Shown piece by piece: positions 1-64,000 of a DNA stretch of 64,000 nt. Where the stretch lies: positions 1-64,000 of the forward strand of contig NZ_MRCB01000009.1 of assembly GCF_001904635.1 (NCBI RefSeq). Direction: 5' to 3'. The position numbers and the translations under genes are program-made. The DNA comes from Hydrococcus rivularis NIES-593. Lineage in GTDB: Bacteria > Cyanobacteriota > Cyanobacteriia > Cyanobacteriales > Microcystaceae. How positions within the stretch are numbered: position 1 is the first letter of the stretch; each line of letters opens with the position of its first letter. The notes under the pieces are model-generated. The model was not told the origin of the DNA. It ran no database searches and saw only the letters and a program-made list of their open reading frames with translations.

Positions 1-241
1 GTTTCATATTCTTATATTAAGATAGAAGATTATGTCTGACTATATATGACTATACTTTAATAGTTTGGATTATATACTATTTTTTACTTACAGCGGTTTT
101 CACCAAGTGGAAGTATGCACAATTCTTTAATAATAGGGCTTTTTACCCATCACCCAACGCAGTCGCCGCGACCAAAGCGCAGCGGCTGCGTCGGCTTTGC
201 CTTGTTATGGAGCGAGGTTTCCCACCAATGTAGCTAGAACA
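1..241. other. Intergenic, no gene seen
   Basis: This AT-rich leader is followed by a GC-rich patch around 160-215. No open frame, RNA gene or clear terminator is recognisable, and the stretch runs off the window edge. Confidence 0.4.
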
Positions 242-1513
242 TTAAAGTGTGAGGGATTGAGGATTGCCTTCAATTAACTTCGCCAAGTCTTGCATGAAAG
301 CGGCTGCTTGTGCGCCGTAGATAACGCGATGATCGCAGGTGATATTGAGGCTCATCTGATTTTTAACGCCAAACATGCCATCCGAGGTTGCGACAACCTG
401 GGGACGAGAAGCTCCAATTGCCAGAATTGCCCCTTGTCCGGGAGGAAGAATCGCATCAAAGCGATCGACTCCAAACATCCCTAAATTAGAAATAGTGATA
501 GTACCGCTATTGTACTCTTCTGGCTGGAGTTGTTTGGCTCTGGCTCGGTCTACCAAATCTTTCCAGGTTCGAGAGAGGGTGTAAATATCCAGTTGGTCGG
601 CGTTTTGCAAGACGGGGGTAATGAGTCCGCCATCGGGCATTGCCACTGCTACGGCAATATTAATGGCTGCGTGATACTGAATTCCCTGTTCGGTATAGCT
701 AGCGTTGACAATGGGATGTTTCTGCAAAGTAATGGCAACCGCTTTTGCTAACAATGCCGTCATCGTCACGCCTTTAGATTTTATCTGTTGATACAGTTTA
801 TCCAACCCTTCGGTCGTAACGGTGTAGCCTACGTGGAACGTAGGAGCCTGCAAGCTGGCAACCATATTTTGTGCCACTGCCTTTTGTAGGGTTGTCAATG
901 GTACGGTTTCGCCAACGGGAGCGGCTACTTGAGGCTGGGGTGTAACGGAGGGGGTTGTCGGTTGAACGGCTGGCGTTGGTGCAATTGTCGGAGATGGCAT
1001 CTTTCCAGCGGCTCTTTCCACATCTTCAGCGACGATTCTGCCATGGGGACCGCTACCCTGTAGGGTTTTTAGGTCAACTCCCAATTCTTTTGCCAGCTTT
1101 TTCGCTCTAGGAGAAACAACGGTGCGTCCATTGCTGCGGTTAGTGGGGACGGCAGCGACGGGCATCTCACTTTCTACAAAAGCTGGTTCGGGTGTTGTTG
1201 GTGCGGCAGCGGGTGTGGGGGCTGGAGTACCTAAGCGAGAAGCTGCTTGCTGCTTGGCTTGCTCGATTTCTGCTTCGGTTTCTGCAATTAGAGCAATAGG
1301 TTCGCCGACAGCAGCTTCTTGTCCGGCTTCGACTAGGATAGCAGCTAAATAGCCTTCATTGAACGATTCAACGTCCATGTCAGCTTTGTCCGACTCGACC
1401 ACTAATACCGTTTCGCCTTTTTCAATTTTATCGCCTGGAGATTTGAGCCAAGAGACGATCTTTCCTTCGGTCATGGTGGAACTGAGGGCAGGCATGAAAA
1501 TATCGTGAATCAT
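242..1513 (-). CDS. pdhC: Pyruvate dehydrogenase E2, dihydrolipoyl acetyltransferase
   Basis: Transfers the acetyl group from lipoamide to CoA in the pyruvate dehydrogenase complex, supplying acetyl-CoA. An N-terminal lipoyl domain carries the lipoylated lysine in the ESDKADMD motif (K43). A Pro/Ala/Thr-rich linker follows, then the peripheral-subunit-binding domain (VSPRAKKLAKELG, near 135-170), a second Pro-rich linker and the catalytic domain with the CDHRVIYGA active-site motif near the C-terminus. The frame is open up to an ATG at 1570. The ATG at 1513 is preferred because cyanobacterial E2 proteins begin directly with the MIHDIFMPALS lipoyl-domain start. The length of 423 aa is normal for cyanobacteria. 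It stands alone, without E1 or E3 genes beside it, as is usual in cyanobacteria. Confidence 0.95.
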   Translation of the reverse strand: MIHDIFMPALSSTMTEGKIVSWLKSPGDKIEKGETVLVVESDKADMDVESFNEGYLAAILVEAGQEAAVGEPIALIAETEAEIEQAKQQAASRLGTPAPTPAAAPTTPEPAFVESEMPVAAVPTNRSNGRTVVSPRAKKLAKELGVDLKTLQGSGPHGRIVAEDVERAAGKMPSPTIAPTPAVQPTTPSVTPQPQVAAPVGETVPLTTLQKAVAQNMVASLQAPTFHVGYTVTTEGLDKLYQQIKSKGVTMTALLAKAVAITLQKHPIVNASYTEQGIQYHAAINIAVAVAMPDGGLITPVLQNADQLDIYTLSRTWKDLVDRARAKQLQPEEYNSGTITISNLGMFGVDRFDAILPPGQGAILAIGASRPQVVATSDGMFGVKNQMSLNITCDHRVIYGAQAAAFMQDLAKLIEGNPQSLTL

Positions 1514-1712
1514 GGAGCGGTTTTCCCAATTAACGAGTAACGGACGACAAATACTAATGCCAGATAGCATTCTATCAAAATTTCTTTCCTAGCATTCGAT
1601 CGCTTCCAAAAACTCATTTAAAATCTATAAAGTGGGCAATACTTGCTGAAATCTCTTCAAATAAAAAGATTTCTATAGTAAGGCGATTCCAGATTGATTT
1701 TTACTGCCTTTA

Positions 1713-2960
1713 TTGGGTGATGAAGATAACTCGCAAAAAATTTCGCGATCGCTGGGAAGATTTCTAAACGCGAGCAATTATAGGGTTAACAATCAGCTTT
1801 TGTTTGGGAATATGACGCATTTTCATTATGATGGGCGATCGGACGCGCCATCAACCCTAGAAGAAGAACTGAAGGAAGAAGATTATTTTGACTACCACTA
1901 CGACGAACCGGGTAGCGAACCGGGAACTCTAAGTATAGAGCCAGATGCCAACCCATCGAGAATAATTTTAATTGACTACGATGCCAAACACGCGATTCGC
2001 AGAGTCGATCTAATGCCCAAGGCTCTAATCCCTTATTTGGGAACGAATACGGTTTCCTGGATGGACGTTCAAGGGTTGGGCAGCGAACGGGTACTCAAGC
2101 AAGTTGGCGAGATTCTGAAATTACATCCCCTACTGCTTGAAGATGTGGTAAACGTTCCGCAACGCCCAAAAGTAGAAGATTACAACCAACAGTTGCTGAT
2201 TATCGCTCATATGGTGCGCCCTAGACCCGATGAAGATGGCTTCGAGGCGGAACAAGTGAGCTTTGTCTTGGGCAAAAATTACTTACTCACCATTCAGGAA
2301 GAAGAATTAGAAGATTGCTTCGATCCGGTACGCGACCGCATTCGCACCCATCAGGGAAGAGTCAGAGAATCTGGTGCGGATTATTTGACTTATCTGCTGT
2401 TGGACGTGCTAATCGATGGCTATTTTCCCGTTTTAGAAGATTACGGCGAGCGCATTGAGGAATTAGAAGATAAAATTTTGCGATCGCCTACTCAAAACAC
2501 CCTAGAGGAAATCTATTCGGTACGGCGAGAATTACTCGCACTGCGCCGACTGATTTGGCCGTTAAGGGATGTGATGAATATTTTAATTCGCTCTAGCAAT
2601 AAGCTCGTTAGCGCAGACGTACAAATCTATCTGCGCGACTGTTACGACCACGTTATTCAACTTCTAGATATTACTGAAACCTATCGAGAGCTTGCCTCAA
2701 GCTTAATGGAAATTTATCTGTCTTCTATGAGCAATAAAATGAACGAAGTGATGAAGTTCTTGACGGTAATTTCGACAATTTTTATTCCCTTAACTTTTAT
2801 TGCTGGCGTTTATGGGATGAATTTTAAATATATGCCAGAACTCGAATGGAGGTGGGGCTATTGGCTATGTTTGTTTTTGATGGTTGCGATCGCATGCGGT
2901 TTAATTTATTTCTTCTGGCGACGAGGTTGGTTTAGAAATTTTTATTCTACTAAGAACTAA
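1713..2960 (+). CDS. corA: CorA-family magnesium/cobalt transporter
   Basis: Inner-membrane divalent-cation channel of the CorA/MIT family. There is a long acidic cytoplasmic N-terminal domain, and two transmembrane helices lie near the C-terminus (about residues 350-372 and 383-403). The diagnostic pore motif YGMNF follows the first helix. The length of about 415 aa is typical. The start is uncertain: the TTG at 1713 keeps the SLGRFL segment that I believe is conserved in relatives, while an in-frame ATG at 1812 would shorten the protein by 33 residues. An acidic, Asp/Glu/Tyr-rich stretch near residues 50-70 precedes the canonical domain. It is a single gene with no operon partner. Confidence 0.9.
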   Translation: MGDEDNSQKISRSLGRFLNASNYRVNNQLLFGNMTHFHYDGRSDAPSTLEEELKEEDYFDYHYDEPGSEPGTLSIEPDANPSRIILIDYDAKHAIRRVDLMPKALIPYLGTNTVSWMDVQGLGSERVLKQVGEILKLHPLLLEDVVNVPQRPKVEDYNQQLLIIAHMVRPRPDEDGFEAEQVSFVLGKNYLLTIQEEELEDCFDPVRDRIRTHQGRVRESGADYLTYLLLDVLIDGYFPVLEDYGERIEELEDKILRSPTQNTLEEIYSVRRELLALRRLIWPLRDVMNILIRSSNKLVSADVQIYLRDCYDHVIQLLDITETYRELASSLMEIYLSSMSNKMNEVMKFLTVISTIFIPLTFIAGVYGMNFKYMPELEWRWGYWLCLFLMVAIACGLIYFFWRRGWFRNFYSTKN

Positions 2961-3186
2961 TTCGTGCAAACTAAAGCGATCGCTCTAGCTATAAAGCTTT
3001 TTAAATAACTAATTTATATCATTTTTGGCTGAGGAATTGATGGAATTTTTCATGATGGCGATCGCGAAGCGAAACATGACTAAGTGCATTCTCTACTTTT
3101 GGGACAACCTGTTAACACTTTTGGGATAGACCTAGCAGTATTAGAAAAACCTGAGAAGCAATGCAGTCTATTAGTCCAGTCGGCTA
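2961..3186. other. Intergenic spacer without gene
   Basis: No coding potential is visible here. The spacer holds a HIP1-like site and one copy of a 19-base motif (3096-3114) that recurs at 59101. It ends where the 115-bp inverted-repeat element begins. Confidence 0.4.
3096..3114 (+). repeat. 19-bp motif shared with 59101-59119, copy A
   Basis: The motif (CTTTTGGGACAACCTGTTA) is identical at both sites, and each is preceded by a TTCTCT within about 15 bases. It may be the residue of a longer dispersed repeat or an insertion-sequence end, but no transposase frame is near either copy. Confidence 0.4.
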
Positions 3187-3301
3187 ATACCAATTTTCAG
3201 GTTTTCGCGATCGACATCTTTTTCCCCTCTCCCAGTTTGGGAGAGGGGTAGGGGGTGAGGGCGATCGACTATCTCTGTCATTAATGAATGAAAAATGGTA
3301 T
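3187..3301 (+). mobile_element. 115-bp MITE-like repeat, copy 1
   Basis: Begins ATACCAATTTTCA and ends TGAAAAATGGTAT, which are 13-bp terminal inverted repeats with one mismatch. An inner palindrome (CCTCTCCC...GGGAGAGG) and a GCGATCGAC stretch lie between. Three further copies of the same 115-bp length are at 20706, 21672 and 34343. Each end reads TA next to CC or GG, as expected for a non-autonomous element with TA target duplication. No coding capacity. Confidence 0.75.
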
Positions 3302-3504
3302 AAGCTTTGTTCAAAACGCTCTGCAAATGCACAAAAAAGCTATTTTGAGAAGATAAACGCTAAAATTTAAGTGTATCTACGCAAAGAGCAATTCTTCAAC
3401 AAATAAAACCTATCAGAATTCCGTACTTCTCCCTTGGATTCTTAAGAGATTTTGATGGTTTGATAGAGTCATCAACAGATAAATTAGGCAATAACTAAAC
3501 CAAT

Positions 3505-3738
3505 ATGAAGCTTTACATGGCTGGTGCTTTTTTAGTATTTGTAATTTTACTACATGCTTTTATCAAAGACAATACTACTCCAAAAACCCACATTGGCTCT
3601 TGGATAACGATCGTAGTCGCTACGGCTATTTGGCCCATCGTTCTTCCCTCAATCGTTCGCAAGAAACTTTCTCAAGTGTTTTTGAAAACAGATTCTTTGA
3701 CGGAAAAAGAGTTGCAGTTGGAGCGAGAGATAAATTAG
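3505..3738 (+). CDS. Small hypothetical membrane protein
   Basis: A 77-aa protein with two predicted transmembrane segments (about residues 4-20 and 31-50) joined by a short polar loop. A charged Lys/Glu-rich cytoplasmic tail follows. It starts at an ATG and has good codon use. No known domain is recognised. It stands alone between the repeat element and a decayed signalling gene, so function cannot be inferred from context. Confidence 0.5.
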   Translation: MKLYMAGAFLVFVILLHAFIKDNTTPKTHIGSWITIVVATAIWPIVLPSIVRKKLSQVFLKTDSLTEKELQLEREIN

Positions 3739-3751
3739 GCATAGCACTTAC

Positions 3752-4610
3752 CTAGTTCATCGCTGCGTTTTGCTTGAATTTAGCTAAGCAGAGCTGTTTT
3801 CCGCTGGCGAGGAATGTTTCAAATTCAGATGCTTTTAAGGGATGACTGTATAAATAACCTTGAATTTCCTCGCAACCATGTTGGTATAAGAAAGTTAATT
3901 CTGCCTCGTTTTCTACTCCCTCGGCAACGACTTTGAGATTGAGAGAGCGAGCCATTTGCACGATCGCTTTGACAATTGCGGCGTTAGTCGCATCTTCGGT
4001 CAAATTGTGAATAAAGGAGCGATCGATTTTTAAAGTATCGAAGGGGAATTGTCGCAGATAACTCAGAGAAGAATAGCCCGTCCCAAAATCGTCAATAGCT
4101 ATTTTTACCCCCAGCATCTCGATCGCGTGTAAATTCTGGCTGGCTTCTGGGAGATTGTGGACTAGAATGCTTTCGGTTAGCTCCAATTCTAGGTATTTCC
4201 CATCTAGTCCGGTTTCCCACAAAATCTGCTCGATGTTTTCAGAAAAATACGATGACGAATCTGTTGTAGCTTAAATAGGCAATTTTGTCTCGTTCGCCAA
4301 TACAGCATCTTAAGCGATCGGCAGTAGTTTTTAACAGTAAATTGCCAACGCGATATCCTAGAGTTGCCTTGATTTTCGTGAGTCGATCCAAGCACAGACA
4401 AAGGATGGGGAGCGATCGTTCGTTCTCGGTTTCGATAGAGTTGAAGCTTTTGGCGCACCACCCAGAATCAATGTTTTGACTGAGGATACATTGAGATACC
4501 AGACATCGCGATCGCGATACAACGTTTTCAAAATGCCTGCTACCAATCCCTTGGAGAGGGGAAAACGAGAGTGTGGGAAGATTGGTTCCTACTCTTCCCT
4601 CTCTCTTCAT
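3752..4610 (-). pseudogene. Decayed GGDEF-EAL cyclic-di-GMP gene
   Basis: The 3' part (3752-4222) encodes the C-terminal two-thirds of an EAL phosphodiesterase domain, with ELTES, DDFGTGYSSLSYL and KIDRSF motifs. Upstream in a different frame (about 4239-4610) lies a degenerate GGDEF-domain start: LPILCLCLDRLTKIKATLGY resembles the usual LFLDLDRFK..N..LGH block. At 4222-4245 the GGDEF remnant, ending ...RFVIVFF, runs into the EAL part with a frame change. About 200 residues, including the GGDEF and EAL signature motifs themselves, are missing. This indicates an internal deletion plus frameshift. The intact paralogue at 21856-24108 shows what the original looked like. Confidence 0.75.
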
Positions 4611-5055
4611 CTGTAGTATAAGAGTTAACTATAGTCACTTTTTAGAAGTTTTGAGAGAACTTAAGATCGAGAATATACAACCTAGAAAAATAATACTTTT
4701 AAGCTGTTTTAATATCGCTTACGATCGAGTTATTCCTCTATCTTTGGTAATAAACTCAGCTGCTAAAAAGAATGAAGTCTCGAGTTAATTTATCTTGTTT
4801 TGCTAATAAAATACAATGGTTAATTATGTCTATGGTAAGATTCGATAGATGAGAGAAATAGATTATTTTTTAGATAGCTCAAATAAAGTTAGCTGTGCTT
4901 AGAAAACTGCTAGGTAATTTTGTCTAAGTCGATTAAATTGAATTTTTTCAACCTTCAATCGAAACTCTGACTCCTAGTAATAAAAGTCGGGTGCAACATT
5001 TAAACCAAACCTTAAGACGCAGTTTGGCAAGAGCATCAATAGAAAGGAAAACATT
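4611..5055. other. AT-rich intergenic, psaE upstream region
   Basis: A 445-base stretch without a convincing gene. It should hold the psaE promoter and leader. The only clear signal is the ribosome binding site AAAGGAAAA a few bases before the ATG at 5056. Confidence 0.4.
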
Positions 5056-5433
5056 ATGATTCAACGTGGTTCTAGAGTACGAATTCTTCGGGAAGAATCC
5101 TATTGGTTCAGAGATGAAGGAGTAGTTGTTTCCATCGATAAAAGTGGAATTCTGTATCCAGTTATCGTGCGTTTTGATAAAGTTAGCTACTCAGGCATTA
5201 ACACCAATAACTTCGCGATGAACGAGCTAGAAGAAGTTTCTGATGGGAAAGAAGGCAACAGAGCAACTTACGCTGCTTCTGGCGGCAAGCAAACGCCAGT
5301 CACGCCGATGGAACGTAAGACCGGACAGGGCGATATCGCTGTAGGTGTCAGATCTGGTGCAGAACCGGAGTCAGCTGGTTCGGAAAATCCCAAAAAAGAA
5401 GGCGATCCCAATCAGGGAACAGAAGTTCGTTAG
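5056..5433 (+). CDS. psaE: Photosystem I subunit IV (PsaE) with C-terminal extension
   Basis: Stromal/cytosolic-face subunit of photosystem I that helps dock ferredoxin and supports cyclic electron flow. Residues 1-61 match the compact SH3-like PsaE fold, with [25 protein letters not shown] and [10 protein letters not shown] as signatures. The usual protein ends near residue 65-75. Here the frame continues to 125 aa with a hydrophilic, low-complexity tail rich in Gly, Glu, Lys, Pro and Ser, likely disordered. The AAAGGAAAA sequence 5' of the ATG supports the start. It is a single gene. The identity is certain; the role of the tail is unknown. Confidence 0.95.
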
Positions 5434-5560
5434 TATTAGTTAGCTTGGGAGCAGCAATTAAGTTTTATTCATTAGCTAACAGTTTCATTTCAAAAGATTG
5501 GTGCGGGAAATTTTAGCGAGTTATGTTTTCTCGATCGCTCGTCCGCGCCAAATCTAATTT

Positions 5561-6787
5561 TTATTTAACTAAACGAATAAACTTCTTCTTGCCAACTTGC
5601 AAAACCTTTCCGTTCAGTTGTTCGGGACTATCGAAAGTAAGATCGACATCGCTAACGCGATCGCCATCGAGTCTGACCGCACCTCCCTGAATTTGTTTTC
5701 TTCCTTCCGAACTGCTAGAACACAACCCGCTAGCACCGAGCAGATAAAATAATTTCGCAGGAAACTTAACCCCACTCAGAGAATATTCTGGTACGGATTG
5801 AGCTGATGCAGTGCTTTTCTTCATCACGATCTCTTCTGCGGTTTTTTGTGCCGCGATCGCAGCTTCTCGTCCGTGGAACTGAGATACAATCTCTAACGCC
5901 AATAATTTTTGGCGATCGCGCGGATTTTCTGGCAGTCTATCTAAAGGCAGATTAGTTAGCAGCTCAAAATAGTCTTTCACAAGATCGTCGGGTGTTTTTT
6001 CTAACTTCGAGTACATCGAGAGCGCATCTTCTCTCAGTCCCACATAATTATTGAGAGACTTGGACATTTTCTGCACGCCATCCGTCCCCAGCAAAATCGG
6101 CAATAGCATACCAAATTGGGGTTTTTTGCCAAAATGCCGCTGCAAGTCTCGCCCGACTGCAATATTAAACTTCTGATCGGTGCCTCCTAACTCAATATCT
6201 GCATCGACCATCACCGAATCGTATCCTTGCATTAAAGGATAGAGAAACTCGTGCAAGTAAATGGGATTTTCCTGCTCAAAACGTTCGGCAAATCCCTCCT
6301 TTGCCAACATTTGTCCGACTGTCATAGTAGCTAGCAATTCTTGAATTTGCTTAAGATCTAGCTTGCTCAACCACTCGGAGTTATAGTGAATTTCCAAACG
6401 CCCCGGCGTAGCAAAATCTAAAACGGGACGCAACTGATCTAAATAATCTTTGGCATTTTCCCTAACTTGCTCTAAAGTGAGCTGGCGGCGGACTTCTGAT
6501 TTTCCGGTCGGATCGCCAATTTGAGCGGTAAAATCGCCGATGATGACGACAGCGGTATGCCCTGCATCCTGAAACGCTCGCAGCTTGCGAAAGGGAATGC
6601 TGTGCCCTAAATGAATCTCACTTCCAGTCGGATCGATTCCTAGTTTGACTCGTAAAGGACGATTGATTTTAGCTAATAAAAGCGCCAGATTTTCATTGGG
6701 ATCGTCAGAATCCGAGCGATCGGGAAAAATTTCGCTTATTCCTCGATAAAGCCAATCAAGGTTTTGAGGTAGATTTGAAACAGCCAT
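5561..6787 (-). CDS. tyrS: Tyrosyl-tRNA synthetase
   Basis: Class I aminoacyl-tRNA synthetase charging tRNA-Tyr. The HIGH-type motif is HLGHSIPF near residue 60, the KMSKS loop is KMSKSLNN near residue 240, and a C-terminal S4-like RNA-binding domain covers the last 60 or so residues. The length of 408 aa fits the TyrRS group with a shorter catalytic domain. Single gene, convergent with psaE and divergent from the penicillin-binding protein gene. Confidence 0.96.
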
Positions 6788-7080
6788 GGGGAATCGTTCG
6801 TCTAGAAATTTAAATTGGATGGGCTTGAAGGAGCTAGCTCGAATCCTTATCGTCAGACTATTATATGCGGTAGCCTTGCCGTCTTCGAGAGAGAATTGTC
6901 AACAGCAACCAAAAAATGAGGTAATAATATAAGAAATCATTTCGGATCGTAAGTCCTATAAAAATTTATGTAATTTACTATATCGATTTCTAACCAACCA
7001 ATTTAAGGAGTGTTGTTTTTTTATCGTTAATACATTGATAACAGAATCAGTATTTTTTGGAGTTAGGAAGTACAAACACC

Positions 7081-9012
7081 GTGTCGTCTAGCACTATTGG
7101 GCAAAAAGAAAAACGGAAGCGATCGCTTCCTCTCAGTTTTCTCGTAAAATCAAACGTAGCACGGGCAGCAGGGGCAACCATTCTCGGCACCACCATGTTA
7201 GCAAGTGTCGTGGTGGCTGGGGCAATGGTCGGTCTGGCTATTAGTTTTCGCAACCTTCCAGATGTCAGGCTGCTGCGAACTTATGTGCCGACAGAGACAT
7301 CATACATCTACGATGTAAAAGGAAAACTTTTGAGCAGTCTCCATGGAGAAGCCCACCGTCGCCTCGTCAGACTAAACCAGGTTTCTCCCGACCTCAAACG
7401 CGCCGTACTGGCGATAGAAGACAGCCACTTTTACCATCACTACGGCATTAACCCGACCAGCATCGGTCGCGCTTTATTAGTTAACTTTAAGAGCGGTGGC
7501 GTCGAAGAGGGAGCATCTACCCTCACCATGCAGTTGGTAAAAAATATTTTCCTCTCGCACGAACGAACCTATAGCCGCAAGCTAGCTGAAGCGGTTTTAG
7601 CCATTCGCGTCGAGCAAATTTTTAGCAAAGATCAAATCTTAGAGATGTACCTCAATAACATCTATTGGGGTCACAACAATTACGGCGCTCAAACGGCTGC
7701 TGAGAGCTATTTTAATAAACCAGCTTCTCAGTTGACGTTGGCAGAGTCGGCAATGATGGCAGGACTCATTCAAGCGCCGGAAGTCTATAGTCCTCTGAGA
7801 AACTACAAAGCGGCTAAAGAGCGCCAAGCGCTGGTGTTGGCTCGGATGCGAGATTTAGGCTGGATTACTGCCGAGCAAGAAAAAGCAGCACTCAACCAAA
7901 AGCTTGCGATTGGCAAGCAAACCGCATGGCAGGGAAGCAAACTTCCTTTTGTCACCGATGCCGTTATCCAAGAGTTAAATCGACGCTTTGGACCCGAAAC
8001 CGTCCTTAAAGGCGGCATGCGCGTCCAGACAACGATTGACTACGATATGCAGAAAAAGGCAGAAGCAACCGTACAGCGAGCTTATCGAACTCTTCGAGGT
8101 CGTGGTCTAGCCGCTAAAAACTTGCAAATTGCTTTAGTTGCAGTCGATCCTCGAACTCATTTTGTTAAAGCCTTAGTAGGCGGCGTTGACTATAGCAAAA
8201 GTCAGTTAAATCGCGCTACCCAATCTCGCCGTCAGCCCGGATCCGCTTTCAAGCCATTCGTTTATTATACGGCTTTTGCTAGTGGCAGATATACCCCTGA
8301 TTCCATAGTCAACGATGCTCCAATTAGTATCCGAGACGGTAGCATTTTCTACAGACCGAAAAACTATGGAGGAAAGTATTCCGGTTCGATGAGTCTTCGG
8401 ACGGCATTGACTCAATCGACCAACATACCAGCCGTGATTCTCGGTCAAAGAGTAGGTGTAGATAAAGTGGTTGAAGTCTGCCGTCGCCTGGGATTCAAAA
8501 GCCCTCTACTAGCGGTTCCCTCCTTACCGTTGGGTTCGGTTGACGTAACGCCCCTAGAAATGGCAGGAGCTTATGCTACTTTTGCAAGTAACGGCTGGTA
8601 TTCCGATCCGACGGTTATCGTTCGCGTGACGGACAGTCAAGGTAACGTCATGCTAGATAATACTCCTAAACCTAAGTTGGTTTTAGATCCTTGGGCAACT
8701 GCTTCCCTTACTTCTGTCTTGCAAGGGGTAATTGCTAGCGGTACGGCCAGATCTGCCGCTATCGGTCGTCCGGCGGCTGGGAAAACAGGAACGACTGACT
8801 CGGAGCGAAATGTTTGGTTTGTGGGTTATGTCCCTCAGTTGTCTACAGCCGTTTGGATTGGAGATGATACTAACCGCACTCTAGGTAAGGGAATTACCGG
8901 GGGTCATTATGCTGCTCCTATTTGGCGCGACTTTATGATTCAGGCGCTCAAAAACGAACCCGTTCTGTATTTTCCCTCTGCTGCTAAGTTTCCTCGCCCT
9001 TCAAGCAAGTAA
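7081..9012 (+). CDS. Class A penicillin-binding protein (PBP1A-type)
   Basis: Bifunctional murein synthase in the periplasm. A single N-terminal membrane anchor (about residues 30-60) is followed by the GT51 glycosyltransferase domain with EDSHFYHHYG, GASTLTMQLVKN and YLNNIYWGHNNYG motifs. The transpeptidase domain follows, with the catalytic SAFK (SxxK) motif, STN (SxN) and KTGTT (KTG) box. A GTG start at 7081 is preferred because TAGGAAG lies about 10 bases upstream. A TTG at 7057 would add eight residues but has no ribosome binding site. Which cyanobacterial PBP1 paralogue it is cannot be fixed here. Confidence 0.93.
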   Translation: MSSSTIGQKEKRKRSLPLSFLVKSNVARAAGATILGTTMLASVVVAGAMVGLAISFRNLPDVRLLRTYVPTETSYIYDVKGKLLSSLHGEAHRRLVRLNQVSPDLKRAVLAIEDSHFYHHYGINPTSIGRALLVNFKSGGVEEGASTLTMQLVKNIFLSHERTYSRKLAEAVLAIRVEQIFSKDQILEMYLNNIYWGHNNYGAQTAAESYFNKPASQLTLAESAMMAGLIQAPEVYSPLRNYKAAKERQALVLARMRDLGWITAEQEKAALNQKLAIGKQTAWQGSKLPFVTDAVIQELNRRFGPETVLKGGMRVQTTIDYDMQKKAEATVQRAYRTLRGRGLAAKNLQIALVAVDPRTHFVKALVGGVDYSKSQLNRATQSRRQPGSAFKPFVYYTAFASGRYTPDSIVNDAPISIRDGSIFYRPKNYGGKYSGSMSLRTALTQSTNIPAVILGQRVGVDKVVEVCRRLGFKSPLLAVPSLPLGSVDVTPLEMAGAYATFASNGWYSDPTVIVRVTDSQGNVMLDNTPKPKLVLDPWATASLTSVLQGVIASGTARSAAIGRPAAGKTGTTDSERNVWFVGYVPQLSTAVWIGDDTNRTLGKGITGGHYAAPIWRDFMIQALKNEPVLYFPSAAKFPRPSSK

Positions 9013-9116
9013 AAGCGATCGCGCATTCGGATTTTATGGGAGTACTGCTAATCAACCTCAAGAAAAAACTCCGCGACTCTGCGTGAGATAGGAACCATAT
9101 ATTTTTAAATTCTATT

Positions 9117-10022
9117 GTGTTAGGTTTTATTAATTTAAACAAACCTGCCCGATTGACCTCACACGATTGCGTTGCTAAAATACGACGATTTTTAAAGCAA
9201 AAAAAAGTAGGACACGGAGGAACCCTCGATCCGGCTGCAACGGGAGTCTTGCCGATTGCCGTTGGAAAAGCCACTCGGCTATTGTCATTTTTACCGGAGA
9301 AGAAAGCTTATCAAGCCAGAATTCGGCTAGGAATGCGGACGAATACTGACGATTTAGAAGGGGAAGTCATTGAGACTCAACCGGCATCTTACATTACTTT
9401 AGACCAAATTCAACCGCTTTTGTCACAATTTATCGGCAAAATCGAGCAGATGCCTCCAGCCTTTAGCGCCATTCAACGCGAAGGAAAACGACTGTACGAA
9501 TTAGCAAGAAAGGGAGAAAACGTGGAAGTTCCCGTGCGAACGGTTGAAGTAGATAAAATAGAGGTTTTGGGCTGGTATCCAGGAGTATTTCCCGAATTGG
9601 AAGTTGCGATCGCCTGTGGTGCGGGGACTTATATTCGCGCGATCGCTCGCGATTTGGGAACGGCTCTCAACGTCGGCGGCACTTTAGCCGCTTTAATTCG
9701 TACCGAAAGTTGCGGCATGAAACTGTCGGACAGTTTAACCTTAGAACAAATAGAAATGCAATTGCAAGAGGGAACTTTTTCGCTCATCCCACCCGCGATC
9801 GCGCTCCGACATCTTTCAGAAATTATCTTATCAACAAGCGACGCTCAGCGTTGGTGTCAGGGACAAAAGATTTCAATTGACAATTGGCAATTGGCAATTG
9901 GCAATTCAGTCCGAGTTAATGATGAAGGCGGACAATGTTTAGGGATTGGCGAGTTAATAATTATTGAGAGCGATCGCTTACTCATTCCTAAGATAGTTAT
10001 AGGGAATTCAGAGAAAACGTAA
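9117..10022 (+). CDS. truB: tRNA pseudouridine-55 synthase TruB
   Basis: Makes pseudouridine 55 in the T-loop of tRNAs. The N-terminal catalytic motif KVGHGGTLDPAATGVLPI carries the active-site Asp. The GTG start at 9117 gives MLGFINLNKPARLTSHD, the normal TruB N-terminus. Near the C-terminus (nucleotides about 9872-9912) the reading frame passes through tandem CAATTGG/GGCAATT units that translate as NWQLAIGN. This matches a common cyanobacterial intergenic repeat and looks like an in-frame insertion in a non-essential region. The length of 301 aa is normal. Confidence 0.94.
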   Translation: MLGFINLNKPARLTSHDCVAKIRRFLKQKKVGHGGTLDPAATGVLPIAVGKATRLLSFLPEKKAYQARIRLGMRTNTDDLEGEVIETQPASYITLDQIQPLLSQFIGKIEQMPPAFSAIQREGKRLYELARKGENVEVPVRTVEVDKIEVLGWYPGVFPELEVAIACGAGTYIRAIARDLGTALNVGGTLAALIRTESCGMKLSDSLTLEQIEMQLQEGTFSLIPPAIALRHLSEIILSTSDAQRWCQGQKISIDNWQLAIGNSVRVNDEGGQCLGIGELIIIESDRLLIPKIVIGNSEKT

Positions 10023-10190
10023 AATCTAGCTGCGGTGGATTACGTTCGCGTCAACACAAATATGGTAGAGTCAGCATTCGGTCAGATTCGCGATCGAGTT
10101 GACAAAAGCCATGGATTATGGGTCGATTATTATTCGGGTACTGGAGCAAGTTTTGGACGAATTTTTTTTGGAGAGATGGAGAGTTAGACT

Positions 10191-10832
10191 TTGGGCGTAG
10201 AACTTCGCAGTTACGTTTATCTAGACAGTTTGCAACCTCAACACGCCGCCTACATCGGAACTGTAGCAGTAGGATTTTTGCCATTACCAGGAGATACTTC
10301 CCTATGGATTGAAGTGTCGCCAGGAATTGAAATCAATCGCATTACTGATATTGCTCTCAAATCGGCTGTCGTTCGTCCTGGAGTGTTGTTTGTAGAAAGA
10401 CTTTACGGACTATTGGAAATTCATTCTAGCAGTCAAGGCGAAACGCGAGCCGCAGGAAAGGCAATTTTACAGGCATTAGGGGTTCGCCAGCAGGATTGCA
10501 TGAAACCGCAGGTTGTCTCCAATCAAATCATTCGCAATATTGATGCCTATCAAGCACAACTCATTAACCGCAACCGACGCGGACAAATGCTTTTAGCAGG
10601 ACAAACCTTATACGTGCTAGAAGTTCAACCCGCCGCTTACGCAGCGCTAGCAGCCAATCAAGCAGAAAAAGCCGCTTTAATTAACATCTTACAGGTTAGT
10701 GCTATTGGCAGTTTTGGACGGCTTTATTTAGGCGGAGAGGAAAGAGATATTCTTGCTGCTTCGAGAGCAGTTTTAGCAGCAATGGAAAACGTACCGGGTC
10801 GCGATCTTTCTACGTTTGGAAAACCAGAGTAA
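10191..10832 (+). CDS. ccmP: Carboxysome shell pseudohexamer CcmP
   Basis: Tandem bacterial-microcompartment-domain protein of the beta-carboxysome shell. Two BMC domains (about residues 1-100 and 105-205) form a trimer with a large gated pore thought to pass bigger metabolites. The sequence [20 protein letters not shown] and the segments [17 protein letters not shown] and [11 protein letters not shown] are characteristic of CcmP. The length of 213 aa is exactly the family size. The start is a TTG at 10191 with GGAGAG about 8-13 bases upstream; no ATG is available before the conserved N-terminus. It lies apart from any ccmKLMN cluster in this window, as is common for ccmP. Confidence 0.93.
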
Positions 10833-10906
10833 ATCTAAAGGCAGGGGAGACAAGGGGAGATGAAAAAACAAAGAACAAAGGACTAATGACTAATGACCAA
10901 TGACCA

Positions 10907-11659
10907 ATGACAATCCTTGAGCTAAAACAAGTCAGTCTCGCTGCATCAATGGGTTCTCGCTACTTGTTGCAGGATATTTCTTTTACCGTATCAAAAGGCG
11001 ATCGCATAGCCATCCTCGGCGCCTCCGGTGCGGGAAAAACCTCGCTTTTGCGCCTGCTCAATCGATTGCAAGAACCAACCCATGGTTCCATCTATTTAAA
11101 CAATCGACCCATTAACCAAATTCCAGCGATACAACTTCGCCAGCAAGTCGTTCTCGTTCTCCAGGAATCAAAGTTACTGGGAATGAAAGTTTGGGAAGCT
11201 TTAGCTTATCCTTTAGTTTTACAGAAGTTACCCAAGTCGGAAATCCAACAACGGATCGAAACTTGGCGAACGAAATTGCACATTCGAGAAAATTGGTTAG
11301 AACGCAATGAACTGCAACTTTCGTTAGGACAGCGGCAATTGGTCGCTATTGCCCGTGCTTTAGTAATGCAGCCCAAAATCTTATTACTCGACGAACCGAC
11401 TTCGGCTTTAGATGCGGGGAGTGCCAATAATCTGATCGAAGCATTAATTGAATTAGCCGATACCGCTCAAACCGCCATTGTAATGGTCAATCATCAACTA
11501 GAATTGGCTCAAAAGTTTGCTCGTCGGGTTTTGTACTTGCAACAGGGACAGTTGCTAGAAGATATAAAGAGCGATCGCGTAGATTGGACACAATTACGAG
11601 AAAATTTACTTCAATTAGAAGCGCAGAAAGCAAGCGACAAGGAATTTGAGCAATTTTAG
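10907..11659 (+). CDS. ABC transporter ATP-binding protein
   Basis: A 250-aa nucleotide-binding subunit. The Walker A is GASGAGKTS near residue 38. Also present are a Q-loop (VLQES), the signature LSLGQRQL, Walker B ILLLDEPTSALD and the switch His in MVNHQ. The fold resembles small single-domain ATPases of the FetA/YbbL-like group, but no cognate permease lies beside it, so the substrate is unknown. It starts at an ATG preceded by the ATGACCAATGACCAATGAC repeat common in cyanobacterial spacers. It ends about 150 bases before the polyketide synthase and might be co-transcribed with it. Confidence 0.85.
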   Translation: MTILELKQVSLAASMGSRYLLQDISFTVSKGDRIAILGASGAGKTSLLRLLNRLQEPTHGSIYLNNRPINQIPAIQLRQQVVLVLQESKLLGMKVWEALAYPLVLQKLPKSEIQQRIETWRTKLHIRENWLERNELQLSLGQRQLVAIARALVMQPKILLLDEPTSALDAGSANNLIEALIELADTAQTAIVMVNHQLELAQKFARRVLYLQQGQLLEDIKSDRVDWTQLRENLLQLEAQKASDKEFEQF

Positions 11660-11815
11660 CCACCTATTTGAGTTTTGACGCGCAAAAACCCCTGTGCTAA
11701 CTTCCGAGTCCAAACCGATAAAGATAATCTTGACACTTAGAGCGATCGCGACTAGATCCTATAAAGGGAATATTCCACTTTTAGAGTGGGAAGAGGAGAA
11801 AACAGAGGAGAAAAC

Positions 11816-14800
11816 TTGGAAACAAAGCCATTAGCGATTATTCATGGCGATTCCTTACCAGAAGGATTTAATAGCGCGATCGCCTTACCAGAGATTCTAC
11901 AACGAGCCGCCAGAGAAACGACAGGAATCACTTATCTCCAATCCGACGAAACCGAAGTTTTTCAGTCCTACGCCGAGTTACTCGAACGCGCTACCTGCAT
12001 TCTTAGTGGTTTGAGAGCGTTAGGGTTGAAGCCTAAAGACTTCGTAATCCTACAACTTTCTCGCCAGCAAGACTTTCTAGCAACTTTCTGGGGATGTCTG
12101 TTGGGCGGTTTTGTCCCCGTTCCGATTGCAGTTGCTCCTAGCTATACACCCGATAATAGCAAAGCCAATCTAGTCTACCAGGCTTGGCATTTGTGCGATT
12201 GCGCCCTTGTAGTCAGCCATCGACAATTAATCCCTGCCATTCGTTCTTTTTCTGAAAAGTTGCAGATCGTCGCCGTGGAAGAACTACAAAGCTACAAGCC
12301 AGATAATAATTGGCATACAGGCGATCCCGACGAGCTAGCCCTGCTGTTACTAACTTCTGGCAGTACGGGGACGCCCAAAGGAGTCATGCTCAGCGATCGC
12401 AATTTGCTGGCGAGTGCTTTTGGGATGGCAAAGGTCAATCGTCTTTCCCAAAAAGATATTACCTTGAATTGGATGCCTTTGGAACACGTGGCTAGCCTGG
12501 TCATGTTCCATATTACGGAAGTTTATTTAGGCTGCCAGCAAATCCACGTCCCGAACGAGTTAGTATTACAGAATCCCTTAAAATGGCTAGATTTTTGCGA
12601 TCGCTATCGAGTGACGGCAACCTGGGCACCGAATTTTGCCTATGGTTTGGTCAACGAGCGAGTAGAAGCCATTAGCGAACCATGTTGGGATCTCTCTTGT
12701 CTGCGCTGGATAGGCAATGGGGCAGAAGCCGTCGTCGGCAAAACGACTCGACGTTTTCTGGAGTTGCTAGCGCCTTACGGGTTAGCCAGTACCGCCGTTA
12801 GTCCCGGCTATGGGATGTCGGAAACCTCCTCTGGAATCGTCCATTCCCATCGATTTTCCCTTGAGTCAACCACAGATGACGATCCGTTTGTAGAGGTGGG
12901 ATCTCCCATTCCAGGCGTATCCCTGCGGATCGTCGATTCTGAAAATCGGGTCGTTGAAGAAGGTACGATAGGATTACTTCAGATCAAAGGACTGACGGTT
13001 ACTTCAGGGTATTACAAAAGCCAGGAACGCGATCGCGAGATCTTTACAGAGGATGGCTGGTTTAATACAGGCGACCTCGGCTTTGTGCGAGAGGGACGCT
13101 TGACGATTACGGGTCGCCAGAAAGAAGTCATCATTATTAATGGGGTTAATTACTACAACCATGAAATCGAAGCCGTCGTCGAAGCAATCGACGGAGTGGA
13201 AGTCTCCTATACTGCTGCCTGTGCCGTTCGCAGGATTGGAGATACAACCGATAAAGTAGCCATTTTCTTCAATCCATCTAATTTTCTAGAAACGTCTCTA
13301 CATTCCCTCATCAAAAAAATTCGCAAGACACTGGTAAGTAAGATTGGCGTATATCCAGATTACCTGATACCAGTAGAACGAGAGATGATTCCTAAAACTG
13401 CGATTGGAAAGATTCAACGAAAGCAGTTAAGTCAACGTTTTGAAGCTGGCGAATTCGACTCGATCCTTCAACAAATTAATGCTTTGCTGGAGAGTCGAGA
13501 AACAAGCGAACTACCGCGAAGCGACCTAGAACGTCAAATTGCCGAGATCTGGCAAAAAGTATTAGGGATTGAACGAGTCAGCCTGCACGATAATTTCTTT
13601 GAACTGGGTGGCAATTCCTTGCTGCTGATGCAAGTGTTGGCTAAATTGCAGGAACGCTTGGGACGACAACTATCAGCCGTAGAACTATTTCAATATCCGG
13701 CGATCGCAACTTTAGCCCAATATTTAAGTCAGGAAAAAACCGAAATCAACGCTGCCCAACAGGGACAGCAGAGGGCACAACATCGGCACAAATCTCAAAA
13801 TACAGATATTGCCGTCATTGGGATGTCTTGTCGCTTCCCTGGAGCCAAAAATGTTGATGAATTCTGGCAAAATTTATGTGATGGAGTGGAGTCAATTTCC
13901 TTTTTTACCGATGAAGAAATTCTCGCCTCTGGAATTGACCCTCAACTTCTAAATAATCCTAATTACGTCAAAGCCAGTCCGATTCTGGAGGATATCGAAC
14001 TATTTGATGCAGAATTTTTTGGCTACAGCCCCAAAGAAGCCGAACTAATAGATCCGCAACAGCGCCTTCTGCTCGAATGTGCTTGGGAAAGTTTGGAGAA
14101 TGCGGGTTACAATCCTCTGACTTATCAAGGTTCGATCGCGCTTTATGCTGGTGCTTCTGCCAACACTTATTTACTCAATAACGTTTATCCAAACCGCCAC
14201 CAAATTGATGAAAATGACAATCTACAAGTCGTCAATTTGGGTTCGATGGCTGGCTTTCAAATGACGGTAGCTAATGACAAAGATTATTTGACCACGCGGG
14301 TTTCTTACAAACTCAATCTTACCGGAGCCAGCGTCAACGTCCAAACCGCTTGTTCGACTTCTCTAGTGGCGATTCATATGGCGTGCCAAAGCTTACTCGC
14401 TGGCGAGTGCGATATGGCTTTAGCAGGCGGCGTTTCCGTTCACGTTCCCCAAAAGGTCGGCTATTTGTATCGGGATGGGACGATTCTTTCTCCAGACGGG
14501 CATTGTCGGGCGTTTGATGCTGACGCTCAAGGGACGCTTTTTGGTAGCGGTGCGGGAATCGTCGTTCTCAAACCTCTTGAAGATGCGATTCGCGATCGCG
14601 ATCGCATTTATGCTGTCATTAAAGGGTCAGCTATTAACAACGATGGTGGCACGAAAGTAGGCTATCTCGCTCCCAATAGCGACGGACAGGCAAAAGCGAT
14701 TGCTGAAGCGATCGCAATCTCTGGCATCGATGCAGAAACGATTAGCTACATAGAAGCTCATGGTACAGGAACAATTCTAGGCGATCCGATCGAAATTGCC

Positions 14801-17800
14801 GCATTAACCCAAGCATTTCGCACCAATACCCAGAAAAAAGGCTTCTGTGCCATCGGTTCGGTTAAAACCAATGTCGGGCATCTTAATATTGCCTCTGGCG
14901 TGACGGGTTTTATTAAAACCGTTTTGTCGCTTTATCATAAAAAACTGCCAGCTAGCCTGCATTTTGAGCAACCCAATCCGCAAATTGATTTCGTCAATAG
15001 TCCTTTTTACGTCAATACAACGCTAAAAGAATGGAAAACGGCAGGTTTTCCACGCCGCGCCGGGGTTAATTCATTGGGGATTGGTGGAACGAACGCTCAT
15101 GTCATTTTAGAAGAATTTCGCGCAGAGACCATCCCCCCTGCCCCCCTTATTAAGGGGGGAGGACGCAGAGAAAAGAAGGTTGATCTTCCTAGTCATCTTC
15201 TTACGCTGTCTGCGAGAAGTGAGAAGGCGCTACAAGAGCTAGTAGAGCGTTATAAAGCTTTTTTAGAGTCGAATCCAGAAGTATACCTATCCGATCTTTG
15301 TTTTACTGCTAATACAGGGCGATCGCATTTTGAGCATCGTCTTTGCATAGTAACCGAATCTGTCGAGCAGTTGCGTCAACAACTACAGGCATATTTGATT
15401 GGAAAGGAAATTTCTGGACTGGTAAGCGGACAAGCATTAAGCAGTCAGCGTCCTAAGCTAGCATTTTTATTTACAGGTCAAGGTTCGCAATACGTCGGAA
15501 TGGGACGAGAACTATATCAAACTCAACCTACCTTCCGCGCCGCCTTAGATAAATGCGCCGAAATTGTGCAACCTTATCTAGAAAAGCCACTACTTGAAGT
15601 TTTATACCCTAAAGAAGCAGGAGAAAATTTCTACCCCCCAACCCCCCAATCCCCCTTCTCAAGGCGAGGGAGGATTCTAAAATCCCCAATCGATGAAACA
15701 GCCTACACCCAACCCGCCCTATTTGCCATTGAATATGCCCTCTACCAACTCTGGCAGTCGTGGGGCATCTCTCCAACTGCCGTTATCGGTCATAGCGTCG
15801 GCGAATACGCCGCTGCTTGCGTGGCAGGAGTTTTTAGTCTAGAAGATGGACTCAAACTGATCGCCGCCAGAGGTCGCTTGATGCAGCAATTGCCACAAGA
15901 TGGGGCAATGGTAGCCGTTTTTGCCAGCGAGGCAAGAGTTAGTGCTGCTATTGCCCCCTACCCAGAACAAATCGCCATAGCAGCCATTAACGGCATAGAA
16001 AACATCGTTATATCTGGCAAGCGTAAAGCGATAGAGACTGTCGTTGCTAGCTTGGAAAACGAGGGAATCCAGACGAAACCCCTCAACGTCTCCCATGCCT
16101 TCCATTCTCCTTTGATGGAGCCAATCCTAGCAGAATTTGAAACAGTCGCTCACCAGATTACTTATTCTCCTCCAAGGATAGAATTAATCTCCAACCTGAC
16201 TGGAGAGGCTATCGGCGAAGAAATCGCCACGCCACAATATTGGTGCCGCCATATCCGGCAACCGGTTAGATTTGCTCAAAGTATAGAAACGCTGCATCGG
16301 CTAGGATATCAAACCTTTGTAGAAATTGGAGCTAACCCCACCCTTTTAGGCATGGCACGCACGGTTTTAGAAAATTCAAAATCCGCCGTTCTCCCGGAAG
16401 CGGTTCCGGGAACTTGCGGCGGCTTCGCCAAAATCCACAATCCAAAATCCTATCTGTGGCTGCCCAGCCTGCGTCCGGGAGATTCCAACTGGCAACAATT
16501 GCTTGAGAGTTTGGCTCAATTGTGTGTGCGGGGAGTAAGCGTCGATTGGTTTGGTTTCGAGCGCGATTATTCCCATTACCGCATAGCACTACCAACCTAT
16601 CCCTTCCAACGAAAACGCTACTGGCTTGAAGCTAATCCAAAAATAATCCAAAATCCGATCCCTCCTACCTCCCTTTTTAAGGGGGAATCTAAAATCCAAA
16701 ATCAGTATCATCCCCTGCTTGGGCGAAGATTGCGATCGCCGCTAAAAGAGATTATATTCGAGTCGCAGCTAGCGCCAGATAAGCCTGCCTTTCTTAAAGA
16801 TCATCGCATTTTCCAACAGGTCATCTTGCCTGGGACTGCTTATTTAGAAATGGCATTGGCTGCTGGGATAGCAGGGTTGAAGTCTACCAAATTAGTGCTT
16901 GAGAATGTAACGATACAGCAAGCACTGATGCTGCCAGAGGAAGAATGCCAAACCGTTCAGTTAATTCTAAGTCAGGAAGACACAGGGACTTCCTTCGAGA
17001 TCTATAGTTTAATATCTGAAGATGAGGAATCTTGGAAACTGCACTGTTCTGGAAGAATTGTTGTCAGAGAAGAAAATACGGAACCACAACAGATCGATTT
17101 AGCTCGATTGCGAGGTCAATTTGCTAGCGAACTCTCAGTAAATACTCACTATGACAGGTGTCGAGAGCTAGCGATCGATTATGGTGAAAGTTTCCAAGCG
17201 ATCGCGCGATTATGGAAACAAGACGGAGAAGCATTAGGCTGGATTCGCATACCAGAAACATTAGCCTCAGAAGTTTCTATTTATCAGTTCCATCCAGTAC
17301 TACTCGATGCCTGCTTCCAGGTTATCTTTGCCGCTCTCCCAGAAGCGCTAAAATCCGAAACCTATTTACCAGTAGGATTAGAACGTCTATCTCTCTATCG
17401 CCATCCCGGACAAACTCTGTGGAGTCACGTTTGCTTGCGTCCATTAAATAGCGCCAATCCAGAGACTATAATAGCTGACTTACGCTTGTTTGATGACATC
17501 GGAAATCTAGTGGCTCAAATCGATGGACTGTCCTCAAAACGAGCCAGCCGCGAAGCACTATTAGGTATTACAGAAAAGTCTTGGCACGATTGGTTATATC
17601 AAATAGAATGGCGTTCTCAGCAACGAGACAGGGAGATGGGAAGATGGGGAGACGAGGAGAGCAGAAGTTGGCTAATTTTTGCGGATAAAGGAGGATTAGC
17701 CAAGCAACTAGCCGAGCTTTTGGAAGCTAAACAACATGCATGTACTCTTGTTTTTCCAGGAGAAGAGTACAAACAACAGTCGTCAGAACAATTTCAAATC

Positions 17801-20584
17801 GACCCCAACAATCCAGACGAATTTCAGCGATTTTTGAACGCGATCGCACAAAATCAACCTTCTCTGTACGGCATAATTTATTTATGGAGTCTAGATGCAC
17901 TAGACATTCAGTTTCTGACAAAATCTGGCTTAGAAATAGATGTAAGGCGAGGATGCGCTGGTGTCTTGCATTTAATCCAAGCCCTGGTCAAAAGAAGGGA
18001 TAAGGGAACAACGAGACAAGAAGAACTCCCCCCATCTCCCTATCCCCCCGTCTCACCCTCCTCGACGAAGCCCAATAATGCTCCTCGCCTATGGTTGGTG
18101 ACTAAAGGCGCTCAGCCAGTCAAAACCGACGGCGATCTATCTACATCTGGAATCGCTCAGTCTTGCCTGTGGGGTATGGGAAAAGTCATTGCCCTCGAAC
18201 ACCCAGAATTGAATTGCGTGCGAATCGATCTAGATCCGAAATCGACGGAAAATGAAATACAAACTTTGTTTGACGAAATTTGGTCGCCAGATGCAGAAGA
18301 CCAAATCGCCTTTCGAGATGGAAACCGTTATGTAGCTAGGTTAGTTCGCAACCATCTTAACAAGCAGTCCGAAAACCAAGCGATCGCGCCTATTGAAAAT
18401 TCAATCCCCGTTCGATTAGAAATAGAAAATCGAGGAGTACTGGATAATTTGCACTGGCAACCAACAACTCGTCGGCAACCTAGCGTCGGCGAGATTGAAA
18501 TTCAAGTACGCGCTACGGGACTTAATTTTAGAGATGTGTTGAATGCTCTGAGATTGTATCCTGGAGATGCCGGACTTTTGGGACTCGAATGTGTTGGCGA
18601 GGTAGTGGCTATCGGGCAAGGCGTGCGAGATTTCCAGATAGGAGATGCAGTAGTCGCGATCGCGTCTGGTAGCTTTAGTCAGTACGTCACGGTTAACGCT
18701 GCTCTTGCGGTACATAAGCCAGAAAATCTCAGCTTCGAGGAAGCCGTAACGATTCCAGGTGCGTTTTCAACGGCTTACTACAGCTTACATCACCTCGCCA
18801 AAATTTCGGCAGGCGATCGCATTTTGATTCATGCGGCGGCGGGAGGAGTCGGTTTAGCCACCATCCAACTCGCCCAGCAAGCGGGTGCTGAGGTATTTGC
18901 AACTGCTTCTCCCAGCAAGTGGGACTTTCTCCAGTCTCTGGGAGTGAAACATATCATGAACTCTCGGACGCTAGATTTTGCCGAAAAAGTAATGTCTATT
19001 ACTCAAGGCGAGGGAGTAGACATTGTTCTCAATTCTCTGGCAGGAGAATTTATTCCTAAAAGCCTATCGGTTTTAAGTGCCAGAGGTCGCTTTATAGAAA
19101 TCGGCAAAAATGACGTATGGGATGCCAAGCAAGTCGCTCGATTAAAACCCGATATTTCTTATTTCCTTGTCGATCTAGTCCAGGTAACGCAACAACAACC
19201 AGACCTGATTCAATCGATACTGTGTCAATTGATGCAGCAATTTCAAGCAGGCAATCTCAAGCCTTTATTATATAAAGTATTTTCACGCGATCGCGTTGTC
19301 GATGCTTTCCGCTATATGCAGCAGGCAAAGCATATTGGGAAAATTGTCGTTTCTCAAAATTCAGAATTCAGAAATGATAGTGCCTATTTAATTACTGGCG
19401 GGTTGAGTGGAATAGGATTACAAGTTGCTCGCTGGATGGTCGATCGAGGCGCGAGAAACTTGGTTTTAGTGGGACGTAGCGGTGCTTCCCAAGCAGCACG
19501 AAAAACAATTAGCCAACTGGAGAAAGCAGGCGCTAGGGTTGATGTAGTGCAAGCAGACGTATCTAATACAGAAGATGTGGCTCGAATTTTCTCCTCTTCT
19601 CTTCCCTTACGAGGGATTATTCATGCGGCTGGAATTCTCGATGATGGCGTGTTGGTACAGCAAAGTTGGGAGCGTTTTCAACAGGTTATGGCACCCAAAG
19701 TACAAGGTGCTTGGAATCTGCATTTAGCAACTCAAAATTATCCGCTGGATTTCTTTGTTATGTTTTCTTCTGCTGCTTCTGTTGTTGGTTGTGCGGGGCA
19801 AGCCAACTATTGTGCCGCTAATGCATTTTTAGATGCCCTAGCCCATTATCGCCGATCGCTGGGGCTTCCTGGATTGAGTATTAACTGGGGAAGTTGGTCG
19901 AGTGTAGGAATGGCTGCCCGGTTAGCAGAGCGCGATCGCGATCGACTCGCACAACAAGGAATCACTGCAATTCAGCCAGAACAAGGCTTACAAATCCTAG
20001 AAGAATTACTCGCTTGCGATATTACTCAGATTAGCGTATTGCCGATAGATTGGTCGGCGTTTCTCAAACAACTTCCTAATGATGAGGCATTTTCATTTTT
20101 TAAAGAAGTTATGTCTGCCTCTGAGGAGAAAATACAGCAGCGATCCAAGTTTCTGCAACAATTAGAAGCAGCGACGACGAGCGATCGTAATGGTCTTTTA
20201 ATCGATTGTATCCGCTCTCATATCGCAAGAATCCTTGGAATCGAGCCACCAGAGTCTATAGACATCGATCGAGGACTTACCGAATTGGGGATGGATTCCC
20301 TCTCATCTGTAGAACTCAGAAATAAACTGCAAACGAGTTTGCAATGTACTTTGCCTTCTACCTTAATTTTTGATTATCCAACCATAGCCGCGATCGCTGA
20401 TTATTTAGACAAAACAATCCTTTCCCCAACCTCTAGTAAAGTAGAGAGAGAAACTAGAGGCGAAGATCGCAATTCAGCCATAGCAGAAATCCAACGGCTT
20501 TCTGAAGAAGAAGCTGAGGCAATGTTATTCGACGAGCTGAAAAATTTAACCGAGCAACAATGGCTTTGGAATCCCAGAGAATGA
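11816..20584 (+). CDS. Type I polyketide synthase with acyl-AMP ligase loading module
   Basis: A single protein of about 2920 aa. Order: acyl-AMP ligase (20-560; LLLTSGSTGTPKGVMLSD, YGMSETSSG, PKTAIGKIQRK); ACP1 (570-640, GGNS with Ser601); KS (664-1100; TACSTS Cys846, EAHGTGT, NVGHLN); AT (1215-1610; GHSVGEY Ser1327, HAFHS typical of malonyl-CoA); DH (1630-1920; HRIFQQVILPG His1663); structural KR half (1935-2200); ER (2206-2510; HAAAGGVGLATIQLA); KR (2520-2710; LDD, YCAANAF); ACP2 (2797-2865, GMDS Ser2828). All reductive sites look intact, so the expected action is to activate a carboxylic acid, add one malonyl unit and reduce it fully. There is no thioesterase. The acidic helical tail (LSEEEAEAMLFDELKNL) resembles a docking segment. 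The start is a TTG with GAGGAG upstream; a GTG at 11786 is possible. Product unknown. Confidence 0.93.
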   Translation: METKPLAIIHGDSLPEGFNSAIALPEILQRAARETTGITYLQSDETEVFQSYAELLERATCILSGLRALGLKPKDFVILQLSRQQDFLATFWGCLLGGFVPVPIAVAPSYTPDNSKANLVYQAWHLCDCALVVSHRQLIPAIRSFSEKLQIVAVEELQSYKPDNNWHTGDPDELALLLLTSGSTGTPKGVMLSDRNLLASAFGMAKVNRLSQKDITLNWMPLEHVASLVMFHITEVYLGCQQIHVPNELVLQNPLKWLDFCDRYRVTATWAPNFAYGLVNERVEAISEPCWDLSCLRWIGNGAEAVVGKTTRRFLELLAPYGLASTAVSPGYGMSETSSGIVHSHRFSLESTTDDDPFVEVGSPIPGVSLRIVDSENRVVEEGTIGLLQIKGLTVTSGYYKSQERDREIFTEDGWFNTGDLGFVREGRLTITGRQKEVIIINGVNYYNHEIEAVVEAIDGVEVSYTAACAVRRIGDTTDKVAIFFNPSNFLETSLHSLIKKIRKTLVSKIGVYPDYLIPVEREMIPKTAIGKIQRKQLSQRFEAGEFDSILQQINALLESRETSELPRSDLERQIAEIWQKVLGIERVSLHDNFFELGGNSLLLMQVLAKLQERLGRQLSAVELFQYPAIATLAQYLSQEKTEINAAQQGQQRAQHRHKSQNTDIAVIGMSCRFPGAKNVDEFWQNLCDGVESISFFTDEEILASGIDPQLLNNPNYVKASPILEDIELFDAEFFGYSPKEAELIDPQQRLLLECAWESLENAGYNPLTYQGSIALYAGASANTYLLNNVYPNRHQIDENDNLQVVNLGSMAGFQMTVANDKDYLTTRVSYKLNLTGASVNVQTACSTSLVAIHMACQSLLAGECDMALAGGVSVHVPQKVGYLYRDGTILSPDGHCRAFDADAQGTLFGSGAGIVVLKPLEDAIRDRDRIYAVIKGSAINNDGGTKVGYLAPNSDGQAKAIAEAIAISGIDAETISYIEAHGTGTILGDPIEIAALTQAFRTNTQKKGFCAIGSVKTNVGHLNIASGVTGFIKTVLSLYHKKLPASLHFEQPNPQIDFVNSPFYVNTTLKEWKTAGFPRRAGVNSLGIGGTNAHVILEEFRAETIPPAPLIKGGGRREKKVDLPSHLLTLSARSEKALQELVERYKAFLESNPEVYLSDLCFTANTGRSHFEHRLCIVTESVEQLRQQLQAYLIGKEISGLVSGQALSSQRPKLAFLFTGQGSQYVGMGRELYQTQPTFRAALDKCAEIVQPYLEKPLLEVLYPKEAGENFYPPTPQSPFSRRGRILKSPIDETAYTQPALFAIEYALYQLWQSWGISPTAVIGHSVGEYAAACVAGVFSLEDGLKLIAARGRLMQQLPQDGAMVAVFASEARVSAAIAPYPEQIAIAAINGIENIVISGKRKAIETVVASLENEGIQTKPLNVSHAFHSPLMEPILAEFETVAHQITYSPPRIELISNLTGEAIGEEIATPQYWCRHIRQPVRFAQSIETLHRLGYQTFVEIGANPTLLGMARTVLENSKSAVLPEAVPGTCGGFAKIHNPKSYLWLPSLRPGDSNWQQLLESLAQLCVRGVSVDWFGFERDYSHYRIALPTYPFQRKRYWLEANPKIIQNPIPPTSLFKGESKIQNQYHPLLGRRLRSPLKEIIFESQLAPDKPAFLKDHRIFQQVILPGTAYLEMALAAGIAGLKSTKLVLENVTIQQALMLPEEECQTVQLILSQEDTGTSFEIYSLISEDEESWKLHCSGRIVVREENTEPQQIDLARLRGQFASELSVNTHYDRCRELAIDYGESFQAIARLWKQDGEALGWIRIPETLASEVSIYQFHPVLLDACFQVIFAALPEALKSETYLPVGLERLSLYRHPGQTLWSHVCLRPLNSANPETIIADLRLFDDIGNLVAQIDGLSSKRASREALLGITEKSWHDWLYQIEWRSQQRDREMGRWGDEESRSWLIFADKGGLAKQLAELLEAKQHACTLVFPGEEYKQQSSEQFQIDPNNPDEFQRFLNAIAQNQPSLYGIIYLWSLDALDIQFLTKSGLEIDVRRGCAGVLHLIQALVKRRDKGTTRQEELPPSPYPPVSPSSTKPNNAPRLWLVTKGAQPVKTDGDLSTSGIAQSCLWGMGKVIALEHPELNCVRIDLDPKSTENEIQTLFDEIWSPDAEDQIAFRDGNRYVARLVRNHLNKQSENQAIAPIENSIPVRLEIENRGVLDNLHWQPTTRRQPSVGEIEIQVRATGLNFRDVLNALRLYPGDAGLLGLECVGEVVAIGQGVRDFQIGDAVVAIASGSFSQYVTVNAALAVHKPENLSFEEAVTIPGAFSTAYYSLHHLAKISAGDRILIHAAAGGVGLATIQLAQQAGAEVFATASPSKWDFLQSLGVKHIMNSRTLDFAEKVMSITQGEGVDIVLNSLAGEFIPKSLSVLSARGRFIEIGKNDVWDAKQVARLKPDISYFLVDLVQVTQQQPDLIQSILCQLMQQFQAGNLKPLLYKVFSRDRVVDAFRYMQQAKHIGKIVVSQNSEFRNDSAYLITGGLSGIGLQVARWMVDRGARNLVLVGRSGASQAARKTISQLEKAGARVDVVQADVSNTEDVARIFSSSLPLRGIIHAAGILDDGVLVQQSWERFQQVMAPKVQGAWNLHLATQNYPLDFFVMFSSAASVVGCAGQANYCAANAFLDALAHYRRSLGLPGLSINWGSWSSVGMAARLAERDRDRLAQQGITAIQPEQGLQILEELLACDITQISVLPIDWSAFLKQLPNDEAFSFFKEVMSASEEKIQQRSKFLQQLEAATTSDRNGLLIDCIRSHIARILGIEPPESIDIDRGLTELGMDSLSSVELRNKLQTSLQCTLPSTLIFDYPTIAAIADYLDKTILSPTSSKVERETRGEDRNSAIAEIQRLSEEEAEAMLFDELKNLTEQQWLWNPRE
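15128..15170. repeat. Intergenic-type repeat within PKS frame (KS-AT linker)
   Basis: A C-rich then G-rich inverted repeat (CCCCCCTTATTAAGGGGGG) is read in frame as PPAPLIKGGG. This hairpin is typical of spacers in cyanobacterial genomes, not of coding sequence. It sits exactly between the KS and the AT linker. Confidence 0.55.
15628..15692. repeat. Intergenic-type repeat within PKS AT domain
   Basis: A run of CCCCCCAACCCCCC followed by CTTCTCAAGGCGAGGG and AAAATCCCCAATC is translated as YPPTPQSPFSRRGRILKSP. It interrupts the AT between its LFTGQGSQ and GHSVGEY motifs, where homologues have a short surface loop. Confidence 0.5.
16636..16705. repeat. Intergenic-type repeat within PKS frame (AT-DH linker)
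   Basis: AATCCAAAA units flank a CCTCCCTTTTTAAGGGGG inverted repeat. They are read in frame as a Pro/Ile/Asn-rich linker between the post-AT region and the DH domain. The composition matches dispersed cyanobacterial spacer repeats. Confidence 0.5.
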
Positions 20585-20622
20585 GTAATTTTCGGAACTT
20601 TTACTAAGTTGTGTCCAAAAAT

Positions 20623-20675
20623 GTCATCGTCGCGATAACGAAGGCTCTCGGATCTTCGCTATCGCTCAGAATGAC
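20623..20675. repeat. Hairpin-forming dispersed repeat after PKS
   Basis: Nested inverted repeats: GTCAT...ATGAC on the outside, and CGATAACGAAG / CTTCGCTATCG (one mismatch) around a 10-base loop. It lies 38 bases past the PKS stop. There is no T-run, so it looks more like a dispersed palindromic repeat than a rho-independent terminator. Confidence 0.5.
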
Positions 20676-20705
20676 AGCTATTATCTTTGAGTGCAACTTG
20701 GTATT

Positions 20706-20820
20706 CTACCAATTTTCAGGTTTTCGCGATCGACATTCTTCTCTCCTCTCCCAAATTGGGAGAGGGATTGGGGGTGAGGGCAATCGACCATCTGTGTCAT
20801 TAATGAATGAAAAATGGTAT
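20706..20820 (+). mobile_element. 115-bp MITE-like repeat, copy 2
   Basis: Same length and layout as the copy at 3187: CTACCAATTTTCA at the left (one end base changed), the inner CCTCTCCCAAATTGGGAGAGG palindrome, and TGAAAAATGGTAT at the right. It shares the variant CAATCGACCATCT with copy 4. It lies between the PKS and the HAD gene. Confidence 0.75.
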
Positions 20821-20881
20821 TATCTGGGGCGATCGCGCCGAGATGAGACGATAGACTTATAGATGGAATCAGGAAAAAGTC

Positions 20882-21628
20882 GTGGTAACTATTCACTGTA
20901 AAAATCGTGAATTTTCTGATATTAAAGCGATTTTGTTCGATAAAGATGGCACGCTAGAAGATTCGCAATCTTTCTTACGAGAGCTAGCATATAAGCGGGC
21001 ACGCCTGATAGACGCTCAGATTCCGGGAATTAGCGATCCCTTACTGATGGCGTTTGGCATACAAAACAATACCCTCGATCCGACGGGATTAATGGCAGTA
21101 GGCAGTCGCCAAGAAAACGAAATTGCAGCGGCAGCATATATTGCAGAGACGGGGCGCAGTTGGTTTGAATCGCTAGCGATCGCGCGTAATGCTTTTACCG
21201 AAGCAGACAAGTATCTCCCAGACAGATCGCAGACTTCTCCTCTATTTGCTGGCAGCCTAGAAGTCTTAAAATTCCTCTCAGAAGCCGGGTTAAAGCTGGG
21301 TATCCTATCGGCTGACTCTATGGCAGGCATACAATCGTTTGTCACTCGCCATCACTTATCAAGCTATATCCAGCTGATGATGGGTGCCGATTGTGGACTG
21401 AGTAAGCCCGATCCGGCTTTGCTTATGAAAGCTTGTCATGCCTTGGGAGTCGAACCGAACGCAACCTTGATGGTGGGGGATTCTCAGGGAGATATCGAGA
21501 TGGCAAAAGCAGCCGGGGCAGCAGGCGCGATCGGCATTTGCTGGGGAAACCCCGAAGCCGCTCATTTAGAAACGGCAGATGTAGCGATCGCGCGACTCGA
21601 TGACATCACAATAATTCGTAATTCGTAA
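20882..21628 (+). CDS. HAD-family phosphatase (phosphoglycolate phosphatase-like)
   Basis: Haloacid-dehalogenase superfamily hydrolase, cytosolic, with a helical cap. Motif I is FDKDGT near residues 19-24, motif II is the Ser of ILSADS, motif III the Lys of SKPDP, and motif IV is VGDSQGD. All acid residues needed for phosphate-ester hydrolysis are present. Substrate specificity cannot be read from the sequence; phosphoglycolate-like or other small phosphates are possible. The GTG start at 20882 is the first suitable codon. The gene lies between two direct copies of the 115-bp repeat. Confidence 0.85.
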   Translation: MVTIHCKNREFSDIKAILFDKDGTLEDSQSFLRELAYKRARLIDAQIPGISDPLLMAFGIQNNTLDPTGLMAVGSRQENEIAAAAYIAETGRSWFESLAIARNAFTEADKYLPDRSQTSPLFAGSLEVLKFLSEAGLKLGILSADSMAGIQSFVTRHHLSSYIQLMMGADCGLSKPDPALLMKACHALGVEPNATLMVGDSQGDIEMAKAAGAAGAIGICWGNPEAAHLETADVAIARLDDITIIRNS

Positions 21629-21671
21629 TTATTTGGTCATTACATTAGTCATTGGGAATTAGTTAGTGGTT

Positions 21672-21786
21672 ATACCAATTTTCAGGTTTTCGCGATCGAC
21701 ATTCTTCTCCCCTCTCCCAAATTGGGGGAGGGGTTGGGGGTGAGGGCGATCGACTATCTGTGTCATTAATGAATGAAAAATGATAT
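21672..21786 (+). mobile_element. 115-bp MITE-like repeat, copy 3
   Basis: Left end ATACCAATTTTCA, right end TGAAAAATGATAT (one change in the inverted repeat), with the same palindromic core. It is in direct orientation with copy 2, leaving the HAD gene between them. Confidence 0.75.
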
Positions 21787-21855
21787 TAGTAGTTAGTAGC
21801 TTCCCCTGCCTCCAGAAGCTTCCCCTGCTCCCAGTCTCAGAAGTCTCCCGCTGCT

Positions 21856-24108
21856 CTAATCTTTAGAAAGTCGCCCATTAGAGAGAGGCATGGCTCCGGA
21901 ACCATCGTAGTTTGTTGCCTTTGCAGCGTCGAATAATTTAGCGAGCCATTTAGTTGCTGCTTTGGCAGGAACGGGCGGGGAAAACAAATATCCCTGAACG
22001 TATTCGCAACCGAGTTGGCGTAGTTGCATCAGTTGTTCTTTTGTTTCCACGCCTTCAGCGATCGCGGCTAGCTTGAGATTGTGTGCTAAAGCGACGATTG
22101 ATTCGGTAATTTTCAGGCTCTCGGTATTGTCGCCAAGTCCTTTGACAAACGAGCGATCGATCTTGAGATAGTTAACTGGAAAGCGATGTAAATAACTTAA
22201 AGAGGAATAACCCGTCCCGAAATCGTCGATACTCAACTGAATGCCTCTCACTCTCAGCTGCGAAAGAATACCGATCAGGTTTTCAACATCATCCATGAGC
22301 ATGCTTTCGGTTAACTCTAGCTGCAAATTTCCCCCTTCTAAACCCGTTTGCATGAGAATTTTGTCGATTTTTCGCAAGAAATCTGTATCTCTGAATTGCT
22401 TTGCCGAGAGATTGACGCTAACTTTCAGGGGAAATGTGAAGGAGAATTGCTCTTGCCAGCGCTTGATTTGCTGACATACCGAGCCAAGAATCCACTCGCC
22501 AATCGGTACGATCGCCCCGGTTTCTTCGGCTAAGGGAATAAATTCGGCTGGAGAGACAAAACCGCGCGTCGGATGCTGCCAGCGAATCAGGGCTTCAAAA
22601 CCAGCAATCTTACCCATTTGGGTTGAGACGATCGGTTGATAATAGACTTGAAACTCATTTCGCTCTAAGGCTTGGCGCATATCGTTTTCGAGCTGGAGTT
22701 GGGCAAGTGCTTGAGCGTACATTTCCTTATCGAATACTTCATAGCACGACTTGCCTTTGGCTTTAGCTCGATACATGGCAATATCAGCATCTCGCAGCAG
22801 ATCGGAAGCTTGATGGTAGTTGGACGAACTCAAGGCAATCCCGATGCTGGCACTGGTGAAAACTTCTCGCCCGTCGAGATTGAGAGGCTCTTTCAGCTTG
22901 GCGGAGATGCGTTCGGCAATGCGGATAGCATCGTTGATATCCTCAATCGCGTCGAGGAGAATGACAAACTCGTCGCCACCCAAGCGAGCGATCGTATCTG
23001 TAGTGCGTACTAGGGTTTCTAACCGCTGTGCCGTCGAGATAATCAGTTGGTCGCCTACTTGATGACCGAGACTGTCATTGATGATTTTGAAGCGATCGAG
23101 ATCGATAAAGAGAACGGCAAAGAGATAACCTGAGTGTCGTTTAGCGCGTTGCAGCGCACTTTCGACTCGCTCCATAAACAAGGTACGATTGGATAACCCC
23201 GTGAGGGCATCGTGAAGCGCTTCGTAGAGTAACCGTTCCTGAGCGAGTTTTTCCTGGGTAATGTCGCGAATAATGCCGTCTGTACGGATGGGCAAGCCGT
23301 TAGCATCGTAAAGAACGCGGTGACGACTGCTGAGCCACCGCACTTCTCCATCCGGTCGCAGAATTCTATATTCGACGCTCATGTTGCCCAATTCCAGCAA
23401 CATCTGGGGGATTTGTGCTATTCTTTCGCGATCGTCGGGATGCACGACCTTCAGCCAAAGATCGATATTCTCGAAGAACTCAGAAACCGAACGCCCATAA
23501 ACCTTTTCGGCAGCCGGATTGAGATAAAGCAGCTTGGGAGGATTGGGTTCGACAGACCAAACAACTTCTTCAAGGGAGTTGAGGATACTTTCCAATCGTT
23601 CTTCGCTTTCTTGTAATAATTGCTGTGCCTGTTTGCGATCGGCAATTTCTCGTTGCAAGGCTTCATTGACTTTTCGCAAGGCTTCGTTTTGCTCGATCGC
23701 CTGCCGATCTTGAAAATAACTGCGGATGGCTTCCCTGACGGTTAAGCTGAGGTCGGTTTCGTCCCAAGGTTTGGAGATGTAGCGGTAGAGATCGGCATGG
23801 TTAACGGCATCGATGACTTCTTCAAAACTGGCTTGTCCGGTTAGGAGGATTTTTCGGGTTTTGGGATAGCGGGCGTGAATTTCGATCAGCAGTTTCTCCC
23901 CGCTCATCTGTGGCATGATCCGATCGCAGATAATCAGCGGGATAGGTATCTGTTCTTTTTCTAGTTCGGCAAAGATTTCTAGGGCTTCGCTGGCACTTTG
24001 AGCTAAAAGAATTTCATGTTCGTTGCCTAGGAAACTGGTAAGCTGATCGCGCAGAGCGATCAGCACGAATTTTTCATCATCAACGCAGACGATCGCCCCT
24101 TTACTCAT
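21856..24108 (-). CDS. Response regulator with PAS, GGDEF and EAL domains
   Basis: Cyclic-di-GMP turnover protein, 750 aa. An N-terminal receiver (residues 4-125; DDE acidic pocket, phospho-Asp in ICDRIMP, KPWDE) is followed by a coiled linker and a PAS domain (about 165-290). The GGDEF cyclase domain (about 300-460) has an intact GGDEF motif, and the EAL domain (about 480-720) has an intact FEALIRW, ELTES and DDFGTGYSSLSYL. Both catalytic signatures are preserved, so either activity is possible. It is the last gene of a four-gene minus-strand operon; its ATG overlaps the stop of the preceding receiver gene by 8 bases, implying coupled translation. Confidence 0.93.
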   Translation of the reverse strand: MSKGAIVCVDDEKFVLIALRDQLTSFLGNEHEILLAQSASEALEIFAELEKEQIPIPLIICDRIMPQMSGEKLLIEIHARYPKTRKILLTGQASFEEVIDAVNHADLYRYISKPWDETDLSLTVREAIRSYFQDRQAIEQNEALRKVNEALQREIADRKQAQQLLQESEERLESILNSLEEVVWSVEPNPPKLLYLNPAAEKVYGRSVSEFFENIDLWLKVVHPDDRERIAQIPQMLLELGNMSVEYRILRPDGEVRWLSSRHRVLYDANGLPIRTDGIIRDITQEKLAQERLLYEALHDALTGLSNRTLFMERVESALQRAKRHSGYLFAVLFIDLDRFKIINDSLGHQVGDQLIISTAQRLETLVRTTDTIARLGGDEFVILLDAIEDINDAIRIAERISAKLKEPLNLDGREVFTSASIGIALSSSNYHQASDLLRDADIAMYRAKAKGKSCYEVFDKEMYAQALAQLQLENDMRQALERNEFQVYYQPIVSTQMGKIAGFEALIRWQHPTRGFVSPAEFIPLAEETGAIVPIGEWILGSVCQQIKRWQEQFSFTFPLKVSVNLSAKQFRDTDFLRKIDKILMQTGLEGGNLQLELTESMLMDDVENLIGILSQLRVRGIQLSIDDFGTGYSSLSYLHRFPVNYLKIDRSFVKGLGDNTESLKITESIVALAHNLKLAAIAEGVETKEQLMQLRQLGCEYVQGYLFSPPVPAKAATKWLAKLFDAAKATNYDGSGAMPLSNGRLSKD

Positions 24109-24502
24109 TAAATTTCTCCAAGCCGGATTTAATGATATTAATCAGCGTTTCCTCGTCCCACGGTTTGGGAATGTAAGCATGCAGGTTGGCATGTACCTTA
24201 GCTCGTTCGATCGCGGCTTCGTCCGCCTGTCCGCTCAACAAAACCGTAACGATGTCGGGAAAGCGCTTGTGAACCTCGATTAAAAACTCATCGCCTCTAA
24301 TTCCAGGCATGAGCCAATCGGAGACGATAATCAGAATTTTGATCCCCTCTCCAGATAATTCTTCAATAACTTCCCAAGCTTCCTCTACGCTCTCGGCAAA
24401 CTCGTATCGATAGCGATCGCCAAAGTGCTTACTAATCTGATCTCGCAAGCTTAGCAAGATAATTCGTTCGTCATCGACACATAAAATTGCTAGGTTAGTC
24501 AT
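24101..24502 (-). CDS. Stand-alone response regulator receiver
   Basis: A single CheY-like receiver of about 133 aa. It has the acidic pair CVDDE, a phospho-Asp in VSDWLMPG and the lysine in PKPWDE. The ATG at 24502 starts MTNLAILCVDDE; an upstream extension to 24607 would overlap the preceding kinase gene and add non-conserved sequence. It resembles the receiver of the next gene (shared CVDDE..., LRDQ, KPWDE), suggesting tandem duplication. Having no output domain, it probably passes phosphate or acts by protein contact within this operon. Confidence 0.88.
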   Translation of the reverse strand: MTNLAILCVDDERIILLSLRDQISKHFGDRYRYEFAESVEEAWEVIEELSGEGIKILIIVSDWLMPGIRGDEFLIEVHKRFPDIVTVLLSGQADEAAIERAKVHANLHAYIPKPWDEETLINIIKSGLEKFNE

Positions 24503-24545
24503 CTGTCCCTTGTTATTGGTCGTTGGTGACTGGTAAGCGAGAAAT

Positions 24546-25904
24546 TTACTGCGATCGCACAATAGGAAGCCACACGCTAAATTTAGTATTCCCAGGTTGG
24601 CTGGCAACTTTTATCGTTCCTTGATGTTTATCGATAATCTTACGAACGATATTTAATCCCAATCCGCTTCCTTCACCCATTGGTTTGGTGGTAAAGAACG
24701 GCTCAAAGATTTGGTCTTGAATTTCTGGGGGAATGCCGCAACCCGAATCGGTTATCTCGACAACGATTTGACCGGCTTGCTCGAAGACGGCAATCCCCAA
24801 ATGACCTTGGTAGTTCATAGCTTGTAGCGCATTGCCGATTAAATTCGACCAAACTTGGGTCAATTCGTCGGGATAGCAAAGAATCGACGGAACCGAACCA
24901 TACTCTTTAGTGAGTGCAACGCCTCGTTCGATCTGGTTTTGATAAATTGTCAGCACCGTCTCGATGCTATCGATGACTGAAGCCATGACCATTTCGCCCG
25001 TCGAGCTTTGACGAGCAAAATTTTTGAGGGCAAAAACAATTCTGGAAGCGCGATCGACTGCTAGTTTAATATTCCGGCTATTGTTTTGCACGATAGCGAA
25101 GTTATAGGCGGTTTCGACGATAGAAACCGGATCGGGCGCTTGTAGAAGCGGCATCATAAAGTCCAAATCGGAAGCGATACCCATTTGAGAGAGAAAAGCG
25201 GCTAGAGTCTCGGCATTGTCGATCTCCTTAGCAGCCAGATTTGCCACGATCGCTCGTTTGAGTTGTCGTTCTTCGCGAAAAGACAGCAAAGGTTTGGCGC
25301 TTTGGGCAAAGGCGACGAGAGAAAAAAAGGCGATCGCTTGTTCTGCGGTCAGTTTTGTCAGGAGTTTGGGAAGTTTTTGCATCAATCGCTCTAGGGCAGT
25401 GGAAATGTTGCCAATCGAGGCACCAATGGCTCCTAGCGGCGTATTGATTTCATGGGCAATCCCGGCGACTAAGTGACCCAAAGCCGCCATTTTTTCTTCC
25501 TGCGCGAGTTTGAGTTGGGTTTTGCGCAATTGGAGGTGAACGCGAATGCGGGCGAGGGCTTCTTCGTGGACGATGGGTTTGGTAATATAATCTACCCCAC
25601 CAACTTCCAAACCCTTGACTTTATCTACCACATCTGATAAAGCCGACATGAAGATGACTGGAATATCCTGAGTTTTGGGATTGGCTTTCAGGCGACGGCA
25701 GATTTCCAACCCGTCAATTCCCGGCATCATCACGTCTAACAAAATCAAGTCGGGGGCAATTTCATCGATCTTTGCCAGCGCACTTTCTCCATTTTTGGCA
25801 ACCGCCACTCTAAAGCCAGATTGACTCAATAGCTCGACCAACACTTTAATGTTGGTTGGGATATCGTCAACAATGAGAATAGAATCTTGCCGAACGGGTT
25901 TCAT
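24546..25904 (-). CDS. Receiver-histidine kinase
   Basis: A 452-aa protein with an N-terminal receiver (about 8-125; LLDVMMPG phospho-Asp, ITKP lysine). A histidine kinase core follows: H-box [13 protein letters not shown]-box [10 protein letters not shown]1 DSGCGIP, F-box FEPFFTT and G2 GSGLGLNIV. There is no membrane segment, so the kinase is cytosolic. Its ATG overlaps the stop of the upstream hybrid kinase by four bases. It probably receives phosphate from that sensor, then phosphorylates the receivers encoded downstream. Confidence 0.93.
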
Positions 25905-28678
25905 GGTTGTGTTGAAAGATAGGGTTGAATTAACTCGATAATGGCTTCCGTTTCATACTCGCCAGCTAGTTCGGCAACTTTTTCGGCAAAGGTGGCATAT
26001 TGAGGAGCGAGTTGCTTGAGGCGATCGACTTCTGCCTGAATTTCGAGGACGTAACCTGCTTTGGCAGCTTGGTAGAGAGTTCCTAATTCTGGGGCAGGGG
26101 GAATCAGTATTTCGGAGACGGAGGAATCCCCTGCTTCGAAAATTCCATTCTCTTCGTAAAGCCAAACCAATCCCAAATAATCCCGCACTAAATCGAGCAA
26201 CTCGTCGGTTTGCACGGGTTTGGGCAGAAAATCATCGCAGCCCGCTTCTCGACTCTGCTGGCGGTTGAAGTTAAAGACGCTGGCAGAAGACGCAATGATG
26301 GGAATTTTCTGCAAGCTCTCGGACTGACGCAGATGCTTTGTCATAGCAAAGCCATTCATAATTGGCATCACCAGATCTGTAATGATTAAATCAGGCTGAA
26401 ATTGTTGGGCTTTCTCTAGTCCCTCTCGGCCGTTGCTTGCCTCAAGAACCTTAAAGCCGAGGGGTTCTAGCATGTTAGCTACGACAGAGCGGTTTTCCCA
26501 GCGATCGTCTACCACTAAAATTGTCTTGCGATCGCCCCGATACCCAATAACAGGGTGTTTAGATCGCGATGAAGTAGGTTCGATCCAGTCGCTGGTTTCG
26601 AGTAAGTCTAGGTCAAACCAGAACTTACTGCCAACGCCATAGATACTCTCTACCTCAATCTTGCCGCCCATCATCTCGACGATTTGACGGCTAATCGTCA
26701 GTCCCAAACCCGTTCCTTCTGCCTTGCGATCGCTCTCGCTCGCTTGTTCAAAAGGCAGAAAAATTTTCTCTAGCTGTTCTGGCTTCATACCGATACCACT
26801 GTCTTCGACTTGGAAGCGAACCCGATGAAGGGAGCGATCGCTGTTAATGGTTGGCGGTTGTTCCTCATCGCCGATAGGAGGAGATTCCCGATAAACGCCG
26901 ACTTTTAAAGTTACCCTGCCGCGATCGGTGAATTTGATGGCGTTGCCGATAAGGTTAAGTAAGACTTGACGCAGGCGTTTTTCATCGGCATGGATCGCGA
27001 TTGGTAAGCGATTGAGGGCTTGATATTCAAAGGCGATTTCTTTCTGTTCGGCACGAACGCGACAGATTTCTTGGATGTTTTGCAAAAAGCTCTCAAAATG
27101 GAAACTACTGGGGCAGAGTTCGAGCTTGCGAGCTTCGATTTTCGAGATATCCAAAATATCGTTAATCAAGGTCAGCAGGTGAGTACCGCATTGATAAATG
27201 ACATTGAGTCCTATCTTCTGTTTGAAATCGAGATTTCTGTCCCGTTGTAGGATTTGCGCGTAGCCGAGAATTCCGTTGAGGGGAGTGCGCAGTTCGTGGC
27301 TCATGTTTGCCAAAAATTCGCTTTTTGCCTGGTTAGCAGAATCGGCGGCTTCTTTGGCTTCTTGTAATTGTGTCGTGCGTTCTGCTACCCGTTGCTCCAG
27401 TTCTTCGTTAGTTTTTTCCAGGGCAGTAAATGAAGCTCGCAGTTGCTCCGCCATTTTGTTAAAAGATTGCGCCAGCGTTTTCAGTTCCTTGACTTGTTTG
27501 ACTTCAATGGTTTGTGCTAAATCACCAGACGCGATCGCGGCGCTAGCTTCACTGAGGCGCGAAATGGGTTGGGCTATCCAGCGTGCGGTATACATCCCGA
27601 CGAGAGTCGCTACTGCCAAGGCTCCTATACACAACAAAATAGTGGTGCGAGTGTTGGCATCGATCTGAGCCATGAAGTCGCTTTCGGGAACGACGACTAC
27701 GACTAACCAGTCCAATCCGTATTTATCCTGCCAAGGGGTGACTCGGACGAACTGGCGATCGCCATTTAGCTGAAAATTTAGTTCTTGATTTTCTCTAATC
27801 CGCCTAAAACTGCCATATTTTTGCTGTAAATACTTGGCTGTAGATTGGATCTGGGAATCGTTACTGTTTAAAGCGTTCAGCCGTTCTGCCTTATCCTCGA
27901 TCAAAGTAAATGGTCGTTCGAGACTCGAACTGGCGATTAATAACCCATCGCGTTCGATGATAAAGATTTTTCCTGACGGGCTAATTTTTATGTCGCTTAA
28001 AAAATCACTGATTTGTGAAAGGATGAGATCGACACCAATGACACCCATCAGTTGCTTGGCGCGATTGTAAACTGGATAGCTTGAAGAAATCGACAAAATA
28101 TCGGGTTGGTCGCTCCACTGATAAACTTGACTCCACACGGGTTTGCCCGCTTTCGCTGCATCTGCATACCAATCTTCTTCTTGGATAGGAAGTTGGTTGT
28201 CTACAATTGAAACCAACTCGCTTCTATATCCTTTCCCATCGGTCGCGTAAACGTATAGCTTGTTAAGATCTTGACTTAAAGTTTCATTGATGATCGGCAA
28301 TCTATCGTCATCAGTGCGTTCGACACCAATAAATTCGCCTTTCTCATTAGCAAAGTTGATATAACCAACATCAAACACTCGCATCTGCCGCCAGAAGTAG
28401 TGTCCGATTTGTTTAAAATTTTGTAAATCGAGCAAGCCTAACTCGATCGCGTCTAAGTTGATTTGATTGATGTGTTGAGGGGTTGCCAGATAATTATTTA
28501 GATGTCGATCGACGCGATCGCTCGCCTGTTTCATTAATTGATTGGCGAGATCGGCGATCGCTTCTTGCCCATTTTTAAAGGAAAGATATCCTACCAGTCC
28601 TACCGTACCGACGAGTTGCAGCACGAAGGGAACAACTAGAATCGTTCGCAGTTTAATTCGACTAAATAGATTGGTCAT
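25901..28678 (-). CDS. Membrane hybrid histidine kinase with Cache sensor
   Basis: A 925-aa sensor, the first gene of the operon. Order: TM1 (about 13-33); periplasmic double-Cache-like domain (about 40-340; [10 protein letters not shown] and ISSSYPVYN fit this class); TM2 (about 345-367); HAMP (368-420); coiled coil; HisKA with the intact [12 protein letters not shown] box; HATPase with [16 protein letters not shown] and GTGLGLTIS; then a receiver (about 710-830; ITDLVMP). A C-terminal tail of roughly 90 residues is not assigned to a domain. The external ligand is unknown, though Cache domains usually bind small molecules. Confidence 0.93.
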
Positions 28679-28781
28679 CGGTCATTGGTGAGTGAGAAAT
28701 TGCGCGATCGCTAATTGGCAACCGAATAGTAAGTTTAGTATTCCCAGGTTGGCTGAAAATTTCTATCTTTCCCCGATGTTT
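28664..28781 (-). pseudogene. 3' remnant of a histidine kinase gene
   Basis: On the minus strand a frame from 28781 reads KHRGKIEIFSQPGNTK then LTIRLPI, closely matching the C-terminus of the receiver-kinase at 24546 ([16 protein letters not shown] then FSVWLPI). An in-frame TAA immediately precedes it and the rest of the kinase is gone. The frame ends at a TAG overlapping the first codons of the hybrid kinase gene. It is the leftover 3' end of a deleted paralogue that once headed this operon. Confidence 0.7.
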
Positions 28782-28868
28782 TTAAGGCTGCGAAAATGGA
28801 AAAGTCTCGTTTGAGGCAAGATAAAGAGTAGAGCGATCGCCAATCACCAAACGTCAACCTCACAATTG

Positions 28869-29507
28869 ATGAACATCGCAGATTTACGCAAAGAATATCT
28901 CAGTCAAGGTCTCAGACGCAAAGATCTCAAACCTGACCCTTTCGAACAGTTTGAACTGTGGTTTCAACAGGCCTGTCAAGCCGAACTACTCGAACCCAAC
29001 GCCATGATTTTGGCAACAGCTTCAGCAACTGCCGCACCCTCCATGCGGACAGTTCTCTTAAAATACTTCGATCGCGAGGGATTCGTCTTCTTCACCAATT
29101 ACGAAAGCAAAAAAGCTCGCCAAATCCAAGAAAATCCTCAAGTTTCCCTTTTATTTCTCTGGCTTCCTTTAGAACGCCAGGTTCAAATTATCGGTACGGC
29201 TGTCAAAATCTCTACGGCTGAGACGCTAAAATATTTTGCTACCCGTCCCAGGGGCAATCAAATTGGCGCTTGGTGTTCTCAGCAAAGTAGCGTTATCTCC
29301 TCTCGCCAAATAATTGAAATGAAATTTGAAGAGTTCGCCCGCAAGTTTCAAAACCGCGAAATCCCGCTTCCTTCATTTTGGGGCGGTTACCGAGTTATCC
29401 CCCATGGTTTTGAATTTTGGCAAGGACGACCCAATCGACTGCACGACCGTTTCTTCTATTCTCGTCAAGAGGACGGGTCTTGGGAGATTCAACGATTATC
29501 TCCGTAA
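28869..29507 (+). CDS. pdxH: Pyridoxamine 5'-phosphate oxidase
   Basis: FMN enzyme that oxidises pyridoxamine or pyridoxine phosphate to pyridoxal phosphate, the last step of B6 synthesis and salvage. The family blocks RTVLLKYFDREGFVFFTNYE, SKKARQI, RPRGNQIGAW and the C-terminal FWQGRPNRLHDR are present. The ATG at 28869 is preferred over an adjacent TTG. The length of about 212 aa is normal. It is divergent from the kinase operon and not linked to other B6 genes here. Confidence 0.95.
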   Translation: MNIADLRKEYLSQGLRRKDLKPDPFEQFELWFQQACQAELLEPNAMILATASATAAPSMRTVLLKYFDREGFVFFTNYESKKARQIQENPQVSLLFLWLPLERQVQIIGTAVKISTAETLKYFATRPRGNQIGAWCSQQSSVISSRQIIEMKFEEFARKFQNREIPLPSFWGGYRVIPHGFEFWQGRPNRLHDRFFYSRQEDGSWEIQRLSP

Positions 29508-29570
29508 AAGAAAAATTTTGATGATTATTGAATTGAGGAGCGAACAAAGGACAAATGACCAATGACTAAA

Positions 29571-29603
29571 AAGAAAAAAGGGTTAACCGAAAATGGTCAA
29601 CCC
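29571..29603 (-). terminator. Rho-independent terminator after ycf35
   Basis: On the minus strand a stem GGGTTGACC / GGTTAACCC around the loop ATTTTC is followed by TTTTTTCTT. It lies about 30 bases beyond the ycf35 stop and would end the RHH-ycf46-ycf35 transcript. Confidence 0.75.
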
Positions 29604-29632
29604 ATAGGCTTGGGAACGCGCTTCAAATCTTT

Positions 29633-29986
29633 CTAGTTTTGCACGAGCAACTTGACGTTGGCGTTCTGTAGACCGCGCTGCTTGACCTCTGCTAGGGTCT
29701 TGTTCACAGCATATTTCTGATTGATGGAGTTGATGAGTTCGGTTTGATTGTGCTTCTTAGCAACACCCCAGAGGTCAGCAATCAAATCGAAGCTTCCATC
29801 GCTGTTGCGAGACCAGCCTAAATCATATTCGCCTTCGAGGGTGGCAACGATGTCGGCACGAACGCGCTGACCGTTGTATCCGCGAACGTCAGCATCAGTT
29901 TTAACGGAAATACCGAGATCGCGCAGAGAAGCCTTGAGGATTTCTGCATCGGTAATTTTAGTCCGTAGAGTGCTGAAATGAGACAT
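29633..29986 (-). CDS. ycf35: Ycf35-like DUF1257 protein
   Basis: A 117-aa protein conserved in cyanobacteria and red-algal plastids (Ycf35, DUF1257). It begins MSHFSTLRTKITDAEILK and has the family blocks ADVRGYNGQ and YDLGWSRN. It has no transmembrane segment, and its biochemical role is not established. It follows ycf46 on the same strand with a spacing of about 150 bases, a pairing that suggests related roles in photosynthetic growth or stress response. A strong terminator follows. Confidence 0.9.
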   Translation of the reverse strand: MSHFSTLRTKITDAEILKASLRDLGISVKTDADVRGYNGQRVRADIVATLEGEYDLGWSRNSDGSFDLIADLWGVAKKHNQTELINSINQKYAVNKTLAEVKQRGLQNANVKLLVQN

Positions 29987-30136
29987 AGTTAGATTTCCTC
30001 CAGTAGAAAAGAAGTCAACAACAACTTTAGGTTTTGTGGATGCCGCCTAACATTTGGGTATTAGTAGGTAGAGCGGCTTTTAAATTTGCCAGCACTTAGC
30101 TAGCCTTTCCTCCCGTTGGGAACAGGAGAAAGTCTG

Positions 30137-31648
30137 TTAGAACTCCAATCGCTGATATTCGGCGACGGAGGCTGAGGCAGGTCGTGCCCGCTGTCTCGCC
30201 CAATCTCTGAGAGCGGTGACCTGCTCGGTCATGGTCCGGGACAGAGGTAGGGTGGATTTAATCGCAGCAATAATATCTAGCTGCGTAAACTCCCGGTCTT
30301 GAGCGAAGGCTTCGTACATCGCAGCGATTAGTGCCTGCTCGATCTCTGCACCGGAAAAACCATCAGAAACTTTAGCCAGTTGTTCGAGGTCGAAGCGAGA
30401 AATATCCGAACGACGTTTATTCAGGTGAATCTTAAAGATAGCTTGACGCTCCTCTAGCGTAGGAAGGTCGACAAAGAAAATTTCATCGAAACGACCTTTG
30501 CGCAAAAATTCTCCCGGTAACCTTTCAACTCGGTTCGCTGTTGCCATAACGAAGACGGGAGAAGTTTTTTCTTGCATCCAGGTCAGGAAGGAGCCGAAGA
30601 TACGACTAGAAGTTCCCCCATCGGAATCGGCAGAACCCGTACCGCCTGCGAAGGCTTTGTCCAATTCATCGATGAAGAGAATGACTGGGGAAATGGATTC
30701 GGCAGTTTTTAGTGCATTGCGGAGATTGGCTTCCGAACGTCCTACCATCGAGCCATCATAAACCCGACCCATATCTAAACGCAGTAGCGGCAAGCCCCAC
30801 AAACGAGATGTTGTCTTGGCTATTAGCGATTTGCCGCAACCGGGAACCCCTAGAATTAGCATGCCTTTTGGTTGGGGCAATCCGTATTCTCTCGCTCGTT
30901 CTGTAAAGGCGTCGGAACGCTGTTTGAGCCACTTTTTCAGTTCTTCCAAGCCGCCTACTGCATCGATGGTTTCGTCTTCTTCGATGTATTCTAGAATTCC
31001 GTTGCGACGAATCTGTTGCTTTTTCTCAGAAAGAATGATGTCAACTTCTTCTTCCGTGAGGCGACTGGCTTTTACATAAGCTTTCCGATAAACTTTTTCG
31101 GCTTCATCTTTTGTTAAACCCAGAGCGGCTTTGAGAAGCTTTTCTCTAGCCTCTGTCGTGATGCGGCGATTTTTAGTTCGTTCGAGTTGTACGGACAGAA
31201 CGCGATCGAGTTCGCTCAGGTCGGGTAGAGGATAGTCAACGACAACTGCATCCTTTTCTAGCTCGATGGGGATTTCTTGAATCGGCGACATAAGGATAAT
31301 GATTTTTTCTGTCCCCTTAAAGCTTGCGATCGCATCTCTCAACCATCGATTGACGGCTGCCGAGGAAATAAAAGGATGCAAATCCTTGAAGATAAAAATA
31401 CCGGGTTCTCTTTGGCGCACGACCCATTCAATTGCCGCTTCTGGGGAAACCGTGTTGTGCTGAGTGGTTTGTCGAGGCTGACCGTATTCGACGATTCCAT
31501 GGGTCACTGTCCATACAAAGACTCGCCGATGCTGAGTTTTCGTCTGTGCAATTCTAGCGATCGCTTGCTCGGCTCGTTCCTCTTCTGACGTGACGAGGTA
31601 AATCAGAGGGTATTGAGCTTGTATTAGTATGTTTAGCTCTTCTTTCAT
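30137..31648 (-). CDS. ycf46: Ycf46-type AAA+ ATPase
   Basis: A 503-aa AAA+ protein of the Ycf46 family found in cyanobacteria and plastids. The N-terminal non-catalytic domain (about 1-220) precedes one AAA module: Walker A GVPGCGKS near 270, Walker B ILFIDELDKAF and the Arg region RKGRFDEIFFVDLP. The Synechocystis homologue is, from memory, stress-responsive and linked to inorganic-carbon use. It lies between a ribbon-helix-helix gene and ycf35 on one strand, an arrangement also known in Synechocystis (slr0373-slr0374-slr0376 region). Confidence 0.92.
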   Translation of the reverse strand: MKEELNILIQAQYPLIYLVTSEEERAEQAIARIAQTKTQHRRVFVWTVTHGIVEYGQPRQTTQHNTVSPEAAIEWVVRQREPGIFIFKDLHPFISSAAVNRWLRDAIASFKGTEKIIILMSPIQEIPIELEKDAVVVDYPLPDLSELDRVLSVQLERTKNRRITTEAREKLLKAALGLTKDEAEKVYRKAYVKASRLTEEEVDIILSEKKQQIRRNGILEYIEEDETIDAVGGLEELKKWLKQRSDAFTERAREYGLPQPKGMLILGVPGCGKSLIAKTTSRLWGLPLLRLDMGRVYDGSMVGRSEANLRNALKTAESISPVILFIDELDKAFAGGTGSADSDGGTSSRIFGSFLTWMQEKTSPVFVMATANRVERLPGEFLRKGRFDEIFFVDLPTLEERQAIFKIHLNKRRSDISRFDLEQLAKVSDGFSGAEIEQALIAAMYEAFAQDREFTQLDIIAAIKSTLPLSRTMTEQVTALRDWARQRARPASASVAEYQRLEF

Positions 31649-31718
31649 ATTATCGACCTAAGTTTAGGTAAGTTTTCTTAGACGGTTAAACCTCTATGCT
31701 TCCAGCCTCTCTAACCTT

Positions 31719-32069
31719 TCAGCAAGGAACTAATTCTTCTTCCCCTTCTGACTTAGCTTGAGCGCGGACTGTCTCTTTGACTTCTATTGGAAATTCATCT
31801 GAGATAACGCCCGGTTGGTGTTTGAGGGAAACTAATTCCCCATCCCGCATTACCACTGCTGCTTCGCATTCGGGACAAACGTGAACTTGGTATGTTTTCC
31901 CGTGTACGGATGATTCTATTTCTTCTATCTTCTCTGGATACTTTAAATAGAATGCTATCGCTTTTTCTACTATCGCAGACATAGATTCATCATCTATCGC
32001 TGCTCTAATCTTTAACTGGCGATGTACTCCTGCGGGAATATATAGTGTGACTTTTTGCTTGTCTTGCAT
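31719..32069 (-). CDS. RHH-type small protein with CxxC motif
   Basis: A 116-aa protein. The first 45 residues resemble a ribbon-helix-helix DNA-binding fold of the CopG/Arc class (KVTLYIPAGVHRQLKIRAAI then SMSAIVEKAI). A CPEC (CxxC) motif near residue 70 and a C-terminal PC end suggest possible metal or redox sensing. It is first in the operon with ycf46 and ycf35, so it may autoregulate that operon; this is inferred from position. A stretch of about 70 bases separates it from ycf46. Confidence 0.75.
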   Translation of the reverse strand: MQDKQKVTLYIPAGVHRQLKIRAAIDDESMSAIVEKAIAFYLKYPEKIEEIESSVHGKTYQVHVCPECEAAVVMRDGELVSLKHQPGVISDEFPIEVKETVRAQAKSEGEEELVPC

Positions 32070-32269
32070 ATCACTCTAATAGGTTTTACCCGGGTATACC
32101 TTAGTACGTTAGCGATTTTATTTTTTACTGTCAAGCTGGTAAGCTGTTTTGATGGCAAACTTGTAATATTTCTTAACAATAAGGGAAATAAATCCTTATG
32201 TTAGTAAGTAAGCGAACAAATCCAGGTAAGATAGTCACAGAGCTATGTTGCTAAACGGGAAAACAAATC

Positions 32270-33040
32270 GTGCTAGTCTCACTCATTGCTGACTTCCGTA
32301 TCATCTTCGAGCGAGATCCTGCTGCTCGTAACTGGTTGGAAGTGCTTTTTTGCTATCCGGGTCTACAAGCGCTGGTGTTTCATCGCGTCGCTCATTGGTT
32401 GCGCAATCTAGGCATTCCCTTCATTCCTCGCTTAATCTCTCACCTAGCCCGTTTCTTGACAGGAATTGAAATTCATCCGGGGGCGAAAATTGGTCGGGGA
32501 GTTTTTATCGATCATGGAATGGGAGTAGTGATCGGAGAAACGGCGATCGTGGGAGATTATGCCTTAATCTATCAAGGAGTCACCCTGGGCGGCACAGGAA
32601 AAGAAAGCGGCAAACGCCACCCCACGCTAGGAGAAAACGTGGTCGTTGGGGCTGGTGCAAAAGTTCTCGGCAATATTCAAATTGGCAACAACGTTCGCAT
32701 CGGTGCGGGTTCGGTCGTGTTGCGGGATGTTCCCTCTGACTGCACGGTAGTTGGCGTTCCGGGTCGGATTATCTATCGTTCTGGGGTTCGCGTCGATCCG
32801 CTAGAGCATGGTAATCTTCCCGACTCAGAAGCAATTGTTATTCGCGCTCTCGTCGATCGCATTGAGGCATTAGAGCAACAAATTGAAGAGCTACAAAAGT
32901 CACACTCGAGAACGGAAGCTTCAGTAGAATCGGCATCTATACAATCTGCTCGTTCAGAAAATTCGCGTCCGGTCGGTCAGTGCTGTTCTTTAAATAAAAA
33001 GTCGATCGGAGAATTTTTGGATGGAACGGTAGAGTTCTGA
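32270..33040 (+). CDS. cysE: Serine O-acetyltransferase
   Basis: Acetylates serine with acetyl-CoA, the first step of cysteine synthesis. A short N-terminal helical part precedes a left-handed beta-helix of hexapeptide repeats ([43 protein letters not shown]). The catalytic-site loop [18 protein letters not shown] is intact. The length of 256 aa is normal. It starts at a GTG (32270). The last 50 or so residues are a charged, Ser-rich tail ending in QCCSLNKK, of uncertain role. Confidence 0.95.
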
Positions 33041-33047
33041 AATTGCT

Positions 33048-33632
33048 CTATGGATTTAGCGATCGCGCTATCCAGATTTGAGAATCATCTAAGTCATATT
33101 GCCAGCGGTTTTGCGGTTCTCCTCGCAATTCGAGGTGTTCTACTCGTTCTGGAGCAAGCAGTAAAAGACAAAAGTTAGCCAGGGGTTCGTTAGGCAAAGG
33201 AGGTGGCAGCGAAAAAGCCGATGCCTTCTCTACTCTCTTTTGTCCGGGATCTGGCCAAGCGAATTGCGATCGCGCTCCGTCGGATAGCTGTTGCCAAACC
33301 AGTCGGCGAGCTTTTTGTAAGCTTTCGTCGGGATAATCTACCGTTATAACGGTTAGGTTACCTAGAAGGCGAAATTGTTCGCGAGTTTTTGTAAAATACC
33401 AACAAGCTTCTCCCCAAGGTCGCTCTTCGATCTGGGAAACTTTTTCGCTACGAGAGTCGGTTACAATTTGTAGCTGATTGCTTCCCTCCAGAAATCCCCG
33501 AAAGACAACAGTTCGGTTAGCTGGTCTTCCGTCTTTTCTAACGGTTGCTAATTGCAGGTAGCGCGAGTAAGGTTGAGAGCGGTTGAGATGTAAAGCGCGA
33601 GATAAGGGAGATCTCCAGGGAGCAAGTGACAT
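33048..33632 (-). CDS. PPOX-class FMN flavoprotein, alr4036 family
   Basis: A 194-aa split-barrel flavoprotein related to pyridoxamine phosphate oxidase, of the cyanobacterial/plant alr4036-type family. Recognisable blocks are RYLQLATVRKDGRPANRTVVFRG-like sequence at the N-terminus and EACWYFTKTREQFRL. It lacks the PdxH substrate-binding C-terminus, so it is not the B6 enzyme. FMN binding is expected, the substrate is unknown. It converges with cysE, whose stop is 8 bases away. Confidence 0.8.
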   Translation of the reverse strand: MSLAPWRSPLSRALHLNRSQPYSRYLQLATVRKDGRPANRTVVFRGFLEGSNQLQIVTDSRSEKVSQIEERPWGEACWYFTKTREQFRLLGNLTVITVDYPDESLQKARRLVWQQLSDGARSQFAWPDPGQKRVEKASAFSLPPPLPNEPLANFCLLLLAPERVEHLELRGEPQNRWQYDLDDSQIWIARSLNP

Positions 33633-33703
33633 GATTTGGTTATTAGTTTAGTAGATAGTAGGTCGTGTAACTACTAACTACTATCCACTAACTACTATCT
33701 GTT

Positions 33704-33865
33704 TTACGACGCTGCTTCAAACTCTTCTTTAGTAGCACCACAGACAGGACATACCCAGTCTTCCGGTAACTCTTCAAAAAGCGTTCCGGGTTCTATTCCA
33801 TTATCGGGATCGCCGACCTCTGGATCGTATTCGTAACCGCAAACCGAACAAATATATTTTCTCAT
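33704..33865 (-). CDS. Rubredoxin
   Basis: A 53-aa one-iron electron carrier. Two Cys pairs ligate Fe(SCys)4: CSVCGY near the N-terminus and CPVCGA near the C-terminus. They bracket the usual acidic [11 protein letters not shown] segment and LPEDWVCP. The GAGAG-type site AGGAGAG sits about six bases before the ATG. Cyanobacteria also have a membrane-anchored rubredoxin next to psbEF; this one lacks the C-terminal anchor. Its partner is not evident from neighbours. Confidence 0.93.
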
Positions 33866-33894
33866 AATCGCTCTCCTTGCTTTACTAGGCTAAA

Positions 33895-34062
33895 TCAATA
33901 GCGCCAGGTTTTTGCGATCCCGTAAATGATGCCCGTCAGGATCGAAAGCGCGAATAAAAACAAAATAATGCCGCCAGGAATAAACGTCAGAATCCCCAAT
34001 CCCCTCATTAGGTAGACAACAAGGGTGACTAATAAAGAAATGGCAAATAGATAACCGAGCAC
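33895..34062 (-). CDS. Very small two-helix membrane protein
   Basis: A 55-aa frame (GTG start) with two strong hydrophobic helices: YLFAISLLVTLVVYLM and GGIILFLFALSILTGIIYGI, separated by RGLGILTFIP. The tail is Lys/Arg-rich. The frame continues upstream (ISKNTSSNTS) to an ATA codon without a proper start or ribosome binding site, so the true N-terminus is uncertain. Its composition and intact frame suggest a real small membrane protein; I recognise no family. It is immediately upstream of rubredoxin on the same strand (about 30 bases), so the two may be co-transcribed. Confidence 0.55.
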   Translation of the reverse strand: MLGYLFAISLLVTLVVYLMRGLGILTFIPGGIILFLFALSILTGIIYGIAKTWRY

Positions 34063-34342
34063 CGAGGTATTAGAAGAGGTATTTTTACTTATTTACTAGG
34101 TTGTTTTTCAAGATCGCACTGCCAGGCAGAAAAAAGCTGGATCGAGACTTTAGCGATCGCCAACAGCGATTGTTTATATTCTCCCTTGCGAAGTCGATGA
34201 GAGCAAGAATTTTCTCTTTGTCGATCGTCGTTAGCACCTAGGTCGAAAAAATTAATTATTTTTCATAAAAATCCAAAAGCTCAGATCCAAAAGGGACTTG
34301 AGAAGTTTCCTTTCAGATGCGATCGATGATTTTAATTGACTC

Positions 34343-34457
34343 ATACCATTTTTCATTCATTAATGACAGAGATGGTCGATTGCCCTCACCCCCAACTCCT
34401 CTCCCTATTTGGGAGAGGGGAGAAGAATGTCGATCGCGAAAACCTGAAAATTGGTAT
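34343..34457 (-). mobile_element. 115-bp MITE-like repeat, copy 4 (inverted)
   Basis: Reads as the reverse complement of the other three copies: ATACCATTTTTCA at the left, the inner CCTATTTGGGAGAGG palindrome, and TGAAAATTGGTAT at the right. It shares the CAATCGACCAT variant with copy 2. It lies in the long spacer before chlL. Confidence 0.75.
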
Positions 34458-34850
34458 TAAATCTATCATCTTATCAAGCCAATTTCTCAATCGAAAATCG
34501 CCCTAAGCTTTTCTAATCGAGCTTCTAGCGTTTTAGTTACTGTTGTCAGATATTCGGTAACGAGCTTTTTTGTTTATTGTTTTTATTTATTTAAATAAAA
34601 AACATAAAATTTTATTTAAATAACCATAAAAGCTTATAAAACTATTTTATTGATTTAATATCCAAAATAATTTTATTTTCTTTTACATAATCTTTTTTAA
34701 TTCTTAAATTATTGAGATATGCTCTTTTCTTTGTACGTAATTTGGTCAATAATGCGATCGACGACCTTAATAAAGAAAACTGCTAATGCCCACGGGCAAA
34801 GCAGCCATAAACAAACAAAATTTATTTGCTCGCATAGGAGAGGAAGAACC
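34458..34850. other. AT-rich chlL upstream region
   Basis: A 393-base spacer. Positions 34560-34720 are almost pure A/T with imperfect palindromes such as TTTATTTATTTAAATAAA. No gene is visible. It should contain the chlL promoter and leader, and at 34836-34848 the ribosome binding site AGGAGAGGAAG precedes the TTG start of chlL. Confidence 0.45.
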
Positions 34851-35720
34851 TTGACTTTAAAACTGGCAGTTTACGGAAAAGGCGGAATCGGCAAATCTAC
34901 GACAAGCTGTAATATATCCGCTGCTCTCGCCAAGAGAGGCAAAAAAGTTCTCCAAATTGGTTGCGATCCCAAGCACGACAGCACTTTTACCCTGACTGGA
35001 TTTTTAATTCCTACGATCATTGACACCCTGCAAGAAAAAGACTTCCACTATGAAGACATTTGGCCCGAAGATGTTATCTACGATGGATATGCAGGCGTTA
35101 AATGCGTAGAAGCAGGAGGTCCTCCGGCGGGTGCTGGTTGCGGCGGTTATGTCGTTGGCGAGACGGTGAAGCTACTTAAAGAATTAAATGCTTTTGACGA
35201 ATTCGATGTCATTCTTTTTGACGTTCTCGGCGACGTAGTTTGCGGTGGTTTTGCTGCGCCACTGAATTATGCCGACTACTGCATCATCGTTACCGACAAT
35301 GGTTTTGACGCACTCTTTGCTGCTAACCGCATCGCTGCGTCAGTACGCGAGAAAGCACGAACGCATCCACTCCGGTTAGCAGGTTTGATCGGCAACCGTA
35401 CCTCCAAGCGCGACTTAATTGATAAGTACGTCTCTCACGTCCCGATGCCCGTCTTAGAAATTCTGCCATTAATTGAAGATATTCGCGTTTCCCGCGTTAA
35501 AGGTAAGACGCTGTTTGAAATGGCACAAAGCGATCCTTCTCTCAACTACGTCTGCGACTACTATCTCAACATTGCCGATCAGCTAATAGCAAAACCTGAA
35601 GGGGTAGTTCCTCAAGACGCACAAGATAGAGAGTTATTCTCCTTGCTGTCCGACTTTTACCTCAATCCTCAAAAACCGCAAGTAACTGCGGAAGAAGAAT
35701 TAGATCTGATGATGGTTTAG
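34851..35720 (+). CDS. chlL: Dark protochlorophyllide reductase iron-sulfur ATPase (L subunit)
   Basis: NifH-like homodimer that delivers electrons to ChlN-ChlB in light-independent protochlorophyllide reduction. P-loop [11 protein letters not shown]; the [4Fe-4S] ligands are the Cys in AGCGGY and in DVVCGGF. The start is a TTG at 34851 giving [12 protein letters not shown], which matches the known ChlL N-terminus. It is backed by AGGAGAGGAAG about six bases before. The frame is open further upstream to 34719, but that sequence is not ChlL-like. The length of 289 aa is typical. chlN follows after 88 bases; chlB is not in this window. The complex is oxygen-sensitive. Confidence 0.97.
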
Positions 35721-35808
35721 TTATTTGTTAGTCGTTAGTGGTTCAGTCGCTCTCTAGCAACTAACTACTAACAAAAGTTTAAAGTTTATAAGTAAAGGAG
35801 ACTATTAA

Positions 35809-37206
<1,398 letters not shown>

Positions 37207-37246
37207 GTGCAACGTTTAGAGCTTTTTCTCTCAATTTTGAGTAATG

Positions 37247-37286
37247 GGTAGGAGTTTTTTTCTTCTACTCTTTATCTTTTTTTTAT
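37247..37286 (+). terminator. Probable terminator after chlN
   Basis: Stem GTAGGAG / CTTCTAC around seven T, followed by TCTTTATCTTTTTTTT. It lies about 40 bases past the chlN stop and would separate chlLN from the carotenoid-protein genes. Confidence 0.5.
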
Positions 37287-37437
37287 TGGAGAATTTTTAT
37301 CCTTAAAATATTCTTATCAATTTTATTTGTAAAGTTTATTTGCAATTTATAAAAAAATTGTTACAAAATAGAAAGTAAGGAGGCGAGGCAAATTTAAAGC
37401 GTCTCCAGTCCACACTAGAAAACCTCCTAGATTAACT

Positions 37438-37938
37438 ATGGTTTACACTCCAGCTTTTTCGGCAAATCTTCCGCTCAACACCCAGTTTGTTGACGTTCCC
37501 TCCACGACTGCTGGGTACCAGCGTCTGGGAGTAGATGACAAGTTAGGTTTACTTTGGTTTGCTTACACCCAAATGGGTCGCTCCATTACGCCAGCGGCTC
37601 CCGGTGCTGCTCGCCTGCAATTTGCCGAAGGATTGCTCAATCAAATCAAGCAAATGTCCTATGACGAGCAATTGCAGGTAATGCGCGATCTGGTCAGAAA
37701 AGTCAGCACTCCGATTACCCGCTCCTACGGAGTTCTCAGCATCAATACCAAACTGGCTTTCTGGTATCAGTTAGCCGAATTAATGAAAGAAGGTGTTGTC
37801 GTTCCCGTCCCTGCTAACTATCAGATGAGTCGCGAGGCTAGCGAAGTCCTCGCCGCGATTGAGAGATTAGACTTCAGCCAACAGATTACGGTTCTGCGCA
37901 ATGCTGTTGCTGATATGGGAGTCGATCCTCTGGCATAA
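37438..37938 (+). CDS. hcp: Helical carotenoid protein (OCP N-terminal domain homologue)
   Basis: A 166-aa all-helical domain equal to the effector half of orange carotenoid protein. Trp40 and Tyr43 in LLWFAYTQMG correspond to OCP Trp41/Tyr44 that contact the ketocarotenoid. AAPGAARLQFAEGLL, STPITRSYGVLS, LAFWYQLAELM and ITVLRNAVADMG are family blocks. There is no C-terminal NTF2 domain; that half is encoded by the next gene. Depending on the HCP clade, such proteins quench singlet oxygen or phycobilisome excitation; which one applies cannot be told here. Confidence 0.92.
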   Translation: MVYTPAFSANLPLNTQFVDVPSTTAGYQRLGVDDKLGLLWFAYTQMGRSITPAAPGAARLQFAEGLLNQIKQMSYDEQLQVMRDLVRKVSTPITRSYGVLSINTKLAFWYQLAELMKEGVVVPVPANYQMSREASEVLAAIERLDFSQQITVLRNAVADMGVDPLA

Positions 37939-37961
37939 GATATATCCCTTAAAAATGGATA

Positions 37962-37985
37962 AAGAGCAGGAATATTCCTGCTCTT
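37962..37985. terminator. 24-bp perfect palindrome between hcp and ctdh
   Basis: AAGAGCAGGAAT and its exact complement form a loopless palindrome in the 78-base spacer. As RNA it could fold as a strong hairpin, but only ATTGTT follows, not a real T-run. It may attenuate or process the two-gene transcript. Confidence 0.5.
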
Positions 37986-38016
37986 ATTGTTCAATAAAGG
38001 CTTGAGGAAATTTAAT

Positions 38017-38415
38017 ATGATATCTACTACTCAATTCAGCATCAAAGAAATTACTGAGCCAGTCATTGTAAGCTATTTTGAAACTTTAAATGCAGGCGAC
38101 TTTGAAGCAACGGCAAGCCTGTTTGCTGCTGAGGGTGCTTTGTGTCCTCCTTTTGAATCCCCAATTGTCGGAAGAGAAGCGATCGCGAATTACCTAAAGA
38201 CTGAAGCCCAAGGACTACAACTTTATCCCCTCGAAGGAATTGCTGAAGGATTAGAAGACGGCCTGACGGAATTTCAAATCCAAGGCAAAGTACAAACACC
38301 TTTATTCGGGGTCAACGTTGCCTGGCAATTCATCGTGAATGCTGCCAAAGAAATTCTCTCAGTCGAGGTAAAATTATTAGCCTCTCTCGAAGAGCTAGTC
38401 CAAATGCGTCGTTAA
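38017..38415 (+). CDS. ctdh: OCP C-terminal-domain homologue (CTDH)
   Basis: A 132-aa NTF2-like carotenoid-binding protein. Tyr20 in VSYFETLNAGDF and the Trp in VNVAWQF match the OCP Tyr201/Trp288 positions that hydrogen-bond the carotenoid carbonyl. CPPFESPIVGREAI and GKVQTPLFGVNV are also OCP-like. The ATG at 38017 with TTGAGGAAA six bases before is the start; an upstream TTG frame (37987) is not conserved. CTDH proteins are thought to deliver carotenoid to HCP or OCP partners. It ends 4 bases into the convergent gene 38412-38855. Confidence 0.92.
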   Translation: MISTTQFSIKEITEPVIVSYFETLNAGDFEATASLFAAEGALCPPFESPIVGREAIANYLKTEAQGLQLYPLEGIAEGLEDGLTEFQIQGKVQTPLFGVNVAWQFIVNAAKEILSVEVKLLASLEELVQMRR

Positions 38416-38855
38416 GCTGAAGTATAGGCAGGTTGCTCGAAAGCCAAGGCTAGACGCTTGCGCCCCAATTCAATATCTTTGGGAGAGGGCAACCAGTCTG
38501 GATGGCTGGTCATTAATAGACTTTCAATACTCTCTTTATCAAACAAGTGCCAAGTGAGGGAACCTGCTACTTCATCTTCAATGGCGTAGCAGTTGCTGCT
38601 GATACAGTGGAGAGTAAAACCACTGCCAGCAAGGCGATCGACGGTCATGGATTCCTGGGGTTGAAGCGAGCGGAATCGCGAGATAACTTCTCTCAATTCT
38701 TCAATCGATGACACAATTAGTCCTGGAATGCTAACTTGAAGCCGGCTGTCGCTATTGACAGAGATCCAGTAATGACGAGATGGATCGATACCTTCCAACC
38801 AGGAAAATTCATCATCTAAACGATAGCGGGGGGCGAGGATGAATTGCTGTGTCAT
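38412..38855 (-). CDS. Conserved hypothetical protein
   Basis: A 147-aa soluble protein with no signal peptide, transmembrane helix or recognised domain. It begins MTQQFILAPRYRLDDEFSWL. It contains a block around CISSNCYAIEDEVAG and a Trp/His-rich C-terminal half. Its stop overlaps the CTDH stop on the opposite strand by four bases. Codon use and an ATG start make it credible; I do not recognise the family. Confidence 0.7.
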   Translation of the reverse strand: MTQQFILAPRYRLDDEFSWLEGIDPSRHYWISVNSDSRLQVSIPGLIVSSIEELREVISRFRSLQPQESMTVDRLAGSGFTLHCISSNCYAIEDEVAGSLTWHLFDKESIESLLMTSHPDWLPSPKDIELGRKRLALAFEQPAYTSA

Positions 38856-39111
38856 GGTTTTAATGTAGGATGCGAGCTATATTGACTTTGCTTTCTAACA
38901 TTTGTAATAGGAAGCCATAGGTAGTACAAGGCAATTTAATAAAAGTTAAAGTTATGGCGAGTATAAAGAAAATTTTGTACATACTTCTTTACAAATAGTC
39001 GGTTGTTCTGTTTTATTCGGGATAATAAGCTACCTCTAACGAGATAGAGAAAAACCAAAGATTTTGTTAAAATCGATCCGAAAAAGAAGCCTAGAGAGAA
39101 GAACCCGAGCC

Positions 39112-39819
39112 ATGACCCAAACCCGCTCCCAAAAACCGATTGTTATTGCCCCGTCGATCCTATCGGCTGACTTCAGCCGCTTGGGAGAAGAAATAAAAGC
39201 TGTAGACGAAGCTGGCGCTGACTGGATTCACGTAGACGTAATGGACGGTCGCTTTGTTCCCAATATCACTATTGGTCCCCTGATTGTAGAAGCGATTCGT
39301 CCCTACACGAAAAAGCCGTTGGACGTTCATTTAATGATCGTGGAACCCGAAAAATATGTTGGCGATTTTGCCAAAGCTGGAGCGGACATTATTTCTGTTC
39401 ATGCCGAACATAACGCTTCGCCTCACCTCCATCGCACGCTCAGCCAAATTCGGGAACTCGGCAAACAAGCTGGGGTAGTTCTCAATCCCTCTTCACCGCT
39501 GGAACTGATCGAGTACGTTCTGCATTTGTGCGATTTAGTTCTGATTATGAGCGTTAACCCAGGATTCGGCGGTCAAAGCTTCATTCCCGAAGTAGTGCCT
39601 AAGATCCAAAAGCTGCGTCAGATGTGCGACGAAAAAGGACTCGATCCCTGGATTGAGGTAGATGGCGGACTAAAACCTGCTAATACTTGGCAAGTTTTAG
39701 AAGCAGGAGCTAACGCGATCGTAGCAGGTTCTGCCGTGTTCAATGCACCCGACTATGCGGCAGCAATTGAAGGCATTCGCAACAGCAAGCGCCCTCAACC
39801 GGAATTAGCCAAAGTTTAA
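39112..39819 (+). CDS. rpe: Ribulose-phosphate 3-epimerase
   Basis: Interconverts ribulose-5-phosphate and xylulose-5-phosphate in the Calvin cycle and pentose phosphate pathway. TIM barrel with [45 protein letters not shown] and VDGGLKP, including the metal-ligand His and catalytic Asp. An ATG at 39112 is chosen; a TTG frame to 39064 adds a basic peptide without support. The length of 235 aa is normal. It ends before a strong terminator. Confidence 0.97.
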
Positions 39820-39855
39820 GCGATCGTCGCATATTACCGATACTTTAGAGATAGG

Positions 39856-39881
39856 GCGATCCAGATTTGGATCGCTTTTTT
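39856..39881 (+). terminator. Rho-independent terminator after rpe
   Basis: Perfect 8-bp stem GCGATCCA / TGGATCGC with loop GATT, directly followed by TTTTTT. It lies about 36 bases past the rpe stop. Confidence 0.85.
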
Positions 39882-39925
39882 GTTTCTCATTTGAATTCAG
39901 ACGAAATTTTTGATGGCGATTGCCC

Positions 39926-41056
39926 ATGAACTTCATCAACAAAATTCTCAATAGCCGATTTTGGGCATTGGCAATTAAAGAAATCAATCAAATTCTGAGG
40001 GATAAATCTTTAATTTTCTTTTTATTATTTCCCCCGACAATTCAGTTATTAATTTATGGATTTGCCTTAAATCCAGACGTACAAAATCTCAAATTAGGAA
40101 TTGTCGATTATGCTCGAACTAATGAGAGTCAGGAATTAGTTTTTGCCTTGACCGAAAAAACTGACAACATATTTATTGCCGATCGCTATTTCTTAAAAGA
40201 AGAAGAATTAAGCGAGCGAGTTAGAGAAGGAAAACTGACGGTAGGGGTGGTTATTCCACCAGATTTCCAGCGCAAAATCTCTCAAGATAGAACGGCAGAA
40301 ATCCAAGTTTTTATCGATGGTGTAGATGCAAATACAGCCGGAATTGCTAGTGGTTATATCAATCAAATTATCGAACAATACAATCGAAATTTGGAAAGCG
40401 ATCGCCTAGAACCTTTAGTCGATCTGCAAACCACTTTTCTCTACAATCCCGGACTGATTAGTAGCTGGTTTTTCGTACCGGGAATGATGGGCGTTATCTT
40501 TACTCTGATTAGTTCTCTGGTTTCTGCTGGAACAGTTGTCAGAGAAAAAGATAGCGGAACCTTAGAACAATTGCTGATGACTCCCGCCGAAGCTTGGGAA
40601 ATTCTATTGGCTAAAATTGTGCCATTATTTGTCCTTCTTATGGGAGATGTTCTTTTAGCTGTAGTCGTAGGAAGCGTTGTTTTTAGAGTTCCATTTCAAG
40701 GAAATTTTCTACTGTTTTTAGTTTTATCGGGATTATATATTTTTGTGGGAATTGGAATTGGGATTATGCTGGCAACGATTTCTCGCACTCAGCAACAAGC
40801 ATTTCTCATCTCATTTTTTATTAATTTACCTTTAATTCAACTGTCAGGTGCGATCGCTCCTGTTGAAAGTATGCCGACTATTTTTCAATATTTGTCTTTT
40901 GTTAACCCCCTACGGCATTACGTGGCAATCGTGCGTGGAATTCTGTTAAAAGGTATTGGTTTAGGGGCACTCTGGCAACACGCGATCGCGCTTTTATTTT
41001 TTGCTGTCATAATCTTATCAGTTAGTATCAGTCGCTTCCGCCGTCAATTAGTTTAA
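39926..41056 (+). CDS. ABC-2 type transporter permease
   Basis: An inner-membrane permease of the DrrB/YhhJ-like ABC-2 family, about 376 aa. TM1 near residues 28-50 is followed by a large external loop (about 50-180), then five or so helices to the C-terminus. GTVVREKDSGTLEQLLMTP is the characteristic loop before TM3. Possible start codons are TTG 39920 and ATG 39926; the ATG is chosen. No ATPase gene adjoins it, so its partner lies elsewhere. Substrate unknown; relatives export drugs or lipids. Confidence 0.85.
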   Translation: MNFINKILNSRFWALAIKEINQILRDKSLIFFLLFPPTIQLLIYGFALNPDVQNLKLGIVDYARTNESQELVFALTEKTDNIFIADRYFLKEEELSERVREGKLTVGVVIPPDFQRKISQDRTAEIQVFIDGVDANTAGIASGYINQIIEQYNRNLESDRLEPLVDLQTTFLYNPGLISSWFFVPGMMGVIFTLISSLVSAGTVVREKDSGTLEQLLMTPAEAWEILLAKIVPLFVLLMGDVLLAVVVGSVVFRVPFQGNFLLFLVLSGLYIFVGIGIGIMLATISRTQQQAFLISFFINLPLIQLSGAIAPVESMPTIFQYLSFVNPLRHYVAIVRGILLKGIGLGALWQHAIALLFFAVIILSVSISRFRRQLV

Positions 41057-41230
41057 GTCCTTATCAGGAGTTTTTAATCTTTTTAAGAACTCGTCATAAA
41101 AACTTAAGAAAAATTAATAAATTGACACTTTTTTTTACTTAATCAAAATTAACTATATCTTTATAAGTAATTTGATATATTTCTGATATGATAAAAAGTT
41201 TTTTTAGACCGCCAATAACAGACAAAAATT

Positions 41231-41962
41231 ATGAAAAAGTACCTTGCAGAGTTTCTAGGAACTTTCACTCTAGTTCTTTTTGGTTGTGGTGCAGCCGTTC
41301 TCGCTGGCGACCGGATAGGCAGTTTAGGAATTGCTCTAGCCTTCGGTTTTGCTTTTACTGCCATGGCATATGGCATTGGTCCCCTTTCTGGCTGTCATCT
41401 CAATCCGGCCGTTAGCCTGGGAATGTATACTGCTGGCAGAATGACGGGTAAAGATTTGGGCTCCTATATCATCGCTCAACTGTTAGGCGCGATCGCAGGC
41501 GCTGCCGTGTTATTGCTAATCGCGACCGGACACCTGGGAGGATACGATCTTGCAGCTAGAGGTCTCGGTCAGAATGGCTGGGGAGATAACTATGGAGGAG
41601 AATACAATATTGCAGCCGCGATCGTCTTTGAATTCATCGCCAGCCTGCTGTTTGTCATTGTCTTTTTAGGTGCCACCCAGGCAGGCGTTCCGACTGAATT
41701 GGCTGGAGTTGCGATCGGAATTGCCCTGACAGGATTTTATCTTGTTGGTCTGCCCTTGACGGGAGCTTCGCTCAATCCGGCACGGAGTCTGGGACCTGCT
41801 CTTTTTGCAGGAGGAAGAGCTATTTCTCAACTGTGGCTGTTCCTAGTCGTTCCCTCCATAGCAGGAATTGTTAGCGGCTGGCTGTACCGGAGTGGAATTT
41901 TAGCCAAAGAACACGTAAGACCCAGAGTGACCGAAGTACCGGAACAGCAACCTATGACGTAA
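41231..41962 (+). CDS. aqpZ: Aquaporin Z
   Basis: Six-helix water channel of the MIP family, 243 aa. The two pore signatures are HLNPAVSLG (first NPA) and SLNPARSLGPAL (second NPA). An Arg follows the second NPA, and the residue patterns suit a water-specific aquaporin rather than a glyceroporin. In cyanobacteria aquaporin Z is in the plasma membrane and linked to osmotic adjustment. The C-terminal tail after GWLYRSG is short and charged. Confidence 0.95.
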   Translation: MKKYLAEFLGTFTLVLFGCGAAVLAGDRIGSLGIALAFGFAFTAMAYGIGPLSGCHLNPAVSLGMYTAGRMTGKDLGSYIIAQLLGAIAGAAVLLLIATGHLGGYDLAARGLGQNGWGDNYGGEYNIAAAIVFEFIASLLFVIVFLGATQAGVPTELAGVAIGIALTGFYLVGLPLTGASLNPARSLGPALFAGGRAISQLWLFLVVPSIAGIVSGWLYRSGILAKEHVRPRVTEVPEQQPMT

Positions 41963-41984
41963 GGCATAATTATTCAAATCTCTT

Positions 41985-42040
41985 AAGATCGCTTCAGAAA
42001 AACTATCCTCAGCGGAAGTTCTCTCGAAGCGATCTTTCTT
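41985..42040 (+). terminator. Terminator after aqpZ
   Basis: An 11-bp stem AAGATCGCTTC / GAAGCGATCTT with a 30-base loop, followed by TCTTTT. It begins 22 bases past the aqpZ stop. Confidence 0.65.
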
Positions 42041-42057
42041 TTAGTGGTTAGCCGTTA

Positions 42058-42120
42058 GTAGGGGCGAGTCGATCTAAAAACGCTAGAGGTTACCCATACC
42101 CAGTGGAAAACTGTCCCTAC
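42058..42120. repeat. GTAGGGGC inverted-repeat element, copy 1
   Basis: A 63-base element with ends GTAGGGGCGAGT and ACTGTCCCTAC. Its interior GTCGATCTAAAAACG is shared with the copy at 52622 in opposite orientation. Its right-hand CTAC supplies the purQ stop codon (TAG on the minus strand). Confidence 0.55.
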
Positions 42121-42845
42121 ATTGGCCGCGCAGCGCTGACTTCTAGGGTTGCGGTTAGAGATTTGGCTGCCAACAACCCTTCAAACAGTTTCCGACCGTC
42201 TGTTGCGCCCAGAAGCGCATCTGAGGCTCTTTCTGGATGAGGCATCATTCCCAAAACATTGCCTTGTTCGTTGGTAATTCCGGCAATGTTATTCAAAGAA
42301 CCATTGGGGTTGCCGATGTCATTAATTTCTCCTGTTGGCGTGCAATAACGAAACAGAACGCGATCGCTATCTTCTAAGGCTTTTAGCGTCTCTTCATCGG
42401 CGTAATAACGACCTTCGCCGTGGGCAATTGGCAAGGTAATGACTTGTTTGGCACAATAAGCTTGAGTCCAAGGAAAATTCGTATTTTCGACTCGGATGGG
42501 AACGCGATCGCAGATAAAATGTAAATCTCGATTGCGGATTAGTGCTCCAGGTAAAAGACCTACTTCTGTTAGGATCTGAAAGCCGTTACAAATTCCCAAA
42601 ACAAATTTACCTGCCCTAGCGTGTTCGATAACGCTTTTGATGACGGGAGAAAAACGTGCGATCGCACCGCAACGTAAATAGTCGCCGTAGCTGAACCCTC
42701 CTGGCAGGACGACGACATCTAAGTCAGAAATATCGGTTTCTTGGTGCCAAACCATGCGAGTCGGTTGTGAGAGCAATCCTTCTGTCACCATTGCCACATC
42801 GCGATCGCAGTTTGACCCCGGAAAGACAACAATCCCAAATTTCAT
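42117..42845 (-). CDS. purQ: FGAM synthase glutaminase subunit PurQ
   Basis: Class I glutamine amidotransferase subunit of phosphoribosylformylglycinamidine synthase, releasing ammonia for purine ring synthesis. The nucleophile Cys is in [10 protein letters not shown], the His/Glu partners in MPHPER. Typical N-terminus [16 protein letters not shown]. It is 242 aa, slightly longer than average because of a C-terminal extension that ends inside a GTAGGGGC-type repeat. It follows purS with a 3-base gap; purL is not in this window. Confidence 0.96.
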
Positions 42846-42848
42846 AAT

Positions 42849-43127
42849 TTATTCTACTGATGCTGGACTAGAAATCGGCGTTAACTCGAAGCGATAATTT
42901 TCAATAACTGGATTGGCCAGGAAGCGATCGCAAATTAAATCCAACTGTTCTCGCGCCCGTTCTTCATTTTCTGCACTTAGTGTCAGTTCTATATACTTAC
43001 CAATTCTGACTCCTCCTACCCCTTGATAGCCTAACTGCTTGAGTCCAGATTCTACTGCCGTCCCTGCCGGATCGAGAACCGAAGGGCGAAGGGTTACATA
43101 AATGCGAGATTGAAATGTTTGAGACAT
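42849..43127 (-). CDS. purS: FGAM synthase subunit PurS
   Basis: A 92-aa bridging subunit of the three-part FGAM synthase, linking PurL and PurQ. Begins with FQSRIYVTLRPSVLDPAGTA, the hallmark of the family. Pairs with purQ in an operon, stop and start 3 bases apart, indicating coupled translation. The normal length is about 80-90 aa. Confidence 0.95.
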   Translation of the reverse strand: MSQTFQSRIYVTLRPSVLDPAGTAVESGLKQLGYQGVGGVRIGKYIELTLSAENEERAREQLDLICDRFLANPVIENYRFELTPISSPASVE

Positions 43128-43263
43128 CTATTCTGGCGATCGCTCCCTTAGTTACCAGTTACCAGTTTATTCGATCTATACTGCTTTAATGGCGACACGA
43201 TAAAAACAGATCTATTTCTAAAGACATTAAAATTAATAGCAAATTGCAAATCCTAGATTGGTA

Positions 43264-43656
43264 ATGAAAGCCCAACGCACCCGCTCTCAAGAGAGAATTT
43301 TTCGCCTTCTAAAAACTTTAAATCGTGCTATTTCGGCGCAGGAACTTTATATAGAACTGCGCAACCGAGAGCAAAATATGGGATTAGCTACAGTCTATCG
43401 TTCTCTAGAAGCCTTAAAACTTCAGGGTACGGTTCAGGTGCGAACGCTGGCAACCGGAGAATCGCTCTATAGCTTGGCACAACAAGACCAACATCATCTA
43501 ACTTGCGTCAATTGCGGGCGATCGATTCTTATTAGTGAATGTCCCGTCCACGATTTAGAAGAAAAACTAGAAAAATCTCATCAGTTTAAAATCTATTATC
43601 ATACTCTCGAATTTTTTGGCTTGTGTCACCAATGTCAGCCAATTGCCAGCAGTTAG
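43264..43656 (+). CDS. zur: Zinc uptake regulator Zur (FurB)
   Basis: Fur-superfamily DNA-binding repressor. The N-terminal winged helix (TRSQERIFRLLKTLNRAISA, MGLATVYRSLEAL) strongly resembles cyanobacterial Zur/FurB. The C-terminal dimer domain has structural zinc Cys pairs CVNCG and CHQC, plus the ESLYSLAQQDQHHLTC region with candidate regulatory ligands. The ATG at 43264 is chosen over a TTG six bases earlier. A length of 130 aa is normal. No target transporter genes are adjacent. Confidence 0.9.
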   Translation: MKAQRTRSQERIFRLLKTLNRAISAQELYIELRNREQNMGLATVYRSLEALKLQGTVQVRTLATGESLYSLAQQDQHHLTCVNCGRSILISECPVHDLEEKLEKSHQFKIYYHTLEFFGLCHQCQPIASS

Positions 43657-43761
43657 CTTGCTTAACAAATCTTTGTCTTTTATCTTTCGAGCTATCCTCC
43701 ATCTTCCCTATCTCCCCTATAATCTCTAACTAACAAACTACTGAGGGAAAGCCAAGCGAAT

Positions 43762-45204
43762 ATGCGAATTTTATTTGTAGCTGCGGAAGCAGCCCCCATA
43801 GCCAAAGTGGGTGGAATGGGAGATGTGGTCGGTGCCCTACCCAAAGTCCTCAGAAAGCTAGGCTATGACGTGCGAATTTTTTTGCCCTATTATGGCTTTC
43901 TCGCCGATAAAATCGAGATCCCTAAAGAACCAATCTGGTGGGGATTTGCCATGTTTCAAGATTTTGCCGTCTATGAAACCACCCTACCCGATACCGACGT
44001 TCCCTTGTATTTATTCGGACATCCAGCGTTCGATCCTCGTCGTATCTATTCTGGAGAAGATGAATATTGGCGCTTCACGTTTTTCTCTAACGGTGCGGCA
44101 GAATTTGCCTGGAATTGTTGGAAACCGCAAGTCATTCACTGTCACGACTGGCACACGGGCATGATTCCGGTTTGGATGCATCAATCTCCCGATATCAGTA
44201 CGGTTTTCACTATTCACAACCTCGCCTATCAGGGACCGTGGCGCGCTTTGTTGGAGCAAATTACTTGGTGTCCTTGGTATATGCAAGGCGATAACGTTAT
44301 GGCAGCCGCTATTCAATACGCCAATCGCGTGACGACCGTTTCGCCTACCTATGCCCGTCAGATTCAAACGCCCAATTATGGGGAACAATTACACGGATTG
44401 CTATCATACATTAGCGGCAATCTAGTCGGAATCCTCAACGGCATCGATACCGAAAGTTACGATCCGGCAACGGATAAATACATTCATCAAACCTATACCG
44501 TCGATACTATCGAAAAGCGGCTAACTAATAAGATTGCCCTCCAAGAGGAAGTCGGACTTGAAGTGAACAAAAAAGCCTTTCTCATCGGCATGGTTACTCG
44601 CCTAGTGGAACAGAAAGGCATCGATCTAGTTCTGAATATTTTGGAGCGATTTATGGCGTATACGGACGCGCAAATCGTTATTCTAGGAACGGGCGATCGC
44701 TACTATGAATCCCAACTGTGGCAACTTGCCTCTCGCTTTCGAGGTCGCATGTCCGTGCAAATCCTCTATAACGATGTTCTAGCGCGGCGAATTTATAGCG
44801 GTGCCGATGTCTTTCTCATGCCATCCCGCTTCGAACCCTGCGGGATCGGTCAACTGTTAGCCCTGCGCTATGGCTGCGTCCCTATCGTCAGGCGCACCGG
44901 CGGCTTAGTCGATACCGTTTCTTTCTACGACCCCGAAAATGAGACGGGAACGGGCTATGCGTTCGATCGCTACGAACCGCTAGACCTTTTTACTTGTATG
45001 GTACGTGCCTGGGAAGGCTTCCGCTACAAGAAGGAGTGGAGGAAATTGCAACAACGAGGAATGCAGCAAGATTTTAGTTGGTATAGCTCGGCAGTAGAAT
45101 ACATCAAAGTTTACAAACAGATTACGGGACAACCGGGTGAGTTAAGCGAAGATGAAAAAGAAAAATTAGCGATGTTGACTAATTCAGATCGAGTTGCTAA
45201 ATAA
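43762..45204 (+). CDS. glgA: Glycogen synthase (ADP-glucose type)
   Basis: GT5 family transferase that elongates alpha-1,4-glucan from ADP-glucose. The N-terminal [14 protein letters not shown] contains the KxGG ADP-glucose loop. Catalytic C-terminal motif [11 protein letters not shown] and the region [10 protein letters not shown] are intact. The length of 480 aa is normal. Cyanobacteria often carry two GlgA isoforms and I cannot tell which this is. It terminates near a bidirectional hairpin with the next convergent gene. Confidence 0.95.
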
Positions 45205-45213
45205 AAAAACAAA

Positions 45214-45234
45214 AGAATAGACTCTACCTATTCT
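45214..45234. terminator. Bidirectional terminator, glgA / P-loop TPR gene
   Basis: A 7-bp stem AGAATAG / CTATTCT with loop ACTCTAC sits between the convergent genes. An A-run precedes it and a T-rich tract follows it, so it can serve both strands. Confidence 0.6.
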
Positions 45235-45241
45235 CTTCCAT

Positions 45242-46573
45242 TTATTTAAGAGCGCGCTGGGCGAGAGAGCGAACCTGAGCTTTTAAATCCTCGGTCGGAG
45301 CTACATTCTCGGCTTTCGCAAAAAGCGTTTTTGCCGTCGCTTCATCGCCTCGCTCGACGCGCAAAACAGCTTTTTTAATTAGCGCATCAAAATTATCGGC
45401 TTGTTGGGCGAGTACGCGATCGTAGACCGTTTCCTCCCGATTCTTGTCCCCTTTGGCTGCATAAATATCAGCCAGAATGAAGTGCAAATCGAAGCTCTTA
45501 GTCGGCTGCTCGACGATCTTCTCCAATACAGGAATTGCTTTGTCCAACTGCTTTTGCTGTATATAGAGGTCGGCTAGATTGGTTAGAGCCGCAAAATTCC
45601 TGGGGTCTTTCTCTAGAATGCGCTCGTACTGCTGAGTCAATTGTTGTTCTGGCGTTTGCGCCGGACCGAAGGCTCCATTGACGGCAAAGAACAAAGCAGC
45701 GCTGACTCCTAGCAATCCAAGACTCGACATCAACAGAAGCGGCACGAATTTGCGAGAACTCGCCACCGACGAGCGTTTGTTGGCAGGCATGCTTCGCTTC
45801 AAGCCACTCTCTAAGGGAATTTGTCCCTGAAACTGATGGGTTTTATTCAACTCCGAGAGCAGCCAGACGATGGGGGCGGATGCTCCCACGGCTTTTAATC
45901 TATACTGCCCTTGGTTGGAGACAATCGGGATTGCCGAATAAAACCTTTGATATTTCGCGTTAACGGCATCGAGGCGAGCAAGCAGCGGTTGCAAGTTAGC
46001 TTCGATTTGCAGTTGAGAGATTGGACCGGGTTCGAGCAAATCGCATTGGGTAAAAATCAGCGCAAAGGGATAGTCTAAGCCATGCTGGTTGACCAATGAG
46101 GCAATGGCAACTATCTGTTTGATTAGTTCCTCGATCGTCTCTAGATATCTTGGATTGTGAACCAGTGCCTTCCCATTAAAAAAGACACAGCAGCCATGAG
46201 AACTCAGAACCATTTTTTGAAAGTCGGGGTTCTGCAGGTTACAGGATTCGCCGGGAACGTCCCACCAGCGAAAATAGCAGCTCGTTTTTTCTTCCTGCCG
46301 CTGGCGATGTTTCAGAGCAAAGTTAAAATCCGTAATTTTCATCGTCGGTGGAGGATACTGACCCGTTCGCGCCACGTATTCCAGAATCCCTTCAATATTT
46401 TCTTTTCCCTGACTATCTCGACACTCCAGCCACCAGGATTGAGAACCTTCTTTCTGCCGATTAGCTAACAGCTCCGTATAGCTGCCAGCGAGAAAAACTG
46501 TTTTGCCTACGCCCCGATGACCGATGCTTAGGAGATTAAATACTGGTATGTCAGACTGAGATCGCCTACTCAT
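45242..46573 (-). CDS. P-loop NTPase with membrane helix and TPR repeats
   Basis: A 443-aa protein of unusual layout. The N-terminal P-loop domain has GHRGVGKT (residues 18-25), a Walker-B/G3-like WWDVPGES, and FTQCDLL in the place of the guanine-specificity motif, suggesting a TRAFAC-type GTPase-like fold. A Ser/Arg linker leads to one transmembrane helix (about 278-300). Tetratricopeptide repeats (about 310-440; ALTNLADLYIQQKQLDKAI, DLHFILADIYAAKGD) follow. It probably anchors the P-loop on one side of the membrane and TPRs on the other. I do not recognise a named family; icd is its upstream neighbour (216-base gap). Confidence 0.75.
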   Translation of the reverse strand: MSRRSQSDIPVFNLLSIGHRGVGKTVFLAGSYTELLANRQKEGSQSWWLECRDSQGKENIEGILEYVARTGQYPPPTMKITDFNFALKHRQRQEEKTSCYFRWWDVPGESCNLQNPDFQKMVLSSHGCCVFFNGKALVHNPRYLETIEELIKQIVAIASLVNQHGLDYPFALIFTQCDLLEPGPISQLQIEANLQPLLARLDAVNAKYQRFYSAIPIVSNQGQYRLKAVGASAPIVWLLSELNKTHQFQGQIPLESGLKRSMPANKRSSVASSRKFVPLLLMSSLGLLGVSAALFFAVNGAFGPAQTPEQQLTQQYERILEKDPRNFAALTNLADLYIQQKQLDKAIPVLEKIVEQPTKSFDLHFILADIYAAKGDKNREETVYDRVLAQQADNFDALIKKAVLRVERGDEATAKTLFAKAENVAPTEDLKAQVRSLAQRALK

Positions 46574-46789
46574 TTTTATAATTATAGCTCGAATGGTAAT
46601 AATCTAAATTGAGATTTCACCGTTGGTTTTATACCTAAGTAATACACGAATCTAACTTGAGATTCCGCAGTTAAATTTCTAAAGTAGATATCGTTATGCG
46701 CGTCGAGGATATATTGAAAAGGATGTGGTTTTGCCTGCTCTTGGCAAAACCGAGAGCATCTGTCCAAGTCCGGGATGAGTCGTGCGAGT

Positions 46790-48217
46790 TTAATCGTTGA
46801 AATGGTCGATAATGGCTTGAGCAAACTCAGAACATTTTAAGGGAGGGTCAACTGCCGGGATCATTAAGCGAGCTAGGTCGTAGGTAACTTGTCGATTGGC
46901 GATCGCTCCCCCAATACCTTTCTTAATCAAATCGGCAGCTTCCTGCCAGCCCATATACTCTAGCATCATCACGCCAGAAAGAATTAGCGACCCCGGATTA
47001 ATTCTATCGAGTCCCGCATGTTTGGGTGCCGTTCCGTGGGTGGCTTCAAAAATCGCGCAATTATCTCCAATATTGGCTCCCGGTCCCATGCCTAAGCCGC
47101 CAACAATAGCTGCCGCCGCATCGGAGAGGTAATCTCCGTTTAAGTTCATGGTCGCGAGGATGGAATATTCGTCCGGTCGGGTTTGAATTTGTTGGAAAAT
47201 GCTATCGGCAATGCGATCGTTGACCATAACCTTGTCTTTCCACTGGCGATTGCCGTGAGTGTCCCAAATAGAATCGAGGACGGTTTTAACTTCCTCGATT
47301 ATTTCTGCTCGTTTTTCCGTGGTCATGGCATCAAATCCCGGATCGATCGCGCGCGCATTTTCTTCGATGGAGAGGTCGGGATTTTTCTCCTTATTGCTCA
47401 AAATCCACGATTCTCTCTCCGTCACGCAGACTTCTCTGAACTCGGTAGTTGCCAGTTCGTAACCCCAATCCCGAAAGGCTCCTTCGGTATATTTCATGAT
47501 ATTGCCCTTGTGTACCAGGGTTACCATCTGTTTGTGTTTGGGAAGCCGCAAAGCGTGTTCGATCGCGCGGCGCACCAAACGCTGAGAGCCGGTTTTACTG
47601 ATGGGTTTGATGCCAATGCCCGAATCTAGGCGAATTCGCTTTTTGCCGTGTTCTGGAGTTGCAGGAATCAGTTCTGTATTGAGATAGTGAATGAGTTTAT
47701 CAGCAATTTCACTTCCCTGTTGCCATTCAATTCCCAAATAAATATCCTCGGTATTTTCTCGATAAATAATGACATCCAGTTTTTCTGGATGTAAGTGAGG
47801 AGAAGGCGTTCCCGTGTAGTAGCGACAGGGACGGACGCAAGCATAAAGGTCGAAAATTTGCCGCAGAGCTACATTGAGAGAACGAACGCCCCCGCCAATG
47901 GGAGTCGTCAAGGGACCTTTAATGGCGATGCCGTATTCTCTGATGGCAGTAAGACTATCTTCCGGCAAATATTGATAAGTTCCGTATTTCTCGCAAGCTT
48001 CGTCGCCTACATAAATTTTGAACCAATTGATTTTGCGCTCGTCATCGTAAGCTGCTTTCACCGCTGCATCGATGACTTTCTGGGCAGCGGGCCAGATATC
48101 AACCCCAATTCCGTCGCCGCGAATGAAAGGAATGATGGGATCGTCGGGAACGATGGGTTTGCCGTCGACAAAGGTAATGCGAGAACCAGTCGTAGGAGGA
48201 GCAATCTTTTCGTACAT
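46790..48217 (-). CDS. icd: NADP-dependent isocitrate dehydrogenase
   Basis: Converts isocitrate to 2-oxoglutarate, the nitrogen-status signal in cyanobacteria. 475 aa, the long cyanobacterial type. The substrate-loop [33 protein letters not shown], the Asp metal ligands in [17 protein letters not shown], and the HGTAPKHAG motif are all present. icd in cyanobacteria is often under NtcA, but I see no clear GTA-N8-TAC box in the spacer upstream. Confidence 0.97.
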
Positions 48218-48495
48218 AAGCTTAACATTTCAGATTTGGATACTCACCGATAACATAATTGTTTCCCCCGATCGCACAAAAAGCAGCGACTCGTTAGGCT
48301 TTTCTTAAGACTAAACCAGATTTCATGACATTGCGATCGACTAGAAGAAGTCTAATATTCTATAACAGATGGCAGGGGATTGGGAGAGCGGGAGAGAAAA
48401 AATGACTAACGACCAATCTAATGGCTGGTCACTGGTAACCGATCGCCGATCGGTGCTATTAGTATTAAAAGCACCAGTCAACAAGCGATCGTTTC

Positions 48496-49227
48496 ATGAG
48501 CGACCAGCACAATTCCTCAGCTCAAGGTACCATCGACGATCTCGACCGATTAGCCAGCCAGCTTCAGTCAGAGTCAGAGAAAAACCAACTCCAAATCGTT
48601 TCCCAACTCATCAATGGGGGCGATCGCGGTTTAACAGTCTTGATGGAGTTTTTACAATCCCGTCAGTCCAATCCCCTCGATCTGGCTGTGGGTAAAGCTT
48701 ATCAAATTCTTTATCGAATCGATACCCCAAAAACTCAGGAATTTTTACAAACCTATTTTCCTGAAGGGCTAGTTCCCCTAAAATCCGATCGCGACATCGA
48801 TTATCGGCTGCTGCAACATTTACTCGCTCAGCAGGATTTTCAAGCCGCTGACAGCCTCACTCGACAAAAACTCTGCGAATTAGCAGGCGAAGCAGCCATC
48901 AAAAGAAAATGGCCCTACTTCACCGAAGTCGAACGATTTCCCGCGCCAGATTTATATACGCTCAATTCCCTGTGGTGGGTTTACTCGGAAGGAAAATTTG
49001 GTTTTTCGGTACAGCGTCGGATTTGGTTGTCTGTCGGTAAAGATTTCTCAAAACTATGGCCAAAAATCGGCTGGAAAAAAGGTAACAACTGGACTCAGTA
49101 TCCCAACGAATTCATTTGGGATCTCAGCGCACCCCCAGGACACCTCCCCTTGCTAAATCAACTGCGCGGAGTACGAGTTACGGCATCGCTATTTTCTCAT
49201 CCAGTTTGGTCGCAATGGAATCAGTAA
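48496..49227 (+). CDS. gun4: GUN4 regulator of Mg-chelatase
   Basis: Binds protoporphyrin IX and Mg-protoporphyrin and stimulates Mg-chelatase at the entry to chlorophyll synthesis. The N-terminal helical repeat part (about 1-90) is followed by the GUN4 core (about 95-235): KSDRDIDYRLLQHLLAQQDF, YTLNSLWWVYSEGKFGFSVQ and WPKIGWKKGNNWTQYP-type sequence. The length of 243 aa is normal for cyanobacteria. Single gene. Confidence 0.95.
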   Translation: MSDQHNSSAQGTIDDLDRLASQLQSESEKNQLQIVSQLINGGDRGLTVLMEFLQSRQSNPLDLAVGKAYQILYRIDTPKTQEFLQTYFPEGLVPLKSDRDIDYRLLQHLLAQQDFQAADSLTRQKLCELAGEAAIKRKWPYFTEVERFPAPDLYTLNSLWWVYSEGKFGFSVQRRIWLSVGKDFSKLWPKIGWKKGNNWTQYPNEFIWDLSAPPGHLPLLNQLRGVRVTASLFSHPVWSQWNQ

Positions 49228-49575
49228 TCGATGACGGGGAAATCGGAGAGATATTGGCTTCTGTTTTCCAGTCCCTTCGGATTATTTTGGTTAAAGTTCT
49301 CTTATAAAAAAAGAGCTTTTGTGCGCCTAAAAAAATTTTTCAAAAATTTCGCCTCTGGATGTTCGTTATGAACTCGGTTAGGGAATTTTAGGAGTAGCAG
49401 AAAAGAAATGTCTTAGTTGTCTGAGTTCTTTCTGTCGGCGCGTACTTGTTGCCGATAGAAAGTCAATTGGCAACCGAGAATTTCCCATAAAAAAATTTCC
49501 AAAACCAAGCCGAGCGAGATTAATAAGAAATTAGTAAAGCAATGGCAAGCAGTAGATTCGGGGGCGCGAGTCAGC
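49228..49575. other. Spacer with hairpin before GAF gene
   Basis: A 348-base region with no gene. It holds a 12-bp stem-loop at 49428-49462 and possibly a weak terminator near 49295-49320 (CTCTT / AAGAG and T-run). Confidence 0.45.
49428..49462. promoter_or_regulatory. 12-bp stem-loop in leader
   Basis: CTTTCTGTCGGC pairs with GCCGATAGAAAG (one G-T pair) around an 11-base loop, GCGTACTTGTT. There is no U-run after it, so it is not a typical terminator. It could be a 5' leader element of the gene at 49576 or part of a small RNA. Confidence 0.4.
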
Positions 49576-51105
49576 ATGAAGAATTCAACCAATAGGCTCT
49601 TTTGTCGTTTAGATGGTCTGATCCCAGAAGTGCGCGAACAACAACGGGTTGCGACCTTGAAAAGCTTAGGCTTACTGGAAGCGGGCTCGGTTCCAGTTTT
49701 CGATGAAGCGATTCAAACCGCTGCTCGCTTTCTCGAAGTGCCGATTTGCGTTCTCAGCTTAATGGTAAGCGATCGCGTCTGGTTCAAGTCAGCCGTTGGC
49801 TTGTCGAGTCTCGGATTGATGAATGAGTTAGCATTCACCCGAAAGCTCCCGAAAGAGGAAGCTTTCTGCACTTATGTCGTCGATAGTCAGCAAAATTTGG
49901 TCGCCAACGATATTCTGAGCGAGCCAGTGCTTGCCAACAGCATTCTGGCGCAACATTATGGGATTCGAGCCTATTTGGGGACTCCCCTGATTACTGCGGA
50001 AGGACAATGTATTGGCGCGCTCGCCGTTATGGATTTAGTGCCGCGACAGTTCTCCCCCAGAGACATAGAATTTTTGGCACTGAGCGCTCGCTGGTGCTTG
50101 AGAGAATTTGAACGCGAGCATCTGCTTAAAAGACAGCCCTCTCAAGCTCAAGTTAAGCAATGGCTATCTCTGGAGCGACACTCAGAAGCCGAACGCTTGG
50201 AAGTGGCGAACGACTCGAAAAAAGAAACCGTTAATGCTGCTAGCATCCTCACATCTACCCATGCCATTAAACTCAAATTGCTCGGTCAACTCACCGAGGC
50301 ACTCCGAACCCCGCTTACTTCTGTGATTGGGATGGCAAGCGTGTTAATTGACGAAGTTTTCGGGACTTTGACCAATAAGCAAAAAGAATACCTGCAAATC
50401 ATCCACAATAGCGGGCAGCAGATCAACACGTTGGTCAATGAGATCCTCAAACTAGGAGTCGTCGAAGAGAACGCCGCGCAACTCAAGATAGCTCCCGTCA
50501 ATGTAGAAATGCTTTGCCAGCAGGTCATCAATAGCTTAACCGAAGTCGCCAAACAAAAACGTCAAGAACTTCGCTTGTCGATCGAACCGGGAAGGCGTAT
50601 TTGGTCTTTAGATAAAGATAAGGTTCAGCAAGCCCTCTACTTTCTGGTCGCTAGCATCATTGAATCTTCCGAAGCCGGAAGCGAAGTTCGGATTCACTTC
50701 TCTCGCAGAAGCGAAACTCTTAATATCGCGGTTTGGGTTTCTCATCCGTGGTTGGGCGATGGCTTACCGCAGGTAAAACTGCCCGCTTTACCCGGTGTTA
50801 ATGGCGTTTCTGCGGCAGATGAAACTTTCTCGGCGATCGCACAGTCTTCTACGATTGACTGTCAACTGAGCGATCGCGTTTCAATCGCGCATCTGGAGGA
50901 ATCCGCACTCAAGCAAGTCAAGGAAAGCGTACAAAATGGCGATAATAATAATCCCCAAAAATTCTTGGGATTGATTCTCGGTTGTCATCTAGCCGAAAGC
51001 CATGGGGGTAAAATCGCCATCCAAGGTTCCTCGGAATCGGGTTATCGCTATGTATTGATGTTGCCAAAAATCTCGGCACAGGAAAATGAGTTAGAAAATT
51101 CCTAG
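49576..51105 (+). CDS. GAF protein with degenerate histidine-kinase domain
   Basis: A 509-aa cytosolic protein. A GAF domain (about 40-180; CTYVVDSQQNLVANDI, YLGTPLITAEGQCIGALAVMD) precedes a HisKA-like helical pair where the H-box reads LTEALRTPLTSVIG: Glu241 replaces the phospho-accepting His. The ATP-binding domain also lacks the usual Asn (N-box YFLVASIIES) and a G1 DxGxG motif, keeping only a G2-like LGLILG and SHGGKI. It is probably a pseudokinase that senses through GAF and acts by protein contact. It lies alone between gun4 and ictB. Confidence 0.85.
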   Translation: MKNSTNRLFCRLDGLIPEVREQQRVATLKSLGLLEAGSVPVFDEAIQTAARFLEVPICVLSLMVSDRVWFKSAVGLSSLGLMNELAFTRKLPKEEAFCTYVVDSQQNLVANDILSEPVLANSILAQHYGIRAYLGTPLITAEGQCIGALAVMDLVPRQFSPRDIEFLALSARWCLREFEREHLLKRQPSQAQVKQWLSLERHSEAERLEVANDSKKETVNAASILTSTHAIKLKLLGQLTEALRTPLTSVIGMASVLIDEVFGTLTNKQKEYLQIIHNSGQQINTLVNEILKLGVVEENAAQLKIAPVNVEMLCQQVINSLTEVAKQKRQELRLSIEPGRRIWSLDKDKVQQALYFLVASIIESSEAGSEVRIHFSRRSETLNIAVWVSHPWLGDGLPQVKLPALPGVNGVSAADETFSAIAQSSTIDCQLSDRVSIAHLEESALKQVKESVQNGDNNNPQKFLGLILGCHLAESHGGKIAIQGSSESGYRYVLMLPKISAQENELENS

Positions 51106-51190
51106 CTCTCTATGACTTGAAGTTAGCAAGATGATGTTAGTGTATGTTCAGTTGACGGTTATAGAAACGAACTGATACCTAACTCAATAG

Positions 51191-52606
51191 ATGAATTCTG
51201 TTTGGCAACGACTGACACTTTCGGATTTACCCATATCCCAATGGAGAGTGGCAAGCTATTTCTATCGTCTGGTGGGTGCCCTGGGGCAATGGCGCGAGGG
51301 TAGCTGGCTGCTACAATGGGCAGATCCCCTCGGTGCCGTGTTAATCAGTCTCGTGTTAGTTTTGGCTCCTTTTGTTCCCAATCCTCTAATTGGGGTTCTG
51401 CTAGTTGCGGCTGGCGCATACTGGGTGCTGTTAACGCTCTCGGAAAATGGCAAACCAGGAATTACGCCAATTCATTTATTAGTGTTGCTGTATTGGGGAA
51501 TTGCAGCAGTAGCGGTCGCTTTCTCTCCTGTCAAGGCTCAGGCTTTTTCGGGTTGGCTCAAGCTGACGCTATATTTGCTGATGTTTGCACTCTCAGCTAG
51601 AGTGTTGCGATCGCCGCGACTAACTTCTTGGATTACGACTATCTTTCTCCTCGTCGCCCTAGTCGTTAGTATCTATGGAGTTCGGCAGCAATTTTTTGGA
51701 GCAGAACAGTTGGCAACCTGGAACGATCCAACTTCTCCGTTTGCCGACGATCCGAGAGTTTATAGCTATCTGGGCAATCCTAACCTGCTCGCTAGCTATC
51801 TCCTACCCGCGATCGCTTTGAGCGCAGCAGCTATCTTTGCTTGGCAAGGATGGTTGCCAAAAGCCTTAGCTGCAACGATGTTTATTGTCAATTCTGCCTG
51901 TTTGTATTTCACTGACAGTCGCGGCGGCTGGATTGGCATGGTGTTTCTGATCGCGGCATTTTTGCTGCTGCTATACGTTTGGTTTAGAAGCCGCTTTTCT
52001 CCGTTCTGGCGAATATGGTTGCTGCCAATAGTGTTTGGCACTTTAGCGGCATTGCTGTTCGTAGCCTTCCTATTTGTAGAACCATTGCGTTTTAGGGTTT
52101 TGAGTATTTTTGCCGGGCGACAAGACAGCAGTAACAATGTTCGCCTCAATGTTTGGCTAGCTGCTATCGATATGATCCGCGATCGCCCGCTCATCGGCAT
52201 CGGACCGGGTAACGAGGCATTTAATAGAATTTATCCTTTGTATATGCGGACTCGCTACAGCGCTTTGAGTGCTTATTCCGTTTTTCTCGATACAGCCGTA
52301 GAAACTGGGTTAATCGGGTTGAGCTGTCTGTTGTGGTTAATTGCGGTGACGGTCGATCGAGGAGTTTCTCAAATTCGACGTTTGCAAGCCAAAGGCGATC
52401 CTCAGGGATTTTGGCTAATAGGCGCGATCGCAGGCATGGCAGGTATCCTGGCTCATGGGGCTGTCGATACCGTTTTTCATCGCCCTGAAGTCAATACGCT
52501 TTGGTGGTTGATGGTAGCAATTATTGCTGGCAAATTGGCAGCAGAAACAGAAGATGGCGCTGGAGAAGTCAAGGAAGTAGAAGGATATGAGGTAATAAAG
52601 GGATAA
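51191..52606 (+). CDS. ictB: IctB-type membrane protein
   Basis: A 471-aa polytopic membrane protein with at least ten hydrophobic helices, of the IctB family first linked to inorganic-carbon accumulation in Synechococcus and related to O-antigen ligases. The N-terminal motif LRVLSGALGQWREGSWLLQW-like region and YSYLGNPNLLASYLLP plus IGIGPGNEAFN are family hallmarks. Whether it transports bicarbonate is unsettled. The C-terminus is charged. It starts 80 bases after the GAF gene. Confidence 0.92.
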   Translation: MNSVWQRLTLSDLPISQWRVASYFYRLVGALGQWREGSWLLQWADPLGAVLISLVLVLAPFVPNPLIGVLLVAAGAYWVLLTLSENGKPGITPIHLLVLLYWGIAAVAVAFSPVKAQAFSGWLKLTLYLLMFALSARVLRSPRLTSWITTIFLLVALVVSIYGVRQQFFGAEQLATWNDPTSPFADDPRVYSYLGNPNLLASYLLPAIALSAAAIFAWQGWLPKALAATMFIVNSACLYFTDSRGGWIGMVFLIAAFLLLLYVWFRSRFSPFWRIWLLPIVFGTLAALLFVAFLFVEPLRFRVLSIFAGRQDSSNNVRLNVWLAAIDMIRDRPLIGIGPGNEAFNRIYPLYMRTRYSALSAYSVFLDTAVETGLIGLSCLLWLIAVTVDRGVSQIRRLQAKGDPQGFWLIGAIAGMAGILAHGAVDTVFHRPEVNTLWWLMVAIIAGKLAAETEDGAGEVKEVEGYEVIKG

Positions 52607-52621
52607 GGGAGACTGGGTACT

Positions 52622-52688
52622 GTACGGGCGGGTTTTTAACAGCAACTGTGGGTAAATATCTCACGTTTTTAGATCGACCCGCCCCTAC
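52622..52688. repeat. GTAGGGGC inverted-repeat element, copy 2
   Basis: A 67-base element with ends GTACGGGCGGGT and ACCCGCCCCTAC, in the opposite orientation to the element at 42058. It shares the GATCGACCCGCCCC and AAAAACG portions. It lies in the spacer between ictB and ndhN. Confidence 0.55.
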
Positions 52689-52753
52689 TAACTAATCCCC
52701 AATGACTAATGACAAAGGACAAACAACATTGGTTATTGGTCACTAATAAGTGT

Positions 52754-53230
52754 TTAAGCCGCTGCTACTGTTTCTAGAAGGGGCTTCCAACTAAAAGTGC
52801 GATCGCCGCCTCTTTCCAGTATTATCTTCAGGCGGGGGTCTTGTTTGGGCAGGTTGGCTAAATATTCTACTTCGGCACGGGATAAAATATGCCCTTCAAT
52901 AATCCACAAAACTAAGCCCTTAGACTTAGGCGGTAGGGTTTCGAGTTGGTAGCTGGCAATCGGCGGAACGTAGTAAACTAGACCGACGGCGGCTTCTCTA
53001 CCGATAGTTTTTTTGCCCAGGTGAGGCGGACGAACACCGTGTACGCCCGTTAAATAGACTCCTACATCTCCCAGTCCTCTAGCCGTCATAGATAGCGTTA
53101 CGTAGCCCGCAGCCCGCAGTCGCCGTTGATAGCGTCCTTCAAATCCTCCTTCTAGTGGAACGTAAACTCCCAATGCGCCTGACTTTTCTAAATCGCGAAT
53201 GAATGCTTTGCCCGTGGTAATAAGTGCCAT
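52754..53230 (-). CDS. ndhN: NDH-1 complex subunit N
   Basis: Cyanobacterial and plastid-specific subunit of the NDH-1 complex that carries out respiratory and cyclic electron flow at the thylakoid. 158 aa, the normal size. MALITTGKAFIRDLEKSGAL, GGFEGRYQRRLRAAGY and VYLTGVHGVRPPHLGKK are diagnostic. No transmembrane helix. It follows ribD by 38 bases on the same strand, and may be co-transcribed. Confidence 0.95.
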   Translation of the reverse strand: MALITTGKAFIRDLEKSGALGVYVPLEGGFEGRYQRRLRAAGYVTLSMTARGLGDVGVYLTGVHGVRPPHLGKKTIGREAAVGLVYYVPPIASYQLETLPPKSKGLVLWIIEGHILSRAEVEYLANLPKQDPRLKIILERGGDRTFSWKPLLETVAAA

Positions 53231-53268
53231 ATCTACAGGTGAATTTTATTAACACTTTCTGTTAACGA

Positions 53269-54399
53269 TTATAAAGTTGAACGGTTCGACAAATATCCTT
53301 CTATTAAAAAGTCAGATGCAATCGCCCTCATGGTCACTCTCTCCAATTGCAGTGCCTCAGTCATCCGTTCTAGTCCCAAATCTCCTACCGGAGAAGGGGC
53401 TGTCTGACCGCCGATAATTTTGGGAGCAATAAATGCCATAATTTTCTGAATGGTCTGTTGAGCGATCGCTTCGGCTGCTAGAGTCCCGCCGCACTCCCAG
53501 AGAACGCTCGATAATCCGCGATCGTAGAGATACTTCACGACTGATAAAGGCGATAGCAACTCTATTTCTACTACCTCAACTCCCTTGGTTAACAACTGTT
53601 TTTGCAGTTCTGGGTTACTTCCCACCTCTGTAAAGACTAGGGTAGCAGCCTCGTCAGTATTCCAGAGATTCGCTTGTTCGGGTAAATTAAGACGACGGCT
53701 CATGACCACCCGCAAGGGATTGTGAGCAGCGACTTGATGAGTCGTCAGATAGGGATTGTCTTGGCGGACTGTATTGCCCCCGACAATCACTGCATCGCAC
53801 GCGGAGCGCACTTGATACACCAAATGGCGAGATTCTTTGCCTGTCACCCAAGCGCTGTGTCCCGTCGTTGCTGCAATTTTGCCATCCAGGGTCATGGCGT
53901 ATTTCAAGATTCCAAATGGTCTTTTGTAGAGCGTTCGATGCACAAATGCTTCGTTTAATTGGCGACAGGCTTCCTCTTCGACTCCCACGATGACCTCAAT
54001 TCCCGCACGCTTAAGCCGTTCGATGCCGCCGCCAGCAACCCGGGGATCGGGATCGACCATACCGACAACGACTTTTGCCACGCCAGCCGCTATCAGCGCT
54101 TCGGTACAGGGAGGGGTGCGTCCGTGGTGATTGCACGGTTCTAAGTTGACGTAAATCGTCGCGCCTTTGGCAAGTTCTTCTGCTTCTCGTAGGGCAAACA
54201 CTTCCGCGTGAGGTTGACCGGCTTTAGGGTGAAATCCTTTGCCGACAATTTTGCCATCTCGGACGATTATCGCACCGACCATAGGATTGGGAGATGTTTT
54301 CCCGATAGCTTTACGGGCAAGTTGCAGACATTGCTGCATCATCTGGCGATCGAAGGAGTTTCCAATAGCGGGCGACTGAAAGTTTGATTGATAGCTCAT
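53269..54399 (-). CDS. ribD: Bifunctional riboflavin deaminase/reductase RibD
   Basis: Performs deamination and reduction in riboflavin synthesis. The N-terminal cytidine-deaminase-like domain has zinc motif HAEVFAL and PCNHHGRTPPC. The C-terminal reductase domain (about 165-365) starts with RPFGILKYAMTLDGKIA and has CDAVIVGGNTVRQDNP. The length of 376 aa is typical. Its other pathway partners are not in this window. Confidence 0.96.
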   Translation of the reverse strand: MSYQSNFQSPAIGNSFDRQMMQQCLQLARKAIGKTSPNPMVGAIIVRDGKIVGKGFHPKAGQPHAEVFALREAEELAKGATIYVNLEPCNHHGRTPPCTEALIAAGVAKVVVGMVDPDPRVAGGGIERLKRAGIEVIVGVEEEACRQLNEAFVHRTLYKRPFGILKYAMTLDGKIAATTGHSAWVTGKESRHLVYQVRSACDAVIVGGNTVRQDNPYLTTHQVAAHNPLRVVMSRRLNLPEQANLWNTDEAATLVFTEVGSNPELQKQLLTKGVEVVEIELLSPLSVVKYLYDRGLSSVLWECGGTLAAEAIAQQTIQKIMAFIAPKIIGGQTAPSPVGDLGLERMTEALQLERVTMRAIASDFLIEGYLSNRSTL

Positions 54400-54766
54400 C
54401 GAACAGGTTGTTTGTTTGAGGTAGACTGTTAATTTTTTTTAAGAAAAACTCTCTGACTTTATAAATATTTGGTGAAAATATTAAGTATTTAAATTGCACG
54501 GGCAAGGGTCAAAAAATTGGGTTAATTTCCTTTTTTAAGTCTATTTTGCTCTGTATCGGTTTAGATTTAATAGACAAATTGAAGTGCTTAACGATTGTAA
54601 TGCACTTGGAGTCAGCAGGCGCGATCGCAAAAGCTTTAAATTCCAGACCAAAAATTGTATTGAAAGATACAGAAAGCAACCCTTAAAAAAATAAAGAATT
54701 TGAGAATTTCGACACTCAATCGAAACGACTTAAGAATGAGATACTCAGTCATCTTGACGCAATGTT
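54400..54766. other. Intergenic, no gene seen
   Basis: A 367-base AT-rich stretch upstream of the amt promoter region. No ORF, RNA gene or strong repeat is recognisable. Confidence 0.4.
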
Positions 54767-54780
54767 GTAGTTATCTGTAC
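54767..54780 (+). promoter_or_regulatory. NtcA-type box (GTA-N8-TAC)
   Basis: The sequence GTAGTTATCTGTAC fits the nitrogen-control NtcA consensus. It is about 190 bases upstream of the amt start. NtcA activates ammonium transporters when nitrogen is low. I do not see a perfect TAN3T -10 element at the expected spacing, so the start of transcription is unverified. Confidence 0.6.
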
Positions 54781-54969
54781 AGTTGATTTTCTAAGACTGA
54801 AGGCTCGATAACAACAGCAAGTCAAGCGTAACTGTATAAAAGGTAGTAAAAATCTCTTCTCACCCAACTTAAAAGCTGCATTGTCGTTCGTTATGGCAAA
54901 AAGCTGCTTTTTGCTTAATTTCTCATAAATCCCCCTAAGTCAGTTGCACAAATCTAGTAACACCTAGCG

Positions 54970-56532
54970 ATGATGTCTAAACACGCAATAAATCGAAAAT
55001 CTCCTTCAACAAAAGGAAGGCAACGAGATTGGCAACAGCCCTCTAGTTCCCTATGGCTTGCGCCCTCGCTCGATTCTATCAAAACAATAACTCGATTTTT
55101 TTCTCCTTATTGGCTAGCTTGTATTCCTCTAGCAGCCGTTATTTTTGTCGTATGGAATGGTGCTGTTTCTGCCCAAGAAGCTGAAGGACCTACACCTGCG
55201 GACGTTCAGGTAGCGCTAAACACTATCTGGGTTTTAATAGCAGCGATTTTGGTGATCTTCATGAACGCCGGATTCGCCATGCTAGAAACTGGCTTTTGTC
55301 GTCAGAAGAATGCCGTCAACGTTCTCTCTAAAAACCTAATTGTTTTTGCACTGTCCACCATCTCCTTTTGGGTAACTGGGTTTTCCCTGATGTTTGCCAA
55401 CATAGGCAATGGTTTTATCGGTGCGGGAGGCTGGTTCCTAAGCAGCAATAATGCTGAAACCTATGGAGTTCCAGGCGGTCTTCCCATAGCCGTTTTCTTC
55501 CTCTTCCAAGTTGCCTTTGCCGGAACTTCCGCAACGATTGTTTCTGGTGCTGTAGCTGAGAGAATTAAGTTCGTCGATTTCTTGATTTTTAGCTTGCTAC
55601 TGGTCGGAGTTTCTTATCCGATTACCGGACACTGGGTCTGGGGCGGTGGCTGGCTGTCAGCATTAGGATTTAAAGATTTTGCTGGCTCGACTGTAGTACA
55701 CGCCGTTGGCGGATGGGCAGCTTTGGTCGGTGCGGCTATTCTCGGACCGAGAGAAGGTAAATATAGAGATGGTCGTATCAATGCTATCCCAGGTCACAAC
55801 ATGAGTATTGCGACGCTGGGATGTTTGATTCTCTGGATTGGCTGGTTTGGATTCAATCCAGGCTCTCAGTTAGCAGTCGATGCAGCAGTGCCCTACATTG
55901 CAGTGACGACCAACCTGGCAGGCGCAGCAGGCGGGATTGCAGCTACCGTGACTTCTTGGGCCAAAGACGGCAAGCCAGATCTTTCTATGATTATCAACGG
56001 GGTTCTGGCTGGCTTGGTAGCGATTACTGCTGGCTGTGCATTTGTTTCCTATTGGGGCGCTTTCGTCATTGGAATTATCGCCGGCGTAATCGTCGTTTAT
56101 TCAGTTGCTTTCTTCGATAACCTCAGAATTGACGATCCTGTCGGCGCTATCTCGGTTCACTTGGTTAACGGTACGTGGGGAACGCTGGCTGTAGGATTGC
56201 TTGCCGACCCCAACATCCCAATAGCACTACCAGAAAATCCTGTAACGGGATTGTTCTATGGCGGAGTCAATCAACTGATTAATCAGCTCATTGGTATTGT
56301 GGGGGTTGGACTGTTTACGGCTGTCTTTAGTGCTGTGGTTTGGATGATTCTGAAAGCCGTATTCGGCTTGCGCGTCAGCCTTGAAGAAGAAATCAATGGC
56401 TTGGATATTGGCGAACACGGGATGGAGGCTTACAGTGGTTTTGTCAAGGAATCTGACGTATTAGTAGGCAGCCGTGCTAGTGGAATCAGCGAGGTAGATC
56501 TTGCCAGCCGTTCGGAAGGTATCGGAAAGTAA
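54970..56532 (+). CDS. amt: Ammonium transporter Amt
   Basis: Trimeric plasma-membrane ammonium channel. The mature part has eleven predicted helices. A signal peptide (about residues 48-68, ending AQ/EAEG) precedes it. The twin pore His residues lie in [13 protein letters not shown] and [11 protein letters not shown]. The signature [12 protein letters not shown] and the phenylalanine gate region are present. 520 aa, longer than average because of the N-terminal extension of about 45 residues before the signal. Two adjacent ATG codons at 54970 and 54973 are both possible. No glnB/glnK adjoins. Confidence 0.95.
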
Positions 56533-56733
56533 AATCATCCCCAAAAAATTCTTATCGGAATTGCTGTCAAAAGCGATCCAGTTTCTCTAAATAAATCAAA
56601 AAAACAGGGAAAAGACTCAGGGAAAATTTATATCAGTTTTTAAAAATCCCTTTGCTCTTTTCCTTATTTAATTTCAATTGAATCTATTTTAATGATCCTA
56701 CTACGAGATCGGAAAACTTTGAATAAAATTTGA

Positions 56734-56988
56734 TTATATTTTTTCAAAAGAGTTATTATTCCAATTACAATTTATATCTTCTTTTTTGATTTTTAAGACT
56801 TTTTCTTCATTCTCATCCAGCCATTGTCGGCATTGTATTCTTAAATTCATCTTTATTTTTTCTATTTCTTTATCTGTATTATTTTGTGCTATGATTGCTC
56901 GCGAAACCATAGTAAAAGCAAACACAAATGAAAACAATACAGCATTAATTACTAAAACCTGATTTAATAAATTAGGTTTTCTTGCCAT
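56734..56988 (-). CDS. Small single-helix membrane protein
   Basis: An 84-aa frame with a single transmembrane helix (about residues 10-30) and a charged, Asn/Lys-rich cytoplasmic tail. The surrounding sequence is AT-rich. No Shine-Dalgarno is evident and no family is recognised. Likely but unproven. Confidence 0.4.
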   Translation of the reverse strand: MARKPNLLNQVLVINAVLFSFVFAFTMVSRAIIAQNNTDKEIEKIKMNLRIQCRQWLDENEEKVLKIKKEDINCNWNNNSFEKI

Positions 56989-57186
56989 TGTTTGGGTTAA
57001 AAGGTTTTGTGGTCTTACATTTATATAATTCCCGAAAACCTTACATAAAATATCAATCTGGTTTTTAAAAAATTTTTTCTCTAATTTTTAAGTCATTAGA
57101 TCTAAAAAAATAATTAACAAAATGAAATTACGATTGTCGTTAGTTTATTGCAGCAAACTATAAAAAATAAACCATCAAAAACGACC

Positions 57187-57804
57187 TTACAAATCTGAAT
57201 TTTTAACTGTTTCTGGAACGCTAACAGGAGAAATTTTAGCGATCGCTCTCAAATTTTGGCAGCGAATTAATTCAGTGAAATTCAAGCTGGGACGACCTTC
57301 TAGTTCGGCAACGGCTTCTATGGCAGAAAGTAAACTTTGAGCGGCTTCTACTTCTGTATAACCGCGTCTGAGAGCAACTTTAATCGCCGCTTCATCAGCA
57401 TCTAATTCTCGTTGGACGCTTCGGTTGCTGCGCCAGATTTGGTTAGCCGCGATCGCGGTTAATCCACCCGCTACAATCATACCAACTGCATCTCCCTGTA
57501 TCAGTTCGACAGCGACTCCTGCCAGTCCTGCTAGCGCGATGCCTTGATAGACGTCTGGTTTAAACCATTTAATCCCAGTTAAGATACTGACCGATCGCAG
57601 TATGAGTAAATCCCTCTGGGATTGAGACAACCGCCGCCACAAATCGAAGTTGATGTAAATTGGTCGATTATCTCGATTCCAAGGCATCGGAAACGGCGTG
57701 TCGATTACCTTTGACTGCTGGGGCTTGCTGACGATTTTGGTCAGCATGCGTCCCGATGCAGGCATCATATCCAGTAGGCGACCGATCTCGGATTCTAGAC
57801 TCAT
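57187..57804 (-). CDS. DUF3318 family protein
   Basis: A 205-aa cyanobacterial conserved protein. An N-terminal soluble stretch (PFPMPWNRDNRPIYINFDLW) precedes a hydrophobic segment (about 95-135) that may be membrane-associated, then a helix-rich tail. ELDADEAAIKVALRRGYTE-type sequence is a typical block. Function unknown. Single gene. Confidence 0.75.
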   Translation of the reverse strand: MSLESEIGRLLDMMPASGRMLTKIVSKPQQSKVIDTPFPMPWNRDNRPIYINFDLWRRLSQSQRDLLILRSVSILTGIKWFKPDVYQGIALAGLAGVAVELIQGDAVGMIVAGGLTAIAANQIWRSNRSVQRELDADEAAIKVALRRGYTEVEAAQSLLSAIEAVAELEGRPSLNFTELIRCQNLRAIAKISPVSVPETVKNSDL

Positions 57805-57994
57805 TAGCTTGCGGTCTGTTGACCGTTGTTTCTCATCGATTATTGAGTATAATGGCTTTCCGAAGTAATATCTTTATGCCAGCAAGTCTCTAAAATCTGG
57901 CAGATTTGCAATCTATATTTCTTGGTGAGAAATGCGGAATCTTGGCGATCAACTTAGCTAAGATCGGTAATTTCCCTGAATTGCTCATACCAAC

Positions 57995-58021
57995 GTAGGG
58001 GCAAGGCTGCTTTGCCCCTAC
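57995..58021. repeat. GTAGGGGC palindrome, short form
   Basis: A 10-bp stem GTAGGGGCAA / TTGCCCCTAC around GGCTGCT. The same terminal bases occur in the elements at 42058 and 52622, suggesting one dispersed-repeat family. Confidence 0.55.
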
Positions 58022-58117
58022 TGCAACGTTTCCAGGAGTTACGCACTCGACCTAATTTTGTCATTAGGAGCGACGTAAAGGACTCGGCATGACAGGTGAC
58101 GGCGTAAGTTTTAGTTT

Positions 58118-58327
58118 CTATTCAATCGAAATCGACTGAGGACCGCTACCGTTACCAGAGGACGTATCTGTCGAGGAAAAAGTAGTAATGCCTTGTTTCT
58201 CTAGCCAGCTTTTGAGGGGATCTTCAGAAAGTTTGAGCCGCAGGATTCCGGATGCGAATCCGCCGAGAAAAGCAATTGGCTGTTTGGTCAGTTCTTCGAT
58301 CGCGGGTTTTAGTTCGTCCAAAAACAT
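58118..58327 (-). CDS. Small conserved hypothetical protein
   Basis: A 69-aa soluble protein starting MFLDELKPAIEELTKQPIAF, with a hydrophobic Gly-rich helix (AFLGGFASGILRL) and a Ser/Thr/Gly-rich tail. The ATG at 58327 has AAAGGAGATTTACA before it, so this start is preferred over a longer upstream frame (to 58369). No known function. Confidence 0.6.
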   Translation of the reverse strand: MFLDELKPAIEELTKQPIAFLGGFASGILRLKLSEDPLKSWLEKQGITTFSSTDTSSGNGSGPQSISIE

Positions 58328-58448
58328 TGTAAATCTCCTTTTGATCTGTCGCTTTCTATACGGGCACAAGTTTGACTTCTAACCCCTATAGTTAAATGTT
58401 AAGTTATTTGAAGTTAAGCTGCGTTTACATCTTCTAGGAATTCACACT

Positions 58449-58970
58449 ATGTCTGCTAGTGAGAGAAAAGTAAAATCAATTAATCGGAGTTTGTTGATAG
58501 TTGTCTTGCTACTGGCGATCGCGCTTATCTGGATAGGAGTCAGAATCGCTTTTCCAGACAGTCCGACCCTATTTGCCGGAACGCGCCCTGATAATCTAGG
58601 GGTTAGTTCGGGAAAACTAGCGCCCTGTCCTAGTACGCCTAACTGTGTCAGCTCTCAAAGTGCCGATATCGAGCATTATATCGAGCCGCTTACCTATCAA
58701 TCTAGCGCGACAGACGCGATCGCTAAGTTAAAAAATCTTATCGAAACTCAACAGAGAGCAAAACTGATTGCAGAAACTGGAAATTATCTCTACGCTGAAT
58801 TTATGACTCGTTGGATGGGATTTGTCGATGACGTGGAATTCTATGCCAATGAAGAAGCGAAAAAGATCGAGGTGCGATCGGCTTCTCGTTTGGGAGAATC
58901 GGATTTAGGAGTAAATCGCCAGCGAATCGAAAGTATTAGAAATCTATTTAATCAAAGTTCAGATGAATAG
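58449..58970 (+). CDS. DUF1499 family lipoprotein-like protein
   Basis: A 173-aa protein of the DUF1499 family. One N-terminal transmembrane or signal segment (about 14-34) is followed by the conserved CPSTPNCVSSQ motif and the WMGFVDDVEFYANEEAKKIEV-type C-terminal block with SASRLGESDLGVNRQRIE. DUF1499 proteins are widespread in cyanobacteria and plastids; function is not established. An ATG start with preceding A-rich sequence. Confidence 0.8.
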   Translation: MSASERKVKSINRSLLIVVLLLAIALIWIGVRIAFPDSPTLFAGTRPDNLGVSSGKLAPCPSTPNCVSSQSADIEHYIEPLTYQSSATDAIAKLKNLIETQQRAKLIAETGNYLYAEFMTRWMGFVDDVEFYANEEAKKIEVRSASRLGESDLGVNRQRIESIRNLFNQSSDE

Positions 58971-59326
58971 AATACAATAATCTGTAGCAGGGTTATTTCA
59001 TTCTGATTGCAGTTAACCAAGAAATGAATTTCTTGGCTCAAAATTTAAGTCCGTATTATAGGACTTAAGGGATTAGACAGAGAATTGATTCTCTGGCTTT
59101 CTTTTGGGACAACCTGTTAGATAAAATTTGTAAAAATATTAATATTTTTTTCGAAAATATCAGACAATTGTTATCTATTTTGGTAATCGATCTCACGGTT
59201 TTATGTAATATTTAATATATTTTTTAAAAAAATAGATTTTAAATCTATCTAAATCTAAAACCATCTTCAAACATTTTTATGCGAGCGATCGTGCAAACTT
59301 AATAGGCAAAATTTAAAAATTCTATC
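58971..59326. other. AT-rich intergenic spacer
   Basis: A 356-base stretch. Small hairpins include CCAAGAAATGAATTTCTTGG near 59020-59040. The 19-base shared motif is at 59101-59119. No gene seen. Confidence 0.4.
59101..59119 (+). repeat. 19-bp motif shared with 3096-3114, copy B
   Basis: Identical to copy A (CTTTTGGGACAACCTGTTA). See that entry; no transposase is adjacent. Confidence 0.4.
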
Positions 59327-59557
59327 GTGTTTAATTTGTCAGGAGTTTCTGGATTAGCCGAACAAGATATTAGTAAAGTATCCTTTCAATATGGTACTTC
59401 TCTAAACGAAACCCGCATTCCTGGTAATCCTTCGACCACTCCATCCCCAGTTAGAGAGGTGCCAGAACCTAGCGCAACAGCAGCTATTGGTTTGCTTGCT
59501 CTTAGTTCATTGGGACTTCTTAAGAAAAAATCTCACGAGAGCAAAACTTCTGTTTAA
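59327..59557 (+). pseudogene. PEP-CTERM protein fragment
   Basis: A 76-codon frame whose C-terminal half is a PEP-CTERM sorting signal: VPEPSATAAIGLLALSSLGL followed by LLKKKS. The LSGVSGLAEQDISKVSFQYG part resembles the end of the mature domain of longer cyanobacterial PEP-CTERM proteins. An in-frame stop lies just upstream (59303) and no signal peptide or full mature domain exists. It is probably the 3' remnant of a decayed gene. Confidence 0.65.
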
Positions 59558-59747
59558 TATCGTTGGCAGAAATCCCTAAAATCCATCGATTCACTGTAGA
59601 GGCACGACAAGGATCGGTCTATACTATTAAGCATTCGATCGGTTACCAACAGAATAAACTAAGAATTTTTAAAAAAACCCTTTAGCTTATCGTCGGTTTT
59701 GGCATCGTTAAAGATAGTCCTGTTGAAGCGACCAAATAATCTGTCTC

Positions 59748-61796
59748 ATGATACCTCGCCAAAACGTCCGTAACATAGGAATTTCTGCCCACATCGATGC
59801 CGGAAAAACGACCATTTCCGAACGAATACTTTTCTATACCGGAAAAATCCACAAGATCCATGAGGTGAAAGAAGGGGATGGCGAGGGGGCAACCATGGAC
59901 TATATGGATTTAGAGAGGGAAAAAGGAATTACGATAACCTCAGCCGCAATTACCTGTTTTTGGAAAGATACCCAAATCAACCTCATCGATACTCCCGGAC
60001 ACGTAGACTTTACCATTGAAGTCGAGCGATCGCTGCGGGTTCTCGATGGAGCAATTATGGTACTCGATGGGGTTGCCGGAGTGCAATCCCAATCGTATAC
60101 GGTAGACAGGCAGATGAAGCGCTATCGCGTCCCCCGGATCGCCTTTATCAACAAACTCGATCGCATCGGTGCCAATTCTTTCCGCGTCGTCGAAGCCATG
60201 CAGGAGAAATTAGGCTTAAATACCATTGTCTTACAATATCCTATCGGTTCGGAAGATGACTTTGAAGGGGTTATCGATCTTATTGAGATGAGAGCAAATT
60301 ACTATGAAGGCGAGAATGGGGAACATCGAGTCAGCAAACCGATTCCCGAACATCTCAAGGCAGAGGCACAAGCAGCTAGGGAAAAGTTACTCGATCGCAT
60401 CTCTATTCTCTCAGAAGAAATGACGGGCAAGTTGCTTGCAGAAGAAGAAGTTCCCAAGCAATTAATTTGGGATACCATTCGCCAGGGAACTTTGAGTCTA
60501 GAATTTACCCCTGTTCTAATAGGTTCGGCAATTAAAAATAAAGGCATACAAGATTTACTCGACGCCATTGCCCTTTATTTACCGTCTCCCATGGAAAGAG
60601 ATGCGATCGCAGCAACCGATGTCTCGACCAATGAGCAAGTAAAGGTTTATCCCGAAGCTGATGCGCCAGTAGTAGCCCTAGCGTTTAAGCTAATCGAAGA
60701 TGAATTCGGTCAACTGACCTATATTCGCCTCTATTCGGGAACCTTAAAACAAGGCGATCGCCTGTACAACAGCCGCACGCGAAAGCAAGTTCGCGTTAGT
60801 CGCTTGGTCAGAATCGAGGTCGATAAGCGCCAGGAACTCGAATCGGCTACCGTGGGAGAGATTGTTGGTTTGATTGGAGTAGATTGCGCCTCTGGCGATA
60901 CTTTATGTTCTCCCGGCACAAATCTGTCCTTAGAGGGAATTTTCGTCCCCGAACCCGTAATTACAATTGCCATTACCCCAAAAAGTCAGGAAGATGTCGA
61001 TCGCCTTAGTAAAGCACTGCGTCGCTTTGCCAAAGAAGATCCCACCTTGCGCGTCAGCAGCGATCCAGAGTCCAATAAAACCCTGCTCTCCGGCATGGGA
61101 GAATTGCACCTAGAAATTTACCTCGAACGAATGAAACGGGAATATCGCGCTGAAGTCTATGTCGGTGCGCCTGCCGTTGCCTATCGAGAAACGATTACCA
61201 AAGCTGCTAAATTTGATTACACGCTCAAAAAACAAACCGGAGGGGCAGGACAATACGCCCACGTCATAGGTCGTTTAGAACCTTGCCAAGAACCATTTTT
61301 ATTTGAAAATCGCGTTGTGGGAGGAGCAATCCCAACGCAGTTTATCCCCGCTTGCGAACAAGGATTTCGCGATGCCTTGAGAACGGGATGGTTAAAAGGC
61401 TATCCCATTGTCAACGTAAAAGTTATTTTGGAGGGAGGGTCTTTCCATCCCATCGATTCGTCGGAAATGGCATTTCGCTTTGCTGCTAGAGAAGGTTTCG
61501 AGCAAGGATTTGCCAAGGCGAAACCGACAATTTTAGAACCGATGATGCTGTTAGAAGTAGAGACTCCCAGCGAATTTGTCGGTAAGATACAGGGGAAATT
61601 ATTAGCCCGACGCGCCATGCTATTGGGTTCGGAAACGCGAGACAATTATGCCGTCCTTCGTGCCGAGGTTCCCATGGCAGAGATGTTTGGTTACTCGACC
61701 GAATTGCGATCGCTCTCGCAAGGAATGGCGACTTTCTCGATGGAGTTTGCCGAGTATCGACCATTGCCCGAAAATCTCATCGACGAGATTCGATAA
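59748..61796 (+). CDS. Elongation factor G paralogue, mitochondrial/spd EF-G1 type
   Basis: A 682-aa translational GTPase. G1 AHIDAGKTT (14-22), G3 DTPGHVDF, G4 NKLDR, then domains II-V to the C-terminus. The switch region reads GVAGVQSQSYTVDRQMKRY, and later blocks FGQLTYIRLYSG, VGLIGVDCASGD and KQTGGAGQYAHVIG, as in mitochondrial EF-G1 and spdEFG1 proteins. The usual bacterial EF-G reads GVEPQSETVWRQ there. It is not next to rpsL/rpsG/tuf, so it is most likely a second EF-G; its role (translocation, stress, recycling) is not predicted. Confidence 0.9.
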   Translation: MIPRQNVRNIGISAHIDAGKTTISERILFYTGKIHKIHEVKEGDGEGATMDYMDLEREKGITITSAAITCFWKDTQINLIDTPGHVDFTIEVERSLRVLDGAIMVLDGVAGVQSQSYTVDRQMKRYRVPRIAFINKLDRIGANSFRVVEAMQEKLGLNTIVLQYPIGSEDDFEGVIDLIEMRANYYEGENGEHRVSKPIPEHLKAEAQAAREKLLDRISILSEEMTGKLLAEEEVPKQLIWDTIRQGTLSLEFTPVLIGSAIKNKGIQDLLDAIALYLPSPMERDAIAATDVSTNEQVKVYPEADAPVVALAFKLIEDEFGQLTYIRLYSGTLKQGDRLYNSRTRKQVRVSRLVRIEVDKRQELESATVGEIVGLIGVDCASGDTLCSPGTNLSLEGIFVPEPVITIAITPKSQEDVDRLSKALRRFAKEDPTLRVSSDPESNKTLLSGMGELHLEIYLERMKREYRAEVYVGAPAVAYRETITKAAKFDYTLKKQTGGAGQYAHVIGRLEPCQEPFLFENRVVGGAIPTQFIPACEQGFRDALRTGWLKGYPIVNVKVILEGGSFHPIDSSEMAFRFAAREGFEQGFAKAKPTILEPMMLLEVETPSEFVGKIQGKLLARRAMLLGSETRDNYAVLRAEVPMAEMFGYSTELRSLSQGMATFSMEFAEYRPLPENLIDEIR

Positions 61797-61830
61797 AAAG
61801 CGATCTCGTCTAAATAACATCTTCTGCCAG

Positions 61831-63036
61831 TCAAGAAACATTAGCTCGAAATAACTTGGCTAGATGATAAGATTCTGTAACGGCATCATGCTGTTTGGCT
61901 GCCCGTTCGGCTCCTGCTTTGCCCATCATCTCCAAGCTGTCTACCGGCATCTGTAAAGCACTACGCATGGCAACCACTAGCTCGTTAACCGCTCCGGCTG
62001 GAACTAGCCAGCCGGATACCCCAGGCTCTACTAACTCAGGAATTCCAGCGACGTAGGTACTAATAACCGGACGACCTAGTGCTAAGGCTTCCATAATTAC
62101 CACTGGCAGACCTTCAGCAAAACTCGGCAAAACCATTGCCTTAGCAGCGAGAATTTGCCGTCGAACCTCGGCGTTACTTGCCCAACCAGTAATCTCGATG
62201 CAATCTTGAAGACTGAGGCGAGCGATCGCTGTTTCAATCTGACCTCGTAGCAAACCATCGCCTACGAAAACTATCTTAAATGCCAAACCTTCTGCTGCTA
62301 GCTGACTGGCTGCTTCCAACAAAAGTAATTGTCCTTTTTGCTCGCACAGACGACCCACGCAGACTAGACGAGGTTCTTGGGGAATCGGCGTATGGGGAAG
62401 ATTTAGAAATACATTATCGACACCGCAGCGGACAACGTGGATTTTTGACCATTGCTCGTAGTCGCACCACCGATAAAGTTGACTTTTACCAAAAGAACTG
62501 ATAGCTACAACAAAAGCAGCTCGTTTGATTTTTTCTGGCAAAGCAATGGCGGCTACTTTATCAAATTCTTCTGGACCGTGAACTGTAAAGCTGTAAGGAG
62601 GTCCTCCCAAAGCATGACACAGCATTGCTACGGCGGTGGAGTCGGTGCCAAAGTGAGCGTGAACATGGGAGATCTCTATTTCAGAAAACCAACCTATCAA
62701 GACACACGCTTCTGCTAAATATGCCAGATGCCTGAATATGCCTCTTTCCGACCCCCAACCGATACTCAGGGTTAACCTCAGTCCGTTGACAAAAGCAATG
62801 GGATTGGCGATGGCAACGCGCAATAAACTAACGATTAGACCTGCGATTCCGACTCCCAAAATCATTCGAGTTTTTTCTAACTCCGCGCGATCGCTCTCGT
62901 CAACAAGTTCCTCGCTGCAAGTGCGAGGCGCAAACCGAGCCACTTGTATTCCCTGTGTTTCCAGTGCGATAATTTCCCGCCGGATAAAACTGTGACTGAC
63001 CTTGGGATACTGATTGATTAAATAGGCAATTTTCAT
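61831..63036 (-). CDS. GT4-family glycosyltransferase
   Basis: A 401-aa GT-B-fold glycosyltransferase, family 4. The N-terminal half binds acceptor (HVHAHFGTDSTAVA, FTVHGPEEFD); the C-terminal half has SFAEGLPVVIMEALALGRPVI with the EX7E donor motif and the GRLCEQKGQLLLLEA region. Similar proteins make exopolysaccharide or glycolipids, but no cluster is near. The substrate is unknown. It converges with the EF-G gene. Confidence 0.88.
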   Translation of the reverse strand: MKIAYLINQYPKVSHSFIRREIIALETQGIQVARFAPRTCSEELVDESDRAELEKTRMILGVGIAGLIVSLLRVAIANPIAFVNGLRLTLSIGWGSERGIFRHLAYLAEACVLIGWFSEIEISHVHAHFGTDSTAVAMLCHALGGPPYSFTVHGPEEFDKVAAIALPEKIKRAAFVVAISSFGKSQLYRWCDYEQWSKIHVVRCGVDNVFLNLPHTPIPQEPRLVCVGRLCEQKGQLLLLEAASQLAAEGLAFKIVFVGDGLLRGQIETAIARLSLQDCIEITGWASNAEVRRQILAAKAMVLPSFAEGLPVVIMEALALGRPVISTYVAGIPELVEPGVSGWLVPAGAVNELVVAMRSALQMPVDSLEMMGKAGAERAAKQHDAVTESYHLAKLFRANVS

Positions 63037-63099
63037 TCAATCTTTACTGGCAGCGATCGCTGCTATTAACGAGAGTGAAAGAGAAATTACTCTCGTATT

Positions 63100-64000
63100 T
63101 TATGGCGCGATCGCGGCAAGATTTTGATTCAACGCCAGCGGCAATCCGCATTGCCCGTGATGGCACAATAGGCGATCGCACAGAACCAATGCCATCATTG
63201 CTTCTACCATAGGAACGGCTCTCGGCACGACGCAGGGATCGTGTCTTCCTTTGGCTGCTAGCGTGGTTTCTTCGCCCGTTTGAGTGACGGTCCGCTGTTC
63301 TTTACCAATCGTAGCCGTCGGTTTGAAGGCAACCCGAATAATAATATTCTCGCCGTTGCTGATGCCTCCCTGAACGCCGCCCGAACGGTTGGTCGCCGTG
63401 CGAATCTCGCCGTTTTCATCGATGTAATATTCATCGTTGTGTTCGCTGCCAGTCAGAAGCGTTCCTGCAAACCCCGAACCAATTTCAAAGCCTTTGCTGG
63501 CGGGTAAGGACATTACCCCTTTTGCTAATTCTGCTTCTAATTTATCAAATACCGGATCTCCCAATCCTTTAGGAACGTTACGGGCGACGCATTCAACCAC
63601 GCCGCCGATAGAATCTTTATCTCTTCTGGTTTGGTCAATTAAGTCAATCATTCGTTCGGCGCATTCTGGGTTGGGACAGCGGACGATATTGCTTTCTACT
63701 TGTTCGAGGGTAACGGTATTGGGATCGACGATCGCCTCTATATCTTTGATGCGCTTGACATAGCCGACGATTTCGACTCCGGCGGCAAGTTTGAGGATTT
63801 TCTTGGCGATTGCGCCTGCTGCTACTCGACCGATCGTTTCTCTAGCTGACGAACGTCCTCCTCCTTGCCAGTTGCGGATCCCATATTTCGCATCATAGGT
63901 GGCATCGGCATGGGAAGGACGGTATTTAACCGCTATTTCGTTGTAGTCCTGTGAACGGGCATCTTGATTGCGAACGAGAATGGCAATGGGCGTTCCCAGA
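63100..64000 (-). CDS. aroC: Chorismate synthase (partial, window edge)
   Basis: Last common step of aromatic amino-acid synthesis: forms chorismate from EPSP with FMN. The frame runs from the edge through [82 protein letters not shown] and [12 protein letters not shown]. About 300 residues are inside the window; roughly the first 60 lie beyond base 64000. No frameshift in the visible part. Confidence 0.96.

Follow-up and report, generated by a model that had tools for sequence, protein, structure and literature searches.

A loading polyketide synthase of Hydrococcus rivularis NIES-593 and its likely partner, a polyketide synthase that ends in a serine palmitoyltransferase-like domain

In Pseudomonas fluorescens MYb115, SgaA, SgaB and SgaC make sphingolipids that are derived from a polyketide synthase (PKS), with an alpha-oxoamine synthase (AOS) that has serine palmitoyltransferase (SPT) activity (PMC12134224). 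In the parts of that study on which we draw, the acyl chain is built by a type I PKS and released with L-serine by the SPT-like alpha-oxoamine synthase, and a KDSR-like SDR is proposed for reduction of the ketone; one iterative PKS and a separate AOS are encoded in one cluster, and the word "cyanobacteria" has a count of 0 in the main text (PMC12134224). Alpha-oxoamine synthase domains within assembly lines are also listed in the relevant section of PMC3870968. For cyanobacteria, the cited portion of a 2022 study states that two sphingolipids are known, that their genetic basis is unreported and that none was found in Nostoc punctiforme (PMC8895605). The starter modules of other cyanobacterial assembly lines provide a second comparison, as their supply by isopropylmalate synthase (IPMS) and isopropylmalate dehydrogenase (IPMDH) has been proposed. 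In the floridanemamide and portoamide systems, as described in part of PMC13252402, IPMS and IPMDH genes beside an adenylation starter module are proposed to provide a 2-oxo acid, and an extra dehydratase gene and a KR in the loading module are found as well. HphA, a relative of IPMS and homocitrate synthase, performs the first step in the elongation of aromatic 2-oxo acids for natural products of cyanobacteria, according to the passages used from PMC12961565.

The PKS that we compare with these systems, P0001, is encoded in a 64,000-nucleotide stretch of the genome of H. rivularis NIES-593 (the window); other genomes are given G-numbers and the contigs of this genome C-numbers. Its gene is a single open reading frame (ORF) on the forward strand that runs from a GTG at 11786 to 20584, and the TTG at 11816, the start chosen in the preliminary description, has GAGGAG five bases 5' of it. 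The protein read from this TTG has 2922 residues (11816..20584, +), and orthologues of it were found. On the forward strand are found, in this order, an adenylation (acid ligase) domain predicted to be of the McyG/keto-acid type (11816..13465), a PCP-like ACP1 with GGNS (13535..13726; Pfam PP-binding, residues 574-637), a ketosynthase (KS; 13802..14968, residues 663-1051) with Cys846, His982 and His1022, an acyltransferase (AT; 15464..16504, residues 1217-1563) with GHSVG and HAFH, a dehydratase (DH; 16709..17560, residues 1632-1915), an enoylreductase (ER; 18488..19351, residues 2225-2512), a ketoreductase (KR; 19382..19900, residues 2523-2695), ACP2 with GMDS (20201..20422, residues 2796-2869) and a C-terminal tail of 52 residues (20426..20581; 13 D/E and 7 K/R) that resembles a docking helix, LSEEEAEAMLFDEL. 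By the motif rule for AT domains, the combination of GHSVG with HAFH points to the malonyl type. The Pfam matches, which comprise AMP-binding, two PP-binding, KS, AT, DH, zinc-dehydrogenase (ER) and KR, all exceed their curated cut-offs. Also found were the Cys/His/His of the KS, the His and Asp of the DH, the nucleotide motifs of the ER and KR, the LDD of the KR and the serines of both ACPs, and the KR Tyr was seen on visual inspection of the translation. The intact ligase-ACP-KS-AT-DH-ER-KR-ACP set claimed in the preliminary description is thus confirmed, as is its lack of a release domain, which Pfam shows nowhere in P0001. Among the NCBIfam models, 0 of the best 25 of 260 matches of the whole P0001 reach their own cut-offs. 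A full-length copy is present in the congener G002 and matches P0001 at 2657 of 2874 aligned positions (92% identity).

All ORFs of at least 60 aa in the window were compared by blast with queries for the ligase, ACPs, KS, AT, DH, ER, KR, alpha-oxoamine synthase (AONS), sulfotransferase (ST), thioesterase (TE) and neighbour genes. The queries matched P0001 and one isocitrate-dehydrogenase-like ORF only; among these ORFs no TE, sulfotransferase, AONS or second PKS/NRPS was found, in agreement with the earlier remark that the window holds no PKS/NRPS partner. The neighbours of P0001 that were searched are housekeeping-like (TruB, ABC ATPase and HAD hydrolase). An olefin synthase was considered and rejected, given that P0001 does not have the ST-TE end; the ST-TE PKS of this genome sits on C33, and the domain order is unlike that of an olefin synthase, as had been said before. 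Olefin-synthase-like pieces are located at the ends of C34 and C33 (L088:2-3796 and L087:1-9032), with ligase-ACP-KS; KR and ACP; and KS-AT-KR-ACP-ST-TE.

P0001 and its copies also differ in length in frame. An interspersed repeat lies in frame near the AT end (16373..16450, +); a 141-base query had 39 matches in the genome of H. rivularis, including itself, four of which are flank matches in the C33 PKS genes. Its 22 residues are missing at the same place in G002, and G001 and G003 have similar gaps. In the AT, 18 residues at 15617-15670 (residue 1268) have no counterpart in the G002 copy, and in the KR at 19595 (residue 2594) the G002 copy has 28 residues that are missing from P0001.

The ligase had been taken for a fatty acyl-AMP ligase (FAAL). 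We compared residues 1-550 of P0001 with PDB entries, of which 4r0m (McyG, 498 bits), 6ulw (496 bits) and 6ulx (492 bits) scored far above the fatty-acid entries 3pbk (fatty acyl-adenylate ligase, 150 bits), FadD23 (116 bits) and FadD32 (103 bits). Entries 6ulw and 6ulx are, we assume, the keto-acid-selecting domains of StsA. The reciprocal control, a FAAL of the same genome encoded on C16, gave the mirror image, with 703 bits for 7r7g, 346 bits for FadD32 and 162 bits for McyG. In a tree of 38 ligases, P0001 and 19 relatives from loading-PKS genomes formed one clade (89/93) with an almost invariant pocket region; a fork of 27 McyG/keto-acid-type rows (99/99), the order inside which is partly open, holds the P0001 ligase, and four FAALs formed a separate clade. 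The FAAL insertion of roughly 20 residues is present in the four FAALs and missing from P0001 and its orthologues in the alignment. The NCBIfam fatty-acid-AMP ligase model PRK05850 scored 172 bits with P0001 vs 441-480 bits with the four FAALs. A point against this reading is that the best NCBIfam models of the P0001 ligase are still those for fatty acid-CoA ligase (282 bits) and fatty acyl-AMP ligase (257 bits), although both scores are far below the cut-offs of 572 and 600, respectively. A FAAL with a fatty-acid starter as the default is rejected on the PDB scores, the FAAL control, the tree, the missing insertion and PRK05850, and the FAAL label has to be dropped. As judged from phylogeny and structural matches, the P0001 ligase is a McyG-type adenylation domain and not a typical FAAL, so a fatty acid is no longer the obvious starter.

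P0001 also has the layout of McyG-type starters, in which a ligase of that clade is followed by ACP-KS-AT. The McyG-like protein in the mcy-like locus of G028 has the order ligase-ACP-KS-AT...KR-ACP, and its identities to P0001 are 44% for the ligase, 52% for the ACP and 65% for the KS. The protein differs from P0001 in that it had no DH/ER match to our queries; its gene belongs to an NRPS-PKS locus and has no PKS-AONS next to it.

A candidate for the missing acceptor was found on another contig of H. rivularis. Contig C57 (10.6 kb) encodes a PMT_2-like membrane protein of 624 residues and a PKS of 2624 residues with the order KS-AT-DH-ER-KR-ACP-AONS, the last 398 residues of which are an Aminotran_1_2 domain. 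This fusion of a type I PKS to an SPT-like AONS is found in this genome and in its relatives. The best PDB matches of the AONS are serine palmitoyltransferases, and its GTLSKSF aligns with the GTFSKS of 3a2b, so that the lysine motif is kept. What couples P0001 to the PKS-AONS is co-occurrence and adjacency, as detailed below. In the congener G002, both PKSs are whole and about 1 Mb apart on its single contig (4,986,817 bases). In G001 the PKS-AONS is whole and the loading PKS consists of two frames truncated where a contig ends, and in G003 both PKSs are in pieces that are cut by contig ends. In addition, a PMT_2-like gene (L086:525-2399) precedes the PKS-AONS in G000, G001 and G002, PMT_2-like proteins and a GT4 glycosyltransferase are found near the PKS-AONS in G193, G197, G162 and G080, and these neighbours hint at a glycosylated product. 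The PKS-AONS of G222 (L146:10879-17598) had no AT match and adjoins P450 and SDR genes; G262 has the same two neighbours.

We searched 388 genomes of the class for both PKSs; that the same set served both searches is judged from their matching totals and genome labels. For the loading PKS, 18 of 23 matches were kept as orthologues (at least 56% identity over most of the query, or at least 61% over part of it) and five, in G050, G381, G169, G188 and G227 (43-59%), were dropped. The AONS search yielded 39 genomes, 22 with a PKS-AONS (19 long frames, two contig-edge pieces in G216 and G311 and, by identity only, a fragment in G286) and 17 with a stand-alone, ACP-fused or ligase-fused AONS. Both PKSs occur in 17 genomes, the loading PKS alone in one (G267, 85% complete, with no AONS seen), the PKS-AONS alone in five and neither in 365. 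All but one of the 18 genomes with a loading PKS therefore also have a PKS-AONS (15 as a fused or long frame and two as contig-edge pieces) vs 5 of the 370 others; with contig-edge and fragment AONS scored as absent, the counts are 15, 3, 4 and 366. At the level of genera, the partner is found in 10/10 with the loading PKS vs 3/150 others, and the pair spans 10 genera in five families (f1, f27, f40, f51 and f53). The Fisher values for this co-occurrence are tiny and ignore kinship, so we put more weight on adjacency and on how many genera are involved.

The two genes are separated by 3 bases in G373 and by 6 bases in G013 and G020, the second PKS of G013 being called as two frames. In G080 they lie on either side of an IPMS-like gene, and G250 seemingly has the same order, as judged by a 333-aa contig-end piece that is 82% identical to the PKS-AONS of G242. 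The pair is thus adjoining or near in five genomes of four families, and the two genes are at separate loci in the remainder. The KS piece beside the IPMS-like gene of G250 was also considered as an AT-less KS and rejected, since a PKS-AONS begins with it. In a wider set of 28 related loci, the 26 annotated ones (L009-L034) had no ligase of >30% identity to that of P0001 and no AONS match. Among the loading PKSs, that of G171 (L201:4065-12311) had no KR match between ER and ACP2, a match that is present in G152 of the same genus, and in G274, G197 and G003 (L211, L212 and L084) the ligase was called as one frame and the remainder of the protein as another.

Given the distribution and the adjacency, P0001 likely loads the starter and carries out the first extension in a line of two PKSs, in which the PKS-AONS would release the chain with an amino acid. 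Release by a second-half enzyme encoded elsewhere in the genome would explain both the missing release step of P0001 and its solitude. Two claims of the preliminary description, that P0001 is an orphan and that its acceptor is missing, are not supported, because a PKS with a PLP release domain, the C57 PKS-AONS as candidate acceptor, occurs in the same genome and the gene pair adjoins in relatives; the guess that P0001 starts a pathway encoded elsewhere has gained support from the same PKS on another contig, the co-occurrence and the adjacency. P0001 could instead work alone and iteratively, its product being set free as an acid by a separate thioesterase or hydrolase that acts in trans, in keeping with its full reductive loop in one module, the absence of a nearby partner in the window genus and a divergent alpha/beta-hydrolase ORF beside the AT-less KS described below, in H. 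rivularis and G002. We regard this as highly improbable, as the gene nearly overlaps that of the PKS-AONS in G373, G013 and G020, its docking-like C-tail recurs and no TE match was found beside the loading PKS in 17 annotated stretches with one olefin-synthase TE as the query.

It also appears quite unlikely that P0001 feeds another line of its own genome (the C18 NRPS-PKS or the PKS genes on C5, C16, C30, C33 and C34), with the PKS-AONS co-occurring through shared ancestry. The genome has eight further strong PKS-type KS places, C57 among them, tails of docking type and N-terminal helices are widespread, and the KS domains of C18 are the most similar in this genome to the P0001 KS (67%). The C18 line, however, starts with its own ligase-like domain, four genes have a matching distribution, and the adjacency to the PKS-AONS recurs in five genomes of four families.

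The tail of P0001 bears on the route between the two PKSs that we favor. A similar C-tail is present in 16 of 17 orthologue rows, with G166, truncated at a contig end, as the exception, and the earlier view that it looks like a docking segment holds. The matching N-terminal helix, however, was found on an AT-less or dead-AT KS and not on the PKS-AONS, the N-termini of which, where examined, had no docking helix; a docking helix as proof of the PKS pair was accordingly rejected. This AT-less KS is encoded directly 3' of the loading PKS in G242, G171, G152, G193, G270 (cut) and G080, and divergently upstream of it in G013 and G020. The active-site Cys is present in the 11 proteins inspected and a docking-type N-terminal helix in 10 of them (the first 55 residues were seen in the G003 frame). 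Thus, the chain may pass the AT-less KS first. The copy of H. rivularis on C5 has a dead AT remnant (GYGVG for GHSVG) and an SRPBCC neighbour, and in G242, G193 and G080 the AT-less KS is followed by an SRPBCC protein and an SDR. The hydrolase ORF that is divergent beside the AT-less KS in H. rivularis and G002 (L106:10459-11361 and L270:8659-9561) is about 31% identical to the TE query over about 100 residues and is Abhydrolase_1 in Pfam; it could be a trans-acting hydrolase.

Two further genes accompany the pair. In 14/18 genomes, the loading PKS adjoins a gene of roughly 400 residues that is IPMS/homocitrate-synthase-like, an assignment made with Pfam for four of these genes (HMGL-like) and by blast for the others. 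In 10 genomes, the next gene called behind the PKS-AONS (in G311, behind the contig-edge AONS piece) has roughly 350 residues and is IPMDH-like, as judged by a domain scan of two of these genes and by blast for the others. In leucine biosynthesis, enzymes of the IPMS and IPMDH kinds serve one chain-lengthening route. The position of the IPMS-like gene by the loading PKS and of the IPMDH-like gene behind the PKS-AONS thus means that the enzymes of one pathway type are split over the two loci. The IPMS-like gene is found in 17/18 loading-PKS genomes vs 6/370 others, in which the identities are 56-59% and which we guess to encode HphA; the IPMDH-like gene is found in 15/18 vs 7/370, and G060 and G293 have it without the remaining set. 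In H. rivularis, the IPMS-like gene is on the contig of the window, 62 kb further (C67:83027-84196, 69%), and the IPMDH-like gene is on C8 (68%), separate from the leuB-like gene (43%). The best PDB match of the IPMS-like protein is 6ktq, which the relevant part of PMC12961565 gives as the solved structure most homologous to HphA.

These helpers might make the amino acid for the AONS (after transamination) while an ordinary acid serves as the starter of an otherwise correctly paired line. The place of the IPMDH-like gene in 10 genomes, behind the PKS-AONS and not behind the ligase, is in line with this reading, which we nevertheless consider unlikely. The IPMS-like gene adjoins the ligase gene in 14/18, and the AONS has the SPT-like GTLSKS motif. 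In addition, G373, G013 and G020 have neither the IPMS-like nor the IPMDH-like gene and keep an AONS that is 62-68% identical, whereas their ligases, with those of G009 and G024 of the same family, form another clade (100/100). The absence of both helpers together with a ligase of another clade and a kept AONS suggests that both enzymes serve the ligase.

In the two-PKS line that we propose, the ligase would adenylate and load on ACP1 a starter that is probably a 2-oxo acid, made one carbon longer by the dedicated IPMS-like and IPMDH-like proteins, or else a derivative of such an acid. P0001 differs from the floridanemamide and portoamide loading modules in having no KR between ligase and ACP1, so the 2-oxo group would stay or the acid would be altered before loading. 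The KS-AT-DH-ER-KR set would then add one fully reduced C2 unit on ACP2, or several if it is iterative, and the chain would be handed to the C57 PKS-AONS for a second reduced extension. The PLP-dependent AONS would release the chain by decarboxylative condensation with an amino acid to give a 2-amino-3-ketone. This amino acid is most likely L-serine, as suggested by the overall similarity and one residue. Ser242 of the serine palmitoyltransferase family contacts the serine beta-hydroxyl, according to the part of PMC3870968 used here, and by our own reading of that part it is the serine before the lysine in the motif.

An SDR would reduce the amino ketone to a sphingoid-like amino diol. H. rivularis has this SDR on C2 (70%), and it was present in 9/9 genomes searched, with 57-71% identity in the eight besides that of H. 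rivularis. Its PDB matches, a hydroxyacyl-CoA dehydrogenase (102.1 bits) and then the KDSR TSC10 (100.8 bits), have scores that do not separate KDSR from other SDRs. The proposed line resembles SgaABC in the PKS-made chain, the predicted SPT-like release and possibly the reduction by an SDR, and differs from it in that there are two PKSs rather than the single PKS of the SgaAB kind, with the AONS fused to the second, and in the loading by an adenylation domain, the IPMS/IPMDH-like helpers, the separate loci in most genomes and the cyanobacterial hosts. Given that PKS-derived sphingolipids are known from Pseudomonas (SgaAB), what is new here is the two-PKS, often genome-scattered cyanobacterial version. 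No paper on a two-PKS cyanobacterial system was found in our literature search, whose scope lay mostly outside subscription journals, and the phrases used for split clusters in cyanobacteria gave no match. We put forward tentatively, and as somewhat short of an even chance, that at least five cyanobacterial families make new sphingoid-like amino alcohols with a two-PKS line, an SPT-like end and a KS with a lost or dead AT as the third partner; the end of such amino alcohols is possibly aromatic or branched, as set by a dedicated 2-oxo-acid homologation. If true, this would account genetically for the de novo synthesis of sphingoids by cyanobacteria, and the gene set is a concrete candidate for sphingolipid genetics in other cyanobacteria.

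The genes of the proposed pathway are spread over about six places on the chromosome of one complete genome and lie within about 31 kb in another. The latter stretch, G080 2,524,685-2,556,096, contains genes for an IPMDH-like protein, two PMT_2-like proteins, GT4, the PKS-AONS, the IPMS-like protein, the loading PKS, the AT-less KS, SRPBCC and SDR, with a few unidentified ORFs between them. Cluster-based mining can fail in such cases, since the window genus has no locus resembling the whole pathway, yet the same parts turn up jointly in several genera and form a cluster in one genome; cross-genome comparison is a way of pairing "orphan" megasynthases.

In addition to the PKS-AONS, AONS loci that are free of PKS genes and consist of ligase, ACP and AONS were found on C1 of H. 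rivularis (L161:12259-13920) and at L163, L174, L175, L160 and L170. A shared SRPBCC gene in these loci was considered and rejected, as the 223-aa gene belongs to the histidine-phosphatase family; it is present in G269, with homologues in G244 and G281. A related SDR is found in several of the loci (G269, G244, G281 and G403), and ligase and AONS are fused in one protein of 1081-1151 aa in G126, G272, G326 and G042.
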